DNA from: Acidobacteriaceae bacterium KBS 83
GTDB taxonomy: Bacteria > Acidobacteriota > Terriglobia > Terriglobales > Acidobacteriaceae
NCBI GenBank assembly: GCA_000381585.1
Contig: KB906736.1
Location: 716,789-780,788 of the forward strand
Reading direction: 5' to 3'
DNA length: 64,000 bases
The notes below the pieces were generated by a model. That model was not told the DNA's origin, made no database searches, and worked only from the letters and a program-made list of their open reading frames with translations. The translations under genes were made by a program, and so were the position numbers. Within the stretch, counting starts at the first letter, position 1, and each line of letters starts with the position of its first letter. Shown here in pieces: positions 1 through 64,000 of the stretch.

Positions 1-670
1 CTTGGTGCAAGTTTGATTAATGATCAGTTCGATGATCCGGGGCTCTCTGTAGCGGCACTGAAAAGGCCAGAACATAAGTTGATCATCCCTGGCCATTCAG
101 AACAGGACGATTTCACTGCATAAACTCTCATTTGACGGGCCGACGTACAGGGTCTTTTAGACCCAATGAAATTCAGATCTGGCATAACTGGATTGTGTCC
201 CCTTCCAAAATCGTTTGAACCGGGGCCTAAGCCCCCAACCTGCATCTCAACGGCCCATTGAGGCCGCTTTCGTTCAGTTGATTGCACGTTGAAAGCGCAA
301 AGCATCCTTGCAGGAGCCCTGCGGGAATCACATTGTGGGGACCCAATCCAGAAGATCCGAACCGGGTATGGAACGAAACAGTGACATGGTGGTTTGCAAA
401 GTCAGCAGTTGTTCTCACGAGCGCTCTAGTCTCTGAGAAGAATGATTCGGTGAAGCCGTATCATGCGGATCAGAGTTGATTTATATCGAGGGTGTGACGG
501 AACCATCTGCGATGTCCGTTGCTCGGCAATCAACGCTTGTCGACCGACGAAACGGTCAGAACATCATACGTGATTGGATTAGTGGTCGTTGCCCAATTCC
601 ACCCGCTCGACGACCAGTGTTTCTAGTCGAGGCATTTGTCGATTAGGGTTGCACAGTTGACAGAGCCTTC
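1..670. other. No convincing gene
   Basis: Only short ORFs with no recognisable motif occur here, in all frames. The stretch is the upstream region of the M61 peptidase gene that follows. I could not identify a promoter or an RNA gene with confidence. Confidence 0.5.
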
Positions 671-2566
671 ATGCTGTCGGAGTTTGCAAGGGATCAGGAC
701 CGTGTGCATCCGAGGCACACGATCTTAGGAATGTCGGATGTACATTTAGTGCGGTTGCATGGGGGTCTCGTGGACACTACAAAGTCCGCTAATACCAATT
801 CTGAGTTGAATTACAGGGTCTCGATTCTGCCCAACGAGCATGAACTGCAAATCGAGCTGGTGATCCAGCGGTCTGCAGAGGTGGCAGAGTTGTGCTTAGA
901 ACTAGGCTCTTGGGTTCCTGGTGACTATTCGTTCATGCCTTTTGCTCGCGACTTATGGGGACTGAATGCCACTGATTGTTCTTCAGGTGTGTCCTTGAAG
1001 ATTGTGCGAACCGGGTGGCAATCGTTTGTCATAACTGGCGGCTCAGGTTCTGTTTGCGTGTCCTACAGAGCGTATGCCTATTCGCTGGAATTGGCTGAAA
1101 CCTGCGGGATTGTTGACTCCGATTACGCGATCTTGATGGGCACCCGGTACCTACGCCCAACCGGTTGGCATGGCTACTGCACGGTCACGTACGAGCTCCC
1201 GCCAACATGGAGCTTCCACCATCCGTCGGGCGCAGAACACGTGGCTGATTCTACTTGGCGTTACCCCGACTACTTGACCTTATTGGATACGCCCGTTGTC
1301 ATGGGCCATCTGAACATCGTTTCGCGTATGGTCCGCGGTACGAAAATATATGTTGTTTGTGTTGATCGCACGTTGGGTTATGAAGATGGTATTGAGCGCT
1401 TCGCTGACGCATTAGCGCGAGTTGCCGGGCAATATAACTTGATGTTTGGCAAGTTTCCTTTCGAAGACTACACGTTTGTCCTGTCCTTTAGCCCTAACTT
1501 TGACTGGGGCTTGGAGCATCTATCCAGTGCGTTATGTGGTCTTGGCACTGATCTCTTCATCGACTCAGGTAAATTCGCATTTGCTGTTCGTGTCTGCGCG
1601 CACGAGCTTTTCCACGCATGGAATGTACGAAGATTGAAACCCACTCCACTAAAACAAATCGATCTAACAAACGGTAGTTACACTGAAGGACTCTGGGTTT
1701 CTGAAGGCTTTACGAGGTATTACGAATTCGTTACCTGCGTTCGGGCCGGTCTATACACTGTTGAGCAGTTTGTGAGCGCAGTGGTGAACTATTTGACGCA
1801 TTTGCGGGCTGTGCCAGCGTTCAAACGCATCGATGTTCTGGACTCCTCACGGGCTACCTTTCTTAATCACAATAAGTATGCCGGACGATGTAACAACTCG
1901 ATTGATTACTATGACAAGGGGATGCTGATTGCTTTCGACATCGATGCTGCGCTACGGCTCGATACAGTGTCTGATTCTCTCGACAGAGCATTCGCTGATT
2001 TTTACCGACGTTACGTTGATAGTGTTAAAGGCTTCACAACAGACGATGTAATATGCTTTCTTGAGGATCGGCTTCCTGGCCTGGGTGCGCTAGTCGCGCG
2101 CGAGGTGAAGGGAACATATCAAATCGGGTTAGAGCAGAGCCTGAGGCGATTAGGATTTGAAATCGGTTATCGAAAGCGCAATTATGTGGGTTTACTGTTT
2201 AATAATGCCGTGAGCTCTCGAATCTACAATGTCTTGGACGATAGTCCAGCTGGACGGTCAGGGATCGCGCCGGACGACCAAATGACGCGAATCGATGGTT
2301 ATCCGTTCAGCGGACAAGGGTTGTCGTGGGTCACGAGTCGGGCACAGCGGATTACGTTGGAGGTGTTACGTGGTCAACGGATATTGACATTCATATTGGA
2401 GCCCGAAATACGGATCGAGATCGATTCAGTGACATGGCGCGGCTCAGAAGCGCAAGCAGAACGATTACGATCGTGGCTTGGGCAGAGCAGTTTTCGCCCT
2501 TCTTATGGCTTGGTGATGCCGCTTGATTTTTACGAGAATTTTCACGGTGTCGAGGTTTTGCGCTGA
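671..2566 (+). CDS. M61-family glycyl aminopeptidase-like metalloprotease with PDZ domain
   Basis: This 631-residue protein belongs to peptidase family M61. The zinc site HELFH is at about residues 311-315, within HELFHAWNVRRLKP, and the third ligand is Glu345 in WVSEGFTRYYE. An N-terminal beta-sandwich (about 45-215) matches the M61 layout, and a C-terminal PDZ-like segment (about 525-590, with DSPAGRSGI) is typical of bacterial members. M61 enzymes remove N-terminal Gly or Ala from peptides. No signal peptide is evident, although an alternative start at Met21 exists. The gene stands alone, and its base composition looks more AT-rich than the genes to its right, which hints at separate acquisition. 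The family call is firm; the substrate is unknown. Confidence 0.9.
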   Translation: MLSEFARDQDRVHPRHTILGMSDVHLVRLHGGLVDTTKSANTNSELNYRVSILPNEHELQIELVIQRSAEVAELCLELGSWVPGDYSFMPFARDLWGLNATDCSSGVSLKIVRTGWQSFVITGGSGSVCVSYRAYAYSLELAETCGIVDSDYAILMGTRYLRPTGWHGYCTVTYELPPTWSFHHPSGAEHVADSTWRYPDYLTLLDTPVVMGHLNIVSRMVRGTKIYVVCVDRTLGYEDGIERFADALARVAGQYNLMFGKFPFEDYTFVLSFSPNFDWGLEHLSSALCGLGTDLFIDSGKFAFAVRVCAHELFHAWNVRRLKPTPLKQIDLTNGSYTEGLWVSEGFTRYYEFVTCVRAGLYTVEQFVSAVVNYLTHLRAVPAFKRIDVLDSSRATFLNHNKYAGRCNNSIDYYDKGMLIAFDIDAALRLDTVSDSLDRAFADFYRRYVDSVKGFTTDDVICFLEDRLPGLGALVAREVKGTYQIGLEQSLRRLGFEIGYRKRNYVGLLFNNAVSSRIYNVLDDSPAGRSGIAPDDQMTRIDGYPFSGQGLSWVTSRAQRITLEVLRGQRILTFILEPEIRIEIDSVTWRGSEAQAERLRSWLGQSSFRPSYGLVMPLDFYENFHGVEVLR

Positions 2567-3333
2567 CCTCCCGAACGCGACGCTAATCTGTTAAGAAAAG
2601 GCCAAGCACTCATTGAGCACAGCTGAATCCTCGCGAAATCTCTGACGAGAAGCACATTCCAAGGATGTGCACCTCGGCACTTAAGTCGAACCAGCCCCCA
2701 GCGACTTCGTCATTCCGACCGCCCTCCTTTGAGCCGTGTCCAGCAAGCATTGTTTTCTGCTGATGCAGCGCAGCTATGGTCGGTTCGTCTAGAAGCGCAA
2801 GTGCGCCGCACCGGGGATCGCAAGAGTCGAAGGATGCCGCTTAGGGACCTGATCGAGGATAGAACACGGAAGTGACTATATACCCACGTTCTGAGCATAG
2901 CTGAGATATCTTGGGGACACCGAAAGAACATGGGTGAATCCGGAGCCTTTTGCTATCAAGTATCGGCTGTAGTCCTCACCTGCACGCCTCATCAAGTAGC
3001 AAGCACTTCTACTCCTTGCCGATTCTGTTGCTGTTCAACAACCTGGCTTGGGTCGCTCCGGCAACAAGCGTTCTCTCTTCAACTGGCAATTCAGGTTGTG
3101 CCTCATATGAGCCACAACCTGAGCGATACTGCGAAGTTTCGTATCACGGACGTGTTCCCCTCTCCATTCGATCTTCGCCTCAAGAAGTAAACGGTCCATT
3201 TGGAAAGGCCATCTAAGGACAACTTGGGCTCCGGCGACCTCTGCCGTGACAGAATGGTAAGCTACTTAGAATCAAGGGTTTACTGGGAGGGTAAGGGCGC
3301 ATTAGGAGCCTGAAGGAATGCTTGGAGCAGCCT
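2567..3333. other. Intergenic stretch without a supported gene
   Basis: All ORFs are short, overlap each other on both strands and carry no motif. It lies between the M61 gene and a MITE and is probably eroded sequence. Confidence 0.4.
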
Positions 3334-3491
3334 CTAGGAACTTGTTGAAATACTCCTTTCGACCGATCCAGTCGAAGAACATACCTCGCCAGGATGCCCC
3401 AGGAGCGACCGACAGCATTCCGTTGATACCTGAGCATCCCCGAAATCAGAGGCTGGCAGCTCCGGCCAAACGTTTTTCAACAAGTTCCTAG
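3334..3491. mobile_element. MITE with CTAG target duplication and 13-bp perfect TIRs
   Basis: CTAG at 3334-3337 is followed by GAACTTGTTGAAA (3338-3350). The exact reverse complement stands at 3475-3487, followed by CTAG at 3488-3491. The 150-bp unit has no coding capacity. Its left end matches the first 15 bases of the IS5-family element at 29946-31228, which also sits between CTAG copies. It is therefore a non-autonomous derivative likely to be moved by that transposase. Confidence 0.85.
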
Positions 3492-3751
3492 TGCCCTAAT
3501 TGTGCCCTTGTTTCTTTTGGTGCAATTGGCCCCAGGCGGCAAGGGTTTGATTACCCACGCAGTAGCAACTGCGCTCGGTTCTGGCTGCACCGAAATCGAA
3601 TGCCTTGAGGCCCTTAATGATTCCACTCATGCTGTACCCACGCAAGACCATCCCCGCTGTACCCATACAGCCAGCTCCCCCGCCAAGCAATGTCATCGAG
3701 TTCCCCGTTCGCAAAGCGGTCCTTGGCCCTGGCCTTTTGCTTTGAGGCTGT

Positions 3752-3905
3752 CTACAGCTTGTCGTAATCGATTCGGAGCAAGTTCTTTCGATTCGGCATA
3801 AGCCGAATGCGACTGGTTCCCTGTCCGCATCGCCTCATCTGGTCTCGGTGCGCGGCGATCTGTTCATTCCGTGGCGCCCAAGTAGCGCGGCGCTTTTGAG
3901 GAAGA
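3752..3905 (-). pseudogene. Fragment of the zinc-finger-like repeat gene family (copy A)
   Basis: Read on the minus strand this encodes the last third of the protein at 29185-29628: a stretch like YLGATE, then QMRRCGQG, then PNRKNLLRIDYDKL and a stop in the same place. One extra T after the GAA codon of ATE shifts the frame, and nothing recognisable of the N-terminal two thirds remains. It is a dead 3' fragment of a family with four other copies in this window. Confidence 0.75.
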
Positions 3906-4602
3906 AGCTAACGAATAGTGGTACTTGCCATCGTCCCAAGGTGCCCCGCTTCATGCGAAGCAGCGACATCAGCACTATTGTCAGCCCCACGCACGCGACT
4001 GCAATACCTATCATGCGCCTCTCCTAAGTGAAGCCGCACTTTGCCATGTGCCCGAGAGCCGACGCCAAGGCTGCGACGTTGCCCCAACAACAACCAAGCT
4101 GAGGGAGCGCACTACCGGCTTCCGCTCAGTCGCGGAGCCTTGACAGCATCTTTGAACGGCCAGAGCAAACCCTCGACCACGTTTGCGATCCCGCACCGGC
4201 TAGGGTGTGCTCTCCCATAAGCAACCGATCGACCAGATACAAGGCGACGAGCCGCCGCCGTCGCTATTCGGGACATGAGGAGACTTTTACAAGGGAGCAA
4301 AGATTCTTCAAGCCCAATTTCAGGACACCAATAACGATCATTGCCGCGTGATCAAGCGCTCCATAGAGCAGCAGATAATAGAAATTCAAGTGATAAGCGG
4401 TCTCTAAGAGAGTTCGCGAACTCGAACACGCTCCGGACAATGTTTCGGAACGGAAATTCGCGCGCTACGCTCTTGACAACAAGGTCACGAAAGCGTGTCG
4501 CACCCCTTCTTTCTTCGAGGCGCGCACCATGAATACTCCCGAACAGTCGGGCAGGACTGTGATCCTCTCTGCCTACTCGGACTTCATTAGATCCGAATTC
4601 CT
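3906..4602. other. No supported gene
   Basis: Short overlapping ORFs only. It separates the gene fragment on the left from the 3' end of the sulfotransferase-oxygenase gene. Confidence 0.4.
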
Positions 4603-6717
4603 TTAGTCGAGAACGCCGATGAAGTCGCGCGGGACGTAGTGAAACAGAAGCGTGGTTGAGGCACTGTCTGCTGGCGGGCGATCTCGCCAATGCGGTAGTT
4701 CGCAGCCGCGGAATAGCACCGCGTCGCCCGATCTCTGGGTGACAGCTACCTTTCCTTCATTGGTTTGAAACCACAAGGGCCAAGGCTCAGGGGACGACAA
4801 GTGCGCCGAATAATCGACCCACAGCGACAAGGTGAAAACACACTGCTTTCGGTCAACATGGGGCCGTAGGACGGCACCCTGCTTGTAGGCAGAGACGTAA
4901 GCGTAGGTCGGCTTGACGGGTTCGCCCGCAACTAGGCTGACGAAGCCGGCGAGTTGATGATGGAAATAGCGGGAGACCGACTCGTTATGATAGCCATGGC
5001 GCAGGCGCACCTGCTCATCGCCAGGCAGCCATTCACCATAGGCGATCAGTGCTTGATAGTAGCGGGCGAGCGCGGCCGCATGAGATCTGCGGACGAGGGA
5101 TGGCAGCGTGCAGTAGCGCTTCTCCAGGAAGAGAGGAGCGGCACGCTCGATGAGCGCCATGCCCTCCCGGCGGCGGCGATCAAGTTCCGCACGGGTTGTT
5201 AAGATTGTGGCTTCGGCGAGCTGGATGTAGAGTCTTTCGTCGAGCGCGGGCGGTGGCTGGCCGGCGGCGAACTCCCTGAAGCGAAACGCTTGTTCCCGCC
5301 TCAGCCAGAACGGATAGATCACGTGTGTGGCTGGATCTTCGACCCACAGAAGGGGAAAGTCGGCGAGGAACCTTTCGCGGAACCGGGTTCTCTGCAGGAG
5401 TGCGAGCGGCACAGTCGGCCCAAGTTGAAAGTGAAATGATGGGTCGACAATTCGATCAGCGCCGTTCGGCTGAGACAACGGCGCGATCTCGTCGATGAAG
5501 CACGAGAAACGTACCGGGGTGTTGACCGGTCTTGGCGGAGGAGCGCTCTGGCGGCCGAGGTCTCGCAGCCGTGCCCTCACGAGGGTGAAGCGGTCGAGAA
5601 CTGACTCGCGAAACGAAGGATTGCTACGCCATTTGATAGGCGAGGGAGGGCTGATGGTCGTGCTGGAAAGCGGGAGGGGCCGCGTTAAAGCGGCGGCGAG
5701 GTGCTCATCATAGGCCATACCGGCGAACTCGCAGATTCGGCGAGCCGTCGCCTCTGACGCCGCGATCAGCTCCATGTAGTCGACGCTGATCCATCGGTCT
5801 AGAGGTAGAGCTTCCAAATCCTCAAGGGCCCGATGGTTGGCGGTGCCCCATTGGAACGCCGCGACCTCAAGCAGCGAAGCTTCCTTCAACTCACGCCACC
5901 CCTCGGGTAGCAGTAAATGCCACCGGCCCAGCCTCCAGCCTGGGAGGTTGGGGATGTTGATGAACCCTTCGTGGTGCCAGGCTTCGAGGATGCTGCTGAC
6001 GCTCTGACGAGCATCGCGATGTAGGAAGATAAACCGGGCGGTTGGAAATGCAGCAGCGAGAAACGAAACCCGCAGGGAGTTCTCGGGCGTCTTCTCGATC
6101 ATGCGAACCGAGCTCGGCCGCTCATCGTCAGCCATCTCCAGATATCGGCGGCCGTTATGGTCGCGAAGTTGCGCGACGAAGCCAGCGATCAGGGCCTCGA
6201 TCGTATCTTCGTTCACATCCAGTTCTGTTAGACGATGTGAATCGAAGCCACGGTTCGCGAGGTGTAGAGAGGGAATTCCTTCGATTACGCCTTCGCTCTC
6301 GCCGCCAATTGTGAACACTCCGCTGCACTTCGAAAGGAGCTCATATAGCAGAGTGCTGCCCGAGCGCGGGGCTGAAATGATGAACACCGGACGATCAAAG
6401 ACGTCAAAAGAGAGCACCTGTTCGTGTCGCGTCGTCCTGGACCGCAGGTCTCTGGTATGGTCCGCGATCCGGTGCAAAGCGGGATCCAACCCGGGATCAC
6501 CGGCAAAAACTTCCAGGCTCGGTCTGTCCTGAAAAAGATAACTCGCCTGGACCGCGCCCTGATCGATGCGCCAGTGGCGGGAACGAAGGCCACCCAGCGC
6601 CGGTGCCGCCTGAGCCGAGATCTCACGCAGCACCGATCGCAATCGGTTGGCCGGGGCCGGAACCCATCTGTAAGTTAGGACCTCCACAAAACCGATTACG
6701 CCGAGCGGTGGATCCAA
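4603..6717 (-). CDS. Fusion of PAPS-dependent sulfotransferase and 2OG-Fe(II) oxygenase-like domain
   Basis: This 704-residue cytoplasmic protein has a sulfotransferase domain at about 105-380. The 5'-phosphosulfate loop is SAPRSGST (about 115-122), EKTP is near 208-211, and the 3'-phosphate-binding segment FLHRDARQSVSS lies near 231-242. The C-terminal part (about 540-704) has a double-stranded beta-helix dioxygenase pattern: HVD at about 620-622, a second His in PHWRD near 676, and hydrophobic strands between them. It could sulfate and hydroxylate the same substrate. The start overlaps the end of the upstream gene by 22 bp, so both are one transcription unit. The sulfotransferase call is firm; the oxygenase call rests on the ligand pattern and neighbourhood. 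Confidence 0.8.
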   Translation of the reverse strand: MDPPLGVIGFVEVLTYRWVPAPANRLRSVLREISAQAAPALGGLRSRHWRIDQGAVQASYLFQDRPSLEVFAGDPGLDPALHRIADHTRDLRSRTTRHEQVLSFDVFDRPVFIISAPRSGSTLLYELLSKCSGVFTIGGESEGVIEGIPSLHLANRGFDSHRLTELDVNEDTIEALIAGFVAQLRDHNGRRYLEMADDERPSSVRMIEKTPENSLRVSFLAAAFPTARFIFLHRDARQSVSSILEAWHHEGFINIPNLPGWRLGRWHLLLPEGWRELKEASLLEVAAFQWGTANHRALEDLEALPLDRWISVDYMELIAASEATARRICEFAGMAYDEHLAAALTRPLPLSSTTISPPSPIKWRSNPSFRESVLDRFTLVRARLRDLGRQSAPPPRPVNTPVRFSCFIDEIAPLSQPNGADRIVDPSFHFQLGPTVPLALLQRTRFRERFLADFPLLWVEDPATHVIYPFWLRREQAFRFREFAAGQPPPALDERLYIQLAEATILTTRAELDRRRREGMALIERAAPLFLEKRYCTLPSLVRRSHAAALARYYQALIAYGEWLPGDEQVRLRHGYHNESVSRYFHHQLAGFVSLVAGEPVKPTYAYVSAYKQGAVLRPHVDRKQCVFTLSLWVDYSAHLSSPEPWPLWFQTNEGKVAVTQRSGDAVLFRGCELPHWRDRPPADSASTTLLFHYVPRDFIGVLD

Positions 6718-8111
6718 CCGTTGATGGTAAAGCGGCTATCCGCAAATTGTTTGGTCGGCACGCGGACGGGCAGCACCTCATGCTGGTTGCGCGACGGAAA
6801 AAAGACCATCGAGTCGTGACGAGGCGACAGCGTGTGAGATTGATCGGCACGCGCCAGTTGGCCGTCCATCAATCGAGTTTTGAAGATGCGCAGTTCTCCT
6901 CCCGAGAACCGGCGCGGTTTGTTATGAAGAAAATAGACGAACGAGAGCGTCCTCGTGTCGTTTGCGTCGCTATCAGGGTGTAGCCGGAAATAATCTCCAT
7001 CATTGCTCGCGGTGGCCTGGATCTCGATCCGGCCGATCGGAAACTCCTTTTCGCCGAGCTTCTGCAGCGCAGGTTGCAGATGCTCTTTGATCTTTTCGGC
7101 GAAGATCGCTTCGAATTTGCCGAGTTTGTCGAGAGTCTTCGACCGCCGCAGTTTTTCGTTCACCGTGGTCGTCTCGGAACCGGATTCAACTACCGTGGCT
7201 GAGACGAAATTATTTTCGTTCTCGATCAGGAAGTTCATGAGTTCTTGGCTCTGCGCTTCCCCGAGGACGTTGGCGTACTCGACTTCAACAAGATCCGCGG
7301 GATCGAAGGCCCACTGTCCTGTGCCGCCTGGCGTGCCGCCCGGTTTGCCAGCGTGGCCGCCACGCACCAACTGGATAATTTCTGAAATCGCTCGGTCGAG
7401 TGCCCACTCCGCTCGGTTGCCCAGATAAAGCGCGCCATGATAGAGGGCGTTCTTTTCCAGGACGTCCGGCGCAATGTCGTGCGCCAGCAGATCGGGAACA
7501 GAAAGGTTGTCGAGGCCGAGATTGCGGAGCACATCGGAAGCCAGGGCGCGATAGGTGTAATAGCGCCCCGACCAGGTCACGAAAACATCGTCGCTCTTTT
7601 TCATCCCGGTTTTGGTCAGGACGTGGTCGACTAACGTCGAACCTTCACCGACCAAATAGCAAACCTCTGCCCGCGGATTCACTGCCAGCTGATCGAGCGC
7701 TTCCTTGAAGACGGCGCTGATCATCCCGATGTTTGTTAGATCCTCGTCGGTCACGTAAACCGCGCTAAGCGCGTAACTATCGTCAGCGACGAGGTGGGAT
7801 TGGCAAAGTCCCACAATGTGCCGCGCGCCGAGTCCCCAGGGCGGCCAGGGGCGGTCCTGCACGGCGACGAGAAGTTGCGAATCGCCTTCGCGCAGCTTGG
7901 GAAGTATAATCTCGTCCATTAAGTGTGGTGCGCCGATCCTGCGAGTAAAAGAGCGGAGCGCCGCGAGAGCCTGATCGCTCAGCTCCTCGAAAAGATCGAT
8001 GCGAATAGAACGGTTGCGGTGATCGAAGAAACGCCTGAGGTCACCTGCCATGGGGAAATACCTCTCAACCAATGACGCTGGACCGAAACAACGATCGGAT
8101 GAGGTTACCAC
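6696..8111 (-). CDS. Prolyl-4-hydroxylase-type 2OG-Fe(II) oxygenase with N-terminal extension
   Basis: The C-terminal third of this 471-residue protein is a P4H-like oxygenase. HxD is at His378/Asp380, GGELRIF is the family strand, the distal His is near 444 in NQHEVLP, and Arg460 in SRFTINGW is the 2-oxoglutarate anchor. The first 270 residues are not recognised; they may be a substrate or partner domain. A glycine-rich linker (about 255-265) divides the halves. It is the first gene of a two-gene unit with the sulfotransferase fusion and is divergent from the glycosyltransferase at 8168. The substrate is unknown, with a glycan-linked or peptide substrate both possible. Confidence 0.8.
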   Translation of the reverse strand: MVTSSDRCFGPASLVERYFPMAGDLRRFFDHRNRSIRIDLFEELSDQALAALRSFTRRIGAPHLMDEIILPKLREGDSQLLVAVQDRPWPPWGLGARHIVGLCQSHLVADDSYALSAVYVTDEDLTNIGMISAVFKEALDQLAVNPRAEVCYLVGEGSTLVDHVLTKTGMKKSDDVFVTWSGRYYTYRALASDVLRNLGLDNLSVPDLLAHDIAPDVLEKNALYHGALYLGNRAEWALDRAISEIIQLVRGGHAGKPGGTPGGTGQWAFDPADLVEVEYANVLGEAQSQELMNFLIENENNFVSATVVESGSETTTVNEKLRRSKTLDKLGKFEAIFAEKIKEHLQPALQKLGEKEFPIGRIEIQATASNDGDYFRLHPDSDANDTRTLSFVYFLHNKPRRFSGGELRIFKTRLMDGQLARADQSHTLSPRHDSMVFFPSRNQHEVLPVRVPTKQFADSRFTINGWIHRSA

Positions 8112-8167
8112 AACTCGAGCGGGCTAGTGATAATTATTTGTTTCACTAACGGAGACAAATAACTTCC

Positions 8168-9079
8168 ATGTTGTTCCGGGCAGATTGGCCGTTCCTGCTG
8201 GTGCTCGACACCGGATATCAACACATCGGGTGGGCCATTCTCAACGGGCCAATTATCACCCCTTCCCAACAAAAACAGTTTGCCCAGCTTCGCCGCTCTG
8301 GGGTTCGTTTGGCGGGCATGTCAAGTTACCGGACGTTTCCCTTCCCTGATAGGGACGACCCCTTGGATTACGAGTCGATTTGCGAGGTATGGTGCCATTG
8401 CTTTCGTGATCCCGGACGCTTCCTGGCCACGGCTATTCCGCGCGCTCTCATCAGCGTGTCGGATTTCACGGATTATCACCGCATCTCTCCGGAAGCGTTT
8501 CGGCCGGATAATTCTTCGGAAACATTCGACTTTGTCTACGCTGGCGGAATAGAGCCGTGGAAGCGGGACATAAAGAACTGGGGACTAGCCGCACGATGTA
8601 TTCCCCTGATATGTCGTGAGATGGGATTTCGCTGCCTGGTAATTGGAGCACCTAGTGTCGACTTCCCGCCGTCCCCAGGAGTCCGGTTCAGTCGTCCTTT
8701 GCCGTGGAAAGAGTTCCTCTCGCGGGTGGCGGGCGCACGATTCCTGTTCGTGCCGAATGAACTTGACGCCTCGCCGCGACTTCTCGCCGAGGGGCTGTGT
8801 CTGGATGTACCGCTGGTAGTCAATCGGAATATCCTGGGAGGTTGGAAATATGTGAACCGCTTTACAGGAAGCTTCTTCGAAAGCGAACACCACGTCGTCG
8901 CGGCAGTTCGCGCTTGTCTCGCCGAGGCGGTGGGGCCGCGCGATTGGTTCCGGACGAACTATGGGCCTTATCAAGCGGGGAAGCGACTGCTTCGCCTATT
9001 GAAGGTCGTCGATCCGGGAATCAGTGAGGGATCCCACCTCTGGCTCGCGGAGCAATGTGAGCAGCCGGTTCTGGGATAG
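8168..9079 (+). CDS. GT-B-type glycosyltransferase-like protein
   Basis: A 303-residue protein with the layout of the C-terminal half of GT-B glycosyltransferases: a strand-loop FVYAGGIEPWKRDIKNWGLA near 121-140 resembling the inter-domain segment, VIGAPS near 160, and DASPRLLAEGLCLDVPLVVN near 198-217 matching the donor-binding E-rich helix. No signal peptide or membrane segment is visible. A GGAG lies about 14 bases before the ATG. Only 56 bases separate it from the divergent oxygenase gene. Its 3' end overlaps the convergent gene at 9021 by 59 bp. Sugar and acceptor cannot be predicted. Confidence 0.7.
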   Translation: MLFRADWPFLLVLDTGYQHIGWAILNGPIITPSQQKQFAQLRRSGVRLAGMSSYRTFPFPDRDDPLDYESICEVWCHCFRDPGRFLATAIPRALISVSDFTDYHRISPEAFRPDNSSETFDFVYAGGIEPWKRDIKNWGLAARCIPLICREMGFRCLVIGAPSVDFPPSPGVRFSRPLPWKEFLSRVAGARFLFVPNELDASPRLLAEGLCLDVPLVVNRNILGGWKYVNRFTGSFFESEHHVVAAVRACLAEAVGPRDWFRTNYGPYQAGKRLLRLLKVVDPGISEGSHLWLAEQCEQPVLG

Positions 9080-9887
9080 TGATGTTAACTACAAGACGGC
9101 TCTCGCCCGTCATAGGCGAGCAATGGATCCAGGCCAGTGCCTTGCTATGATCCTCCCAGAGGTAGCGAATATCGATGTGCTTGAAAGCCACAATTGATCC
9201 GGCCGGAGCAATCTTGATCTCGTCCCGCTGTATGAGGAACGCCCTCTCTCCATCGAGCAGCCCTATTTCTCGCTGTAGGCGATCATAGTCCGCCTTCCGG
9301 CCGTCGTTGCGGGCGACTTTGCTTTCTCTCACTAACCGCTCTCGGCGACTTAAGTAACGGTGGAAGTCAGCAATGCTGGTGACATTTGCTGGATCCACGT
9401 ATTCGGTTCCCGCGCCGTTGTACACTCGCAAGAATCCGTATGCGGGTGCTCCGGGCGGGACAGTGTCAACATGAAACCCGCACTCCGTTGTGGGCTCGTC
9501 GGTGAAGATGCGCAGCATGAACTGAGATGCGTGGCTCAGCGCATGCAGACGGTCCACATTTTGAAGAATATCTGCCTTGAGCGAAGCCCGGACCCCAGTC
9601 GTTACAATCGCTTTCGGCAAATTCTGTTCCAGCCAATCGTCGATTCCATTGCGGCTGGCCTTTGGCAGGACGGTGCGCGGAATGCGGAAGGCACTGCGCT
9701 GCACGGCAGAAGCCAATTCGGGAACCCAGGCTGGCAGCGCCGGCGGAATATAAATAACAGCCTGAACCGCCGGGTTGGTTATGGCTTCCAATTCCCGGGC
9801 ATCATGAGTGCACATCACCTCTGCGTCATCCAAGCAACCGGAAATGGAACTGGGGATTACCAACGACGACTCCCTTTCCTTGCACAA
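9021..9887 (-). CDS. DUF1826-like protein
   Basis: This 288-residue protein carries the pattern CGFHVDTVP, then FLRVYNGAGTEYVDP, and later KHIDIRYLWEDHSKALAWIHCSP, as in the uncharacterised DUF1826 family. The His-x-Asp and later His residues resemble the metal ligands of cupin/2OG oxygenase folds, so an oxygenase-like role is possible but not shown. A charged helical segment (about 175-215) is inserted in the middle. It is alone on the minus strand inside the cluster, sharing a divergent 70-bp intergenic region with the next gene. Confidence 0.65.
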   Translation of the reverse strand: MCKERESSLVIPSSISGCLDDAEVMCTHDARELEAITNPAVQAVIYIPPALPAWVPELASAVQRSAFRIPRTVLPKASRNGIDDWLEQNLPKAIVTTGVRASLKADILQNVDRLHALSHASQFMLRIFTDEPTTECGFHVDTVPPGAPAYGFLRVYNGAGTEYVDPANVTSIADFHRYLSRRERLVRESKVARNDGRKADYDRLQREIGLLDGERAFLIQRDEIKIAPAGSIVAFKHIDIRYLWEDHSKALAWIHCSPMTGESRLVVNITIPEPAAHIAPRARGGIPH

Positions 9888-9957
9888 TCACACACTATAG
9901 GCCGAGTTGCAGTCTTACAACAGCTTCTGACGTAAGTCTAAACGCGGGATCAGGTTC

Positions 9958-10731
9958 GTGAGAGAATATGTCTCACGCTGGTGTAAGCGATTGAGTTGCG
10001 ATCTCTTTATCCGAAGCTACTGGAAAGATTTGGCTTGGCTCGAATTCTGCCTTTCTTCGATCAACAAATACTGTTATGGGTTCCGGGCCGTGGTCATCGT
10101 GTTCCCGCGGTCCAGCAAACCATGGCTGCGAAGATTCACACTTCCAGGTAACGTTCGGATTGAGTTTTGTCATGACTATCGCGATGACTATCTCGGTCAA
10201 CAGGCCACCAAACTCCTAGCCGACAGATTCACCGACGCGGATTACATCTGCCACGTCGACTCTGACTGCGTTTTCTGCCGTGGGACATCCCCCGACAACC
10301 TGATGATCGCCGGACGGCCACGCGTGCTGAAACGGCCTTACCAGTTGCTCGGGCGGTACCACCCGTGGCGTAAGCCAACGGAGCGCTTTCTCGGGTGGAC
10401 CGTAGATGATGATTTCATGCAGCACCCACCCTTTCTGTTTCCGCGCTGGATTTACCCAGAATTACGTGCGCACGCGGTTAGGGTTCATGGGGTGGACGTT
10501 GAAACTTACATTGCGGGGCGACCCGAGCGAGAATTCTCGGAGTACAATGCGCTGGGTGCCCTCGCTTGGGCGCGGTACCGCGAACGCTTCGAGTGGGTGG
10601 ACGCCAGCACCTCGCCAACGGGCGAGCCGCATTGCCGCTGGTATTGGAGTTGGGGTGGCATCGACGACTCGATTCGCGCCGAAATCCATGGGATCCTGCA
10701 TGCAGCCGACAATCAGAATGAGCGGACCTGA
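9958..10731 (+). CDS. GT-A-type glycosyltransferase-like protein (DUF6492-like)
   Basis: 257 residues beginning at a GTG. It opens with DLFIRSYWKDLAWLEFCLSS and contains HVDSDCVF (about 94-101), a DxD-type metal/nucleotide-sugar site, followed by a conserved-looking FPRWIYPELR and SEYNALGAL. These features resemble DUF6492 family GT-A proteins. It starts a three-gene unit: its stop lies 14 bases inside the next gene. It presumably adds a sugar in the pathway served by the neighbouring pyruvyl- and sulfotransferases. Confidence 0.7.
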   Translation: MREYVSRWCKRLSCDLFIRSYWKDLAWLEFCLSSINKYCYGFRAVVIVFPRSSKPWLRRFTLPGNVRIEFCHDYRDDYLGQQATKLLADRFTDADYICHVDSDCVFCRGTSPDNLMIAGRPRVLKRPYQLLGRYHPWRKPTERFLGWTVDDDFMQHPPFLFPRWIYPELRAHAVRVHGVDVETYIAGRPEREFSEYNALGALAWARYRERFEWVDASTSPTGEPHCRWYWSWGGIDDSIRAEIHGILHAADNQNERT

Positions 10732-11512
10732 TGCTCACGAAGAGCGACAATGCGTCTGCGCATTTTGGTGTCGCATCCCGAGCCGCCCGAATTTCGGCGA
10801 CGCGCTCACGCCGTGGCTGATCCAGCGGCTCACTGGACGGCATCCTGTCTTCGTACGCCCGGAGGACCCGCGCCACAAATACTTCGTCACCGGAAGTATC
10901 TTGAGCTATGCGGGCGCCCGCTGCACTGTTTGGGGCTCTGGCATCATGAGCGTTGACGATTCAGTGTCGCCGGCAGCGAATCTGCTGGCAGTGCGCGGAC
11001 CGCTCACACGGGCTCGCGCAATTGAATGCGGCGCCGACTGCCCCCCCCTCTATGGCGATCCGGCCTTGCTCTTGCCGCGATTCTACTGTTCCACCTCGAA
11101 CCAGCGACGCGGAGTGGGCATAGTGTCACACTTCTCCGACAGTCCAAGATTGGGCGCATCATTGTCCCCTTCGAAGGGGATTCAGTGGATCGACATTCAG
11201 GCCCCAATCGAATCGGTGATCGATCAGATTACCTCCTGCGAGTTCGTTGCATCCTCGTCCTTGCACGGCCTCATAACCAGTCACACCTATGGCATCCCTG
11301 CGATATGGGTAAAGTTCCGCGACCTTCCGTCGGGCGATGACAGTAAGTTTCGCGACTATTTCCTATCGATTGGAGAGGAGCCCCCCGAAGCTGTGTGGCT
11401 GAAATACGACCGAATCGATTGCGTCGACTTGGCGCGTCGTGCAAAACTTCCGCTGATGCGGCTCGATCTCGAATCGTTGTGGCAAGCCTGTCCGTTCCGG
11501 AGTCATGCGTGA
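10718..11512 (+). CDS. Polysaccharide pyruvyl transferase family protein
   Basis: The ATG at 10718 is chosen because the family similarity starts there (CAFWCRIPSRPNFGDALTPWL, close to the N-terminal NFGD signature) and upstream codons in this frame run antiparallel to the sense of the preceding gene. It has 264 residues. Other family features are WGSGIM, LAVRGPLTRA, YGDPALLLPRFY and the C-terminal FVASSSLHGLITSHTYGIP. Such enzymes move pyruvate from phosphoenolpyruvate to a sugar as a ketal. It overlaps both neighbours and is surely cotranslated with them. Confidence 0.85.
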   Translation: MSGPDAHEERQCVCAFWCRIPSRPNFGDALTPWLIQRLTGRHPVFVRPEDPRHKYFVTGSILSYAGARCTVWGSGIMSVDDSVSPAANLLAVRGPLTRARAIECGADCPPLYGDPALLLPRFYCSTSNQRRGVGIVSHFSDSPRLGASLSPSKGIQWIDIQAPIESVIDQITSCEFVASSSLHGLITSHTYGIPAIWVKFRDLPSGDDSKFRDYFLSIGEEPPEAVWLKYDRIDCVDLARRAKLPLMRLDLESLWQACPFRSHA

Positions 11513-12306
11513 ATGGTCCAACCTTGCTGGCGGGCATACGCGACGGCAATTATCATGTCGGTGGTATACGCTGCCTGCGCCTATTCCACTTACCGTCGGC
11601 ATGTTTTGCAAGACTTCGTGCCGACATCGATCGCCTATGCCGCGTTGAGCGTGCATCAGATGTCAACGACCCGAATCACATCACAAATTGGACAAGGCCG
11701 CGTGGCAACGTTGTCCAGTTCAGCCTCCTTAATGCCACGGGACGCTACGATGACTTTTCGACTGACCACAACCACTCCTGTCTTGGCAAAAAGTTTCACT
11801 ATTCTGCCCAGTATCCTGCTCTCGCACAATTTGTCGCGCTTTTTCCACACACTATAAACTTCCGGATCAATGTTCTGTCGGCCGGAGCGTCTCTTTCGCC
11901 GCACGAAGAGCACGCCGTCATCCGAACTTGTACCGGCTCGATAGGTGCACGTGCGCGGTTTCACCTGCCGATCGTCAGCAATCCGAACGCAGAGCTGATG
12001 TTAGACGGCTGGGTTTATCACTTGATGCCAGGCACAGTCTATTTCATCAACCACGGGTGTGTGCATTCCGCCTGTAATAGAGGCGAAGATCGCCGGATCC
12101 ATGTCGTCTGGGACATGTTGTTGACGCGCGAATCATTTGACTTCATGTTCGGAAATAGCGCGCACCCACCTATGCTTCTACCGATCGTAGAAAGCGAGCA
12201 AACGCCAGCGCCCATTCGAAGCGAACGTGTCGGGGCACATTTGCGGCTTCCCTCGCCAATTACCCGTGACGAGGCAGATCGTATCGCTTGGTGCGACGTG
12301 CAATAG
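11509..12306 (+). CDS. Aspartyl/asparaginyl beta-hydroxylase-like 2OG oxygenase
   Basis: 265 residues starting at GTG 11509, whose GTGA overlaps the TGA of the preceding gene. The domain fits the Asp/Asn beta-hydroxylase family: SLSPHEEHAVIRT, then ARFHLPIVSNPNAELMLDG, then LMPGTVYFINHGCVHSACNRGEDRRIHVVWD, giving the two His ligands and the distal Arg expected for Fe(II)/2-oxoglutarate binding. It is the fourth oxygenase-type protein in 8 kb. In this context the substrate may be a lipid- or peptide-linked glycan rather than a protein Asp residue. Confidence 0.75.
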   Translation: MNGPTLLAGIRDGNYHVGGIRCLRLFHLPSACFARLRADIDRLCRVERASDVNDPNHITNWTRPRGNVVQFSLLNATGRYDDFSTDHNHSCLGKKFHYSAQYPALAQFVALFPHTINFRINVLSAGASLSPHEEHAVIRTCTGSIGARARFHLPIVSNPNAELMLDGWVYHLMPGTVYFINHGCVHSACNRGEDRRIHVVWDMLLTRESFDFMFGNSAHPPMLLPIVESEQTPAPIRSERVGAHLRLPSPITRDEADRIAWCDVQ

Positions 12307-12767
12307 CGCGGTGACCGCTCATAGAAAGAAGCAGCAGTAAATTGCCACAGGCTTTTCGATTAGACAGCCTCCATATGGCTCCGCCCGTCCGATGCGTGGA
12401 GATATAGCGCAGAACTGCGAAGCTCGCTCGTCTCTCTGTGGCTGATGGCCGGATCGTGGCGCAAGATTGACGGCTGAAATGCTGCATTTCGGTAGCGGCT
12501 CTGGGATTGGGCTGGAATCAATTCGTCCCTTCGCTCTGGGAAATGGATGACCTGCGGCGTTCGAACATCTTCCCTGCTCTTAGAGCCAGCAGAGCATAAT
12601 CCGGCTATAACGCCCGGTGCTCGAATTCGGATTCACATTTCCGTCTCGTCTGGCGGAAAACGATCGATCATGTAAATATATTCTCCCTTGAATGCTTAGT
12701 GACCGGCTTGGTCCTGTTCGGACTCCGAGTAGTCGACTAGGGCGCACTGTCCTAGATGAGGTTTGCA
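12307..12767. other. Intergenic, no supported gene
   Basis: Short ORFs only. It separates the oxygenase/transferase cluster from the secreted-protein genes. No clear terminator hairpin was found. Confidence 0.4.
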
Positions 12768-13751
12768 TTAGTCAACCTGGCGTTTTTCGGGAGTTTGATA
12801 CGGTTTCTCGCCTGGCTTACCGTTCTTGATCATCTCTTTTGCCCTCGGATCAATGCCAGTCAGGTTGAGAGGCTCAGGCGAGTTCTTCATCATTGGGATG
12901 ACACAGAGGTAGTTGAACGGACGAACTTTAGGATCTCGCAGCGTGACAGCTACTTCGAATGCATACACTGGCTGCAGAATGCTCCCATTGTTGTCGTAAT
13001 AAGCTCTGCGGGAGCCCAGGATTTTATGGCTCGATGCATCGCCATACTCACTAACGATCTGGCGATTCGCCATCTCTTCAGCTTCCTGTTGCGAGACTAG
13101 CTCCTCCGGCGGGACCAGCTTTCTGGATGACGCGGAGACTTCTCTCCACCGCCGGATCAGTCCCATCACTTCGCCCTTGTCACCCAGGTTCACCACGATC
13201 TTCGATCCCGGTCCTATCACCGGTGTGTTGTCAATCGTTCGACCGTAGCTCAGGGTCACGAGTTTGTCGATGACTGGTCCGGCCCGCTTCCCACCGATCA
13301 CGCTGGTGCTGCGAAGGCCGCCAAAGTGGGCCAGCGTCAACTCGTTCCTGTTCTTCGGCAACAGTTCCTGGGTGTTCAGGAACTGTTCCGCCTCTTTGAG
13401 AGCCTCTTCCTGAGTGGGCAGTTTGGGTGCGTAGTCGCCAGCGTATTTCTTCAGGCTTTTGTTGTAAGTAAAGTTTCCGTTATTCAAGTCGCATTCAAAT
13501 GTTTCGGTGACGTCTTTCGGAGAGACGTAATACACCGTATTCTCATTCGATCGATACAGGTCGCCAGGTGCGCTCACATCTAAGAGTCGTTTGAGCAGCT
13601 TCTTGGAGTCCTCAGGACTCATCGTGCCGCGGCTCTCAAATGGGTAGATGTAGGCAGGGGTCTGATCAGGCGGAGGGGGGGCGACTTTCTTCGAACACGA
13701 GGTGGCCAACAAACTACCGCCCAGGCTAAGGATGATCAGCAACGACTTCAT
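12768..13751 (-). CDS. Putative lipoprotein of unknown function
   Basis: The start at 13751 (MKSLLIIL) gives a clean lipoprotein signal with a lipobox LLATSC about 20 residues in, followed by a proline linker. The mature part of about 305 residues is soluble, rich in charged residues, and has a segment EEALKEAEQFLNT like PepSY-type repeats and VIGPGSKIVVNLGDKGEVMGLIRRW resembling the beta-rich part of such domains. It lies 51 bases downstream of the caspase-like gene on the same strand and is probably its operon partner. Confidence 0.6.
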   Translation of the reverse strand: MKSLLIILSLGGSLLATSCSKKVAPPPPDQTPAYIYPFESRGTMSPEDSKKLLKRLLDVSAPGDLYRSNENTVYYVSPKDVTETFECDLNNGNFTYNKSLKKYAGDYAPKLPTQEEALKEAEQFLNTQELLPKNRNELTLAHFGGLRSTSVIGGKRAGPVIDKLVTLSYGRTIDNTPVIGPGSKIVVNLGDKGEVMGLIRRWREVSASSRKLVPPEELVSQQEAEEMANRQIVSEYGDASSHKILGSRRAYYDNNGSILQPVYAFEVAVTLRDPKVRPFNYLCVIPMMKNSPEPLNLTGIDPRAKEMIKNGKPGEKPYQTPEKRQVD

Positions 13752-13802
13752 AGCAGGATCCTTGGGGTGCAAGTTCCACAACGAGCCCCTACTAATCCAG
13801 AA

Positions 13803-14588
13803 CTAATACTGCCACCAGGTCTTCATATTTACAGCGCCGCCTGCAGGGTCTGCGGCGTAGCTTCCCAAGCGGTCGTTCTCGGTGGTTATGTACATCACGG
13901 CGCTGGCATACCCGGGGTAGGGAGCGCCGTCCGAAGCGACGATGTTCGAATACACACGTTCTTCATTCACAGCATCGAACCATGATTGCCACACCCCTCC
14001 ATTCGCTTTCAACTTGTTGGCATAGCGGTTTGGGATGCCGTTGTCAGAGTAGCTGAGAGTGCGGAAGCCCACCAGTTGATGTAGCCCCTGAAAGATACTA
14101 GTCCACGGAGTCCACCAGTCGCCGCTGGCAGGCGCTTCGGGTGCCGAAGCGACCGTGCTGCAGGACTCAATAATCAGAAACTCCAGATCGCCGCCGGTTC
14201 TCAGGGTTCCGTAACCCGGACTATTCCTCAGGTCTACCCCATCGGAGGTGCTCTGGTTGGTCTGGATGTAATAGCCGCTGCCGTGACCTGCAACGTAGGC
14301 CAGGTCCATCTTGTCGACAAAATCCAGGTGGTTGGCGTTGAACTCAAATGGTTCGCCCCAGAAATACTGGACGTATTGGTAACGGTTGGAGCCGATCGTC
14401 TGCCACCCCTGGAAGTTCTTGATGAAGTTCCAGTCATTCCGGACAAAGCGATCTTCTGCCCGGTCGACGTAGCCCCCAATCTCACGGTCGCTGGCATAAG
14501 CGGAAAGGGCAGACATTAGGCCTATGAGGAATAAGAAGAGGGTCAGATTGAAATGAAGGGGCGCGGAAGCGCACGAAGATCGTTTCAT
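13803..14588 (-). CDS. Exported caspase-fold-like protein (DUF6345-like)
   Basis: The start at 14588 is preferred over 14630 because GGAG stands 8 bases before it and a signal peptide (hydrophobic LTLFLFLIGLMSALSAYA) follows. The mature protein has DLAYVAGHGSGYYI and EFLIIESCSTVAS, a His-Gly and a Ser-Cys spaced about 45 residues apart, each after a hydrophobic strand. This is the catalytic dyad layout of caspase/gingipain-fold peptidases and resembles DUF6345 proteins. The C-terminal part (NEERVYSNIVASDGAPYPGYASAVMYI) is not recognised. Peptidase activity is inference. Confidence 0.6.
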   Translation of the reverse strand: MKRSSCASAPLHFNLTLFLFLIGLMSALSAYASDREIGGYVDRAEDRFVRNDWNFIKNFQGWQTIGSNRYQYVQYFWGEPFEFNANHLDFVDKMDLAYVAGHGSGYYIQTNQSTSDGVDLRNSPGYGTLRTGGDLEFLIIESCSTVASAPEAPASGDWWTPWTSIFQGLHQLVGFRTLSYSDNGIPNRYANKLKANGGVWQSWFDAVNEERVYSNIVASDGAPYPGYASAVMYITTENDRLGSYAADPAGGAVNMKTWWQY

Positions 14589-14905
14589 GAGATGAACTCC
14601 AAACGTATCTGGCCCTTTGGATTGCGACACGCATAATAGGGTTGCTGGCTGGAACGTGTCAAAAAAGAAACCCCTTATCTACTATGCTAATTTGCCTGGC
14701 GTCTACTGTTGCTCATGATTGCCTGTCAAGTCGCTATCGTTGTCATCCTCATCCATCTTTGGATCTGAGGTGGGCGTGAGTCGAATGCGTGCTCCTCACC
14801 GCTATGACTACCAGTCCCGGTGATCTGCCCGCGGTCGTTGATGGCATTGGGCGAATTCAAGGATCCATCCCGAAGCGTTATTGACACCAGACTTTGAGTG
14901 ATGCT

Positions 14906-15904
14906 TCACTTCGTTTTTAGGTGTTCACGGGCTCGGGCGTGGCGGGGATAGTCAATCGCCTGCGCCTCTCCCGCTCCATGTGCCTTCGGATGCAGATAGC
15001 GTCCGCGAGTCTCACCGGTCTTTTCCTCTTCAGCGTTGAAGCGATTGGCTCGGGCCCAGGCATCACGACGAATACCGGTGACTTGCCAGTTCACTCTCAA
15101 GCCCGGTGATCCGCCTGCAATCACAAATCTATTCCCTTTCAGTTCTGCACCGACGTAGAGGCCCGGGGCAGGCGAACCTAGTGGCGTGAGCTGGAAGCGG
15201 AAATCGCTGTTCAAGGATTCAAACCATTCAGGCAGCTCGACGGTCACGCTGCTGTTTGCCCCGCAAACTGCGATTCCGTCGTAGATATTCTTTCTTTCCG
15301 GGGATTCGACGAATGAGTGCTGTAAATACTTGTTCGCCGGATCCAGTGGGTGATCGATCTTGAAACCGCCGCCAGCCTTGGTAAGAGTCCCGCTGACGTG
15401 AACATCACCAATAAAGTAACCAGAAAACTGGCCTCCCCATCCCAATACGCCAGTTCCGTTGCTCACGCCGAAAACGCCAATATCCTGTGCGCCGATCCCT
15501 ACAACTCCCCCGGCTGTGCTACTAAAGCCAAACACGCCGTCCCCGGAAGTACTGTCGCCGCGCACACCGACTCCGGTATCGCTGATCCCAGCAACGCCGA
15601 TACCGCCCAGATTCTGCCCATTTGAGGCAGTTCCATAAACAGCAACTCGATCGCTGGGTGCGCTCGAGCCGCCCTGCACGGCCCCAGCCACTCCTACCCT
15701 GGGACCAGTTCCATAAACTCCCGCAGCACGTGGGCTGTCCGCAAGAGTGAAGCCCGCAACCCCGGATGACCCAGCGCTCGCGCCGATAACACCGTTGCCC
15801 CCACCACCGAAAGGACCTGCAGAACCAGAATCGCCCCACACTCCGAAGAACGCGTTTGGGTTGAAACCACTAGGTGTGCCATCATTCCCGGTCACTGGGG
15901 GCAT
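14906..15904 (-). CDS. Glycine-rich repeat surface protein
   Basis: A GAGGAG stands 6 bases before the ATG. Residues about 10-165 are degenerate short repeats of the GVxGxSxxGxGVxG type (for example GVYGTGPRVGVAG, GVGVRGDSTSGDGVFG), likely a beta-helical or trimeric stalk. Residues about 170-330 form a distinct end domain starting SGTLTKAGGGFKIDHPLDPANKYL, a pattern seen at the end of such stalks. No signal peptide is visible. The gene follows a 34-residue ORF by 42 bases, and the two are probably one operon. Confidence 0.6.
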   Translation of the reverse strand: MPPVTGNDGTPSGFNPNAFFGVWGDSGSAGPFGGGGNGVIGASAGSSGVAGFTLADSPRAAGVYGTGPRVGVAGAVQGGSSAPSDRVAVYGTASNGQNLGGIGVAGISDTGVGVRGDSTSGDGVFGFSSTAGGVVGIGAQDIGVFGVSNGTGVLGWGGQFSGYFIGDVHVSGTLTKAGGGFKIDHPLDPANKYLQHSFVESPERKNIYDGIAVCGANSSVTVELPEWFESLNSDFRFQLTPLGSPAPGLYVGAELKGNRFVIAGGSPGLRVNWQVTGIRRDAWARANRFNAEEEKTGETRGRYLHPKAHGAGEAQAIDYPRHARAREHLKTK

Positions 15905-15946
15905 ATCACTCTCCTCAGATCGAAGCTCCAGTCGATGGTTAGGTTT

Positions 15947-16051
15947 CTAGAACCCGCCCGCGCCGGCGCCGTGAACAGCTACTTCTGGAACGTGATTGAT
16001 AACCTGAAACTTCTTAAAGAAATTGAAATAGTAACTAATCGCACCGGCCAT
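15947..16051 (-). CDS. 34-residue ORF sharing the FKKFQ tag
   Basis: GGAG is 5 bases before the ATG at 16051. The peptide contains SYYFNFFKKFQVINHVP and ends in GAGAGGF. Its first 20 positions align without gaps with the N-terminus of the 546-residue protein at 22400-24040 (SFYFNLFKKFQVLNHVP). It may be a free-standing small protein, a leader peptide, or the severed start of a larger protein. The conserved start codon position in both copies supports that it is translated. Confidence 0.5.
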   Translation of the reverse strand: MAGAISYYFNFFKKFQVINHVPEVAVHGAGAGGF

Positions 16052-16268
16052 AGCAACTCCAGTCGCTTTCGGCGAAGTTGGTTTGAAGGCTTCGAGATAT
16101 GAAACTCGACGGCCCATGATCAACTTGGGAAGAACCAAGATATGACTGAGCTATCAACGACTCCGCCGGAACTGACCACGACCACCGAACGTGCCGCGTA
16201 ACTTAGTGGATCGTGAACCTGTAACTCAGCGAGTGCAAGGCCAAGCTATAGGCGAAATTTGGCAATTA

Positions 16269-16736
16269 TTAGCCGTTCTTGGCATTGGTGAAATGGAGAA
16301 CCCCCACAGCAGTCTGCTTTCGAACTCGCGTTCGATATTCGACCGGAAATTCGCCAGTAACGCTCTTGAAATCTCTGACGAAATGACTTACATCATTGAT
16401 GCCAACCGAAGCCGTCACTTCCTTAACACTCAGAGATGTTTTGATGAGTAGATCGGCCGCAAATTTCAACCGCAGTAATTTAATGCAGCGTGCGGGAGAG
16501 ATACCCACTTCGTCCCGAAATAGACGGCAAATGTGCCACACGGAGAGATTCGTAAGTGAAGCCAAGCGGCGCAAGGAAAGATCCGCCCGCGGATAGCATT
16601 TCGCATACTTCAATGCGCAGTTGAGCCTGAAGTCCGTCTCGCCCTTCGCGATCAACTGGTCGACATACTCCAATAGAACGGTGCTGCCGATTGATAGGTC
16701 GGAAGAGAATCCAGTTGCCATATGGGCTCCGATCAT
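16269..16736 (-). CDS. AraC-family transcriptional regulator (short)
   Basis: 155 residues made up of the two helix-turn-helix motifs of AraC proteins: LSLRRLASLTNLSVWHICRLFRDEVG, then LSVKEVTASVGINDVSHFVRDFKSVTGEFPVEYR. The usual N-terminal effector domain is missing; only about 45 residues precede the first motif. It is either a short stand-alone regulator or a 5'-truncated gene. It could control the neighbouring secreted-protein genes on the same strand. Confidence 0.8.
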   Translation of the reverse strand: MIGAHMATGFSSDLSIGSTVLLEYVDQLIAKGETDFRLNCALKYAKCYPRADLSLRRLASLTNLSVWHICRLFRDEVGISPARCIKLLRLKFAADLLIKTSLSVKEVTASVGINDVSHFVRDFKSVTGEFPVEYRTRVRKQTAVGVLHFTNAKNG

Positions 16737-17610
16737 TCCTTACCAGCAAATCTGACCCCATTTTCTGCGCCAGTTCCCATGTACTCGGCCCGTGCTCCGT
16801 GTAGAAACCCAAATGGAATGTTCCTGCAGTAATAGTGTCTCCGGGCGATGGATCGTATCAAGCTGTGAGCTCTGCTGCCCCAAAAAACCGCTGTCTCATT
16901 TGTCTTTCCATTTTTGCCAAATCCACCTCGACCCGAGGTATTCGGCGGTCGGGTGCTCAAGGGGAGAACGTAAACTGCAATTCGGATTAAGTCTGATTCC
17001 GGTGGCGGCCAGACGATGCTAGGCCCAAAACTTGGGCTGTGCTGTTGGAGCTGGCTAGGGATCAAGAAGCTCCCTGCGTTCTTCAAGAGGCACGACTCCA
17101 CGACAGTTGAAGAATCACTCAACTACGGGCTGAACAAGTTCGAGAAGAGCGGCTGGATCAAAGTCACCGAACTGAAGTAGGTTCACGCCTCTCGCACGGC
17201 TTTACGCGGGTCCTTATCATCGCGCAGCCCGATGTTCTCGGACTCTCTGAACGGATAATCCTAGATCAGATAAGTACCGCTAAACGATAGATCCCTATCG
17301 GGACTGCCCCGGCAGATGCGGCGCGTGGGAGCGCAGTGTGCTGCTCCGGGACAGTTTCGATAGGGTCGTTTGAAGTGAGCCGTTGGCGTTTGCGGCGGAC
17401 GCGGTGATCTAGCTATGGGATTTCAATGGGCGCCAGATGGCTAGAGGTTCCCTGCTGAGTTTGCCCCGTTCACCGATAGTTCCGGGGCCGAGTTCCAGTC
17501 CTCTACACTCTGACACAAACCCGATTTCTCTGCGTTTCCAATGGCCCTCGCAAAGACTCGTGTAATTTCCACGCGATTTTACCGTTGGAACCAACTTGAA
17601 TCTAGCCCTT
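16737..17610. other. No intact gene; possible HTH remnant
   Basis: At about 17100-17182 the plus strand reads NYGLNKFEKSGWIKVTELK and a stop, faintly like the end of a Crp-type helix-turn-helix domain; too little remains to call it. The rest has short ORFs only, apart from the inverted repeat listed separately. Confidence 0.35.
17295..17363. repeat. Imperfect 18-bp inverted repeat
   Basis: CTATCGGGACTGCCCCGG at 17295-17312 pairs with CCGGGACAGTTTCGATAG at 17346-17363, 15 of 18 positions complementary, with a 33-base loop. No T-run follows. It may be a structured RNA, an operator or a recombination remnant beside the phage gene fragment. Confidence 0.45.
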
Positions 17611-18021
17611 TCAATTCGTGACGATCCCGCGAAGCGCGAGAGCGATTCCGTTCTCATCCTCGTCGTCCGGATCGTCTCCGTGTTCGTCATCCTCTGAATC
17701 GAGGAGTGCACGAATCTCCTTGAGGAGAGAACGCAATGCCGCTTGCTCTTCGGGGTTCGCAGCAGCCTCGCGCAAAACGCGGCGTGCGTCATCGATTGAC
17801 TTCACACTCGTTACCATCGCGGCCTCGTTCATCGGAAATGTGACGACCGACACCTCCCACAAACGCAGCTCCTTCAGGTGGCGCACGCCGTTCTCGACCG
17901 CGTCCTTGATGGTGTCGAAGCCGATCGATAGGCCCTTGATGGTCTCGGCTTTCAAATGTGCGAGCGCAATTCTGGCCTGCGGGCCCTCCAGGACCAGCTT
18001 CCCGTCAACTTGAAGACCCAC
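17611..18021 (-). pseudogene. HK97-type prohead protease, N-terminally truncated
   Basis: 136 residues match the C-terminal two thirds of phage HK97-type prohead proteases: AETIKGLSIGF (with the catalytic Ser), then VRHLKELRLWEVSVVTFPMNEAAMV, and an acidic C-terminal tail. About 60-70 N-terminal residues, with the catalytic His, are missing and no other head gene lies nearby. It is a single-gene relic of a prophage or gene transfer element. Confidence 0.75.
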
Positions 18022-18328
18022 GTCGGCTCAAGCGGTCGAAGACAAATTGCAAACCTCTGACTTGGCTCAAATTCCACAATTCTGTCAGTCGGTTGCTTCA
18101 TGCACTGAGCCGAAGCCTATCTCACCCGACACGGGCAGGAATATCTGAGGCTGCGCAAACAAATCGAGCAATCGAACGCTGGCTCCGCAAATCCTTGATC
18201 GCCGCTGGTCTCACGTATCGGGGAAATGGCCGCCCGTGACCCAGGACATCGCATCGGCACGGGCGTGGACAGGAATGGAGCAAGCAATATCAACCGCTTA
18301 CGCTGCACAACTGTGAAATTGTCTTTCG

Positions 18329-18556
18329 TCAAAGCCGCGTCACTTCAGGCTCCAAGGTTTCTTGTAGAGCACCTGCCGCTTTGATCGTCTCAGCGAGATG
18401 CGGGTGCAACGATTCGTCTCCGGCGAGATAGACCTGCGTCTCATTCGCTTCGACGTGGATGCGTACGATATTCGCGCCGCCACGGCCAACAGCGGCGTGA
18501 ATCTCTTCTAAGGACTTAGTCCCTTTCAACTTCAGTTGCCAATATTTGAGTGCCAT
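18329..18556 (-). CDS. Small protein of unknown function
   Basis: 75 residues with a strong GGGAGG ribosome site before the ATG. It is a small alpha/beta protein (KYWQLKLKG, then IVRIHVEANETQVYLAG) without signal peptide. It lies 17 bases downstream of another small gene with an equally good ribosome site, so the pair is likely one transcript. Not recognised. Confidence 0.55.
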   Translation of the reverse strand: MALKYWQLKLKGTKSLEEIHAAVGRGGANIVRIHVEANETQVYLAGDESLHPHLAETIKAAGALQETLEPEVTRL

Positions 18557-18573
18557 ATTCCACCTCCCAATCG

Positions 18574-18912
18574 TTAGTTCGGACAGCTCCGAGCGCGTCC
18601 CTCAACTTCAATGTACTCGGCTTGCGCCTGGATAATATTGGCGTTGCTCGCACTAAGCGAGTAATAAAGCGCTGTAATTCCAGTCTCAAGGAAAGCCGAT
18701 GGATAGGTCCACGTGATCGGGTCCGGCGCCGGACGGAGGTACAACATTCCCCAGCCCCCGGGCGTCGTGTAGCACAGCAAAATTCGGCGAATCATGACTA
18801 TGTTTCGTCCCTGATTCTGCACGTAAATCAGTCGGTTGAGTCCCGAATCCACGATGGACACGACAATTGATTGATAGCTTTGAAAATTACTTTCGCAACT
18901 GTTGCATGGCAT
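18574..18912 (-). CDS. Small cysteine-containing protein of unknown function
   Basis: The start at 18912 is preferred over 19143 because GGGAGGAAG precedes it and upstream codons look non-coding. It has 112 residues beginning MPCNSCESNF, followed by beta-rich sequence (NRLIYVQNQGRNIVMIRRILLCY) and an amphipathic segment near the end. No family recognised. It is the first gene of a two-gene unit. Confidence 0.5.
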   Translation of the reverse strand: MPCNSCESNFQSYQSIVVSIVDSGLNRLIYVQNQGRNIVMIRRILLCYTTPGGWGMLYLRPAPDPITWTYPSAFLETGITALYYSLSASNANIIQAQAEYIEVEGRARSCPN

Positions 18913-19523
18913 TCGATCTTCCTCCCTTCCAAAAGCACCCAGCAATTCGCTCGACGCGAGGAGGCCCCTGGAGTGCTCATACATTAGTGCTTGGAGCTGA
19001 CGGAGCGTTACATGCTCAAACCTTCTCCTCGCCGAACTCCAGGAGATGCGCCCTCCAGCGCATCCATCTCCATCTGGTTCACAATCCTGCCTCCAGGGTT
19101 CTGGGTTCCGTACCGTCGCTTTTCCGCTTGACAGCCCAGACAAATAGTGGAATAGTCTGGTGCAGCATTTTGGCCATTAGGGTCAGAGACAGATACTTTT
19201 GGCTAAGTGGCTTTGTGCCGAGAAAGATGCTCTCGCTGTTAAATCAGAGAGCGTGACCGGCCGGGCTTCGATGCACCCTCTTTGCATCACTCCGTTCAGA
19301 GACCTTTCGACTATTAGACCTTCTGCGCCCGAGATTGAAGTTCTCGGCGTGGGGTGCTGCTCAAGAAGTATCCAATGACGCTGGGGGCAGAACGCTTCCT
19401 GTTCGTCGAAGCGAATGGACATTAGGTGGTGGGTATAACGGCCCCATCTGGCCTGCAGTTTACCCGCTCCTAAGCCTTCGCCCGGAGCAGACACGAAACT
19501 TCGCCGCGAAAGGAGAATGCGCA

Positions 19524-21581
19524 ATGGCAAAGAAGGACGAGCATCAGGACAATAAAAGACACCCGAGATGCGCGACGATGTACATTCATCGTCGTATTGC
19601 TGCGCTTGATCCGGAATATCGGCGCAAGTGTCGTGAGCTAGAGCTAGAGACACGCAGGTTCATAGCGCGCTATGGAGCGCAGGGTCTCCGTACTGGTGTA
19701 GTGCGGATTCCAGTTGTTGTTCATGTTGTCTGGAATACGGCAGCTCAAAACATCAGCGACGCACAGATTCAATCCCAGCTCGACGTTCTCAATGCCGACT
19801 TCCGCCGGAACAATGCCGATGCCAACAAGGTTCCGATGGTATTTGCTGCTGTCGCTGCTGATGCGAGGATCGAATTCGCATTGGCCGTACGCGATCCCAA
19901 CTGCGCTGTGACCACGGGAATCACGCGGACGAATACCGCGATTACTGGTTTCACCGCCATTACAGCGAGCGACGAACGCATGAAATCGACCGCGACTGGG
20001 GGACACGATCCTTGGGACGTTACCAAATACTTGAACATGTGGGTCGTGAATTATACGGACGGAACGCTGGGCTATGGCACGTTTCCCTCCCTGCCAGCCA
20101 GTATCCAAGGGCTGGTCTGTGACTACCGTGCGTTTGGAACAGTCGGCGCAGCGGCGGGAAATGCACCTTACAACCTTGGTCGTACAGCGACGCATGAAGT
20201 CGGGCACTGGCTCAACTTGCTCCACATTTGGGGCGACGACGATTCTTCACCAAGTGGTATCTGCAGCGGGTCCGATGAGTGCGCCGATACTCCCAATCAG
20301 GGTATTGAAAATTTTGGTAAGCCCGCCTTCCCGCATATTTCTTGCAGCAATGGCCCGAATGGCGACATTTTCATGGACTATATGGACTACGTCGATGACG
20401 ATTCTATGTTCATGTTCACCCAGGATCAAGCCACACGAATGAACGCGACGCTCTCCGTGTCGCCCCCGAGCATTCTTGCCTCCGATGGCCTCGTGCCGGT
20501 CGGTGGCGGCGCACCAATGCCGGACCTGTGGATGCAAGACAATGCAGACGACACGGGCGTTGAGCCAGACCCAAGCCCTAATCCGATGTGGATCAGTGAT
20601 GATATCTGGGTCAGAAATGCACCCGACGGTCTTACCAATCAAGATCATCAGAATCCGAACGGCGGACAGGCTAACTTTGTCTATATCCGCGTTCGAAACC
20701 GTGCCTGCTCAGGCGGAGGCGCCCAAAGTGGGACGCTGAAGCTGTATTGGGCGAAGGCTTCTGGCGCGCTGTCCTGGCCGGCGCCATGGGACGGCAGCGT
20801 CACTTCGCCTGCCCTGATGGGCGGTCTGATTGGTACCCAATCAGTCAGCGTCAGTGGCAGAGGCATTCAAATAGCGGAGTTTTCCTGGGCCCCACCTGAC
20901 CCCTCCGATTATGCCGCCTTCGGCGCGGACAAGGCGCATTTCTGCTTGCTAGCTCGAATTGAGACATCCGCCACGCCTCCATTTGGTATGACCTCACCTG
21001 AGACCAGTTCCCTGTACGCGAATGTCCAGAACAACAACAATATTATCTGGAAGAACATCACAGTTGTTGACACCGACGGGGACGGAATGCGCTTTGCGGA
21101 CTTATTGATCGGCAGATTCGACCGGGAGACTGAGGAAACACGTCTTATCTTCGAAACGCCAAAGCGGCCCGGTGCATCGCTTTTCGACTGGGGACACATC
21201 TTTATTGAATTTCGCGGAGAATCTCTTAATCCATGGGTAAAAGGAGAAGTAAAAGGAGAGGGGTTCCAACGTCTTCCCGATGGACGACTCTTTATTACGC
21301 ACTCAGGCGCGCAACTAATCGGACCACCACTCAAAGCCGGTGCATTTGGCACCCTTCGTGTCCAATTCGTGCCCGATGGACGTGCCCCAATGGGAGCACG
21401 GGTTTTCGAACTAGACGTTGCTCAACTCGACGCAAAAGGAAAACGGTTGGGCGGCCAGCGCTTTCTCCTCAAAACGACATCTGGACAAAGGGGTCCATGC
21501 TGGGACGATCAACTCGGAACCTTCGACGGCGTTGATTGGTTTCCCAAGTATCAACGTGATTGCGGTTGCAACGGCTTGTAG
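19524..21581 (+). CDS. M43-family (pappalysin-like) metalloprotease
   Basis: AGGAG 8-9 bases before the ATG at 19524 fixes the start. Of 685 residues, about 50-300 are the peptidase: the zinc site HEVGHWLNLLH at 224-234, then GSDECADTPNQ, and a Met-turn region FMDYMDYVDDDSMFMFT near 285-300. Family members are secreted metzincins that cleave proteins. Residues about 325-540 form one or two Ig/CARDB-like domains, joined by NNNIIWKNITVVD to a C-terminal beta-rich domain. There is no classical signal peptide, a trait shared with the 546-residue protein nearby, which has a similar IIWKN junction. Confidence 0.85.
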   Translation: MAKKDEHQDNKRHPRCATMYIHRRIAALDPEYRRKCRELELETRRFIARYGAQGLRTGVVRIPVVVHVVWNTAAQNISDAQIQSQLDVLNADFRRNNADANKVPMVFAAVAADARIEFALAVRDPNCAVTTGITRTNTAITGFTAITASDERMKSTATGGHDPWDVTKYLNMWVVNYTDGTLGYGTFPSLPASIQGLVCDYRAFGTVGAAAGNAPYNLGRTATHEVGHWLNLLHIWGDDDSSPSGICSGSDECADTPNQGIENFGKPAFPHISCSNGPNGDIFMDYMDYVDDDSMFMFTQDQATRMNATLSVSPPSILASDGLVPVGGGAPMPDLWMQDNADDTGVEPDPSPNPMWISDDIWVRNAPDGLTNQDHQNPNGGQANFVYIRVRNRACSGGGAQSGTLKLYWAKASGALSWPAPWDGSVTSPALMGGLIGTQSVSVSGRGIQIAEFSWAPPDPSDYAAFGADKAHFCLLARIETSATPPFGMTSPETSSLYANVQNNNNIIWKNITVVDTDGDGMRFADLLIGRFDRETEETRLIFETPKRPGASLFDWGHIFIEFRGESLNPWVKGEVKGEGFQRLPDGRLFITHSGAQLIGPPLKAGAFGTLRVQFVPDGRAPMGARVFELDVAQLDAKGKRLGGQRFLLKTTSGQRGPCWDDQLGTFDGVDWFPKYQRDCGCNGL

Positions 21582-22399
21582 GGGCGGCGAAAGAACTCAT
21601 ATGGTCAGAAATCACGAGAAAAACTTCGCGATTACAGGCTATATGGGCGGTCGTGACAGTCTGAGAATGCATTTTCAATCACGCACAAACGAGCGACCTT
21701 TGCCGAAAAACGAGTTTTCCGCCAACAGTAAGGACCCATGTCGGATTGTCACTGGCAATCATAGGCGTCGTGCCCAGCTTGAGTGGCCAGCCTTCAGCGT
21801 CGTGATGCCAGGGCCAGTGCATTCAATTGCTACCAGTTGCTGTGGGTTCTTCAATATGAGTGGGTTATGAGCGTTTCCAGCAAGGCAGAATTGCTCCGAA
21901 TTGCTGCCATTTCATTTTGAGAGTCCCCGGTAAATTCCCCGGTATAAAGACGACCCCTGCGGGTTGTGGCCCCGGCACGGAGGGTCGCACGGCGCTTTGT
22001 ACAGCAAGGAGGCGAGATCTTTTCCCCAACTGAACGGTAGGCTCGCAAAAGCTCTTCTGGCGAGGAGGATTTAATTGACGCCTTCGGGTTCTCAGTCTTG
22101 AAAAATTCAAAAACTAGCTCACGACCAATTCTTACGAAAAGCTGCGACTGCGAATTCTCGATACGCAATTTCGGGCATTGGGAAAATTTCGGCAACATGA
22201 ATTGGCCATGATCCCGAGTGACAAGCCGGAATTGTGTCCCCCAGTCACTGGCAACGGCTCTGTTCCCCACCAGAAGTTCCAGAGATTATTAAGGCGGCAC
22301 GCGACAGCTTGGTGATCGGACAGGGCTTGAGTACCCTCAGCTAATACGAACAAATATCGATGAAAGGTTTGCTCCGGATAGCGATCCAAGCTGAACGCA
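21582..22399. other. Convergent intergenic region, no supported gene
   Basis: About 820 bases between two convergent genes. Short overlapping ORFs only; no motif, tRNA or repeat was recognised. Confidence 0.4.
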
Positions 22400-24040
22400 C
22401 TAGCCGTTGTAACCTTCTGGGTACTCGACTCTTCCCTTCGGCCCCACGTGTCCGTCAGTTGCGTGGACCTGCAGTGTGAACCCTCCCACAACCTTGTCTA
22501 CCAGGTCGAAGCAGCGCGTGCCCGGCTTCAGCACCGGGACGACAGTGTGCTGAACCATCGTCAGATCCCCGAGGGGACCATGCTTGACTTTCTTCATGTC
22601 GTATTCGACTCCGACCGCCATTCCGAGATACTGCTTCTCCTCGAGCCCCGGCAGTTGAATCGAAGCCTCCTTGCCTGTCTGCCGCAAAATCACGGCATCC
22701 GGGAACGGCTTTCCATGGTAGCGCCCCACGTGCGGCAGCTTCTCCTCCGGGAAAATCTCGAATCCCTTCAGCCGGTCGGGGCGCACGAACTGTTCGAACG
22801 TCCGCGTAGGGATGGCAAGAAACACCTGTGTCGCATTAGCTGGTAAGCCGTGGTCAAGAAGGAGCCGATTCGCTCCCTCGCCTTGGTTGAGCCTGAAGAA
22901 TAGCGGCTGCCCGACGATAAAGTTCTTCCAGATGATGTTTGGATTGGGGTCCGTGGTTGTGATACCGGCCTCAAATGGGGCCAGGTTCTTCTGCGCAATT
23001 CGTCGATTCGTATCGGGAGTATCCGTGCCAAAATTCGGGAACGCTTGGCCAGCGACTTCGCCTCGAATGACCACTTTCGAGCAGAGGTGCGCAGGCTGGG
23101 CCAAAACCCACTGCTCCGGTGTTAGGCCTCCCAGGTTCAACCCGGAGGCATTCAATGCCGCGATGATGCCATTGAAGACCGTCTGCACGTTCAGGTGCCA
23201 TCCGGCAATATCGTAGTCCCCCGGTCTGAGGAAATACTGCTCGTAGATTCCATTTGTGGCGTTGACGTCCAGATTGGACAGCGAGGGCAGCTCTACGCCC
23301 GGGCTGTCGAACGTGTTCCATACCATAACGCTCGCCGCCACTTCCACGGCCGGCGGTTGGTTTAAGTAGCGGCCAGCGTCCGTGTTCCCGCGGTTGCCGA
23401 TTACTGCAGCCAGATAATAATCCGCAGCGGCCGTGAGGGTGACGGGGTTCACTGTGTTTCCCGTTGCCGGATCTACCAGGAAAATCAGCGATGTCGCCCA
23501 AAAATCCGGCGGCACGCCAGGCCGCACGCCGGTGTCGCCAGGCATGCTGCAAACGAAGAGCGCCTTTCCGGCGTCGAGTGGTCCCGGAATTGGTGACGGC
23601 GGTTTGGCTAAGATCACGGCGTTCGGGTTATCGCGCACCTGCCCACTTGTAATCCATGTGCTAAATACGTCCACTAGCTTAGGCGCGGGCGCGGTCACCT
23701 GGAACTCGTTCCAGGCGGGTGGAAGACCCGGAGGCATCGCTGGCCATTGCGACCCTGCCTGCGTCCCTCCTGGGATCGTCACTTGGGCGAACCCAGCCGC
23801 TCCACCTGCGCGCGCATTCAGGATCGCCCACAGGGGATTGTTCGCCGGTGTGAAGTCACCTGGCGTCAGCGGGGTACCCAGGTTAGATCCCCCGAATACG
23901 CCATTTGCGGCATTCGGATCCGTTAGATTGAACCCCCCGGTAGGTGCGCCGGCGTTTCCGTGTACGGAGCTGCTGGGAACATGATTTAACACCTGAAATT
24001 TCTTAAACAGGTTGAAATAGAAACTCGGATTAACAGTCAC
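22400..24040 (-). CDS. Large protein with N-terminal FKKFQ tag, unknown function
   Basis: The GTG at 24040 is chosen because AGGAGG stands 4 bases upstream and because, from this codon, the N-terminus aligns residue for residue with the 34-residue ORF at 15947. The tag SFYFNLFKKFQVLNHVP is followed by a Gly/Pro-rich spacer and beta-rich domains. NPNIIWKNFIVG near residue 370 resembles the junction NNNIIWKNITVV of the M43 protease. No signal peptide is present. It lies 44 bases downstream of the diheme lipoprotein gene on the same strand, so the two are likely one operon. Confidence 0.6.
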   Translation of the reverse strand: MTVNPSFYFNLFKKFQVLNHVPSSSVHGNAGAPTGGFNLTDPNAANGVFGGSNLGTPLTPGDFTPANNPLWAILNARAGGAAGFAQVTIPGGTQAGSQWPAMPPGLPPAWNEFQVTAPAPKLVDVFSTWITSGQVRDNPNAVILAKPPSPIPGPLDAGKALFVCSMPGDTGVRPGVPPDFWATSLIFLVDPATGNTVNPVTLTAAADYYLAAVIGNRGNTDAGRYLNQPPAVEVAASVMVWNTFDSPGVELPSLSNLDVNATNGIYEQYFLRPGDYDIAGWHLNVQTVFNGIIAALNASGLNLGGLTPEQWVLAQPAHLCSKVVIRGEVAGQAFPNFGTDTPDTNRRIAQKNLAPFEAGITTTDPNPNIIWKNFIVGQPLFFRLNQGEGANRLLLDHGLPANATQVFLAIPTRTFEQFVRPDRLKGFEIFPEEKLPHVGRYHGKPFPDAVILRQTGKEASIQLPGLEEKQYLGMAVGVEYDMKKVKHGPLGDLTMVQHTVVPVLKPGTRCFDLVDKVVGGFTLQVHATDGHVGPKGRVEYPEGYNG

Positions 24041-24084
24041 GGAGCCTCCTTTTTGTGCTGCGTTTCGATAGTCGTCAATCGGTA

Positions 24085-27000
24085 TCACGGCACCGGACAA
24101 GGCAAAGCTTGCGTGAAATCGTCTAACCCCGCGTTGCGAAGTTCATTGATTCGATTCGGATTACTGGCCGCACTACTGTTGGCCCAAAAGTTGATATACG
24201 TGACCTTCGAATGCGGCATAAAACGAATTCCGCACACAAACGGTTCGGTGACCGGACCATACTGCCGAAACCCCGCTGCGTTCGGATTTCCCAATAACGA
24301 TGTTCCTGTGAACTTCGCCCAGTCGATCGCCGCGTCCCGGTTGACGTGGCACGTTCGGCACGACTTGCTCACGACATCTATGTAAAGCGCCTCGTGGCCG
24401 GTCCAGCCCGCCGGGACGAAAGTGTCCTTTTGAGTCTGATTTGGCGTGTTGATGGTGTTTCCGTCGTGGGTGTACCACCCGCCGAGGAGCTCTTGCGCCC
24501 CGGCGCTGAGATTGGTGTGCTGCAAGATCCCAAGATTCAACTTCCGGAAATTGTCTTCCTGACTGCTGCGGCTGAAAGAGGGATCGAATCCCGAATATCC
24601 ATAGGAACTGAGATCAAAACTGATGAAGCGCGATTGTGTATTGCCGTGGTTGATATTGTCGGGCGGCACGTACTGCCCGGCGTGACAAATGACGCAAAGT
24701 CGTGGAACGAACTTTGCTCCACGTCCGTCCAGATCAGCAAAATTCACGCGAGCGCCGCTGCTATTGAACACGTAGAACTTCGTGTAAGGCCCACCTCCCA
24801 GCGGATTCGGCGAATAATCCATCGCCACCGAAGCGATGAGGCCAATGCCCAGCCGTGCGGCTTCCACATTGGGAAAGTTCGAAACGTAATACGCGATATT
24901 CGCGCCATTCGTCCACATGTGCATGCCGCGCCCAAATCCCAAGTCACCCGCATTGAAGTACACCGCGGATGCCTCATCGGCTGCGAAATTGTTCTGTGCT
25001 TTGAACCTGTCCAGCGTCGTCTTCACTCCGACGCGCTCATAGCCTGTTCCGGCAGGAATAGGCGGCGGCGTGACCGTGGCCACTGAGTGCGTAGTCAGGT
25101 GCGTATCGTCGGTGATGGATTGTATCGTGCGCGGCTGGCCGGTTCCCGCAGGAGCACGGATGATATCGCCGGGCACAAAAAATGTAGTGAAATTCGTGCC
25201 GGTGCCTGTCACCGTCGTTCCTAAGCTGGAAATCGTTCCAGCTCCCCCGGCCGCCGTCGGATCGATCGCTGCATAATAGGCATCGGCGCTCACCTGGTCG
25301 TCGAGCCCGAAATAGTTCAGAAACCCGCCCGGCGAGAACAGCAGATTGTTCGGGTCGAAACCCAATGCATCGGCCGGAGCGACCATCATGTAGGCGTCCG
25401 AGGTGCATGTCCCCGGGGCAGGATTGGGATCCGCCGGACCGGGCGCGCCCGGTCCCGAGTTCACGATCTGCTTCGACAACTCGACCGTGTCGATCTCGAG
25501 CGTGATCGGCTCATTTGGAGGCAGCTCGGCGATCACGTCGGTGGCCGAACTCGCCACAGAAGCAGTCACGCTGGTATCGGCGCCGGTGATCTGTGGAACG
25601 GTGATGTGCAGATTAAAGGGGAAGTTCACCGTGCCGGGATCATAATGCAGACGCATGCAGGCGGCGTTACTCGCCGCCGCCGCCGCATTGATCGCGGAGA
25701 AATGCTGCACAGTTGCTCGATAGAATCGACCGTCCAGTTTCGCGGTCCCTTGCTGCTTCCACAGTCCCTGTTGCGGATCGTAGTCCCAGAGAGGCACGGA
25801 AGCGGGTGTCTTCGCAGGCTGCGCGGCTGGATCAATTGGGATCCGCACCGTCGCTGTTTTCCCCGACGCGAGGTTGTAGCGATTGCCGGCGCCGTCTCGG
25901 AGCTCTACGTCCACCCCGCCAAAACTGGCGAGCCGCACTTTCGCTCCGTTCGCCGCCACGCCGCCGAAGTTGCCTGGCATTCGCCCCACCGGATCGCGCA
26001 GATCGAGCGTCGCGATATATACCGTCAAAGGGCCGGCAGGCGCTCTGCCGCTCGCATCCACGAACACATTCGCCGCAGCTTCAATCTGCGCGCCGGGCGA
26101 TTTTCCGGTCGAGGCGTCCGTGAAGCTGAGGCGGTCGCCCGGCTGGAGCGTAAGACTTGCTGCCTTCACCAGGCTGAATTTTGCGCCCACGAGCTCAGTG
26201 AAAAGAACGCGCGAAAACAGAGCGTATCCATCCTTGTGGATATTCAGCAAATAGCGGCTACTCTCTGCCGGAAGCTGGAGGAAAAAGTATCCTTGCGAAT
26301 TGGTCGAAACAGCCTGGCCATTCACGGTCACCGCTGCGCCGGCGATCGGCGCGCCATTGGTTTCGGTGACAGTCGCGCTAAAGATCACGGCCGTCGGGCC
26401 CGTCACCACGTCCACTCGCCCGATGCTGTGACCGCCCGCCTTGTCCGCCACCAGGACATACATCGTGTTCGTGCCGGCGCTCTTGGGCAGAGTCCAGCGG
26501 ACCATCGGCGCATCGCGGGAAACAAACGGCGCCCCGGCGTCGCTGGGCTGCCAGAAATAATGGAGGTTCCGTTGTTTGGCATCCCGAACGCTGACGCTGA
26601 TCGGGATAGTCTCCCCTGGCGCTGCGCGGCGTCGCCGGCGGTCGCTCGTTCCAGCGGCCACTTCAGCGATGCGCGGTGCGGTGTTTCGAATCGTGACCTG
26701 CACTGCGCCGGCTTTGGCGTTCTCGACCTTCGTCGTATCGGCTCTCATGCCGTCGCACTCCGCGCGTAAACCCGTCACGCTCGAGGGAGCGTCCGCCGCA
26801 ACGAATTCGCCCGCAATGTTCGTGGTGATTGGCTGGCCCAGCACCGCTCCCCCGGAACCGAGGAGTGTCACTTTGGCATTCCCCTCCAGACCGAAGGCTG
26901 GCGCGGAAAAGCTGCACGGCGCTCCGTTGGAGAAGGTCACTCTTCCAAAGATCAGTTTCCCTTTTGGACGAATGGCCACGGGTGCCGGAGCCACTACAGG

Positions 27001-27375
27001 GCGTTGGATTGAAACATCCTGGTCGGTCGTACACCCGGGTTCGAATCCTGGCGCGTTCCAGCAGATCGAGTATTTTCCAAGCGCGAGCACCGGTGTGAGG
27101 AACCAGCCCCGTAGGTTGGTGACCACGGGTTCGGTCTGTTTTCCACTCGCGCGATTCTTCAAATACACTGATACGCCCGGAACGAAAATCTTCCGTTTGC
27201 CTAGTGCTTCCGCCGGATCATCGACCTCCGTGTAAATCATTCCATGAATGCTGCCGCCACCTGATGCGGAGGTGGGCGGGTGATCGGCGGCTTTCCGGCA
27301 AGCGCTCAGCACCATCAGGAATGCAACGACGGAACCGGCCAGGAGAGATCGCTCGTATTTGCGAATGGCGCGCAT
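24085..27375 (-). CDS. Diheme lipoprotein with carboxypeptidase-regulatory-like repeats
   Basis: 1096 residues. A lipoprotein signal ends in VLSAC (Cys26). The N-terminal half has repeated beta-sandwich segments of the carboxypeptidase-regulatory type (IHGMIYTEVDDPAEALGKR, GRVTFSNGAPC, SATVTETNGAPIAGAAVTVNGQAV). The last 200 residues hold two c-type heme sites, CVICH at about 894-898 and CRTCH at about 1006-1010, as in large cytochrome c-like domains. It is probably anchored to the outer membrane and involved in electron transfer or peroxide chemistry; no partner oxidase is nearby. Operon with the downstream tagged protein. Confidence 0.75.
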   Translation of the reverse strand: MRAIRKYERSLLAGSVVAFLMVLSACRKAADHPPTSASGGGSIHGMIYTEVDDPAEALGKRKIFVPGVSVYLKNRASGKQTEPVVTNLRGWFLTPVLALGKYSICWNAPGFEPGCTTDQDVSIQRPVVAPAPVAIRPKGKLIFGRVTFSNGAPCSFSAPAFGLEGNAKVTLLGSGGAVLGQPITTNIAGEFVAADAPSSVTGLRAECDGMRADTTKVENAKAGAVQVTIRNTAPRIAEVAAGTSDRRRRRAAPGETIPISVSVRDAKQRNLHYFWQPSDAGAPFVSRDAPMVRWTLPKSAGTNTMYVLVADKAGGHSIGRVDVVTGPTAVIFSATVTETNGAPIAGAAVTVNGQAVSTNSQGYFFLQLPAESSRYLLNIHKDGYALFSRVLFTELVGAKFSLVKAASLTLQPGDRLSFTDASTGKSPGAQIEAAANVFVDASGRAPAGPLTVYIATLDLRDPVGRMPGNFGGVAANGAKVRLASFGGVDVELRDGAGNRYNLASGKTATVRIPIDPAAQPAKTPASVPLWDYDPQQGLWKQQGTAKLDGRFYRATVQHFSAINAAAAASNAACMRLHYDPGTVNFPFNLHITVPQITGADTSVTASVASSATDVIAELPPNEPITLEIDTVELSKQIVNSGPGAPGPADPNPAPGTCTSDAYMMVAPADALGFDPNNLLFSPGGFLNYFGLDDQVSADAYYAAIDPTAAGGAGTISSLGTTVTGTGTNFTTFFVPGDIIRAPAGTGQPRTIQSITDDTHLTTHSVATVTPPPIPAGTGYERVGVKTTLDRFKAQNNFAADEASAVYFNAGDLGFGRGMHMWTNGANIAYYVSNFPNVEAARLGIGLIASVAMDYSPNPLGGGPYTKFYVFNSSGARVNFADLDGRGAKFVPRLCVICHAGQYVPPDNINHGNTQSRFISFDLSSYGYSGFDPSFSRSSQEDNFRKLNLGILQHTNLSAGAQELLGGWYTHDGNTINTPNQTQKDTFVPAGWTGHEALYIDVVSKSCRTCHVNRDAAIDWAKFTGTSLLGNPNAAGFRQYGPVTEPFVCGIRFMPHSKVTYINFWANSSAASNPNRINELRNAGLDDFTQALPCPVP

Positions 27376-28216
27376 GACTCAATCCTCGAGCTTGATGCGT
27401 ACACCCGATAGTGAAGGTCGACCGCCTTTTGTTTCACCCTTGCGCTGAGCTTCAGACGGGAACCACCGCCGGCTTTGAATTTTGTAGGCCTCTTACAATG
27501 ACGCTTTTACGTGCGAGCGTCTCCAAAGACTCCTCAACTATCCCAGCCCAATCCGTGACTATTTCGAGCACAACTATTTATTTCCAGAGCCGAAGACAGA
27601 TACAGGACAAAGTGTGTTGTTTCCGACCAGCGGAGGCGGATTGTGCACCCGCGAAATGAACGAAAGCAAGCTAAATCTTGGACAAGCACTAGTTTTGTAT
27701 CAATCCCAAGGAGGATCGGAAACTCTACGCAACAATCGCTGCTCTCATCAGAGAAATACTTGACAGCATTTCTCACTGGAGCAACCTAATATTCGGGCTA
27801 TCTCGATCGCTAAGAAATCGGATTATTAAATTGCTTTTAACAGGACTTGTGCCCGCTAAATGCATACTGCATTTGAGTTTCCGCGGTAGACAGTCTGGTC
27901 TCTCCGAAACGTCCCCGTCACTGTCCAGTCACAGAGTGTTGTCTTGAGTCGCTTGCTTTTCACGACCTCCGATCATTTCCGATCGGAGCCGAGCCTAGCT
28001 TTTCTGATTGATGCGTGCCGTAACATTCGCTGCTTACGAAGTGATAATTACGAAAGGTCTGTGTTAAATAACCCAAAAGACAACAGCCAGCACGATTCAA
28101 ATGCTGCCTGCTGGCGATCTCCAGGAGCCGTGCGATGATGTTGGCATGGCTGGCCCGATCCGCTCTGCTTGGAGGCCTAGGCGAGAGAAACGTGTAAGCT
28201 GCCATGCCGACTACAG
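27376..28216. other. No supported gene
   Basis: Upstream region of the diheme lipoprotein gene on its left side; elsewhere only short ORFs without motifs. Confidence 0.4.
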
Positions 28217-28441
28217 ATGATAGCTGCTAGGAACATTGGCCTATGGTTCCTGTCCGTACTGCTTTCTGTCGGCCTTTTCAGCTTGGTCTTTGCAGCCATC
28301 TCTGGGGGAGGCGCTGCGTTTGTATTCCGAATCACCATGAAATTCGCGCTGCCGGTCGCATGCTTGTATCTGCCCGTCGTGATCACGCAGAGAGATGCAG
28401 AGGAAGGGAGGATGCGAGTCGTCGCAGGCAGCGGGAAGTGA
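28217..28441 (+). CDS. Small membrane protein, probably degraded
   Basis: 74 residues with two hydrophobic stretches (FLSVLLSVGLFSLVFAAI; FALPVACLYLPVVI). Beyond the stop, another frame continues with plausible sequence (VIEGDPVAPIRTSG) and a third with LVAVLVLAFIVGPLTTILYI, so this may be the start of a membrane protein broken by frameshifts. Confidence 0.3.
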   Translation: MIAARNIGLWFLSVLLSVGLFSLVFAAISGGGAAFVFRITMKFALPVACLYLPVVITQRDAEEGRMRVVAGSGK

Positions 28442-28684
28442 TTGGGCCTGCGTATATCGTGCTTTAGGGACTGATTGCGGGAATACGAGGCAAGCCTCAT
28501 GTTATAGAAGGCGATCCAGTTGCCCCCATTCGGACTAGTGGCAGTTCTCGTCCTGGCCTTCATTGTTGGGCCTCTAACGACGATCCTGTATATAACGGCA
28601 CTTAAGTTGACCCATCACCTAACGAGCGTCTCAAATAGAGCACGATGACGTTCAAGATACCCAACCGATCTCGTCTCCACGAAC

Positions 28685-29062
28685 TTGTTGATAGCTTGCC
28701 GGAAGCCGCGCTCGCCGTCGCTCAGGGCTCACTGGAGCGCTTTCAAACTTGGCCTCCAAAGAAACCTTGCACAACTGGCTGCCATTGATAAAGAGAATAT
28801 GGATCGGATGCAGGATCGGATGGACCGCTCGACGGGGCCCTGCACCTTGGCCTCCGGGAGCGGAACGCATAGTTATGACATGGGGCCGGGCGACCGGATT
28901 GAGTACGGCCACCATTCGCATACTCACTGGTAGGACGACGCCGTGTTAACGACACACCGGTACCATGCAGGCCACGAGCTGGTTATCGAGGAGCGATTCC
29001 GGTTTGTGGAAGATGCTGGGCGCCTGACGTACTTTCATTCCGTGACCGGCCTGACGCAATAA
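28685..29062 (+). pseudogene. Unknown small gene interrupted by an in-frame TAG
   Basis: One reading frame runs from 28685 to a TAA at 29062 and is interrupted only by TAG at 28931-28933. On both sides the sequence looks coding: LAQLAAIDKENMDRMQDRMD, then GPGDRIEYGHHSHTHW before the stop, and HRYHAGHELVIEERFRFVEDAGRL after it. It is either a point-mutated gene or an N-terminal ORF plus a remnant. No family recognised. Confidence 0.4.
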
Positions 29063-29184
29063 ACCACAAGCGGGAGATCACGTTCGCAGTGCGAGAGTAA
29101 GAGGAGCGCTCCTTCATTACGGCCCACCAGCTTGGGCCTGGTCATCCCAACGATCCCCCGTGAAGTAGCAGACCAACGGATAAG

Positions 29185-29628
29185 CTACAGCTTGCCGTAA
29201 TTGATCCGTAGCAGGTTCTTTCGATTCGGCAGCAGGCGGATGTTGCTGCTTCCTTGCCCGCATCGCTTCATCTGGTTTCGGTGCTCTTCAATCTGTTCTT
29301 CCGTGGCGCCTAGGTACCGCAGCGCCTTCTCGAGCGTCTCTGCCGATTGGAATTCGATCCAAGGGCCGAGCACGGTCTTGCAGTCCACATGCAGAGCATG
29401 CGCCGCTGTGCCGGCCCGCGTGAAGCACACCAGAATCTCCGACGGCGCGGTCACTTCCTGGATGGACATCTTCCGGAGATTGCCAAGCGGATTCTTCGTT
29501 CCGCAGAAGCCGCACACTGCACAGCCATCCTTGAGCGTGAAGTGATTCGGTCCCATCCTTCCGTGGCAGGTCCAGCACACCAAACAGGCGACGACCTTAT
29601 TGGCGCGTTTCGGCTGATAGCCTACCAT
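29185..29628 (-). CDS. Zinc-finger-like repeat gene family, copy B (intact)
   Basis: 147 residues. The N-terminal part has four CxxC pairs (VCWTCHGRM; CAVCGFCG), probably zinc-binding. The C-terminal part reads SAETLEKALRYLGATEEQIEEHRNQMKRCGQGSSN and ends NRKNLLRINYGKL. That C-terminal module recurs in the copies at 3752, 49706 and 55480, which have different N-termini. Function unknown; the Cys pairs and the basic tail suggest nucleic-acid or protein binding. It lies just left of the IS5-family insertion. Confidence 0.6.
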   Translation of the reverse strand: MVGYQPKRANKVVACLVCWTCHGRMGPNHFTLKDGCAVCGFCGTKNPLGNLRKMSIQEVTAPSEILVCFTRAGTAAHALHVDCKTVLGPWIEFQSAETLEKALRYLGATEEQIEEHRNQMKRCGQGSSNIRLLPNRKNLLRINYGKL

Positions 29629-29735
29629 CTTCGTATTTTCTTCGCCATCCTCAGCCTCTTCTTATGCAGGCTCTTCGCATGCTGAAGCCTGAAAAATGCC
29701 TCTCCGGCTCCGAAGGTCCGGGCAACACAGTTCTG

Positions 29736-29945
29736 TCAGTCGCATAACTGATTCGCATCTCTACGAAGTTCGGTGGGCGGCGCGCCGGGACCTCGCACTA
29801 CCGGATCCTGAGTCTCACTAAGTTGCTCGCACTCGAGCCGTTCCAATACTTGCACTAGATCCTTTTGTTGCTGCCGAATTTGGGACTCCAGATTTGATCG
29901 CTTGTTCAATTCCCGGGCAACAGTAGTCTTCAGTTTCTGTTCTAG
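29736..29945 (-). pseudogene. 3' half of a coiled-coil gene split by an IS element
   Basis: It encodes the last part of a protein with a strong coiled coil (LEQKLKTTVARELNKRS, SQIRQQQKDLVQVLERLE) and a charged tail ending DANQLCD. Joined to the half at 31229-31478 with one CTAG removed, the codons GCT CTA GAA CAG continue in frame, giving an uninterrupted protein of about 150 residues. Unknown function. Confidence 0.7.
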
Positions 29946-31228
29946 GAACTTGTTGAAATAGGCACTCCCTCTGCGACATTGCACAGGGCTGTTCGTCTTA
30001 TCGATATGCGAGGAGACGAGCGGGTTCAGGACGGGATGTTCAGCTATGTTTCGTTGGAACAGCGAGTGCCTTCGGATCATCCGTTGCGCGAAGTACGGAA
30101 GGTGACCGACGTTGTGCTGCACACGCTGAGCCCGGAGTTGGATGCGCTGTACGCAGAAGCTGGGCGGCCGTCGATTGCGCCGGAGTATATTCTGCGAGCG
30201 CTGCTGTTGCAGGTATTCTTTTCCATTCGCTCCGAACGGCTGCTGGTCGAGCAGATCGATTACAACCTGCTGTTTCGGTGGTTCGTAGGCTTGGGCATGG
30301 ATGATGCGGTCTGGAACCACGCTGTGTTTTCGAAGAACCGCGATCGTCTGCTGACCGCCTAGGTAGCGCAGCGGTTTTTCGCCGAAGTGAACAGGCAGGC
30401 GAGGAAGTTCATGTCGGACGAACACTTCACCGTGGATGGGACGCTGATCCAGGCCTGGGCCTCGCAGAAGAGCTTCCGCCCGAAGGATGGCGACGGACCT
30501 GGTGATGGAACTAACTTCCATGGCCAGAAGCGCAGCAACAAGACGCACGAATCTACCACCGATCCCGACGCCCGGCTTTACAGGAAGAGCTACGGCAAGG
30601 AATCGAAGCTGAGCTACCTGGGCCATGCGCTGGTGGAGAACCGCAACGGACTGATTGCCGCGGCCATGGTCACACATGCCGACGGATTTGCCGAACGCGA
30701 TGCCGCGCTGTTGATGCTCCGCAGCAAGCAGAGGGGCCGCTCCCGGCGCATCACTGTGGGCGCAGACAAGGCATACGACACGAAGGATTTTGTGCGCACG
30801 GTGCGAGAACTGAACGTGACCCCGCACGTGACGAAGAACGACAAGAACCGCGCCAGCAACCTGGACCGGAGAACCACCCGACAGCCGGGTTATGCCGTCA
30901 GTCTCAGCCGTCGAATCGAAAAGAGCTTCGGCTGGCTCAAGCAGACCGGACCACTGCGCCAGAGCAAACTGCGCGGACTGCGCAAAGTCGATTGGCTGTT
31001 CGTCTTCAGTTGCGCTGCGCATAACTTACTACGCCTGCCCAGGATGATCGCCCAACAACATCGGCCAGTGAACAGGGAGCAGTGTGCCTGAACCCGGTAT
31101 GCGTGCTCACCGGCACGCGCAAACCCCGATTAACACACATCAAATCCCGAGTCCCAACCGATTTAAACTCCGCCACCTCCGCAAAGCCCCAGAAAACACC
31201 CACCATCGAAGCGATTTTCAACAGCTTC
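29946..31228 (+). mobile_element. IS5-family insertion sequence, 1283 bp
   Basis: The terminal repeats GAACTTGTTGAAA (29946-29958) and, inverted, GAAGCTGTTGAAA (31216-31228) match at 11 of 13 positions. A CTAG copy flanks each side (29942-29945 and 31229-31232), as expected for IS5-type insertion at YTAR sites. The element carries one transposase gene with an in-frame stop and has split a host coiled-coil gene. The left TIR is identical to that of the MITE at 3338. Confidence 0.85.
29979..31091 (+). pseudogene. IS5-family DDE transposase interrupted by a TAG codon
   Basis: The same frame runs from 29979 to 31091 with one TAG at 30360-30362. Before it lie the N-terminal helices (SLEQRVPSDHPLREVRKV, IRSERLLVEQIDYNLLFRWFVGL). 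After it come all three catalytic regions: FTVDGTLIQAW (first Asp), VGADKAYDT (second Asp), and RRIEKSFGWLK (Glu). The more natural start is Met at 30006 (MRGDERVQDGMFSY). Apart from the amber codon the gene looks intact, so the loss is recent, unless the stop is read through. Confidence 0.85.
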
Positions 31229-31478
31229 CTAGAGCGGCAATTTTCTTTTGCGCGCTGTCTCTCTCATTTTTAAGCTGATGTTCTTCTCCTGCGATGACGG
31301 GCTTACTACATCCGCCGAAGTCGGACTGAAATGTTGGCGAATTAGGCGGTTGTTCTGCCCCAGCGAATAGAGTGAGCAACATCAAAGGCATTAGTGTCCC
31401 AACAGCTCGCGGAGCAAAACGGATGCGTAGCCATGATTTATAGTCCGGAATTCGCAGAAAGCTCGACTTTTCGCTCAC
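31229..31478 (-). pseudogene. 5' half of the coiled-coil gene split by the IS element
   Basis: It starts at a GTG (31478) or an internal Met, with a hydrophobic stretch TLMPLMLLTLFAGAE that is probably a signal peptide. It continues through a Cys-containing segment into the start of a coiled coil (KNERDSAQKKIAAL) exactly where the CTAG target lies. The exported protein would be about 150 residues when rejoined with 29736-29945. Confidence 0.65.
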
Positions 31479-31755
31479 AAGTGTAGCAACCTTGGCATGA
31501 GGGTAACAATCGGACCCGGGCTCAACTTAAGCAAATTTCAACTGCCAAGGGCTCGGCGCGCGCCAGACCCGGGGAGTATCCAGCCGGCTGAGATAGCAGC
31601 TTACTAGTGGTTGGTTTGACTGTCTGACACTAGTTCGCCCGCCAAAAAAAGCAAATTGCAACAACGAAGAAGAAGAACTAATAGGTCCTGATAGGTCGGG
31701 AGATCGTGAGCGTTATAAATGCGCGCCGAGTCAGTTCGAATGATTAGGGCTCAGA

Positions 31756-32133
31756 TCACTTGGAAGTGCGTTCTTTCTCGTCTGGCGAATGCAGAAGCTT
31801 CTTCTCATAGTGGCCGATCACATCATGCGTGTGAGCGTAAAACGAGACCTTGTAATAGTTCTTCGCGGTGTTGCCGCCCCCTGTCCCACATATGATTGTT
31901 CCGTTAGCCGCCGAAAGCCCCTTGCTGTGCTCAGACAGCCAATCATGGTTTTCGATCGTGGTTTCGACGCGGCAGTCAGGTGGCAGCTCAATGCCCATCT
32001 TCGCCAATTCTTGACGTGGGTACCTGAGAAAGTTAAGAGCTTCCTCCGGTGTCGACTCCCAGAAATGTAGCATAAAAGGTTCGTGTCTGATGATTTCAGA
32101 CAAGGCGGAAAAATCAATGACTTTGCGCGGCAT
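31756..32133 (-). CDS. NHLP-like leader protein, possible RiPP precursor or nitrile-hydratase-alpha relative
   Basis: GAGGAG 7 bases before the ATG makes translation likely. In 125 residues the middle segment TPEEALNFLRYPRQELAKMGIELPPDCRVE fits the nitrile-hydratase-type leader peptide pattern: a helix with P.AAL, then GIELP and a short strand. It is followed by a region with ANGTIICGTGGGNTAKNYYK, which could be a core peptide. A charged C-terminal tail (HSPDEKERTSK) is atypical. No radical-SAM, cyclodehydratase or peptidase-exporter gene is visible nearby, so a RiPP role is a hypothesis only. Confidence 0.45.
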   Translation of the reverse strand: MPRKVIDFSALSEIIRHEPFMLHFWESTPEEALNFLRYPRQELAKMGIELPPDCRVETTIENHDWLSEHSKGLSAANGTIICGTGGGNTAKNYYKVSFYAHTHDVIGHYEKKLLHSPDEKERTSK

Positions 32134-32617
32134 AGGCGAACTCCTCTACGGGTGAAAGGAACGCACTTAATCGTGAACCGGAACCGAAGAGCCCAATCAG
32201 ATCGCGATCATCACAACCTAGCTAATCGGACCAGCGGAATTATGCTCCGTAATCATGGCAAGAGCAAGGTGTTTCGACATCTAAACACGACTCTCATGTC
32301 ACGGTTACATTTTCAGCCGTCGACTTTAACCGCTCAGACACATTCAGGGCCTCCCATACGTCACTTGCGGCGCGGCGTGGGATCTAGAAATTGAAACCGA
32401 GGTATCGAAACAGGCGAAGAACTGTCCGTGTGCCGCGAAACTGCCGTGGGCAGAGGTCGCGGGTCCGAGATGGGTCTTTTCAAGAATCTTCGTGCCACTT
32501 GGCCTCTTCGTCAGAAGCAGTCCGAAACCTTCGTTGCGGCGGCGCGCGAGATTCGCCCGCCACCGCCGAAACAAGCTGCGAGAATTGGTTACCTTCTCGG
32601 TCAAAACAGCTGGCGGA

Positions 32618-33523
32618 CTAGCTGGCGACTGCCATTTGATCTTGTATTTCTTGCCCCTCGAAGTCGGGCTTCGGCACCAGTGCCGCCAGAATGACGGCGG
32701 ACGCCTTCTGAATCACTTCAAGGCTTTCAGCTAACAGCGATGCGTTGCCGTGATAAAGCTGGATGTAATCGGAGGACGCAGTTCCAGTCTCCAGCCCTAC
32801 TGCCTTGCTCACTACAAACGCGATGGCCTCGGCTTCAGTCTCCCGAACAACTCTGGTGGTGGTCGTGCGGCGGTCGGCTTTGTGTAACATTTCGTGTGCC
32901 AGTTCATGCACAAGGGTCGAGAACTCTTCGGCCTTCGATTGTCCAGACAGAATGGCGATCCGTCCGCCATAGCTCATGCCGAGTGCGGGAGCGATCTTTT
33001 CGGTGAAGTAGAGCTCGATTCCCTGCCGCTCGATGAATGCCAGCAAGCGGTCGCGATTCTCGCCCACATCGCCTCTGATCTGGCGCATCTCTGGCGACTC
33101 TGTGCCTTCGGTTTGCGAGACATCGAAGACGTAAGAATTTCGGAAGCCGACGAGCACCCGCCGGTTCTGTATGGCGAGGTCCTTTTCGGCTTCTTCTTGT
33201 GGTTTCTGGCGTACACCGACGATGGGCGCCAGAATACGGATACCGCGCTCGCCCTTCATCACCTTTCGGCCAAGCTGGTTCCACGCATAAAGGCCGGCCA
33301 CGCGAGTGGCGTCTGGCTTCTGCCGCGCGATCTCCAGAATGTTGCCGAAGCTGTAGTTGTGAAAACGGCTCATCGCCGTGAAGTAAGCGGTGAGTGCTTC
33401 GGAGTGTCCAGCGTCCAACTGCTCGATGAGGCTTTTGATGTTGGCAGCGATGACTTCCTTGGCGGACTGCCGCTTGGGTTCTTCGCTGCGGGTGGGAGTG
33501 GGGCTGGTGGCTGTGTACTTCAT
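32618..33523 (-). CDS. ardC: ArdC-like antirestriction protein with ImmA/IrrE-type peptidase site
   Basis: The start at 33523 has AGGAG 7 bases upstream; longer reading to 33808 is not supported. 301 residues: an ArdC-type ssDNA-binding N-terminal domain (KEVIAANIKSLIEQLDAG, FTAMSRFHNYSFGNILEIARQKPDATRVAGLYAWNQLGRKV, GIRILAPI), then a metallopeptidase-like domain with HELAHEMLH near 218-226 and ETEAEAIAFVVSKAVGL. Known ArdC proteins protect incoming conjugative DNA. Its presence argues for a conjugative or integrative origin of this region. Confidence 0.85.
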   Translation of the reverse strand: MKYTATSPTPTRSEEPKRQSAKEVIAANIKSLIEQLDAGHSEALTAYFTAMSRFHNYSFGNILEIARQKPDATRVAGLYAWNQLGRKVMKGERGIRILAPIVGVRQKPQEEAEKDLAIQNRRVLVGFRNSYVFDVSQTEGTESPEMRQIRGDVGENRDRLLAFIERQGIELYFTEKIAPALGMSYGGRIAILSGQSKAEEFSTLVHELAHEMLHKADRRTTTTRVVRETEAEAIAFVVSKAVGLETGTASSDYIQLYHGNASLLAESLEVIQKASAVILAALVPKPDFEGQEIQDQMAVAS

Positions 33524-33794
33524 GATCTCTGCTCCTTGTGCTTGGCTTTTGCACTTCATGCCGTCGCGGCATGTAGCTACATGCCGAACGCCTCCTGGCG
33601 AAGGCGGGGGTAGCAAGGCGCAGGGGAGGGGGATCACCCATCCTTGGAGCGGAAGCGAAAGCTGGAGCGAAAAGGCCGAAGCGAAGCGAAGGTCTGCACA
33701 AGCGAAGCGCGGAAGACTGGGGATACCCCTTGTGCCGCGCGGGGGGCAGCGCCCGCTAGCGGCTTTAGAAGACCTTATATAGGTGTCAGAATGA

Positions 33795-34253
33795 ATGAAG
33801 ACATCCACAGCCTGTATTCTCTTTTTCTTCGCCTATACTGTCGATATGGGCAGCGAACGTGTTTCTACGACCCGGCTAAGGCTTGCGGGCAGGATCTGCT
33901 GCAATTGCAAGATCTCTTTGCCTCCGCCGCACACACCGGGCGAGAAGTTCTGCACGAAATGCCAGGCTTCTTCCGGATCAAAGCGAAGGGTCTACCTGCA
34001 CTTCATGTTGCTGACGGGCTGGCATTGCCAGTTCCTAGAGGCGGATTTGAAGACACCCTTGCCCAAAAAGTTGACCTTGCCTGATCCCGAGACCTTGATA
34101 CAGTTGGCGGAACGCGGCGGCTACAAGGCCGGCCTTGAGGGACGGCAGGCTCTCGAGCACGCGATCGAGACCGGACGTGGCGGAGTCTGGCTGGAGCTGA
34201 CAGAAGCGCAATATCGGAAGTTGAAGCGAGATGGAGACGATCGAAAGCTATAG
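33795..34253 (+). CDS. Small zinc-binding protein preceding dinB
   Basis: 152 residues; a Met at 33846 (MGSERVSTT) is an alternative start. CCNCKISLPPPHTPGEKFCTKCQ gives two CxxC pairs for one zinc. The C-terminal part is helical and charged. It overlaps the dinB remnant by 23 bp, so it was cotranscribed with the polymerase. Function unknown. Confidence 0.55.
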   Translation: MKTSTACILFFFAYTVDMGSERVSTTRLRLAGRICCNCKISLPPPHTPGEKFCTKCQASSGSKRRVYLHFMLLTGWHCQFLEADLKTPLPKKLTLPDPETLIQLAERGGYKAGLEGRQALEHAIETGRGGVWLELTEAQYRKLKRDGDDRKL

Positions 34254-34794
34254 CGACGGGGTGGCAACGCCACCGCGGAAGATCGTGCACATCGACATGG
34301 ACGCCTTCTACGCTTCGGTCGAACAGCGCGATGATCCAAGTCTTCGCGGCAAACCTGTCGTCGTTGCCTGGCGCGGCGCTCGATCGGTCGTGTGCGCCGC
34401 TTCCTACGAAGCAAGACAATTCGGAGTTCGTTCGGCGATGCCGGCACTTCGAGCGCAACACCTCTGTCCGGATGCGGTTTTTATTCCACCAGATTTCACG
34501 CGCTATAAGGCTGTCTCTCGTGCAGTCCGAGACATCCTCGAGCGTCATACCGCGTCGCAGCAGCCTCTGGCAGCAGCGCCCCGCTTCATCAGTCGGTGCT
34601 CGCGGTGGATGACGAGGAGGCCCGGCCCGCGCATCAAGGACATCGCGGCGCACTACAAGACGCTGCTCGGCGACGAGGACGATGACCTCGTTGAAGGCGA
34701 GGACGCTGAGGCCGAAGGCGATCCCCAGGAGATGGAGAAGGCGTTGTTCGAGATACGTAAGTTGGTCGCTCAGGCATTGGCGCTGAGCGCGTAA
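34231..34794 (+). pseudogene. dinB: Truncated DNA polymerase IV fused to unrelated C-terminal sequence
   Basis: Residues 1-105 are the start of a Y-family polymerase: IVHIDMDAFYASVEQRDDPSLRGKPVVV with the first catalytic Asp, then YEARQFGVRSAMPALRAQHLCPDAVF and DFTRYKAVSRAVRDILERHT. The similarity then stops and the second catalytic motif (SLDEAYLD) never appears. The remaining 80 residues, ending in an acidic stretch (GDEDDDLVEGEDAEAEGD) and a helix, come from another gene. The product cannot be an active polymerase. Confidence 0.8.
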
Positions 34795-35440
34795 GAGTCG
34801 CGCTGGGGCATGGTGTGCGAGGAGGACTCGCGACGGGTTGAGCCCCTCTTGAAAAACCGGCGCGGCTGCGATGGCTCACGCAAAGGAAGGACAGAATCGC
34901 CAGCATGGATGCGGCAAAGCCTGCCTTGCCGAAGTCGGCATCCAGGTTGGTTTTGGTGCGCAGGCACTTGCCAACGTGAAGGTGATTTCTCAGGAGTCGA
35001 GCGAACGTGGGAATCAGGCAGCTTGTGCTGTTCGCATCCTCCAGAGCACGCCTCAGTTCATTCAGATCGACGCCCGGGAATTGCGACATCAGAACATCGG
35101 GAACTGCCTCGCGCTTGAACCAGTGAAGTTCGGCCCCGATAGCAACGAGTAGGTCTAGATCGGTGCGGCTATGGCTGACGTTCTCAGCGTAGCTGCGCTT
35201 CTTCTTCGCATGGCCGTGCCATGCTCGGGTCTTAACGACTTGCTCCTTGCGTCCTAGGCAGCCGAGGATGAACAGCCCCTCCAAAGCCGAACAACCCAGA
35301 ATTGTCGCTGCAAGAGTTGCGCCCGCATTGATGCAGCGATGCCACTCATCAATTAACTGCCGTGTGTTGGTTAGTGCACGCCTTGAAGCCTCGGCTTCTT
35401 CCAGTCCGTCGCGTGCGACAAGGCCAGGCTCACTCAGCAC
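34634..35440 (-). CDS. Hypothetical protein, 3' end probably replaced
   Basis: 268 residues. The first 190 look like a real protein with helical sequence (TRQLIDEWHRCINAGATLAATILGCSALEGLFILG, LLRNHLHVGK). The last 75, rich in Pro, Arg and Ser, run antisense to the C-terminal half of the dinB fusion and look non-coding, so the authentic end may have been lost at the same junction (about 34800-34860). No family recognised. Confidence 0.4.
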   Translation of the reverse strand: MLSEPGLVARDGLEEAEASRRALTNTRQLIDEWHRCINAGATLAATILGCSALEGLFILGCLGRKEQVVKTRAWHGHAKKKRSYAENVSHSRTDLDLLVAIGAELHWFKREAVPDVLMSQFPGVDLNELRRALEDANSTSCLIPTFARLLRNHLHVGKCLRTKTNLDADFGKAGFAASMLAILSFLCVSHRSRAGFSRGAQPVASPPRTPCPSATLTRSAPMPERPTYVSRTTPSPSPGDRLRPQRPRLQRGHRPRRRAASCSAPRCP

Positions 35441-35563
35441 GAAGGATTCGCCGACGATTCAATCAAGTGCAGCAGCTAGCGGATTAGTAACTGAGAAGGC
35501 GATGTGAAGAACAAGTGTCTGACGAGCTGAGGCAGAAGCAGAGTTGCGTGAATGGCGCCACTA

Positions 35564-37801
35564 TTAGCGCTGTCCGTTCACTGATGGAATAACGATGCTT
35601 ATCCTGACTTCTTTGCCTTGAACATCGACGACGTTGCAGTGGGTGCGCTGTCCGTCTCGTTTGAAGTCGAGCGTAACGCGCGAAGACCCAATACGCAGTT
35701 TTTCAATCCGAAGTGTCCGCAGGAACGGGGGAAGATGAGGATTGACAATCGACAGCTCACCTTGATCGGCGTTGGGCTGGAGGCCCAATAAGCCCGTGAG
35801 CAAAAGGAAGGGCGCCCCCGCTGCCCACGCCTGCGGCGAACAGGAAACCGGATAGTGCACAGGTTCGCTCCTGAGTTGCCGTTCAATGCCGCAGAAAAGC
35901 TCCGGCAAACGATATTCGCGAAAATACAGTGCTGCGTCGTAAAGAGCTTGGAAGACTATGGTAGCCTCGCGGTGAAGTCCATAACGAGCCATGCCGTAGC
36001 CGATGATCGCAGTGTCGTGTGGCCAGACGGAGCCGCAATGGTAGCTCATCGGATTGAAGTAGTTCTCTTCGCAAGAGAGAGTACGGATACCCCACCCTGA
36101 GAAGAGGCCCTTCCCGAGCAGACGCTCGGCCACTTGGCTGGCACGTTGAGTGCTTATGGCCGAGGAGAATAGTAAGTGCCCTGGGTTGGAGCCATTCACG
36201 CGCAAAGGGCACTTGTCGCGATCAAGCGCCATCGCATAGTAGCCACGGTCCTCAAGCCAGAAAAGCCTCTCGATCAGTCCCTGCAACTCATCCGCTCGGT
36301 CCTTTGCCCGAGCTGCCAGTTGGTGCTCGCCAAGCAGGTGCAGGATCCCGGAGATACCTGCAAGTGCACGCACTGCGTAACCCTGCACCTCAACCAGCGC
36401 TACGGGAGGTTGCGCGATTCTGCCATCGCTGTGCCGGTTCGCGTCGCCCGAGTCTTTCCATCCCTGGTTGAAAAGCCCTTTCGGATTGCGTCGGCAGTAC
36501 TCGACGAGCCCGTCGCCATCGAGGTCACCGTATTGAAGGATCCAGTTTGTTGCGGCCGTGAGCGGTTTCTTTAACTCATGGAGGAACGCGTGGTCTCCAG
36601 TCCAACGGAAATACGCCTGCGCCAAGATGAGAAAGAGTGGCGTGGCATCCACTGATCCGTAGGAACGGCCGAACGCCACCTCGTGCGTAGCCGTCATTTC
36701 GCCCGAGCGCCGCTCGTGAAGAATCTTGCCGGGATCTTCATCGCGTTCGTCATTCTTGACTTGGCCCTGATAGGCGGCGAGCACGCGTAATGTTCCACGC
36801 GCCAGATCCGGATCCAGCAGCAAGCTCTCATAACTGCTTAATAGGGAGTCCCGTCCGAAGAGTGCTGCAAACCACGGCACGCCTGCGGCAACGGCCGTGC
36901 CGCGTTCTTTCGGCATGCGCAAGGCATAAAAATCTGCTGCTGAAGTTTCGATCATGGCATCGAAAATCTGGTTGTCAGATCGCATTCGAGTGCAATTCTC
37001 GACCCATTCCGTGTACCGCTCTGCGGAGTGGCGGCGCGCCACCTCCAAAGTTTCTCGCTGCTGGTCAGTAGCTCGCAGATTCTCCGTCTTCGCACATACA
37101 CTCATGGCGATCGTCGTTGTGAGTTGATTGCTGGCGTGGGGTGGCAGCCGCAATTCCCATAGCGCTCGTTGCTCTTCCAAAACCTTCGGCGGTGGCGCAA
37201 AGCAGAGTTCGGTGGCACGAATTCGCTCATCCAGACCTTCGTACTGAAGGCGCGCACAACTTTCGCGGATCATAGGACTAAAATAGCGGCCACTTTTGCC
37301 GCGTAGTAGACCCCGTACTTGGAAGATGTCCATGAAGTCTGCAGCAAACAAAAGCTCGATGTTCAACGTGACCGCTGCATCGTGAAAGTTCTGGATGTCC
37401 AGAATGTCGTAGAGCCGGTTGCGATCGAGAAGTTGCTCGCGATGAACATAAATGGTGTTGATCGGAAGGTCCAGATTTTCTCCAGACATTGATCCGCCTC
37501 GAACGGTAAGTTCCACCCGCGCGGTATCCGCGCCCATCGTTGTTGAGGAAAGTACGACTGGCTCTTGTCCGTTGACACGCAATTCCAAATAGCTCAGAAA
37601 ACGGGTGTCGTCGCAAAAGAGGCCGACTTGCGGCGCGCTTGGCGGCGTCAGGTTGCCTCGACGCGTCGCCGCGAAAAACGTGGTACCACGTATGATCGCC
37701 AAACCCTCAACGGCGTCGAGGCTTGGCTCTGGATATAGGGCTTTCGGCTCAGGAGGCGAATCCATAAGCCGGGACGTGTTTGCCTCTGCGGTTTCCCTCA
37801 A
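35564..37801 (-). CDS. Amylo-alpha-1,6-glucosidase / bacterial glycogen-debranching-type protein
   Basis: The TTG at 37801 is preceded by GAGGAG at an 8-base gap and overlaps the TGA of the upstream gene (TTGA), which favours it over Met at 37765. Of 745 residues, about 30-230 are the N-terminal beta domain (FAATRRGNLTPPSAPQVGLFCDDTRFLSYLELRVNG) and about 290-680 an (alpha/alpha)6 barrel (PWFAALFGRDSLLSSYESLLLDPDLARGTLRVLAAYQG, NPKGLFNQGWKDSGDANRHSDG, NPMSYHCGSVWPHDTAIIGYGMARYG). The family hydrolyses alpha-1,6 or related glycosidic links. Coupled to a GT4 gene, it suggests glycogen or trehalose-like storage sugar turnover. Confidence 0.9.
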   Translation of the reverse strand: MRETAEANTSRLMDSPPEPKALYPEPSLDAVEGLAIIRGTTFFAATRRGNLTPPSAPQVGLFCDDTRFLSYLELRVNGQEPVVLSSTTMGADTARVELTVRGGSMSGENLDLPINTIYVHREQLLDRNRLYDILDIQNFHDAAVTLNIELLFAADFMDIFQVRGLLRGKSGRYFSPMIRESCARLQYEGLDERIRATELCFAPPPKVLEEQRALWELRLPPHASNQLTTTIAMSVCAKTENLRATDQQRETLEVARRHSAERYTEWVENCTRMRSDNQIFDAMIETSAADFYALRMPKERGTAVAAGVPWFAALFGRDSLLSSYESLLLDPDLARGTLRVLAAYQGQVKNDERDEDPGKILHERRSGEMTATHEVAFGRSYGSVDATPLFLILAQAYFRWTGDHAFLHELKKPLTAATNWILQYGDLDGDGLVEYCRRNPKGLFNQGWKDSGDANRHSDGRIAQPPVALVEVQGYAVRALAGISGILHLLGEHQLAARAKDRADELQGLIERLFWLEDRGYYAMALDRDKCPLRVNGSNPGHLLFSSAISTQRASQVAERLLGKGLFSGWGIRTLSCEENYFNPMSYHCGSVWPHDTAIIGYGMARYGLHREATIVFQALYDAALYFREYRLPELFCGIERQLRSEPVHYPVSCSPQAWAAGAPFLLLTGLLGLQPNADQGELSIVNPHLPPFLRTLRIEKLRIGSSRVTLDFKRDGQRTHCNVVDVQGKEVRISIVIPSVNGQR

Positions 37802-38856
37802 GCCGCTGTCTCCTCAGGATTCCTTCCTGCTATGAGCGGCTCCTTTCGCAGCAAGCCGGCAAACAGTTCGTAATATTGACGCGCCATTGCATCGGCCGAA
37901 AAGCGGGTCTCCACGCATTGTCGCACCGCCTGCGGCAGAAAGGTACCGCACTTCAGCGCTGTGGCCGCTTCGCCAACGTCGCGACAAACTGTTCCCGAGA
38001 TACCATCGTCGATCACTTCTTCGACGGCTCCCCCCGGAAAGGCTATGACCGGTGTTCCGCAGGCCATGGACTCGATCATTGCCAAGCCAAAGGGCTCCTC
38101 CCACTCGATCGGAAAGAGCAATGCAGTGGCGTGACCCAGAAGCTCATTTTTGCCGGCAAGATCCACATCGCCTACAAATTCGACATTATGACCATCAAGG
38201 TGCGGCCGAATCTCGCTCTCGAAATATTCCTGGAAGATCGGCTGAATCTCGCCCGCGATTTTAAGCGGCAAGCCTGCTTTTTTTGCAATTGCGATCGCAT
38301 TATGCGGGCCTTTTATCGGGCAGATCCGACCCAGAAACGCAGCATAGGGCTGCTTCTTTTGCTCAAAGCGATATTTCGTCAGGTCTAAGCCGTGATGGAT
38401 AACCTTGGGGTGCAAGGTGCGATGCAAAGAGGCCTGATGTTGGCTGATAGTGGCGTAGGTGATCCCGCTGTACCGCTCATATAGGTCGGTAAAGGTAGCT
38501 TCAACCGGGTGGTGTAAGGTACACACAAACGGCCGTGAAGAAAAACGTGAGAACGGTACACCAAGAGCTGAGTTTAGATGGATGATGTCGCAGGTCACGT
38601 CTGCGTCATCTACCGCCCATGCGATATGGTCAATCTCTTTCGTCAACCCAGAGGTCTCTGAGGAGAGAGGCCACTCCTGCGTTGGATAGCGTGACTTTAG
38701 TTTCGCTTTTACGCGCGACTCACCATTCGCGTAGACATAAACATCAACTTTGAGACGAACCAAGGCCTCGGCAAGAATGGCGATGAACAATTCTGTTCCG
38801 CCATAGCCTGCGGGTGGAACGCTAATGAAGGGCGGCGCTACGAGGGCAACACGCAT
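37798..38856 (-). CDS. GT4-family glycosyltransferase
   Basis: 352 residues beginning MRVALVAPPFISVPPAGYGGTELF, the typical GT4 N-terminus. The donor-binding EEPFGLAMIESMACGTPVIAFPGGAVEEVIDDG near 240-275 carries the E-x7-E motif, and AAFLGRICPIKGPHNAI supplies the inter-domain part. It transfers a sugar from a nucleotide-sugar. It is the first gene of a two-gene operon with the debranching-type protein. Confidence 0.9.
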   Translation of the reverse strand: MRVALVAPPFISVPPAGYGGTELFIAILAEALVRLKVDVYVYANGESRVKAKLKSRYPTQEWPLSSETSGLTKEIDHIAWAVDDADVTCDIIHLNSALGVPFSRFSSRPFVCTLHHPVEATFTDLYERYSGITYATISQHQASLHRTLHPKVIHHGLDLTKYRFEQKKQPYAAFLGRICPIKGPHNAIAIAKKAGLPLKIAGEIQPIFQEYFESEIRPHLDGHNVEFVGDVDLAGKNELLGHATALLFPIEWEEPFGLAMIESMACGTPVIAFPGGAVEEVIDDGISGTVCRDVGEAATALKCGTFLPQAVRQCVETRFSADAMARQYYELFAGLLRKEPLIAGRNPEETAA

Positions 38857-39028
38857 TCTGTTCTACTCCAATTTTTATGATGCGAAAGCTCGCTTTAAGG
38901 GCAAACCAAGCGAGCGAGGCGCTTCTGCCGCATCCGCCTGTCTACTGGCCGTAGCGAATTGAGAGAAATATCATGCCAACAATTGTGCTACCGCAGCGGA
39001 TACAGTCGCATTGTGAGCTTCGCAAGGA

Positions 39029-39057
39029 AAAGCACGCACTTCTTGAGTGCGTGCTTT
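39029..39057 (-). terminator. Rho-independent terminator
   Basis: A perfect hairpin AAGCACGCACT/AGTGCGTGCTT with a 5-base loop, followed on the minus strand by a T-rich run. It lies 40 bases past the end of the stress-protein gene at 39097. Confidence 0.8.
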
Positions 39058-39096
39058 GGTAAAGCGAAGCCCGGCTTCGAATAGCAACCGGGAGAC

Positions 39097-39777
39097 TCAC
39101 CCGATTTCGCGATCCCTTCTATCGATTATCGGGCGATCCGGGTTCGCCCTGCTCACTCCAATGCGCTCGCCTTCCACATCTGGCGCCCGCGTCCGATCCA
39201 CGTCATTCCAATCGGTACCCACGCCGTTTTTGTCGGTATCCACACCGTGCGTGCTGACCGACTTCTCACCAGAAGAGGAAATGTCCTCCGCGCCGGTTGT
39301 CTTCAGGATGTCCTTGGCGCGGGAAACCTCGTTGGATGAGTCGCAATGCACCGAGAGCAGAATACCGCCGTCTTTCACACGACCTTCGTAGCGCTTGGCT
39401 TCGTACTCCGGGATTCCGAGTCCTACGAGCGCGCCAACGACTCCGCCGACAGCGCCGCCGGCCCCTAGACCTGCGAGCGCACCCATAATTGGACCCGCTG
39501 AGATCAGGGGACCAACGCCGGGAATTGCGAGCGCCCCGATTCCGGCAAGCAGTCCGAGCGTACCTCCGACTGCACCACCTACGCCCGCACCGGTGGTCGC
39601 GCCCTCCGGCACCTTGGTGTTCTTTTCTGTTGCAAATTCCTTAGCACTTCGACGGTCTGCCATGAGGACCGAGACGTCCTGGTTGGAGAAACCAGCCGCG
39701 ACGAGTTTATCTACTGCCGCCTCTGCTGTTGCGTTGCTCGGATAAATGCCGAATACTGCTGTGTTCTTACCTGCCAT
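39097..39777 (-). CDS. General-stress-protein-17M-like protein with glycine-rich membrane segment
   Basis: 226 residues. The start TAVFGIYPSNATAEAAVDKLVAAGFSNQDVSVLMAD matches the N-terminal alpha/beta domain of YflT/general stress protein 17M proteins. A central Gly/Ala-rich hydrophobic hairpin (about 60-125) probably inserts into a membrane. A second alpha/beta piece (GGILLSVHCDSSNEVSRAKDILKTTGAEDIS) follows, then a charged disordered tail. Probably a stress-response protein, downstream of a BON-domain gene on the same strand. Confidence 0.8.
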   Translation of the reverse strand: MAGKNTAVFGIYPSNATAEAAVDKLVAAGFSNQDVSVLMADRRSAKEFATEKNTKVPEGATTGAGVGGAVGGTLGLLAGIGALAIPGVGPLISAGPIMGALAGLGAGGAVGGVVGALVGLGIPEYEAKRYEGRVKDGGILLSVHCDSSNEVSRAKDILKTTGAEDISSSGEKSVSTHGVDTDKNGVGTDWNDVDRTRAPDVEGERIGVSRANPDRPIIDRRDREIG

Positions 39778-39816
39778 TTGAAATCCTCCCTGCGATATTT
39801 GGAGCGACCGTAGTGT

Positions 39817-40218
39817 TTATTGCTTCACTGTGAGTTGATTGGTGACCTTGTCCGGTCCACCAGCGACTTCGGCTGTCTTTGAAGCGATAGCCGACTTCTC
39901 GTCCTCGGAATGTACTGGACCCTTCAGCGTGACCATGCCGTCCTTCGTGATGATCTTCACGTTGTGCGCATACGTAGAAAGCGATTTGTCCGCGACAAGC
40001 GATTGACGAATCTTCTTCGTGAGCATGCGGTCCGAAGTCGCCTCCGACTGCTGCTCTGCGGTGTTGCCGTGGGCCTTATTGTTCGCGGAATTGTCCGGAG
40101 TGGTCGCCGGCGCGGTCTGATCCTGGCAGAAGGCAGCCGTCGCCACCGTAGTCAGGCATGCAAGCCCCAGGCATCCATATAGCGAAATTTTCAGAATGTT
40201 ACGTGCAAGCAGTCTCAT
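39817..40218 (-). CDS. Exported BON-domain protein
   Basis: The start at 40218 has GAGGG upstream and begins a signal peptide (ILKISLYGCLGLACLTTVATAAFCQ). The mature 100 residues contain one BON domain: KKIRQSLVADKSLSTYAHNVKIITKDGMVTLKGPVHSEDEKSAIASKTAEVAGGPDKVTNQLTV. BON domains bind membranes or phospholipids in the periplasm; related OsmY-like proteins respond to stress. It lies 39 bases upstream of the stress protein gene. Confidence 0.85.
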   Translation of the reverse strand: MRLLARNILKISLYGCLGLACLTTVATAAFCQDQTAPATTPDNSANNKAHGNTAEQQSEATSDRMLTKKIRQSLVADKSLSTYAHNVKIITKDGMVTLKGPVHSEDEKSAIASKTAEVAGGPDKVTNQLTVKQ

Positions 40219-40479
40219 GTTGTTCCCTCGGTAATGCTGCGCGTGCATAGCTATGGTTGTGGTTGAACATGGAAAATGTGGGAGAAATCAGGCGGAGGAA
40301 AACGCGTTCAAAAGCAAATACGTCATAAGTTCCCTCTGCTTCAAATAAGAAGCGACTCCCGGGGTGTGGGGTTGGTGAGATAGGTCGAATAAATAAAGGA
40401 CAGTGATTGTGACACTTACGATTCGGGTAAGTGGCATTGCAGTCTCACTCAAATAGATTGATGCCTTTTCTGTCTGAAT

Positions 40480-40615
40480 ATGCAACCTTTTTTGCTGGGG
40501 CGTGCCGCGAAGGCTCCAATCACCGTCATACCGCCATTGACCGTCAGGGCATGACCGACGACGTAGATCGCTCCGGGGACTGCACAGCCACAGGACAGCT
40601 TCAGCTATGGCTGCT
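40480..40615 (-). pseudogene. C-terminal remnant of a short-chain dehydrogenase
   Basis: On the minus strand one frame reads AIAEAVLWLCSPRS and, after a shift near 40570, another frame reads IYVVGHALTVNGGMTVIGAF. Together these are the final helix and strand of a classical SDR oxidoreductase. No further SDR sequence lies upstream. Confidence 0.65.
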
Positions 40616-40650
40616 AGGGGCGTTGAGAGCAAGCGCAAGGAACCAGCCCC

Positions 40651-40929
40651 TTGTTCGACCACACGCCTTGCAACTACGGTGGCGAGCGGCGCTGGCTACT
40701 ATGCCCCAGGTGCTTCAAGAGGGTGGCGAAGTTATACCGTCCGCCGGATGAGGTGCTCTTTGCATGCCGCTTATGTCACCAATTAACGTACCGAAGTGCT
40801 CAATGTCACGACGCGAGATTGGATCGCCTGCTCAAAGCACCTGAAGAGGTAATTGAGAAGATGGTCGCCTCCCGAACCACAGCGTGGCTTTGCTGGGGAT
40901 CAAGGCTACGTTCATCCGGTTCCGATTGA
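40651..40929 (+). pseudogene. Zinc-ribbon protein fragment
   Basis: 92 residues with TPCNYGGERRWLLCPRCFKRVAKLYRPP and FACRLCHQLTYRSAQ: two CxxC pairs of a zinc ribbon often found in short mobile-element-associated proteins. It begins directly at the motif and ends soon after, so both ends appear missing. Confidence 0.5.
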
Positions 40930-41000
40930 TTGATAAGTACTAATGCACCGGCGGATCAGCCACTTTGCCGGGAAGCGAGTTTAGCCGCGTCCCGCTGGTG

Positions 41001-41183
41001 TTAGCGGGTGCGTTTGCTTTGTGCGGTCAACTCACCAAACAACCACGCCTTTGCCATCTTCCAGTCGCGCTTGGCAGTTTCCGGCGAGATTCCCAGGACT
41101 TCCGCGGTCTCTTCAACACTCAAGCCCCCGAAGTAGCGCAATTCCACTACACGGGCTTTACGGGGATCTCCGAGGAACACGAA
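41001..41183 (-). pseudogene. C-terminal fragment of an ECF-like sigma factor (TIGR02999-like)
   Basis: On the minus strand: [49 protein letters not shown] and a stop. This is region 4 of the ECF-like sigma type common in Acidobacteriota and Planctomycetes and typically encoded beside Ser/Thr kinases. A stop in the same frame lies just upstream and region 2 is absent. A truncated Ser/Thr kinase lies 3.5 kb away. Confidence 0.8.
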
Positions 41184-41198
41184 AGTCCAGTGACCGTC

Positions 41199-41417
41199 CT
41201 ATAAGCGACTTGATCTGAGCGAGTGTGTACTCGCGGGACGAGTTCTCTTCGCCATCGCCGCAACCCAATTCAGAAAGAATCCGCGTAGATCCTGCTGTTC
41301 TGGAACAGGAGTAAGGTGATTATCGTCGAGGAACGATGCCCACTCCTCTTCACAGATAGTTTCAATCCGGCTCCGATCAATAAAGAGAGAGTGGGAAGCG
41401 TGTGCAGGCAGGTCCAT
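41199..41417 (-). CDS. Doubtful small ORF
   Basis: 72 residues with a fair ribosome site (GAAGG) and plausible helical sequence (IETICEEEWASFLDD, LRGFFLNWVAAMA). It may be a real small gene whose end is eroded; no family recognised. Confidence 0.25.
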   Translation of the reverse strand: MDLPAHASHSLFIDRSRIETICEEEWASFLDDNHLTPVPEQQDLRGFFLNWVAAMAKRTRPASTHSLRSSRL

Positions 41418-41618
41418 TTGATTTATCCTTCACCCCAAGTGCCATCGCGCGAGCGCGTCCGCCGAACATAAGGATCTTCGTGAAATGGCCCATCTCGGCA
41501 GGAAGGCCACCTCCTTCGTGTCTCATGCCTCCCTTCGGGACATGCTTGCGGCGTCCATTTTCTTCTTTGGAACGGTCTTATGAAAATCATTTAGCCGCTG
41601 ATCATTACTGAGCGCGTA

Positions 41619-42080
41619 TCAAATAGTGGCTTGGGCTGTATTGCGGAACATGGCAGTCATGCGCGCGGGATCGTATGCAACGGAATTTGACTTGGCGACT
41701 CCGATGCGATCGGTAAGAATGACAGTGAGAACCTTCTCCATACCACTGGCTTTCTGTTCGACTGCTGCTACGGTGGAACCGATGGCATCCAGCAAAGCAG
41801 TACACCCGCTGGGCAAGTACGTTTTGTTCGTCAGCTCGGGTATGTCATTCAGAGTGGCATTTGTGTAGCGGTTCTCGACCTCCGTGTCGAACAGCGTCAG
41901 GCTGAATCGATACTTCGATCCCTTGTCCCGCTTCAACTCCCTCAAATAGGTATTGAATCCGCCAATAGCATCACTGACGACGCTGTTCATCGAGCCGGAT
42001 TTGTCCAGGACAAAGTTGATAAGTATCGAGCCCTTATTACTTTTTTGGCTTCTTGGCCTTCTTGCTTTTGGGCTTGGCAT
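41619..42080 (-). CDS. VWA-domain protein with apparent internal deletion
   Basis: 153 residues. A von Willebrand A domain begins NFVLDKSGSMNSVVSDAIGGFNTYL, with the MIDAS DxSxS motif, and continues through SGCTALLDAIGSTVAAVEQ to VLTVILTD. There the expected GxEN segment is missing and the sequence jumps to RIGVAKSNSVAYDPARMTAMFRNTAQATI, which resembles the end of longer VWA proteins. About 60-70 residues appear deleted in frame. It overlaps the XRE gene by 44 bp. Confidence 0.65.
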   Translation of the reverse strand: MPSPKARRPRSQKSNKGSILINFVLDKSGSMNSVVSDAIGGFNTYLRELKRDKGSKYRFSLTLFDTEVENRYTNATLNDIPELTNKTYLPSGCTALLDAIGSTVAAVEQKASGMEKVLTVILTDRIGVAKSNSVAYDPARMTAMFRNTAQATI

Positions 42081-42342
42081 GTCCCCTTCTCCTTTGCATG
42101 GATTCGGTAACTGGCCCTTCAGACGTCAACCGGAAGAGTGCTTCTGGAACCATGTAGGCATCGCTCTGAATGCCAAGAGCGGACAAGATTCTTTCCCCCG
42201 GATCGCGCCGCATCGCGTACACGTCAGAGAGGAACTGCGGGGATACGCCAATAGACTTGGCGTACTGGGCCTGCGTCATTCCCTTTTGAAGTGACTTCAT
42301 GATTTCCAGCACCCCTTCGATATTCGTTACCTTATAGGCCAT
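42037..42342 (-). CDS. XRE-type helix-turn-helix regulator
   Basis: 101 residues with an XRE HTH: GMTQAQYAKSIGVSPQFLSDVYAMRRDPGERILSALGI. The C-terminal tail is very basic (RRRGHAKPKSKKAKKPKK), which could bind DNA non-specifically. It overlaps the VWA gene and forms an operon with it. Confidence 0.8.
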   Translation of the reverse strand: MAYKVTNIEGVLEIMKSLQKGMTQAQYAKSIGVSPQFLSDVYAMRRDPGERILSALGIQSDAYMVPEALFRLTSEGPVTESMQRRRGHAKPKSKKAKKPKK

Positions 42343-42551
42343 AGTTCGTCAATCCGCGGATTTGAGTATACACCTCTCGAAGCCAAGTAGGGCAGAGATT
42401 GTGACTGCGAGCCACGAAGGATACTAAGACAGACCACGATTCAGGCGAATGGGCGGCCAAGCAATTATTTGCCGCTGGGCGAAGAGGCAGAATTGTTACG
42501 AAAGAATGTCCTCGTCGCTTATCTGAATCGGCTGGAAAAGGTGCATCATGT

Positions 42552-44048
42552 ATGTCGCCTTACAACCGGCCTCTCGGGCTTTCCCCACACAATTCCGATT
42601 TGAGGGGTGCTCTCTTGGCACATGGCACAGGAGTTCGTCTCGCTTTCGTCTTCGCGCTGGCTGGTTCTCTGGCCAGTGCCGCCTTCGCTTTTAACGTCAG
42701 CTTCTCGAAAATCGCTGCTGCACCGAACCGTGGCGGCCCGCATGCCGACCTGAACGGCGATGGTCGAGAAGACTTTGCCAGCCTCAACAACGTCACTGGC
42801 GGCTTTGACGTGGTGCTTTCGAGTGGCGATGGGAAATACGCGGCACCCGTGCCCTACTCGATTCCGGGCGGCGCAGACTCAAGGGCCATCCTCATAGGGG
42901 ACTTTAATGGGGATGGAAAGGCCGATCTGCTTGTTGGCGGATACCCTGACAACGCTCTTCACCTCTTCCTGAACAACGGCCTCGGCGGGTTTAGCCAGAA
43001 AGCAGTTTTTCCCAACTGGGTGCTAGGCGATTTCACCTCGGTGGTAGGCGATTTCAACCATGACGGCTGTATGGACATCGCCTTCGTCGCGCATGGGGGG
43101 CTGTCCATCACCGTTTGGTTCGGGAACGGCAAGGGCGGTTTCACCGCCGGACCCACGTCACTCATTCCATTCAATAAGGGTGCGGCGCTTTGCGACAACC
43201 ATCTGCAAATGGGAGACTTTGATGGCGACGGTCGCGCAGACCTCATTTGCGACGGAATCTTGAATGCTGACGCGACGGTGCTTTATGGGGATGGCACCGG
43301 CCGCTTCCCCGCAGGATCGGTGATCCACACATTAAGCAACTATTCAGGGTTCGAGCTTGGTGACGCGGACGGCGATGGGAAGATGGACGTCTTTGTTGAG
43401 CAGGGCAACCCAGAATTGGAAAACATCTCTGTTCGTTACGGGAGCGCAGCGCGCACGTGGACCAGGACCAGCACTCTTCCTACATTCCATTTCGTGCAGG
43501 ATGTAACAGCGGCTGACCTCAATGGAGACGGGATCAACGATCTGATCGTCGGTGAGGTCTCGGGGGATAGTCCCAATACCGCCACATATTATGTGGGGGT
43601 ACTGCTTCGCAACAGCAACGGATCCTATCAGAAGGAGCAGATCGTTGAAACCGGCGACTTTTTAAACTTGGTGATTCGCGCAAATCGTGACGCCAAGCCC
43701 GACATATCGCTCGGCAATGCTGTTCTTCTCAACACCACTGTAGGCAATTTCCCGCCGTGCGCGGCGCCCAATGCATTCGAAGGAATCAACGTCTGCTCTC
43801 CCGCAGCCGGCGCTACCGTCCCTTCTCCGGTTGCCTTCAAAGTCGGCGCAGCGGGCCAGGTGCCGATGCGCGACGTGGAAGTGTGGGTAGATGGGAAGAA
43901 GGTAGCCCTGCAAGTGTATGGCTTTTCCCATTACACCTTCCTGAATCGAAGCGCGAGCCTCTCCGCAGGTACGCACACCATCGGAATCTTTGCGGCGGGA
44001 TGGGATCAATCGCTCCAGAAGAAGACATTCACGCTGAAGGTGAAATAG
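42552..44048 (+). CDS. Secreted FG-GAP/VCBS repeat protein
   Basis: 498 residues with a signal peptide (RLAFVFALAGSLASAAFA). About six FG-GAP repeats follow, each with a calcium-loop-like DxNGDGxxD (DLNGDGREDFA, DFNGDGKADLL, DFDGDGRADLI, DADGDGKMDVF, DLNGDGINDLI), forming an integrin-alpha-type propeller. An Ig-like domain (ATVPSPVAFKVGAAGQVPMRDVEVWVDGKKV) ends the protein. It is a common type of secreted surface protein in Acidobacteriota. A terminator follows. Confidence 0.85.
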   Translation: MSPYNRPLGLSPHNSDLRGALLAHGTGVRLAFVFALAGSLASAAFAFNVSFSKIAAAPNRGGPHADLNGDGREDFASLNNVTGGFDVVLSSGDGKYAAPVPYSIPGGADSRAILIGDFNGDGKADLLVGGYPDNALHLFLNNGLGGFSQKAVFPNWVLGDFTSVVGDFNHDGCMDIAFVAHGGLSITVWFGNGKGGFTAGPTSLIPFNKGAALCDNHLQMGDFDGDGRADLICDGILNADATVLYGDGTGRFPAGSVIHTLSNYSGFELGDADGDGKMDVFVEQGNPELENISVRYGSAARTWTRTSTLPTFHFVQDVTAADLNGDGINDLIVGEVSGDSPNTATYYVGVLLRNSNGSYQKEQIVETGDFLNLVIRANRDAKPDISLGNAVLLNTTVGNFPPCAAPNAFEGINVCSPAAGATVPSPVAFKVGAAGQVPMRDVEVWVDGKKVALQVYGFSHYTFLNRSASLSAGTHTIGIFAAGWDQSLQKKTFTLKVK

Positions 44049-44063
44049 CGAATACATCACAGA

Positions 44064-44090
44064 CAGGGCTTGGCTAACCAAGCCCTGTTT
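44064..44090 (+). terminator. Rho-independent terminator of the FG-GAP gene
   Basis: A perfect 10-bp stem CAGGGCTTGG/CCAAGCCCTG with loop CTAA and a short T-run, 16 bases after the stop codon. Confidence 0.85.
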
Positions 44091-44095
44091 ACACC

Positions 44096-44460
44096 ACCTC
44101 GTCAACCGGCAAGCTGACCCTGGTGTCGGGCTCGCCGTTCAAGAACACCGTAGGCTTGATGATCGGTGCCCCCGGGGGTCACTTCATCACGCTGGGCACC
44201 ACCTATCTTCGCTCTTACGCGATCAAGTCCACCGGCGGGATCGGGGTGCAGGTGGCGCAGATCAACACGGCGCTCTACCCAGGTGCGGCGGATTGCGGCA
44301 CTACCACTACCAATGGGGGCACGATCGACCGCACTGGCAGTTGCCGGGAATAACGGCCACGCCTATACCTTCACGCAGTATTACTGTGAACAAAACTTCA
44401 GCGCCTTTTATCGCGACAGATTTGGGGCGATGAACACAGCCACCCCCACCATCACGTTCC
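44096..44460 (+). pseudogene. Remnant of a lactonase/YVTN-type beta-propeller gene
   Basis: One frame reads STGKLTLVSGSPFKNTVGLMIGAPGGHFITLGTTYLRSYAIKSTGGIG, like a repeat unit of lactonase-type propellers. The frame shifts near 44330 to AVAGNNGHAYTFTQYYCE. No start is present. It lies between the FG-GAP terminator and the truncated kinase. Confidence 0.5.
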
Positions 44461-45534
44461 CGCCGTTAGCGCACGATCTTTCTCCAGTGCCTTAAGCGCG
44501 ATCGAATCAGGATCGCCGCTCAGTTGGCGGCGGAGCGTAGACAAATCGGTACCTCGATTTGCCGCGGCAACGCGGGAGAATTCTCCTGACGTGCGGAGTT
44601 TTGTGCTGGGGCGCGGCGCATCCTCTTCGCGGAGCTTCCGCAGCACCTCGTCATAGGCTGCTTTCCTCAAGTCAAATGGCAACGCGCCGCAGAGCAGTTC
44701 ATAGAGCACCGCTCCCAGTGAGTACACGTCCGTACGCGTATCGAGGTCTTCGCCATCGGAGTTGGCCTGCTCAGGACTCAGGTAGCCCACGGTCCCAATC
44801 AGCGTCCCGATTCGCGTGTATACGGTCCTTGTGGTCAGCGTCTGCGAGATTGCCTTCGACACACCGAAATCGATGATCCGCGGAACTGGCTTTCCATCGA
44901 CTTCACTCACCAGAATGTTCGACGGCTTCAGGTCGCGATGAATGATCGCCTTCTGATGCGCATGCTGCACGCCATCGCATACCCGGATGAGTAGTTCCAG
45001 ACGCTGCCGGACGGTGAGCTTGTGCTTGTCGCAGTACTCAGTAATCGGCAGGCCCGGCACGTACTCCATCACGAAATACGGTCGCCCCTCCGGGGTTGAT
45101 CCCGCATCGAACACCTTTGCGATCGCGGGGTGGTCCATCAGCGCCAATGCCTGCCGCTCGGACTCGAAGCGCGCGACCACCTCTTTCGTGTCCATGCCGA
45201 CTTTGATCAGCTTGATCGCAACTCGTCTGCGCACTGGTTGCCGCTGTTCGGCCAGCCACACTTCTCCCATCCCGCCCTGGCCGATAACCTCCAGCAACGT
45301 GTAAGGCCCGATTGTCGCCTGCGAACCATGGTCGTTGTCCGCGGTCGAAAGGCGGAACACCGGATCCCTGAGAAAGCTGCCGGCCTCCGCGTCCGCCTGG
45401 AGCAGCTCTTCGACCTCTTGCCGGAGCGAACCATTATCCCCGCAGGCGCGATTGAGAAAGGCAGACCGTTGCGCGGGATCGAGGGACAGGGCGGCCTCGA
45501 ACAACGCTGCAACGTGCTCGCCGTGGTCTGGCAT
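44452..45534 (-). CDS. Ser/Thr protein kinase, C-terminally truncated
   Basis: 360 residues. An N-terminal helical region typical of this acidobacterial kinase type (HVAALFEAALSLDPAQRSAFLNRACG) precedes a full Hanks-type kinase: GQGGMGEVW loop, AIKLI with Lys108, HRDLKPSN with Asp201, DFGVSKA at 222-228, and GTVGYLSPEQA. The end stops within ALKALEKDR, which normally leads into a transmembrane segment and TPR repeats. The sensor half is lost and the break abuts a propeller remnant. The kinase domain itself could still be active. Confidence 0.85.
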   Translation of the reverse strand: MPDHGEHVAALFEAALSLDPAQRSAFLNRACGDNGSLRQEVEELLQADAEAGSFLRDPVFRLSTADNDHGSQATIGPYTLLEVIGQGGMGEVWLAEQRQPVRRRVAIKLIKVGMDTKEVVARFESERQALALMDHPAIAKVFDAGSTPEGRPYFVMEYVPGLPITEYCDKHKLTVRQRLELLIRVCDGVQHAHQKAIIHRDLKPSNILVSEVDGKPVPRIIDFGVSKAISQTLTTRTVYTRIGTLIGTVGYLSPEQANSDGEDLDTRTDVYSLGAVLYELLCGALPFDLRKAAYDEVLRKLREEDAPRPSTKLRTSGEFSRVAAANRGTDLSTLRRQLSGDPDSIALKALEKDRALTAGT

Positions 45535-45963
45535 GCGCCGGCTCCCGGTCGTCTTCGGAGCCCGATTGTGGGCTCAATCTTACGCGGCTTCCCCTGGAAT
45601 AGCCCGAGTTTTATGCCATCTCGTCGTAGGCAAACTTACTTTCAAACCACTTGGCACGTTTCCGAATCCGCTTGCGCATTTCTCGGTAAGGGCGCTTGTC
45701 TACACGACGTCCTGGGAGGAGATACCACCATGCGCACGGCATCTCACAACGTCGCACTACGAACTGGGTAATCCCGATCGTCCTGGCTATATTTCTGGTC
45801 AGCGCTGCCTGCTTTTACAGTGGTCCGTGCGGTCATTCTCATCGGACAGGTCTCCCGGGCTACTAAGGACATCCTCCCCACCGGGCTACTAAGACCAAAA
45901 GACTCATTTGACAGTCGCTGAAGGTCCTAGTGCGGAATGTTCCGCTTTCGAAAGGAGAATCCA

Positions 45964-46566
45964 ATGAAATCCGTACGACTGACATCCGTTATTTCAATGG
46001 CGGTGTTCTGTCTGCTGGCTCTCCAAGTTCGCTTGTTGACAGCGCAGGAATTGCAAAAACACAGTTTTGCAAATTTGATTAACGACACGGACGAAATCGG
46101 GGTCTTTTCGGAAACTTCGACTCCCAATCCCTTGGTTGCAACGACAGTGAGACTCTATCCTACCCACCTCAGCTTCGGTTCGATCGCGATTGGCAATCAT
46201 AGTTCTGCGAAAACTGTGACTCTGACCAATGTGGGCACGAGCAGCCTGACCATCTCCGGTATTGCCATTACCGGAACCGATCCAAAGGATTTCGCCCAAA
46301 CCCACACATGCGGCCCAAAATTGGCGAGGAGTGGAATCTGTATCATCAAAGTGACTTTTTATCCCAAGGCACTGGGGACGCGTACGGCTGCGCTCAGCAT
46401 CTACGATAACGGCGGCAGTAGTCCGCAAAGGGTTACGCTCAGTGGAACGGGCATCGCGGGGATATGCGTTGGTCAGGGCGGTCAATGCCCCCCGTGGGTA
46501 ATGTGCTGCCCGGGACTTGTTTGTGTACCGGCCTCGACCCGTGCCTTTTGCGAGCCTGTTAGGTAG
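45964..46566 (+). CDS. Exported HYDIN/ASPM-like domain protein with cystine-knot-like tail
   Basis: The start at 45964 has AAAGGAG upstream and a signal peptide (ISMAVFCLLALQVRLLTAQ). Residues about 55-165 form one Ig-like domain (LSFGSIAIGNHSSAKTVTLTNVGTSSLTISGIAITG), as in HYDIN/choice-of-anchor proteins. The last 37 residues hold six Cys in the order C-x6-C-x5-CC-x4-C-x8-C, the spacing of inhibitor-cystine-knot (knottin) peptides. Such a tail would be stable outside the cell. Function unknown. Confidence 0.75.
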   Translation: MKSVRLTSVISMAVFCLLALQVRLLTAQELQKHSFANLINDTDEIGVFSETSTPNPLVATTVRLYPTHLSFGSIAIGNHSSAKTVTLTNVGTSSLTISGIAITGTDPKDFAQTHTCGPKLARSGICIIKVTFYPKALGTRTAALSIYDNGGSSPQRVTLSGTGIAGICVGQGGQCPPWVMCCPGLVCVPASTRAFCEPVR

Positions 46567-46595
46567 TTCCGAGCGGACAGCCGAGCGCGGGAACC

Positions 46596-46745
46596 GTGTC
46601 AGCACGCTCACGCACCTTCTGTTCGGCCTTCTCGCGTCTCGGATACGATCCCATGCTGCGGAAGATAGACCGCCCGCCGAAGGTGGAAAAGCCACCGCAA
46701 CTTGTAGGGCTTATGTGGGCATGCTGCCTATCAGTCTCGCAGCAT
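46596..46745 (-). pseudogene. 5' fragment of the repeat gene family (copy E)
   Basis: On the minus strand it matches the first 37 codons and the upstream bases of the gene at 49706-50218 (LRWLFHLR, then FRSMGSYPRREKAEQKVRERADTV). One extra base shifts the frame near 46675, and the rest of the gene is gone. Confidence 0.7.
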
Positions 46746-47539
46746 CAATTTGACACCTCTTTCGCTAGCGCCGCACGCAGAGTCGCTGATGCAGCATTAA
46801 GAGGCTCCAGAAACTTCGCCTCGTAGTTGCTCCGCCTGGCACCCTCGCGGTCTTCATCAACCGAAACAGGCAACAGAAAATCCATAAGGCAGGGCAGCTC
46901 CTTCAGGCTCTTCCATGGCCGGTTCTCCGGCAGCGCCTCAACTGAGTAATCAAGCGCTGGAGACTCCAGAGCCTGCGCCAGACGCGCCTCAAACATGCTC
47001 TGCGTTAGCGACGCCTTCTTGTACTCCACCTCAAACTCCTCAAGCAGTCCTCGCAGGTACCCGTCCATCAGCTCCACTTGCTGTATGACCGTCTGGATCG
47101 GCACAGTGCGCCTGTCCGTTCGCAGCGCCCGTTCCACACTCTTCAGAGCCACACTTGCGTCAATGAACCCAGTCATCTCGTCCCCATAAGACTTCGCTGA
47201 CTGTCGTGCCTTCAGGAGCGTCCGTCCGCGATCCAGCCGGTCATGAACTCCCTTTAGATCCGAAAGCACGTTGGCAATGAAATCAACCTGTGCGGCTCGC
47301 TGCGCGCGCCGCCGATCGAAGTTATCAATCAGCAGCTTCACCACGCCGCCAAAAATCGCACCGAAGAGCAGCGTTATGCCCGCCCCCGCAAAGAGCTTTG
47401 CGATGTCAAGGTAGTGCTTGTAGGTCAAAACCGTGCCCACGATGCTGACCACCAATCCAAACAAAAGGAACGTCACCATCAGGCCGATTTCAGATGTAGT
47501 AAAGCTCGTACGTTCCAGCCGCGAATCACCTTCCGGCAT
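46745..47539 (-). CDS. Membrane protein of unknown function
   Basis: 264 residues. Two N-terminal transmembrane helices (IGLMVTFLLFGLVVSIVGTVLTY; LFAGAGITLLFGAIFGGVVKLLI) are followed by a cytoplasmic helical domain of about 180 residues (RRAQRAAQVDFIANVLSDLKGVHDRLDRGR). No family recognised. It lies 34 bases downstream of the next membrane protein gene and may be in an operon with it. Confidence 0.6.
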   Translation of the reverse strand: MPEGDSRLERTSFTTSEIGLMVTFLLFGLVVSIVGTVLTYKHYLDIAKLFAGAGITLLFGAIFGGVVKLLIDNFDRRRAQRAAQVDFIANVLSDLKGVHDRLDRGRTLLKARQSAKSYGDEMTGFIDASVALKSVERALRTDRRTVPIQTVIQQVELMDGYLRGLLEEFEVEYKKASLTQSMFEARLAQALESPALDYSVEALPENRPWKSLKELPCLMDFLLPVSVDEDREGARRSNYEAKFLEPLNAASATLRAALAKEVSN

Positions 47540-47573
47540 AGCCGCACCTCCTTACAGTAAGCCTAGACTCGCG

Positions 47574-48407
47574 TCACATCGCGCCAGGTTGCCCTGTGTG
47601 CGAATCGGAGGCCGGGCAATGATCCAGAAACCCGGCGGCGCGGCGGACGATTAGAACAAGGCGCTGCGGATCGAGTTGCAACAGTTGGTTGTGCAAGCTG
47701 GGGGACTGGCGAGCGCATAAAGATTCACGCTGGGGCATGATGCACAAGGAGAGCTTGTCATGGGGTCTCGTCCCCGGGCATAGTGCGCAAGTCCGAAACA
47801 TCGCTTCAACTACTCGCCTGATCGGGCGGGATCGAGCACATCGCGCTGCGGTCGCGCACCCCAATCCTTGAGAAGCTCTGCGAAGATCGCTCAGCGTTTG
47901 ATTGCTGCACATGGCCTCGTACGCGAAGAATAGGCATGCGAGCAATGCAGCAACTGCCATTAGAGCACGCCAACGCCAAAGTGTCTCAAGGTATAGTGCA
48001 CCACCCGCAAAGAAGACAGACGCGACGGCCATGCCAAGTTCGAACTTCAGCCGCAACACAAGAGTCTTTAAGTAGCGATGGCCCACTGGCTCTTCGTCGA
48101 ATGCGATGCGCAGATACTCGTACCATTGTTGTTTGTGCTGTTTGTAGCCGTCTCTCGTTTCCAGATTGTCGTCAAAGTACTCTTCTAATCGAGCACCTAA
48201 ATCTTCAGTGATCAATCCGGCGGTCAAGACGACGAGAATGGTCACCGTAGTCGCGAGGGCGGGATGCACCTCTGCCATCTGTTGAATGGCTGGGTGTCTC
48301 TGCCATATCCCGATGGATAGGGTGAACAAGGTAAAGAAGCCGGGAACGACCAGAGTCGCGATCGGGTGGAAGACTTCGGATTGGAATGCAGCGGTGATTT
48401 CTTTCAC
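47574..48407 (-). CDS. Membrane protein of unknown function, C-terminus probably replaced
   Basis: 277 residues. Transmembrane stretches near 18-35, 50-68 and 125-165 are separated by a charged loop (EDLGARLEEYFDDNLETRDGYKQHKQQWYEYLRIAF). After residue 180 the sequence becomes Cys/Arg/Pro-rich and unlike the first part, and its last codons lie inside the GCCCTGTGTGCG repeat. The original end was probably lost by recombination there. Confidence 0.5.
   Translation of the reverse strand: MKEITAAFQSEVFHPIATLVVPGFFTLFTLSIGIWQRHPAIQQMAEVHPALATTVTILVVLTAGLITEDLGARLEEYFDDNLETRDGYKQHKQQWYEYLRIAFDEEPVGHRYLKTLVLRLKFELGMAVASVFFAGGALYLETLWRWRALMAVAALLACLFFAYEAMCSNQTLSDLRRASQGLGCATAARCARSRPIRRVVEAMFRTCALCPGTRPHDKLSLCIMPQRESLCARQSPSLHNQLLQLDPQRLVLIVRRAAGFLDHCPASDSHTGQPGAM
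47579..47604 (+). repeat. 26-bp repeat, copy 1
   Basis: Core ending GCCCTGTGTGCG, preceded by a near-identical CGCGCCA motif; the same orientation recurs at 55415 and 56675. Confidence 0.6.
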
Positions 48408-48661
48408 GGCGTGTCTGGCCCTTTAGCCCTTGGTGTCGTCGGAACGTTCTCCGGCAGGCTAAGCCTGCTCCGGCATTGTGACACATAGCACCTTTGGACA
48501 CAGCCAAGTGTCACGCCACCCCGGCGCTACTCCCGCCAGCGTGATGGGCGACACGTTGACCATCACCGAGACGAACAATTCTCGGCGTCGAGCGCCTTCG
48601 ACTGTATCGGCCTTACCTGTAGGCAGTTCGGCATGGCGGCGACGGCAGTCTGACTCGCGAA

Positions 48662-49291
48662 TCAGCGCGCCAGTAGACGCCCAGCAATCTCCTCACGGCT
48701 GTCGCCGCGCTCAAACGCATAGACGATATTTGTGAGAGTCCAAACGCATCTTTGCACGAGGATGTCGATCAACGCTCTATCGAATCCGTTAGGCGCTTCA
48801 TGTGCCATCTGCAAAGCCTGTACAGAGGCGTGAGCAGTGTGGTGCATGATGTTCCAGAATCTCTTATCGGGCACCGCGCCCCCTTCAACGACGTGTGTAG
48901 CCAGTATCGATCTTCCATCGAGAAGGCGATCATTCACGAGCTTATGAATGTAATAGAAATCGTTCGGGCGCTCTTCCGAGAGGAAATGCGGTATCTCTTC
49001 CGGCTTCGCAGCGAGGAGGTAGAAGAGCATTCGATAGAACAGTTCTATTATTTGGCGCATGCGAGTAAGGACAGCGAAGGAACGATTGTTCTTCAGGTCG
49101 TCCTCCGTCGAGTTGCGTCGCTGGGTCATTCCGTCCAATGCTTTACGAGCTATGGCTGCTGGGGAATAGTTCATCAAGCCTTGAATTACGGAATCGTCTG
49201 TGTGGAGCTTATCGGTCTTACAACCCTTCCATGCGCAGAACTGATTGGGCTGTGACACCTTCTTGGAGCAGTGGGCCGTCATGCGAGGCAT
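48662..49291 (-). CDS. Hypothetical protein
   Basis: 209 residues, mostly helical. A Cys/His-containing N-terminus (TAHCSKKVSQPNQFCAWKGCKTDKLH) is followed by helices with MRQIIELFYRMLFYLLAAKPEEIPHFL and NIMHHTAHASVQALQMAHEA. No signal peptide. A two-codon alternative start exists at Met4. No family recognised. It is monocistronic as far as can be seen. Confidence 0.5.
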   Translation of the reverse strand: MPRMTAHCSKKVSQPNQFCAWKGCKTDKLHTDDSVIQGLMNYSPAAIARKALDGMTQRRNSTEDDLKNNRSFAVLTRMRQIIELFYRMLFYLLAAKPEEIPHFLSEERPNDFYYIHKLVNDRLLDGRSILATHVVEGGAVPDKRFWNIMHHTAHASVQALQMAHEAPNGFDRALIDILVQRCVWTLTNIVYAFERGDSREEIAGRLLAR

Positions 49292-49652
49292 TTTAGCCGG
49301 GCGGCTACGCGGTGCCCCAATGGTGCTAGTGCGCTCGCGTAGCTAGCGTGCGACGCTGGTGGAGTGATGACCTTGATCCGGGCATCACTGAAGGCCCTGC
49401 AGGTCGAAGACCAACCGTCTGCCATTTGATGAACTATGAAAAATCCGAAGAAGAGGAAGAAGAGATGATGCGTAATCCTACTGGCTTCTGCAGCAGTCAT
49501 CGCCCTGCTTCTGTATCACTTTCGCGGCGCAATTGATGTGGACTCCTGTCTAGACCGAGGGGGACGATATGACTACTCAACGCGCTCTTGTGACCTGAAT
49601 TCAAAATGAAGCAATCCCATCGTGTCACTGATGGAACCTCCTCCTCGACAAG

Positions 49653-49686
49653 GCCAACGTTAGCTAATCAGCGCGTTGGCTTTTTT
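49653..49686 (+). terminator. Rho-independent terminator
   Basis: Stem GCCAACG/CGTTGGC (49653-49659 and 49674-49680) with a 14-base loop, followed by TTTTTT. It lies downstream of copy C of the repeat family (minus strand), whose stop is at 49706, and may act for that gene from the other strand or for a lost plus-strand gene. Confidence 0.6.
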
Positions 49687-49705
49687 GTGCCCACGACCAG
49701 CGCCG

Positions 49706-50218
49706 TCACAAGCCCGAGTAGTCGATGTGCCGCAAGTTCCTGCGCCCCGGCTGTAGTGTGATCTGGACTGTGCCCTGACCCCATCGCCGGTGACTGCTGT
49801 CGAAGTCGGCCAACTGCTCGGGCGTAGCGCCGAGATAAGCGAGGAGTCGGCGTAGGGTCTCCGCGCTCTGGATACGTAACTGAGGCCCGAGCATGGTCCG
49901 GCAATCGACCGCCATGGCTTGCACGCCGAGGCCCTTGTTGTCCACGAAGTTCACGCATATGTCGCGGGGCTGGAGAAGCGCACGCGGCACTAAGCGCCGA
50001 CGGCTCTGCGGATTCCGCTCGTCGCAAGCCTCGCAGATGATCTGGTCGGCGAAGTAGCGGAACCGCTCGCCGGGTGTGAGCGCGCCGCATGACTGACAGT
50101 CGAGCACGGGTACGGTGTCGGCCCGCTCCCGCGCCTTCTGTTCGGCCTTCTCGCGTCTCGGATAGGACCCCATGCAGCGGAAGATAGACCGCGAACGGAG
50201 GTGGAAAAGCCACCGCAA
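49706..50218 (-). CDS. Repeat gene family, copy C (intact)
   Basis: 170 residues from a TTG. A basic N-terminus (RWLFHLRSRS, RREKAEQKARER) is followed by two Cys pairs (LDCQSCGALTPGERFRYFADQIICEAC), a middle segment (RDICVNFVDNKGLGVQAMAVDCRTMLG) and the shared C-terminal module SAETLRRLLAYLGATPEQLADFDSSHRRWGQGTVQITLQPG, ending HIDYSGL. The C-terminus matches copies A and B; the whole gene matches copy D nearly base for base. Function unknown; zinc-binding is likely. Confidence 0.6.
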   Translation of the reverse strand: MRWLFHLRSRSIFRCMGSYPRREKAEQKARERADTVPVLDCQSCGALTPGERFRYFADQIICEACDERNPQSRRRLVPRALLQPRDICVNFVDNKGLGVQAMAVDCRTMLGPQLRIQSAETLRRLLAYLGATPEQLADFDSSHRRWGQGTVQITLQPGRRNLRHIDYSGL

Positions 50219-50408
50219 CTCGTTGGGCTTGACAGGGGCGAAAGCGTCTATGGGTGGGCACGCTGCCTAGCCCGCACTCGGCATACTTCCGTATTGCCGG
50301 TGATTGGCCGCAAGGATAACGACTCACGGTCAGAACTGACATTGGATGTCATAGGTCGGAACTGGCGCATCGTCACAATGCCTTGCGAGCGCAGCCTTGC
50401 AAAGAGAT

Positions 50409-51155
50409 CTATGCAATGGCAGCAACGCGCCTTTTCTTCAACAGTTGAAAACCAGCCAGGATGGTCCAGATGGGCAGTGTGTCAACACCCATGAAGGAAG
50501 CGAAATAGAGAAGCTGATGCCAAAATGTATTGGCAACGGAGTTCACCTCCTTGATGCTCTCCATGGGCGGATGGGGTATATAAAGTTGGCTCGGATAGAC
50601 AAAACAGAGGCCAACGAAGCAAGTCCCAACAAGTGCGAGACCCAACCCCACAATCATTCCAAACCATCTTAGCCACCTTGGAAGTGATCGGGACAAACGC
50701 CAATTAACAACGATGAGCCATATTCCAAAAACTCCTTGCGGAATCATATAAATACCGTTTGACACAATCTTGTCACCGATGCCGAGCCATACAAGGAGAA
50801 CGACAAAGATAACGGTCCACTTACCCGTGGCGAATGCGGCCTTGCCAAGTTCTGGTGGACTCTGACGGGAAAGCGTTCGCAGCCCAAATACAGCCGGGAT
50901 CAGTAAAAGAAATTGGACTCCGACTGCAATGTCGAAAGTATCGAACAGCATCCAAATCCGGTCGGATGGAATCCACGACACACGTGTCAACAGAACGTCC
51001 AAAATCAGGCCGCAAGCAGTGATACCGATAATCCCGCTTGCGATTGCTGCCCATCCTGCTTTTTGATACGAAGGGGCCGCCGAAACTGTGCCAAGTTGAT
51101 CCATGGCCATGACCTTACGCTTTTCACGGTGTCTCATGCTTATTTTTTTTGGCAT
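50409..51155 (-). CDS. Six-to-seven-helix membrane protein (DUF4386-like)
   Basis: 248 residues with hydrophobic helices throughout (AAIASGIIGITACGLILDVLL, FLLLIPAVFGLRTL, WTVIFVVLLVWLGIGDKIV, MIVGLGLALVGTCFVGLCFVY). The pattern resembles DUF4386-type integral membrane proteins. Starts at Met7 or Met16 are also possible because none has a strong ribosome site. Function unknown. Confidence 0.55.
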   Translation of the reverse strand: MPKKISMRHREKRKVMAMDQLGTVSAAPSYQKAGWAAIASGIIGITACGLILDVLLTRVSWIPSDRIWMLFDTFDIAVGVQFLLLIPAVFGLRTLSRQSPPELGKAAFATGKWTVIFVVLLVWLGIGDKIVSNGIYMIPQGVFGIWLIVVNWRLSRSLPRWLRWFGMIVGLGLALVGTCFVGLCFVYPSQLYIPHPPMESIKEVNSVANTFWHQLLYFASFMGVDTLPIWTILAGFQLLKKRRVAAIA

Positions 51156-51352
51156 GCTCCAGCAGGAAAGTCAGCACCTGAAACGGCTGGCCGCCAAACT
51201 TCAGCTTCACTCCTGCCTTGCGTAATTCTCCCGCACGCAGATCAACCTCGAAGTTTCCAAATGTACGTGTCGGACCTGGCGCTCTGTCTCTGCAACGACC
51301 GGTTGTCCTCGCGGTCTCCAGTTATACCCCTAAGTGATCCGGGTTGCGACAC

Positions 51353-53500
51353 TCAGTGAAAGTGATCGACCAGCATGATGTCGCTGTTCACATCGCCAAG
51401 TTGTGAATAGAGCATCCATCGGCCATCGCGAGAGACTGACAGCCCGCTGCCGAAATCCTTGTCCACTTCAAAGATTGGACGTATCTGCTTGCTGGCGAAA
51501 TCGAAGTAGCGGACGGACCTGTGTGCGTCCGGGGAAACGAAATAAATGCCTCCTGCAGAGACGGTCCATAGGGCGGGGGGAGGAAATCCTTCCACCACAG
51601 ACTCCGTACCGGGCCGTATCGGCACAGCAACTCTCTTCAGCACCTCATGGCTTGCGAAATAGACTGTCCTCCCATCAAAAGACTCCTGTGGATCGCTACT
51701 ATCAATATCTTTCGAGAGTGGGATGGCGCCTCCGCCGGATGCCGGGCAACGATAAAGTCCCGCCCTGCCAACCTCCGAGGACCGAAAATAAATCCACTTT
51801 CCATCGCGGGACCAGCGGGGCTCGTAAATTCCCGAGATATTTGTGACCAGCTTCCAAGGTATCCCTTCGGTGGCGTCCGCCACATATATCTCCCAGCGGT
51901 CCAGCGGATGCGAGGCAAAAGCTATTTTTTTTCCATCCGGCGACCATTGCGGACTGCCGCTTATATCATGGGGGTTTGAAATCTGGACCGGATTGCTCCC
52001 ATCTTTATTGCTGATCCAGACTCCCGGTACGCCGGATCGTTCCGATTCGAACCCAATGCGCTTTCCGTCCGGCGAGTATTCGGCGCCTTGCTGTCCTCGC
52101 GTGGAAGGGATGAGTTCTACCGCGGGAGATTCCAGGTGAAGTAGGTCTCTACGCCAAATGTTGGGGTTAGCGGAAAAGGAGCTAAAGGCAACTTTGTCGC
52201 CTTTCGGTGAAACTGTCGGTCGCTCAACATTCCCAGCGAGAGCAAACTGCCGTAGGGAACCATTTGCGACGGTGACTGCGCCGAGAAACCCAACGCCGAG
52301 AGAGTAAATAAGTGCCGTGTCGTCAGCCGACCATGTCAACCCAGCCGGATAGTCAGAAAAATATGTACGCGGCTTGGTAATTGGGAACACTTTGGCCTCG
52401 CCACTTGCAAGTGATAAGGAGCACAGGGCGAATTCGTCATGGGTTCGAATACACCAGTACGCAAGATAATCCCCGCGATGAGAGAACGCCGGCTGACCTT
52501 GACCAAGGCACTTCTCACTGTTTGGAATCCCCTTGCTTTCCATGGTTTCCGTGGAGAGGAGATAGATCCTGCCTTTGCCGTCTCCCTCGGGACTGTGGCC
52601 GGCGGCATGCTCCTCTTTCGGCAAAATATCGCTGAAGGCGATCCACTTGCCATCGGGCGACCAACTAATATCGGTGAATGGCTCCCAGGAAATTCGGCTG
52701 GAACGTAGCTTTCGTTCAAGGCCGCCAAGCACCGGGACAACGTAGATGCCCGTCTCAGCGCCGTCCATGCGATGGAACGCAATCTGGGTGCCGTCGGGCG
52801 ACCATGCAGGACTGATCAATTCAGAGGGATGCCGCGTCAGCCGCAAGAGAGTTTCGCTACCGATGGCCTTTACGTATAGATCAAAACCTTTGCCTCCAGG
52901 AACAGGATCACCGTTCCAGGCAAAAGCGATTCTGGAGCCGTCAGGTGAGAATGCCGGGGAAGTCTCCTCTCCTGGCAAGGCCGTGAACGGTAAGGCATTG
53001 AACGCCGTCTGCTCCTGCGGACGCTGCTGCCGATACGATCGATAGATAACCGGGGCTGCAAGAGCAACGACCGCGAGGACGAAAACGCCTGCCGCGATCC
53101 TTAGCCACGTTTGACGCGAGTGGGCGCCGTCATCCGGTTCGACGTTAACTACGGACTGTACCGGTGGTTCTAGCTCACCGATAAAGCGATACCCTCGTCG
53201 CGGCAGGGTTTCGATGAAATGCGGACTCTCCGCAGAGTCGCCCAGAGCCGCGCGTATCTGGTTGATCGAGAAATTGATGCCCCGTTCGAAGTCGACGAAG
53301 GTGTCGTTGCCCCAGATGTGCTGATGGATTTCTTCGCGGGAGACGATCTGGCCAGCGCGTTGCACAAGTAGGGCAAGAATCGCGAATTGCTGCGGCTGAA
53401 GTTTTACCGCGATGCGGCCGTTCCGCAATTCGCGGTTGACGGGATCAAACTCGAACGGGCCGAAGCGAATTACGCCTGACTGGGTACCCGGCGAGGCCAT
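51353..53500 (-). CDS. Winged-helix transmembrane regulator with PD40 (TolB-like) propeller
   Basis: 715 residues. Residues about 8-105 are an OmpR/CadC-type winged helix (IRFGPFEFDPVNRELRNGRIAVKLQPQQFAILALLVQRAGQIVSREEI, then FVDFERGINFSINQIRAAL). A transmembrane helix lies near 133-152. The periplasmic part is a propeller with at least six PD40 units (FSPDGSRIAFAW, WSPDGTQIAFH, WSPDGKWIAFS, YSPDGKRIGFE, WSPDGKKIAFA, WSRDGKWIYFR). This architecture is abundant in Acidobacteriota as membrane-bound regulators. It probably senses an extracytoplasmic ligand; the target is unknown. Confidence 0.9.
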   Translation of the reverse strand: MASPGTQSGVIRFGPFEFDPVNRELRNGRIAVKLQPQQFAILALLVQRAGQIVSREEIHQHIWGNDTFVDFERGINFSINQIRAALGDSAESPHFIETLPRRGYRFIGELEPPVQSVVNVEPDDGAHSRQTWLRIAAGVFVLAVVALAAPVIYRSYRQQRPQEQTAFNALPFTALPGEETSPAFSPDGSRIAFAWNGDPVPGGKGFDLYVKAIGSETLLRLTRHPSELISPAWSPDGTQIAFHRMDGAETGIYVVPVLGGLERKLRSSRISWEPFTDISWSPDGKWIAFSDILPKEEHAAGHSPEGDGKGRIYLLSTETMESKGIPNSEKCLGQGQPAFSHRGDYLAYWCIRTHDEFALCSLSLASGEAKVFPITKPRTYFSDYPAGLTWSADDTALIYSLGVGFLGAVTVANGSLRQFALAGNVERPTVSPKGDKVAFSSFSANPNIWRRDLLHLESPAVELIPSTRGQQGAEYSPDGKRIGFESERSGVPGVWISNKDGSNPVQISNPHDISGSPQWSPDGKKIAFASHPLDRWEIYVADATEGIPWKLVTNISGIYEPRWSRDGKWIYFRSSEVGRAGLYRCPASGGGAIPLSKDIDSSDPQESFDGRTVYFASHEVLKRVAVPIRPGTESVVEGFPPPALWTVSAGGIYFVSPDAHRSVRYFDFASKQIRPIFEVDKDFGSGLSVSRDGRWMLYSQLGDVNSDIMLVDHFH

Positions 53501-53684
53501 ACGAATACCGCCTTGCAGCCATGTGGCAGCATGTTACGCCATTCCTGTTCATTCCAAATAGATGTTTTCGCGACGCCAACATTCTCCTAAGACAAAACTA
53601 AGGGCCCGGTCATTGTCGCTCCAAGCCGGAGGAGTCTACGTTTTCCGCACTCGATCACGGAGTCGAGGGAAATCGGAGGCTTCT

Positions 53685-54662
53685 ATGCCGTTATCAAATG
53701 CCACCAAGCTGCTATCGATGGTTCTCCTTGCGTTCTTTAAAGTCGGCCTGGTGTCGGCAGTGACTCCGAATTCACGCCTTCTCTCGCTTGTTCCTCCGTC
53801 GGCGCAGGTTGTTGCCGGAATGAGCACTTCATCGAGCGGCAACCAACCGGGTAGCTTTCTGCTGATTACACACAACAATTCTGTCGATCTTGATGATTTC
53901 ATCGCCCTGACCGGAGGTGACCCTGCTCGCGTGATCCAACAGGTAATCATGGTCTCGGGCGACGGTAGTCATAGGACGCTCACCGAACATAGTCTGCTGG
54001 CAAGCGGACATTTCGATCCGACGTTCACCCGTAGACCCACAGCCGGCACGAGCGCCAGCCGCTATCGCGACACCCCGGTCCTTGTAGTTCAACCGTTCGC
54101 CCGGGAGCGAGCTGATTTCAACGATGTGCGCTGGCTCGCAATGATTGACTCGGACGTAATGCTGTTTGGAACCATCGCTATGGTCAAGCAGGAACTCGAC
54201 CGCTACCTGAGCCGAAGCGTTGCGGATCCTTTTCTTGTGCAGAAGCTGGCGCAGCTACGCCGTGACGATGACACCTGGTGTGTTCTTGCCCGACCTGTCT
54301 ACAGCGAAACAATGCGGTCTGTGCTGGAACTTCTGGACGCGAAACTCGCTGATTCTATTCAGGACGGGGACACGTTCGAGTTTGGAATCCACTACGGCCG
54401 ACGGGTGGAGTTCGAGTATGAATTCCATACGCCCACGAGGGCGAGTGCCGAAGCCGTCTCGCGCTCTCTCGTGCAGTCTTTGTCTGGCACGGATGTAACG
54501 GAATCTTCCCGCTTTCCCGCCTCGACGACAAGCGGAACTGACGGCGTTGTCCATGGAGCCGTGAAGGTTTCCAAAGGGCGGTATGACGCTTGGCTTGCAG
54601 AGGTTCTTGCGCGTACGAACCATCGAGTGGCCGCAGCGCTTCGCGATCCGACGACCCATTGA
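53685..54662 (+). CDS. Exported protein of unknown function
   Basis: The start at 53685 has GGAGG 5 bases upstream and begins a signal peptide (LLSMVLLAFFKVGLVSA). The mature 300 residues resemble an unnamed acidobacterial type: LVPPSAQVVAGM near the start, DFNDVRWLAMIDSDVMLFGTIAMVKQELDRYL in the middle, and FGIHYGRRVEFEYEFHTPTRASAEAVSRSL. Such proteins may be assembly or stress-related; no function can be named. It is divergent from the winged-helix regulator at 53500, 185 bases away, so that regulator could control it. Confidence 0.6.
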   Translation: MPLSNATKLLSMVLLAFFKVGLVSAVTPNSRLLSLVPPSAQVVAGMSTSSSGNQPGSFLLITHNNSVDLDDFIALTGGDPARVIQQVIMVSGDGSHRTLTEHSLLASGHFDPTFTRRPTAGTSASRYRDTPVLVVQPFARERADFNDVRWLAMIDSDVMLFGTIAMVKQELDRYLSRSVADPFLVQKLAQLRRDDDTWCVLARPVYSETMRSVLELLDAKLADSIQDGDTFEFGIHYGRRVEFEYEFHTPTRASAEAVSRSLVQSLSGTDVTESSRFPASTTSGTDGVVHGAVKVSKGRYDAWLAEVLARTNHRVAAALRDPTTH

Positions 54663-54784
54663 AGCTGAACCATTCTTTGGATCTTTCGCCGGTGTGGTTG
54701 TGGTGCAGCTTATGAGCTGTTCCTAATCAAGACTTTTCCGGTATGCCTGAGGAGTCGTCGTAATAGACTCACACCGGCATAAAC

Positions 54785-55207
54785 ATGAGGATTCTTCCTG
54801 TATCATCGGCCAGCATCAACTATCGAATAGGTGAGCCTTCCCTACGCCGTACAACCAGGAGCTGGGGACTGGCTAAAAACGGACAGACCGCACGTTTCGT
54901 CGAGCCGATGGAGTGCTTGCCTGTGGACTGGATCCCAGAGGGCGATCTGTGGACCTATGAGCTGAAGCTGGACGGATACCGCGCGATCGCGGTGAAAAGC
55001 GGCGGGAAGGTGACGGTCTACTCACGCCGCGGTACTGACCTGACGCAACGATTCAGATATGTAGCGGATGCCTTGGCGAGCCTGCCTGATGAGACAGTGA
55101 TCGACGGCGAAGTCGTGGCTCTTGACGAGCGGGGAAAGCCTACGAGCGCGATCACCAGCGCCGCGACGAAACCGGCGGGTCAGACTGCCTCAGGAGTTCC
55201 TTATTGA
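54785..55207 (+). pseudogene. ligD: N-terminal fragment of an ATP-dependent DNA ligase (LigD-type)
   Basis: 140 residues. FVEPMECLPVDWIPEGDLWTYELKLDGYRAIAVKSGGKVTVYSRRGTDLT contains the adenylation KxDG site with Lys61, and VIDGEVVALDERGKP follows. The similarity ends near 55148, so most of the nucleotidyltransferase and the OB domain are gone. The product cannot ligate DNA. Confidence 0.85.
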
Positions 55208-55364
55208 GGACCTCGAGGATTTTCGGATGCACTTCAATCACGGCGCCATCGCTGAGATGAACACGGGCCGTCTCGCCTTTCCAAAGCGTGGTGCGGACAA
55301 TATGTTCGGAGTTGAGAAGGTGTGTGTTGTCGTTGTCGATGTCGGGAACCTGAATAAAAGCCAT
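55152..55364 (-). CDS. Small hypothetical protein
   Basis: The start at 55364 (MAFIQVPDIDNDN) is preferred to the longer 55424 start. 70 residues: a beta-rich small protein (NSEHIVRTTLWKGETARVHLSDGAVIEVHPKILEVLNKELL). The last 10-15 codons run antisense to the ligD fragment and may be replaced sequence. Not recognised. Confidence 0.4.
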   Translation of the reverse strand: MAFIQVPDIDNDNTHLLNSEHIVRTTLWKGETARVHLSDGAVIEVHPKILEVLNKELLRQSDPPVSSRRW

Positions 55365-55414
55365 GACGCGATGGTAAGGCGCTCGCCGCTTGTGCAAAAG
55401 TCCCGAAGGCACAC

Positions 55415-55440
55415 CACGCGCCACGTCGCCCTGTGTGCGC
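55415..55440 (+). repeat. 26-bp repeat, copy 2
   Basis: Same core as at 47579 and 56675. It lies between the small ORF at 55364 and the 3' end of the copy D gene. Confidence 0.6.
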
Positions 55441-55479
55441 TCAGATGGCCCGCCACGAGCGAGGCCGCCGCGGCACAGT

Positions 55480-56116
55480 TCAAAGCCGCTGATAGTCGAT
55501 CTTGAGCAGGTTCTTGCGACCCGGCTGGAGTGTGATCTGGACTGTGCCCTGACCCCATCGCCGGTGGCTGCTGTCGAAGTCGGCCAACTGCTCGGGCGTA
55601 GCGCCGAGATAAGCGAGCAGTCGGCGTAGGGTCTCCGCGCTCTGGATACGTAACTGAGGCCCGAGCATGGTCCGGCAATCGAGCGCCATGGCCTGCACGC
55701 CGAGGCCCTTGTTGTCCACGAAGTTCACGCATATGTCGCGGGGCTGGAGAAGCGCACGCGGCACCAAGCGCCGACGGCTCTGCGGATTCCGCTCCTCGCA
55801 AAGCCTCGCAGATGATCTGGTCGGCGAAGTAGCGGAACCGCTCGCCGGGTGTGAGCGCGCCGCAGGACTGACAGTCAAGTACGAGTACGGTGTCGGCACG
55901 CTCACGCGCCATCTGTTCGGCCTGCGCTCGGCCTGCTCCTTCGACTCTGAGCGGGGCACATCCTCCTGCATGCGCCCCGCTCAGGTTTAGGGTTCCTCCC
56001 TCTGGTCTGAGGAACCGGGCACGGATGTCGGGGTCTGGGGGATGGTCAGTGTTTTCCAAATACGGCCCTATGCCGCCGATGATAGACCGCGACTCATAGT
56101 GGAAAAACCACCGCAA
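55480..56116 (-). pseudogene. Repeat gene family, copy D (frameshifted, with insertion)
   Basis: It is nearly identical to copy C from 55510 to 55915. One extra A near 55801 shifts the frame after QIICEA, so the intact C-terminal module SAETLRRLLAYLGATPEQ can only be read in another frame. Relative to copy C about 120 bases are inserted between the basic N-terminus and ARERADTV, keeping the frame; they contain the two hairpins at 55949-56016. Confidence 0.7.
55949..56016. repeat. Two adjacent perfect hairpins inside copy D
   Basis: GAGCGGGGC (55949-55957) pairs with GCCCCGCTC (55974-55982), and GGTTCCTC (55991-55998) with GAGGAACC (56009-56016). Both lie in the segment absent from copy C. 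Confidence 0.6.
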
Positions 56117-56178
56117 CGTGTAGGGCCTGACAGGGGCGAAGGCGCCGATAAGTGGGCACGCCGCCTAGCGCGCGAACG

Positions 56179-56553
56179 CTACTTTAAGAGGTACACGACC
56201 GTCGTCTCAGTGTCGGCCGGATCGGGCGTCGGGTCTCCGTATATCTCCCATGAGCGCCCAGCAGATTCCCTCCAATTTGCCGTCATCCATTTTCTGATCG
56301 CATCGTGCGCCTCGTTCATGCGGTCGTACGGACCGCGGTGGACGGCGACGGCAGCCTCGCCCCCTTGTGTTTCGGTCGCGTACACCTCACCCGCGGTTTC
56401 AAACGTGCGCGTAACCTCGACACCGAAGTCGCACAGTATCTGCCCGCCCGGCTGTGTCGGGTGGTCGGTAGAGAAAAATGTTGTGACCATCAGTCCGCAG
56501 GCTTGGCTGACTGCGAATGAACTCCCAGACCTTGCCCTAGGGCTGGCCCCCAC
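56179..56553 (-). CDS. GyrI-like ligand-binding domain protein, possibly N-truncated
   Basis: 124 residues. VEVTRTFETAGEVYATETQGGEAAVAVHRGPYDRMNEAHDAIRKWMTANWRESAGRSWEIYGDPTPDPADTETTVVYLL matches the second half of the GyrI-like / AraC effector-binding fold (SHS2 pair). Family members normally have about 150 residues, so the start is either short or lost. No DNA-binding domain is attached. It could be a stand-alone small-molecule or drug-binding protein. Confidence 0.7.
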   Translation of the reverse strand: MGASPRARSGSSFAVSQACGLMVTTFFSTDHPTQPGGQILCDFGVEVTRTFETAGEVYATETQGGEAAVAVHRGPYDRMNEAHDAIRKWMTANWRESAGRSWEIYGDPTPDPADTETTVVYLLK

Positions 56554-56674
56554 GCCGAGCCAACCGCACCTTGCGCGACCTCACGCCGCACCGCGGCCAA
56601 CTTGCGCGGGTGAACAGTCTGTAAGTTGACGGAAACTGGCATTTCCTCGAATCGTAAATCAGGATCCTTGATCG

Positions 56675-56700
56675 TCGCGCCACGTTGCCCTGTGTGCGAA
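56675..56700 (+). repeat. 26-bp repeat, copy 3
   Basis: Same sequence and orientation as copies at 47579 and 55415. It lies 520 bases before the terminator and tRNA fragment. Confidence 0.6.
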
Positions 56701-57220
56701 CGTAGGGGCGTCTATACCTGCTAGCGGCTTATTAGTTGCCAGCGAAACAGCCAGTCGGGATTGCAGGTATGGCTATGTTCGATTTTGGGGAGTTCTGATT
56801 CGTTCCGCGCGGTGCCTACCCTCAAATAGCAGCGGGCGCAGATGGAATCGATGGTTCCATCCTTGTTTCTTCGATGAGAAAACGGCTCATTCGCAATCAT
56901 GCGACAACAACCCTATTTGGGGGCCGATAGCGCAGCATACTAGTAATTCCCCCGGGGTGCCCCGCGAACTTTTTTGGATTTGGCCCGACTCGCGCCGCGT
57001 CGCGCTGCGTGCGATCACACGACGCGGAACCGCTCTCAGCGCCTTCAGCCCCCGCGCACCAAAAATGAGGCTGCGGGTGCTACAACGGGTGCTACAACCA
57101 GAATGGAATTCTGCAAAACATGAGACGAATGCTACAGAATGTCGCAGTCTGAAGTCGTACAAGTCGGCTGTCATAAAGCATTGAAAGCAAGCGCGTTATC
57201 TTGCATGTGCCACAAAACAA

Positions 57221-57257
57221 ACCGACTAGCAGCGAGAGCCGCTAATCGGTCGTTTTT
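57221..57257 (+). terminator. Rho-independent terminator
   Basis: ACCGACTAGC (57221-57230) pairs with GCTAATCGGT (57241-57250) with one mismatch, followed by a T-run at 57253-57257. No clear gene ends directly before it; it may close a lost gene next to the tRNA fragment. Confidence 0.65.
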
Positions 57258-57271
57258 GCTAGGTCGTACAA

Positions 57272-57326
57272 CTCAAAATCCGTCGGAGGCGACTCCATGA
57301 GGGTTCAATTCCCTCTCCCGGCACCA
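57272..57326 (+). tRNA. 3' fragment of tRNA-Leu(CAA)
   Basis: The sequence starts at the anticodon loop CTCAAAA (anticodon CAA), continues with the 3' anticodon stem TCCG, the long variable arm GGAG-GCGA-CTCC, the T arm GAGGG-TTCAATT-CCCTC, and the acceptor strand TCCCGGC with A and CCA. The 5' half is absent; the preceding bases (GTACAA) do not pair with the stem. This exact breakpoint is the crossover site used by many tyrosine integrases. Confidence 0.75.
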
Positions 57327-57822
57327 GCTATCTTATTTCGTTTCAATAGCTTTGCGAGAAACGACCCTCGTGCTCTCTGCCTTGGCGGGTACAAAATCGG
57401 GTACAGTGCGCATCCTGCTTATTTTCAATAGGTTGGGGGCTCTTGCACTTACTCTTCACCAGCAATCTATATATAGTTAGCGTCTTTTACGCCTAATTAC
57501 GGAGTGCGCGGCGGATAATAGGTCCGCTAAAGCATTCGTGCGACGGATTGAAGCGGAAGAATTGATTCTGTTGGGGGAAGCCCTATGGCTCCAAACATCT
57601 CCAAGGGTCAATCCCAATTGTGGTCACAATTCTGGACTACCTGCGTTATGTTTCTGCGATGAGCCCGCTGTCTTCGCTTCTACGTACGCATAGAATCTCG
57701 CCTTCTCGGAGTGACCCTGCCCATCCTATTTATCGGCTAGGTCCCAAATAAAGTCGACAATAACGTAGACCCGAGTAGCATTCATAGCGGTTCAAATTTT
57801 CTTCATGTCCTTGTGATTTGAG
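57327..57822. other. No supported gene
   Basis: Short ORFs only. It holds the upstream region of the sensor kinase gene. A promoter was not identified with confidence. Confidence 0.4.
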
Positions 57823-59631
57823 GTGAATCGAAGGGAGCGTTCACTTCTTACCATGAGTCTCGTTACGATCATCTGGTCAATGATTGCGTCGGCGTGTTTC
57901 ACGCTGGCTGCGATTCATTTTCTGCTCTGGTGCAGAAGTCGGACGGCATGGACTAATCTGCTCTTTTGCTTAACGGCAGTGGGGACGGGCATCTTCGCGT
58001 TCTGTGAATTGCGGATGATGCACGCTGGAACGCCAGCAGAATTAACCTCTACGCTCAGGTGGGGGCATGTAGCGGTATGGGTATTGGTTGTGTCCCTGGT
58101 CGGATTTGTGAGGCTTTACCTGAGGGCCGGTCGCCTATGGCTCGCGTGGACGGTCTGCGCTTTACGTACTTTGGCTCTCCTGCTCAATTTCCTGGTTGGG
58201 AAGAATCTCAATTATCTCGAAGTCGGTAGTCTACGTCACATATCGTTTCTCGGCGAGTCCGTTTCGATTCCCGAAGGTGCAGTACACAATCCGTGGATGG
58301 TGGTGGGGCAGTTGAGTCTGGTGCTGCTTGTCGTCTTTGCAGCGGACGCCAGCTTCACTGTCTGGCGGCGCGGCGACCGCAGCACAGCAATGACTGTGGG
58401 TGGAAGCATCGTATTCTTCACACTAGTCTCAGCCGGTCAGTCTCTCGTTGTGTTATGGGGAATCGTCCAGATACCGCTCACGGCCAGTGTGTTTTTCATG
58501 GGCGTGGTTGTGATGATGGGATACCAACTAAGTTACGATACCCTCCGCGCGTCGCAACTCGGCCGCGAGCTTCGCTTGAGTGAAGCAGGGTTGCGCGAGA
58601 GTGAAGAAAGGATGATGCTGGCCGTCGAGGCAGCCGACTTTGGTATTTGGATTCGGGATCTCGCGCGGAACGAAATCTGGGCGACAGACAAGTGGCGCGC
58701 GCTATTTGGCTTTAATCAAGCAGAACGGCTGGAACTCGACAGCATCCTCCAACGAATCCACCCGGAGGATAGGGATACAGTTCGCTCGGTGCTGTCAACG
58801 GCTGCTGATGGCGACGGTAGCTATGAAACTGAATATCGAGTGATGTCACCGACCGGCGAGATTCGTTGGATCGGATCTCACGGCCGTGTCGAGTTCGATG
58901 GCACAGGAAGACCTATTGTTGCCCGTGGTCTGTCCCTAGACATTACGGCGCGAAAGCGAGCTGAGGAAGAGGCTCTGTTGTTGCAGCAGGAGATAGCGCA
59001 TGTGGGGCGCGTCACCTCGATGGGCCAGCTTGCCTCCGCTCTGGCGCATGAGATCAATCAGCCGCTCGGTGCGATCTTGCGCAATGCGGAGGCGGCGGAA
59101 CTGTTCATGCAGAATCCATCGCCGGACCTAGACGAAATTCGCGCAATTCTTGCGGATATTCGCAAGGACGACCAGCGCGCAGGCAATGTTATCGATCGGA
59201 TGAGGGGCCTTCTCAAGCGGCATGATCTCGAAAAGCGGCCGCTTGATGTCCGTGAGTTAGTTAGCGGCGTCATTACCCTCGTGCGATCCGATGCTGCGGC
59301 GCGACACATACCACTGCACGTGGTTCTAGCAGATGATCTGCCATCTGTGCGTGGTGACCTTGTGCACCTTCAGCAGGTGTTGCTAAACCTCTTAACCAAC
59401 GGAATGGATGCACTCGACGAGGCGAGACGGGATGACCCGCGCCCTCCTGAAGACACGATCTCCAGCCCGGCCATACAAACTATCTTGTGGGCCGCGACGC
59501 GCTACGTGCTTTACTTCACGATATCCAAACCAGGCTTAAGGAAGTGGAAGAGACTGGTGCCGATAACGGGAAACTGCGCTGCAAGCCAGGTCAGCAACGG
59601 TACGGCGCCAAACGCGGCCAGGCGAAGATAG
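57823..59631 (+). CDS. PAS sensor histidine kinase, ATPase domain truncated
   Basis: 602 residues starting at GTG 57823 or, possibly, ATG 57853. Seven transmembrane helices cover about 1-235 (7TM sensor type). A PAS domain with PAC tail follows (ERMMLAVEAADFGIWIRDLARNEIW, HPEDRDTVRSVL, ITARKRAEEE), then HisKA with H-box SALAHEINQPLGAILRN. The ATPase begins (N-box QQVLLNLLTNGMDALDEA) and then stops matching; the G1/G2 boxes are missing. The last 40 codons are antisense to the next gene. It cannot autophosphorylate as a normal kinase. Confidence 0.85.
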   Translation: MNRRERSLLTMSLVTIIWSMIASACFTLAAIHFLLWCRSRTAWTNLLFCLTAVGTGIFAFCELRMMHAGTPAELTSTLRWGHVAVWVLVVSLVGFVRLYLRAGRLWLAWTVCALRTLALLLNFLVGKNLNYLEVGSLRHISFLGESVSIPEGAVHNPWMVVGQLSLVLLVVFAADASFTVWRRGDRSTAMTVGGSIVFFTLVSAGQSLVVLWGIVQIPLTASVFFMGVVVMMGYQLSYDTLRASQLGRELRLSEAGLRESEERMMLAVEAADFGIWIRDLARNEIWATDKWRALFGFNQAERLELDSILQRIHPEDRDTVRSVLSTAADGDGSYETEYRVMSPTGEIRWIGSHGRVEFDGTGRPIVARGLSLDITARKRAEEEALLLQQEIAHVGRVTSMGQLASALAHEINQPLGAILRNAEAAELFMQNPSPDLDEIRAILADIRKDDQRAGNVIDRMRGLLKRHDLEKRPLDVRELVSGVITLVRSDAAARHIPLHVVLADDLPSVRGDLVHLQQVLLNLLTNGMDALDEARRDDPRPPEDTISSPAIQTILWAATRYVLYFTISKPGLRKWKRLVPITGNCAASQVSNGTAPNAARRR

Positions 59632-62600
59632 AACTCGATGCCAAGTTCGTTCGCAGAGGTGTCAGTGATCCTGCTGAGGATGGGGTTGCGGTACATCTGG
59701 GCGAATACCCAGACGATCCCGGAGCCGAGGATAATAAGGACCGCTGTGAACATCCAGTCGATCCAGGCTTGTGGACGAAACGGGTATGAGTTCCATGCCA
59801 AGATGGCGAGTACGAAGGCCATAGAAACGAAGACCATGGTGTAGCGGAGATTGACCAGAACGGCCCGGATGACGGAGACGTATCGAATGGCAAGGAACTC
59901 TTCGGCCACGCGGATGGGTTCCTCTTCGCGGCTCTGCGGCGCGGCGTGGAGTTCGAGGGCATCCTGCACTTCGGTGCCACGTCTAGCTTTGATAGGCATC
60001 ATCTCCATGGGTTCGCTTTCGACGAACCCGGTGCGCTCATCTTCCCAGTAAGGGATCAACAGCCCGGCGAGAAGAAGTTCGCAAAAGTGGGCGTAGCCCC
60101 TTTCAATCGCGGCCATGAAATTGAGTTCGTCCCGGTGTTCAGGAGCAGGGATATCGTCGCCGATGAGAAAGGCTCTGGATCCTTTTCTTAGGCTGCTATC
60201 CCCCTTGCGTCGGCGGAGCCTCTTGTCTCCGATCAGCTGGATCAACTCTGCGATATGTGCGCCGAGTGCGGCGTTGCAGCTTTCGAGTGCCTTCCACTCC
60301 GCCGGACGTTTGGAGTTTACTGCGTTCCTCAAACCTTCACTGTGGATCATCTGGCGCATGGACTCGGTGGACCGCGCCATGTCGCGCCAATACTCTTCTA
60401 GGCCGCCTTGACGCAGCATAGTCATCCAAGCCACTCCCTTCAGGCGATTGAAGGCAAAGCGAATCGGCAGGTGCTCAAGCGGTACAAGCAGACCTCTTCG
60501 TAAGGAAGTCCAGATGAAGATGACGCGTACCCAGCCAGTGAGCGCAACGATCATGAGCGGAAAGAAGAGTGCGCGTATAAGGAATTCATAGAGGGTTGGC
60601 CAAAAGCCCACCTTCCAAAGGAAGTGGTCTAGACCTTGAACGTGAATCAAGAAGACGGCGACGACAAACAGCGCGAGGTATAGGGCGGCGAGAATTATGT
60701 CCAGTCCTGCTCCAGGGGAGCGGAAGAAGCGTCGCACGATTTCACGCGTGATCAGGAGGCAGGTGATGTTGCGATAGAGGCAGTGGTCCTGTGATGTCTC
60801 GCACCGGCTGAGACTCTCCTCGGCTACATAGAGTGGATAGGCGGTGGTTGCGTTGACCCTGCACGGTAATTGTGGCCTGCCGTTTACCGAGAAGCGCAGG
60901 CGTAACGTCTGGCACAGTCCCCACAGGTACCAGCCGAAGAGAAGCAGGATAGTAGGAAGGAGCGGAGACACGCCGCTCTCGGGATGAAGGCATCGGTAAC
61001 TGAAGAAGAGGCCGGCGAAGGTGTGGGTTCCGACGGTGATGTCTTTTTCGCAAATAATCACCCAAAAAACGGGCACTGCCAGCAAGGTCAGACAGGCGAT
61101 CACGTGCAGGAGTACGTAATAGCTCTTGCGCCGCGCCGGTTCGGGATCGTTGTCGTTGCGGCACCGGTCAGGTTGTTGCCTTGGTTCTGGATCCCGGCTA
61201 TAGAAACCCATGTAGGGGTATGTTCCTGCCAACGTGGCGAGAAGGCTGACAGATGCGGCGATGAGGGTGAAAACACCCCAAAAGGCGGGGTAGAAGCTCC
61301 ACATGCTTCCGCGAAATACCGGAAACAATGGGTAGGAGATAACAAAGCCCATGCAGAAGAGCATGGCGGTAGCGATGTTGACGTATACCGCGCGCCGTCG
61401 CGGCATGTCGCCGCTCTTTATGGCGAGGTCGCGGGTAAACGGCGACCAGAAGTTTGCCGTGAGCAGCACAGCGCTATGTCCGAAGCAGAGCAGGATGATC
61501 AGGATACAGAGTGCAAACCAGAACAGTGAAGGATAGACGCGCACTCCTGGTTCAAAAGGATCCGGCGAATTCGGCTTATTCGACCCGCTACACCGCGAAG
61601 CATACTTATCGTATGAATCGGCCAGCAGATTGATGTCTGGGAGGATAGCCTCAGAGTTACTTGCGCACTGATCGAGAATGCCGAGCGGGTAGTAGCCATC
61701 CCGGCCTACAGCGGTTGCCCAGAGTAATGGACGCAGTATGAGACGGTCCGCTCTGGAAGAGCGCGGATATCCTGCGAGCCACGGCGCAGGATTAGTCGTC
61801 GTCCTGTGCCCATCCCAGAGGATAAAGCTGGCTGCGTTGTAATAGGCTTCACTTTGCGAATCCGGGAAGGCGCGGATGTGTTGTCCGGAGAAGTAGGCAT
61901 GATCAAGTCCGACAAGGTTGTACGGGGATATCGTGATGGCGCCCAGATACTGAAGGTTGTCGATATCGCGCTCAACCAGAAGATCGCCCCCATCGAGAAA
62001 AATGAGCCTCGCATCGGGACATGCGCGATGGAGGAACTGTGCTAGAAAGAGCTCATCGAGCACATTAGTGGCGCTGATGGCGATGGTGCGGACATGCGAT
62101 CGCAGGAGTCGTCGACCGATCGCCATCAACTGGGCCTCCTCAGAGGCCGGTGTTTGATCCTGAGAGAAGTGGGGTATGGAGTCGTCTAAGTTGATTTCTT
62201 TTAACGAGAAATGTAGGTACGGTGCCAAGGCCGGATCTGACTGCTCCTTGCTCTTCTCCGCTTCGCGGGCATTTCGCAGCGACGAGATGTCTCGCGGATA
62301 ACTGAGTACCAGCGGGTCATCGTTTTTGCACGGACCAAGGATGTTGGCCTTTTTAACATCTGGTTGCTTCTTCCCTTTTCTGGGCGGTCCAATACGCTCA
62401 TACTCTGGTTCTCCTTGATACGAGTTCGATGCGGTTCCGAAGACGGTGCCATCTTCTGTAAGGAATGCGATTCTGTCGCACCCCTGCCATTCATCCTGAA
62501 ACAATTTGGTGACCGTTGCCTCCTGGAGCGATGTGTCCTCAGCAAAAGAGTGATAGCCGATTTGCGTACCATGGAAGCTCTCATTCAGCAGAGCGCTCGC

Positions 62601-63635
62601 GATTTCAGTGGAAGTACCACCTGTGATGGAGATAGTCTTTATGCCGACCTTATGCAAAGGTGAGGATGTGAGAGCTGTTTCAATGCCCTCGCGCAGTGAA
62701 GCGGCAGCACCCGAGTACTTGAAAAGGATGAGGTCCATCTCCTCGGCCTGCGGTTGCCCGGGATTGCCCCGCATCGACAGGCTTGCTTTGAACTTGGACT
62801 GTAAGGTTGTCTCATAGAGAAATGCATTTTGCAGTTGCACCCCATCAACGCCCTGGGTGGGCGTGTCAGCCACAAGGAAGACGTAGATTGCTCTTCTAAA
62901 GCTTAGGCTTGGCTCATCATCGGGGCGCGCGCGATATTTCAGCACGATCAGGCCTGGCTGCTTCAGGCGTTCTGCGTCTTCACTACTATCACCGGCACTG
63001 GCGGATGTGCCCTTGAGCTGGTTCTTTGGCTTCCAAGGCAGCCAGTAGTAGCTTCCGACGTAGCCGTTGTCGGAAGCGGCTTGCATCAGGGCGTCGATGG
63101 TGCGATCAAAATCCAGTTCCGAGTGTCCGCGCTCAGGGTCGGGAACGATCGCCGTGATGGCGGTGATTTCTGGGATCGAGGCGTCGGTGTCCGGGAGCTT
63201 CGATGGGATGCCCCACGGATCGGAGCTTCCATTGCATCCAGCTTCTACCTGCACGGAGGAAACCTGTAGGTGCGACTCCAGCTTCTTCTCTGTTCCTTTA
63301 ACCGTGAGGGATATGTTTGCGGGTGAGTCTTTCAAGCTGGCCCCACCGAGACGAACAGGAGCCCAATACTGGCATGACGCCGTCCACGGGCCATTGATTC
63401 CTTTGCTATCGACGATCGACTTTGTCGAGGAGGCCTGAGCGACAGCCGGTGAAGCTGGAGGGCCCGAAGGGCCGGTCTGAACCGTAGGCCGAAACAATGC
63501 TCCCACGGCGAGGACTATGGCTGCACCGGTAGTGGCGCCCTGTTTCGTGTTCACGTAAGGCCTCCTGAAGGGCGAGCCCTTCGATGCAAGGTTTACAAGC
63601 GGCCGGCCTATGAAATGCAGCATCCGAGCAAGCAA
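59511..63635 (-). CDS. Very large membrane protein of unknown function
   Basis: 1374 residues. One helix near 35-50 (AAIVLAVGALF) anchors an extracytoplasmic domain to about residue 690. This domain has two alternating alpha/beta halves with patterns (HKVGIKTISITGGTSTEIASALL; VRTIAISATNVLDELFLAQFLHRACPDARLIFLDGGDLLVE) reminiscent of a periplasmic-binding fold. About ten transmembrane helices follow to the C-terminus, interrupted near 1040-1230 by a charged loop (RLRRRKGDSSLRKGSRAF). No family recognised. It overlaps the truncated kinase gene antisense by 121 bp. It may be a sensor or transporter; function unknown. Confidence 0.65.
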   Translation of the reverse strand: MLARMLHFIGRPLVNLASKGSPFRRPYVNTKQGATTGAAIVLAVGALFRPTVQTGPSGPPASPAVAQASSTKSIVDSKGINGPWTASCQYWAPVRLGGASLKDSPANISLTVKGTEKKLESHLQVSSVQVEAGCNGSSDPWGIPSKLPDTDASIPEITAITAIVPDPERGHSELDFDRTIDALMQAASDNGYVGSYYWLPWKPKNQLKGTSASAGDSSEDAERLKQPGLIVLKYRARPDDEPSLSFRRAIYVFLVADTPTQGVDGVQLQNAFLYETTLQSKFKASLSMRGNPGQPQAEEMDLILFKYSGAAASLREGIETALTSSPLHKVGIKTISITGGTSTEIASALLNESFHGTQIGYHSFAEDTSLQEATVTKLFQDEWQGCDRIAFLTEDGTVFGTASNSYQGEPEYERIGPPRKGKKQPDVKKANILGPCKNDDPLVLSYPRDISSLRNAREAEKSKEQSDPALAPYLHFSLKEINLDDSIPHFSQDQTPASEEAQLMAIGRRLLRSHVRTIAISATNVLDELFLAQFLHRACPDARLIFLDGGDLLVERDIDNLQYLGAITISPYNLVGLDHAYFSGQHIRAFPDSQSEAYYNAASFILWDGHRTTTNPAPWLAGYPRSSRADRLILRPLLWATAVGRDGYYPLGILDQCASNSEAILPDINLLADSYDKYASRCSGSNKPNSPDPFEPGVRVYPSLFWFALCILIILLCFGHSAVLLTANFWSPFTRDLAIKSGDMPRRRAVYVNIATAMLFCMGFVISYPLFPVFRGSMWSFYPAFWGVFTLIAASVSLLATLAGTYPYMGFYSRDPEPRQQPDRCRNDNDPEPARRKSYYVLLHVIACLTLLAVPVFWVIICEKDITVGTHTFAGLFFSYRCLHPESGVSPLLPTILLLFGWYLWGLCQTLRLRFSVNGRPQLPCRVNATTAYPLYVAEESLSRCETSQDHCLYRNITCLLITREIVRRFFRSPGAGLDIILAALYLALFVVAVFLIHVQGLDHFLWKVGFWPTLYEFLIRALFFPLMIVALTGWVRVIFIWTSLRRGLLVPLEHLPIRFAFNRLKGVAWMTMLRQGGLEEYWRDMARSTESMRQMIHSEGLRNAVNSKRPAEWKALESCNAALGAHIAELIQLIGDKRLRRRKGDSSLRKGSRAFLIGDDIPAPEHRDELNFMAAIERGYAHFCELLLAGLLIPYWEDERTGFVESEPMEMMPIKARRGTEVQDALELHAAPQSREEEPIRVAEEFLAIRYVSVIRAVLVNLRYTMVFVSMAFVLAILAWNSYPFRPQAWIDWMFTAVLIILGSGIVWVFAQMYRNPILSRITDTSANELGIEFYLRLAAFGAVPLLTWLAAQFPVIGTSLFHFLKPGLDIVK

Positions 63636-64000
63636 ATAACTTCAAAGACGGACAAGGCCGGATGAGCCGAGAAGGTTTGCGGTTCAGCAGAAAGAAGCTT
63701 CAACTCGGTTGAGTGACCGGTCGATTCGCAGTCTTTCGGAACGCAGCTTCTGCGAGGAAGGCGTCCGGATACAGCTCGTCAAAAGCCAAAACAGTGCGAG
63801 AGACAATTGCCGATCTGACTTCGCGGCCGGGAACAGAATGATCGAAAACGAAGTAGCTCCTAAGCCGATAGTGAGTACCTAAGATAAAGCGTTACAAATA
63901 CTTCTAAGGACTTTTGCTAGGTGTCTACTAAACCTTCCCTAAAAATCTATAAGGCCAAGAGTTGTATAGACCAATTCGAATCACCAATAATCGCTACACA
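63636..64000. other. Window end, no supported gene
   Basis: Upstream region of the 1374-residue membrane protein gene; no ORF with a recognisable motif. Confidence 0.4.

Follow-up and report, generated by a model that had tools for sequence, protein, structure and literature searches.

A conserved seven-gene cassette of predicted oxygenases and transferases in an Acidobacteriaceae bacterium that may hydroxylate and then conjugate a peptide

A discrete cassette of seven enzyme genes, here called A to G, lies at positions 4603-12306 of the window, by which we mean the full 64,000-nt stretch of DNA analysed; all gene coordinates are window positions. The seven open frames that an earlier note had read from this DNA are all present at that place. 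Four predicted DSBH-type oxygenases (the C-terminal domains of A and B, and the whole of D and G) are encoded beside four predicted decorating transferases (a sulfotransferase, two glycosyltransferases and a pyruvyltransferase). This combination agrees with the earlier note: the ligand residues of the oxygenases are invariant in alignments of homologues, and the model of D is nearest to 2OG oxygenases.

Gene A (4603..6717, minus strand, 704 aa) encodes a predicted sulfotransferase-oxygenase fusion. After an N-terminal part of about 105 aa, residues 110-338 (5704-6390, minus strand) match Pfam Sulfotransfer_3 (E 1.9e-28, 100.6 bits against a cut-off of 27), as do the corresponding regions of all 13 aligned sequences, and the top PDB matches are CurM and tyrosylprotein sulfotransferases. 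We predict from this domain match that the region belongs to the PAPS sulfotransferase family. The putative C-terminal 2OG-oxygenase-type domain (about residues 401-704; 4606-5517, minus strand) carries the motif H620-x-D622 together with H676, and these three residues are invariant in the 13 sequences. The C-terminal half of the window's own A has no Pfam match, and across the alignment the only one for this domain is 2OG-FeII_Oxy_2, in 2 of 13 sequences (best value 0.12). The same domain also stands alone as a separate protein in other genomes.

Gene B lies in an open frame at 6696-8111 on the minus strand; its relatives and the DNA point to the ATG at 8051, giving a likely extent of 6696..8051 (451 aa). 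An alignment of 14 sequences describes a GNAT-like domain, a conserved Gly/Pro segment and a prolyl-hydroxylase-type oxygenase. The first domain (residues 1-180; 7512..8051, minus strand), delimited by AF2 secondary structure and the alignment, is modelled in the order b1-a1-a2-b2-b3-b4-a3-b5-a4-b6-b7, which is the GNAT order, and its predicted likeness to GNAT enzymes is one of strand and helix order only. The usual GNAT acyl-CoA signature, [QR]xxGx[GA], is not seen in the alignment of 14 sequences, and no acetyltransferase family is listed for the 14 whole B proteins at E<=5. In structure searches with whole B, the matches listed from the PDB and viral libraries are filled by the oxygenase domain. 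That domain (residues 251-451; 6699..7301, minus strand) matches Pfam 2OG-FeII_Oxy_3 (E 3.9e-16), and its H358-x-D360 and H424 are invariant in 14 sequences. Its best Foldseek match is PHD2 (E 2.6e-10), its best VIA-align match is the Pseudomonas putida P4H with EF-Tu (4iw3; Z 18.8, rmsd 2.8, 179 residues aligned, rows within Z 1 counting as tied), and its best PDB sequence match is the Dictyostelium P4H 6t8m (9.9e-7). The modelled DSBH fold and the HxD...H triad lead us to predict an Fe(II)/2OG oxygenase of the PHD/P4H type, nearest to peptide and protein prolyl hydroxylases.

Between these two domains lies the conserved Gly/Pro stretch that we regard as a candidate substrate segment (residues 224-250; 7302..7382, minus strand). 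The consensus is RGGHxxKPxGVPxGTGR, the invariant pattern is R-G-x-H-x-x-K-P-x-G-x-P-x-G-x-G, and the window copy reads RGGHAGKPGGTPGGTGQ. Residues R230, G231, H233, K236, P237, G239, P241, G243, G245 and D250 are invariant in the 14 sequences, and residues 226-240 form the block with the second-lowest entropy among 15-residue blocks of B. In the AF2 model residues 221-250 have a pLDDT of 25-34, which may stem only from the 13-row alignment behind that model (pTM 0.49).

Among the remaining transferases, the window's C (8168..9079, plus strand, 303 aa) has no Pfam match of its own, and 9 of 11 aligned sequences match Glyco_trans_1_4 at E<=1 (best 1.2e-5), which suggests a glycosyltransferase of the group-1 (GT-B) type. 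Gene E (9958..10731, plus strand, 257 aa) encodes a probable GT-A glycosyltransferase resembling DUF6492: the window protein reaches that family at 0.003, below the cut-off, all 14 aligned sequences match it at E<=0.1 (best 2.1e-8), and a DxD motif (D101, D103) is invariant. Gene F, in an ORF that opens at 10406 and ends at 11512 on the plus strand, likely extends over 10718..11512 (264 aa) from an ATG read from the DNA, and its match to Pfam PS_pyruv_trans (1.8e-11) assigns its product by sequence to the polysaccharide pyruvyl transferase family. The ORF of gene G opens at 11395 and ends at 12306 on the plus strand; its likely extent is 11509..12306 (265 aa), from a presumed GTG start that overlaps the stop of F. 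G matches Asp_Arg_Hydrox (PF05118; 7.9e-9, 36 bits against a cut-off of 22.6) and the PDB beta-hydroxylase 7v4p (2e-5), and its residues H142, R160, H162, H196 and R206 (numbering of the G alignment) are invariant. We take the roles of H142, H196 and R206 to be those of their counterparts in AspH, and the family match, the His pair and the Arg suggest an oxygenase of the aspartyl/asparaginyl beta-hydroxylase type.

Gene D (9021..9887, minus strand, 288 aa) matches Pfam DUF1826 just above the cut-off (24.1 bits against 22), and its H139-x-D141, H255 and R264 are invariant in 13 sequences. The earlier note had proposed structure prediction as a check on this protein, and the resulting model (pLDDT 87.7) is nearest to 2OG oxygenases. 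The best Foldseek match is rice DAO (E 1.6e-5, TM 0.41), the 50 Foldseek matches listed consist of Fe(II)/2OG oxygenases together with related enzymes, among them IPNS and ACC oxidase, and the best VIA match is PHD2 (5lbb; Z 9.3, rmsd 5.2, 171 aligned). By sequence, D, C and E gave nothing credible against solved structures. With its modelled DSBH fold, HxD...H motif and an Arg for 2OG, D is predicted to be an Fe(II)/2OG oxygenase. In passages of two papers, DUF1826 figures as an unknown or a possibly zinc-dependent family (PMC2770081, PMC5786701). D resembles the DUF1826 proteins of Zur (zinc) regulons in its family match, but it has a predicted 2OG-oxygenase fold and sits in a modification cassette.

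With B as the sole bait, 13 loci were recovered from a collection of 84,980 genomes; the window, a plasmid of Eleftheria terrae and one more actinomycete bring the total to 16, at which the presence of B holds by construction. All seven genes occur in 14 of these loci (one of them split over two contigs) and six in the other two. Co-occurrence of at least four of the seven genes elsewhere had been proposed in advance as the sign of a system, and all 15 other loci keep six or seven; the set is conserved as a unit, as expected of one system. A, D, E, F and G are found in 15 of the 15 and C in 13, with the presence of F in L015, L018 and L019 and of G in L015 resting on tblastn matches. L015 has five genes on its first contig, while its homologues of C and D close a second contig from that genome (L027). 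The two Nitrococcus loci, L018 and L019, are nearly identical to each other. At L023, A is present without its oxygenase half and B is split into two ORFs; all that is kept of the B segment is PGGxP, which remains with the GNAT half. The alignments of A, B, C, D, E and G all omit L028; in addition, A omits L019 and L023 (13 sequences), B omits L023 with its split B (14), D omits L015 and the Nitrococcus duplicate L019 (13), G omits L018, C omits L012, L015, L019 and L023 (11), and E omits L019 (14).

The carriers include Proteobacteria, Actinomycetota and one Planctomycetota MAG, with Streptomyces gardneri and a Methylocystis among them, and identity to the window's proteins ranges across loci from roughly 33 to 67%. 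The Eleftheria terrae (Burkholderiales) plasmid carries the genes in mirror-image order to the window. A chance neighbourhood is excluded by synteny across the loci and by the 43-57% identity that the genes of window and plasmid share. Soil and water bacteria that differ widely carry the cassette almost in full, and it is not the speciality of one phylum. In the window's own phylum, full-length A was present solely in the window's own genome among the 297 genomes sampled. The cassette is also rare elsewhere, in 1 of 395 further actinomycetes and none of 397 additional genomes from the phylum of Nitrococcus. This distribution suggests that it has moved horizontally between bacterial phyla. Pairwise identities correlate between genes at 0.79-0.96 (12 loci; 10 for F), and at 0.73-0.96 in the 11 loci that remain when one near-identical Nitrococcus locus is removed; such co-variation also reflects shared ancestry. 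A phage or defence island was considered and rejected: a scan of viral contigs with B alone, reaching close relatives only, found no relative that would indicate a phage island, and PADLOC, used for defence islands, matched solely the generic 2OG domain of B, under a CRISPR-associated label.

Oxygenases related to that of B also occur outside the cassette, and their surroundings offer clues to the cassette's substrate. Four of five plasmid relatives lie in RiPP-type clusters: in Pseudanabaena beside Nif11 and LanM, in Azospirillum beside Asn synthetase, lasso B2 and PqqD, in Tistrella beside Asn synthase and PqqD, and in UR115 next to an A-type oxygenase (E 1.7e-19) with Asn synthase, PqqD and a sulfotransferase nearby. 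The fifth, in Gloeocapsa, has an NRPS and a tyrosinase as neighbours. The tailoring enzymes of the cassette are therefore related to those of RiPP-type clusters. At a further locus a B-type oxygenase is fused behind a repeated APQPPG array and adjoined by an A-type oxygenase, which is suggestive only, because Pro-rich stretches are also ordinary linkers. Inspection by eye revealed no lasso or LanM marker near the B-type oxygenase in five other genomes of the window's phylum, two of which have it in metabolic surroundings, and the more distant B-type oxygenases (L046, L048, L049) have no clear peptide context.

Alternatively, the cassette could decorate a surface or capsular glycan, its oxygenases acting on sugars or lipids. 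Glycans are frequent substrates of the pyruvyltransferase, glycosyltransferase and sulfotransferase families, and the Foldseek list of D includes the Kdo hydroxylase KdoO (E 9.9e-5). However, Pfam finds among the seven genes no flippase, polymerase, ABC export or priming transferase, as a capsule or exopolysaccharide locus would have, and no family outside the seven is common to at least three loci among the matches listed, which for the largest families comprise the first 20 members. The closeness of the B oxygenase to prolyl hydroxylases and the RiPP-type surroundings of its plasmid relatives also speak against a glycan, and we consider this explanation improbable. The earlier note had suggested a surface glycan or a glycopeptide as the product; the RiPP-type context of the B relatives and the lack of glycan-assembly genes among the seven favour the glycopeptide half.

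A point against a peptide substrate is that Pfam recognises no protease, transporter or leader-binding domain in the cassette. A BLAST search of ORFs of 18-130 aa in the 2.5 kb flanks of 13 of the 16 loci (L015/L027, L018 and L023 were excluded) found no separate conserved precursor. Small ORFs near the cassettes gave 10 ordered cross-locus pairs at E<0.05, compared to 27 with reversed proteins, and therefore no sign of a precursor; unordered pairs numbered 7 and 18, the ordered count being the fairer. One possibility is a precursor encoded elsewhere in the genome, or one too short or variable to detect, given the bounds of this search and the known cases of RiPP precursors apart from their enzymes. 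Such a gene would need to travel with the cassette between phyla, and none was found within or beside it (2.5 kb flanks of 13 of 16 loci), so that we think a separate precursor quite unlikely. Another is that the substrate is a host housekeeping protein, EF-Tu- or ribosome-like, and therefore any host could use the cassette. The best VIA match of the B oxygenase, a bacterial prolyl hydroxylase bound to EF-Tu (rows within Z 1 tied), and the spread over several phyla without a precursor found in those flanks would fit. To our knowledge, however, there is no precedent for a core translation protein that is sulfated, glycosylated twice and pyruvylated, and the cassette is rare and scattered; we judge this very unlikely.

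The reading that we favour, with a probability of roughly 0.4, is that the cassette is self-contained, has moved horizontally and acts on a peptide by the logic "hydroxylate, then conjugate", the B segment being the most likely substrate. We infer a peptide as the substrate, the B segment as that peptide, and the following enzyme-to-site assignment and product. The four Fe(II)/2OG oxygenases would place hydroxyls, B on proline and G at an Asp/Asn-type position, with D and the C-terminal domain of A also contributing hydroxyls. The sulfotransferase, two glycosyltransferases and pyruvyltransferase would then cap or extend these hydroxyls, and the product would probably be a short hydroxyproline-linked sugar with sulfate and a pyruvate ketal. 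If the substrate is the Gly/Pro segment between the GNAT-like and prolyl-hydroxylase domains, then a single B chain would serve as both precursor and enzyme. In the strict form of this proposal, B itself would hydroxylate the segment, which is flanked by a possibly degenerate GNAT-like domain and the prolyl hydroxylase, and the other six proteins would then decorate it, yielding a constant hydroxyproline glycopeptide or glycoprotein from a cassette that passes between bacterial phyla and needs no other gene; we hold this form to be doubtful. In favour of the segment as substrate, it ranks with the best-conserved parts of B though it is modelled without confidence. Against it, RiPP cores usually vary more than this segment does, L023 retains no more of it than PGGxP, and an invariant stretch rich in Gly could just as well form a loop that binds a ligand.

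Alternatively, the cassette could start from a universal metabolite, for instance a free amino acid, and turn it into a small molecule. No precursor gene would then be needed, and the isolation of the cassette would be accounted for. In this reading the GNAT-like domain of B would acylate, and the oxygenases would hydroxylate, the free or acylated amino acid. The GNAT strand order of the first B domain is in line with this, and the G profile also matches the free-proline hydroxylase 4p7w (2.7e-4) and, weakly, 1e5r (0.052). However, the acyl-CoA signature is not seen in B, its oxygenase resembles enzymes that act on peptides and proteins, and the rigid conservation of its segment would be left unexplained. 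We regard a small-molecule product as unlikely.

Known systems share parts of the proposed peptide modification. A passage on Dictyostelium PhyA describes glycosylation of the Skp1 hydroxyproline after its formation (PMC7864055). B is like the PHD/P4H enzymes (Dictyostelium PhyA on Skp1, Pseudomonas PPHD on EF-Tu) in oxygenase fold (4iw3, Z 18.8) and HxD...H motif, but its hydroxylase shares the chain with a GNAT-like domain and a conserved Gly/Pro segment, and the cassette brings a sulfotransferase, a pyruvyltransferase and three further oxygenases. Borosins, in the passage concerned, are RiPPs whose precursor is fused to a modifying enzyme (PMC8429565), so that the core peptide lies in the enzyme's chain, as proposed for B. 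In contrast, the B candidate segment, whose modification is proposed, sits between two domains, and none of the seven window proteins has a Pfam match to a methyltransferase; the cassette thus lacks the alpha-N-methyltransferase, fused to or paired with its precursor, that defines borosins. Another study describes a lasso peptide that is hydroxylated and, within lasso clusters, a putative sulfotransferase gene (PMC8498205). In the lasso-type cluster of UR115, likewise, Asn synthase and PqqD are accompanied by a sulfotransferase and by oxygenases of the B and A types, whereas Pfam finds none of Asn synthase, PqqD and B2 protease in the seven cassette genes. Our literature search, poor in subscription journals, found nothing on this cassette or this enzyme combination.

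A seven-gene set that occurs in several phyla, and for which no visible substrate or partner gene was found, is a well-bounded problem. For DUF1826, so far called unknown or possibly zinc-dependent in the passages cited (PMC2770081, PMC5786701), the analysis predicts an enzyme class, the Fe(II)/2OG oxygenases. If the peptide reading is true, bacteria would have their own counterpart of hydroxyproline glycosylation, supplemented by sulfate and pyruvate, and the cassette would exemplify a substrate carried inside its enzyme.

The cassette occupies window positions 4603-12306, where seven genes follow one another as A(-) B(-) C(+) D(-) E(+) F(+) G(+). By Pfam, A is a sulfotransferase whose C-terminal half has no match, B (refined start 8051) carries a C-terminal P4H-type 2OG oxygenase, F (refined start 10718) is a pyruvyltransferase and G (refined start 11509) is an Asp/Asn-hydroxylase. 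D (9021-9887) lies marginally over the Pfam cut-off for DUF1826, E falls under that for DUF6492, and the window's copy of C has no match. Across the seven proteins, NCBIfam added only a sub-threshold match for B, and the window's genome contains a single match to B. Elsewhere in the window, a transposase-like ORF recognized by eye at 30387-31091 (+) suggests that the stretch around it is mobile.

The cassette is real, rare and widely scattered, and no description of it was found in the literature searched. A tblastn search of plasmids with B identified a relative (55% identity, 97% query coverage) on an Eleftheria terrae plasmid of 737 kb. This plasmid carries the full set of seven in mirror-image order, relative orientations unchanged, and each of its seven genes is 43-57% identical to the window counterpart. 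An annotated "hypothetical protein" adjoining A in this locus (L008, 15485-15907 (-)) sits on a CG-repeat stretch translated as RVRVRV... and is probably not a gene. Two peptide patterns derived from B were scanned against a set of 84,980 genomes and yielded at least 13 loci, a lower bound because just two patterns were used: three Streptomyces, Actinomadura, Micromonospora, Methylocystis, two Nitrococcus (one a MAG), and MAGs of Deltaproteobacteria, Proteobacteria, Methylococcaceae, Planctomycetota and Acidimicrobiaceae. At these B-found loci, tblastn was used to look for the remaining six genes. Counting also the window, Eleftheria and an additional actinomycete (L028), 14 of 16 loci have the complete set; L012 and L023 lack C. 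One complete set spans two contigs of the same genome: the contig end falls inside B in L015, which has A, E, F and G, and C and D lie at the contig end of L027. In L028, an insertion-sequence-like transposase ORF (10008-11495 (-), by eye) separates B from C in an otherwise complete cassette. At E<=1e-50 and with seed genomes counted, B is present in two genomes among 396 from the Streptomyces phylum and in one among 398 from the Nitrococcus phylum. Among 297 genomes from the window's phylum, only the window's own has full-length A, and five others give partial matches.

At least four gene arrangements occur among the loci. Written with B on the + strand, these are G- F- E- D+ C- B+ A+ (window-type loci), D+ C- B+ A+ G- F- E+ (actinomycetes), D+ C- B+ A+ E+ F+ G+ (Methylocystis) and, over two contigs, D+ C- B+ A+ G- F- E- (Methylococcaceae). 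The order has been reshuffled, yet the genes have been kept together, which argues that the seven act jointly. Pairwise identities correlate between genes at 0.79-0.96 across 12 loci, or 0.73-0.96 across 11 when one of two near-identical Nitrococcus loci is left out, with E lowest. In the 12-locus comparison, locus L011 is the window's closest relative for A, B, C, D and G and is not for E or F; its E is broken into two frames. A concatenated six-gene tree groups the window and L011 together, and likewise Eleftheria and Methylocystis; these groupings cut across taxonomic lines.

When 3124 ORFs of 15 loci were compared all against all by BLAST, the matches listed included no families in three or more loci other than the seven genes and their antisense shadows. 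The window has an M61 glycyl-aminopeptidase-like protease (Pfam) at 671-2566 (+), 2 kb from the cassette, which was not among these families. When small ORFs of 18-130 aa lying up to 2.5 kb from 13 of the cassettes were compared, 10 ordered cross-locus pairs had E<0.05; with reversed proteins the number was 27. Junctions within the cassette are mostly overlapping or short, and the B-C gap is 31 bases in L020 and 38 in L014.

We assign enzyme families and infer substrate and product. Alignments show an invariant HxD...H set in A (H620, D622, H676) and in B (H358, D360, H424). CurM and tyrosylprotein sulfotransferases are the nearest matches to the sulfotransferase of A. In G, H142, H196 and R206 (numbering of its alignment) are conserved, in agreement with AspH. 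Nine of 11 aligned C sequences resemble group-1 glycosyltransferases, and E has an invariant DxD. D has invariant H139, D141, H255 and R264 among 13 sequences. In a Foldseek search with the D model (pLDDT 87.7), the best 50 rows were Fe(II)/2OG oxygenases and relatives, with TM-scores of just about 0.2-0.4 (rice DAO, E 1.6e-5; KdoO, E 9.9e-5). VIA matched D to PHD2 5lbb (Z 9.3, rmsd 5.2, 171 aligned) and bacterial P4H 4j25 (Z 9.2, rmsd 3.5, 157 aligned), a Z of about 9 being modestly over a best value often seen where a model has no clear match. The prediction for DUF1826 is an Fe(II)/2OG oxygenase. In two papers it appears among Zur regulons and is described as a family without a known function or as possibly zinc-dependent (PMC2770081, PMC5786701).

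The model of B (pLDDT 71.7, pTM 0.49) falls into three regions: aa 1-180, whose strands follow the GNAT order; a conserved segment at aa 224-250 (pLDDT 25-34 across aa 221-250); and aa 251-451, which match Pseudomonas putida P4H and PHD2. Against the EF-Tu-bound P. putida P4H, the last part gives Z 18.8 (rmsd 2.8, 179 aligned); by sequence, the best PDB match of B is Dictyostelium P4H (9.9e-7). The segment has the consensus RGGHxxKPxGVPxGTGR. Entropy in its block 226-240 (0.48) is the second lowest of B, between more variable flanks, and for this reason B's own segment would be the favored substrate. The lowest entropy (0.34) is in block 61-75, which contains DRPWPPWG. Alternatively, the conserved segment could be a Gly-rich ligand-binding loop. 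In L023, B is divided between two ORFs that overlap at TGATG, and PGGAP lies near the end of the GNAT half, apart from the oxygenase ORF. C is missing from this locus too, as is the A oxygenase domain so far as can be judged from a sequence that contains Ns; being a single MAG locus, it is insufficient to prove a link.

Relatives of the oxygenase domains of A and B (A-type and B-type) also occur outside the cassette. Six plasmid records match B: the Eleftheria cassette, four RiPP-type clusters and a Gloeocapsa plasmid, not RiPP-type, with the relative near NRPS and tyrosinase genes. The B relative adjoins Nif11 precursors and LanM in Pseudanabaena, lies between Asn synthetase and lasso B2 genes with PqqD nearby in Azospirillum, and accompanies Asn synthase and PqqD in Tistrella (with two sulfotransferase-like ORFs by eye only). 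On the UR115 plasmid it adjoins an A-type oxygenase (34% identity, E 1.7e-19), followed by Asn synthase, PqqD and sulfotransferase. Two lasso-type clusters that lack annotation, L042 5869-11824 and L040 2919-11089, contain Asn synthase, PqqD and B-type oxygenases, with a sulfotransferase by Pfam in L042 and, by eye only, sulfotransferases, an HprK-like ORF and a 63-aa precursor-like ORF in L040.

Within the window's phylum, 6 of 297 genomes, the window's included, have a B-type oxygenase at E<=1e-25. An A-type oxygenase adjoins it in three of the five others (L029-L031), and by eye no lasso or LanM marker was recognized around it in those five. Its surroundings look metabolic in genomes G179 and G225. 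In L029, a single chain (5724-7058 (+)) combines an unassigned N-terminal region of about 110 aa, a repeated APQPPG array and a B-type prolyl-hydroxylase domain, and the next gene is the A-type oxygenase. Near an A-type relative, L032 5880-6476 (+) encodes a PqqD domain fused to a Cys-rich tail, possibly a precursor with its own recognition domain.

The cassette enzymes fit a scheme in which a peptide would be hydroxylated first and then conjugated. A precedent for this order is Skp1, where, in a passage of PMC7864055, the product of a PHD-type hydroxylase is subsequently glycosylated. That B modifies strictly its own segment seems rather unlikely. The broader reading, in which the segment embedded in B serves as a peptide scaffold for the cassette, we tentatively place at a probability of roughly 0.4.
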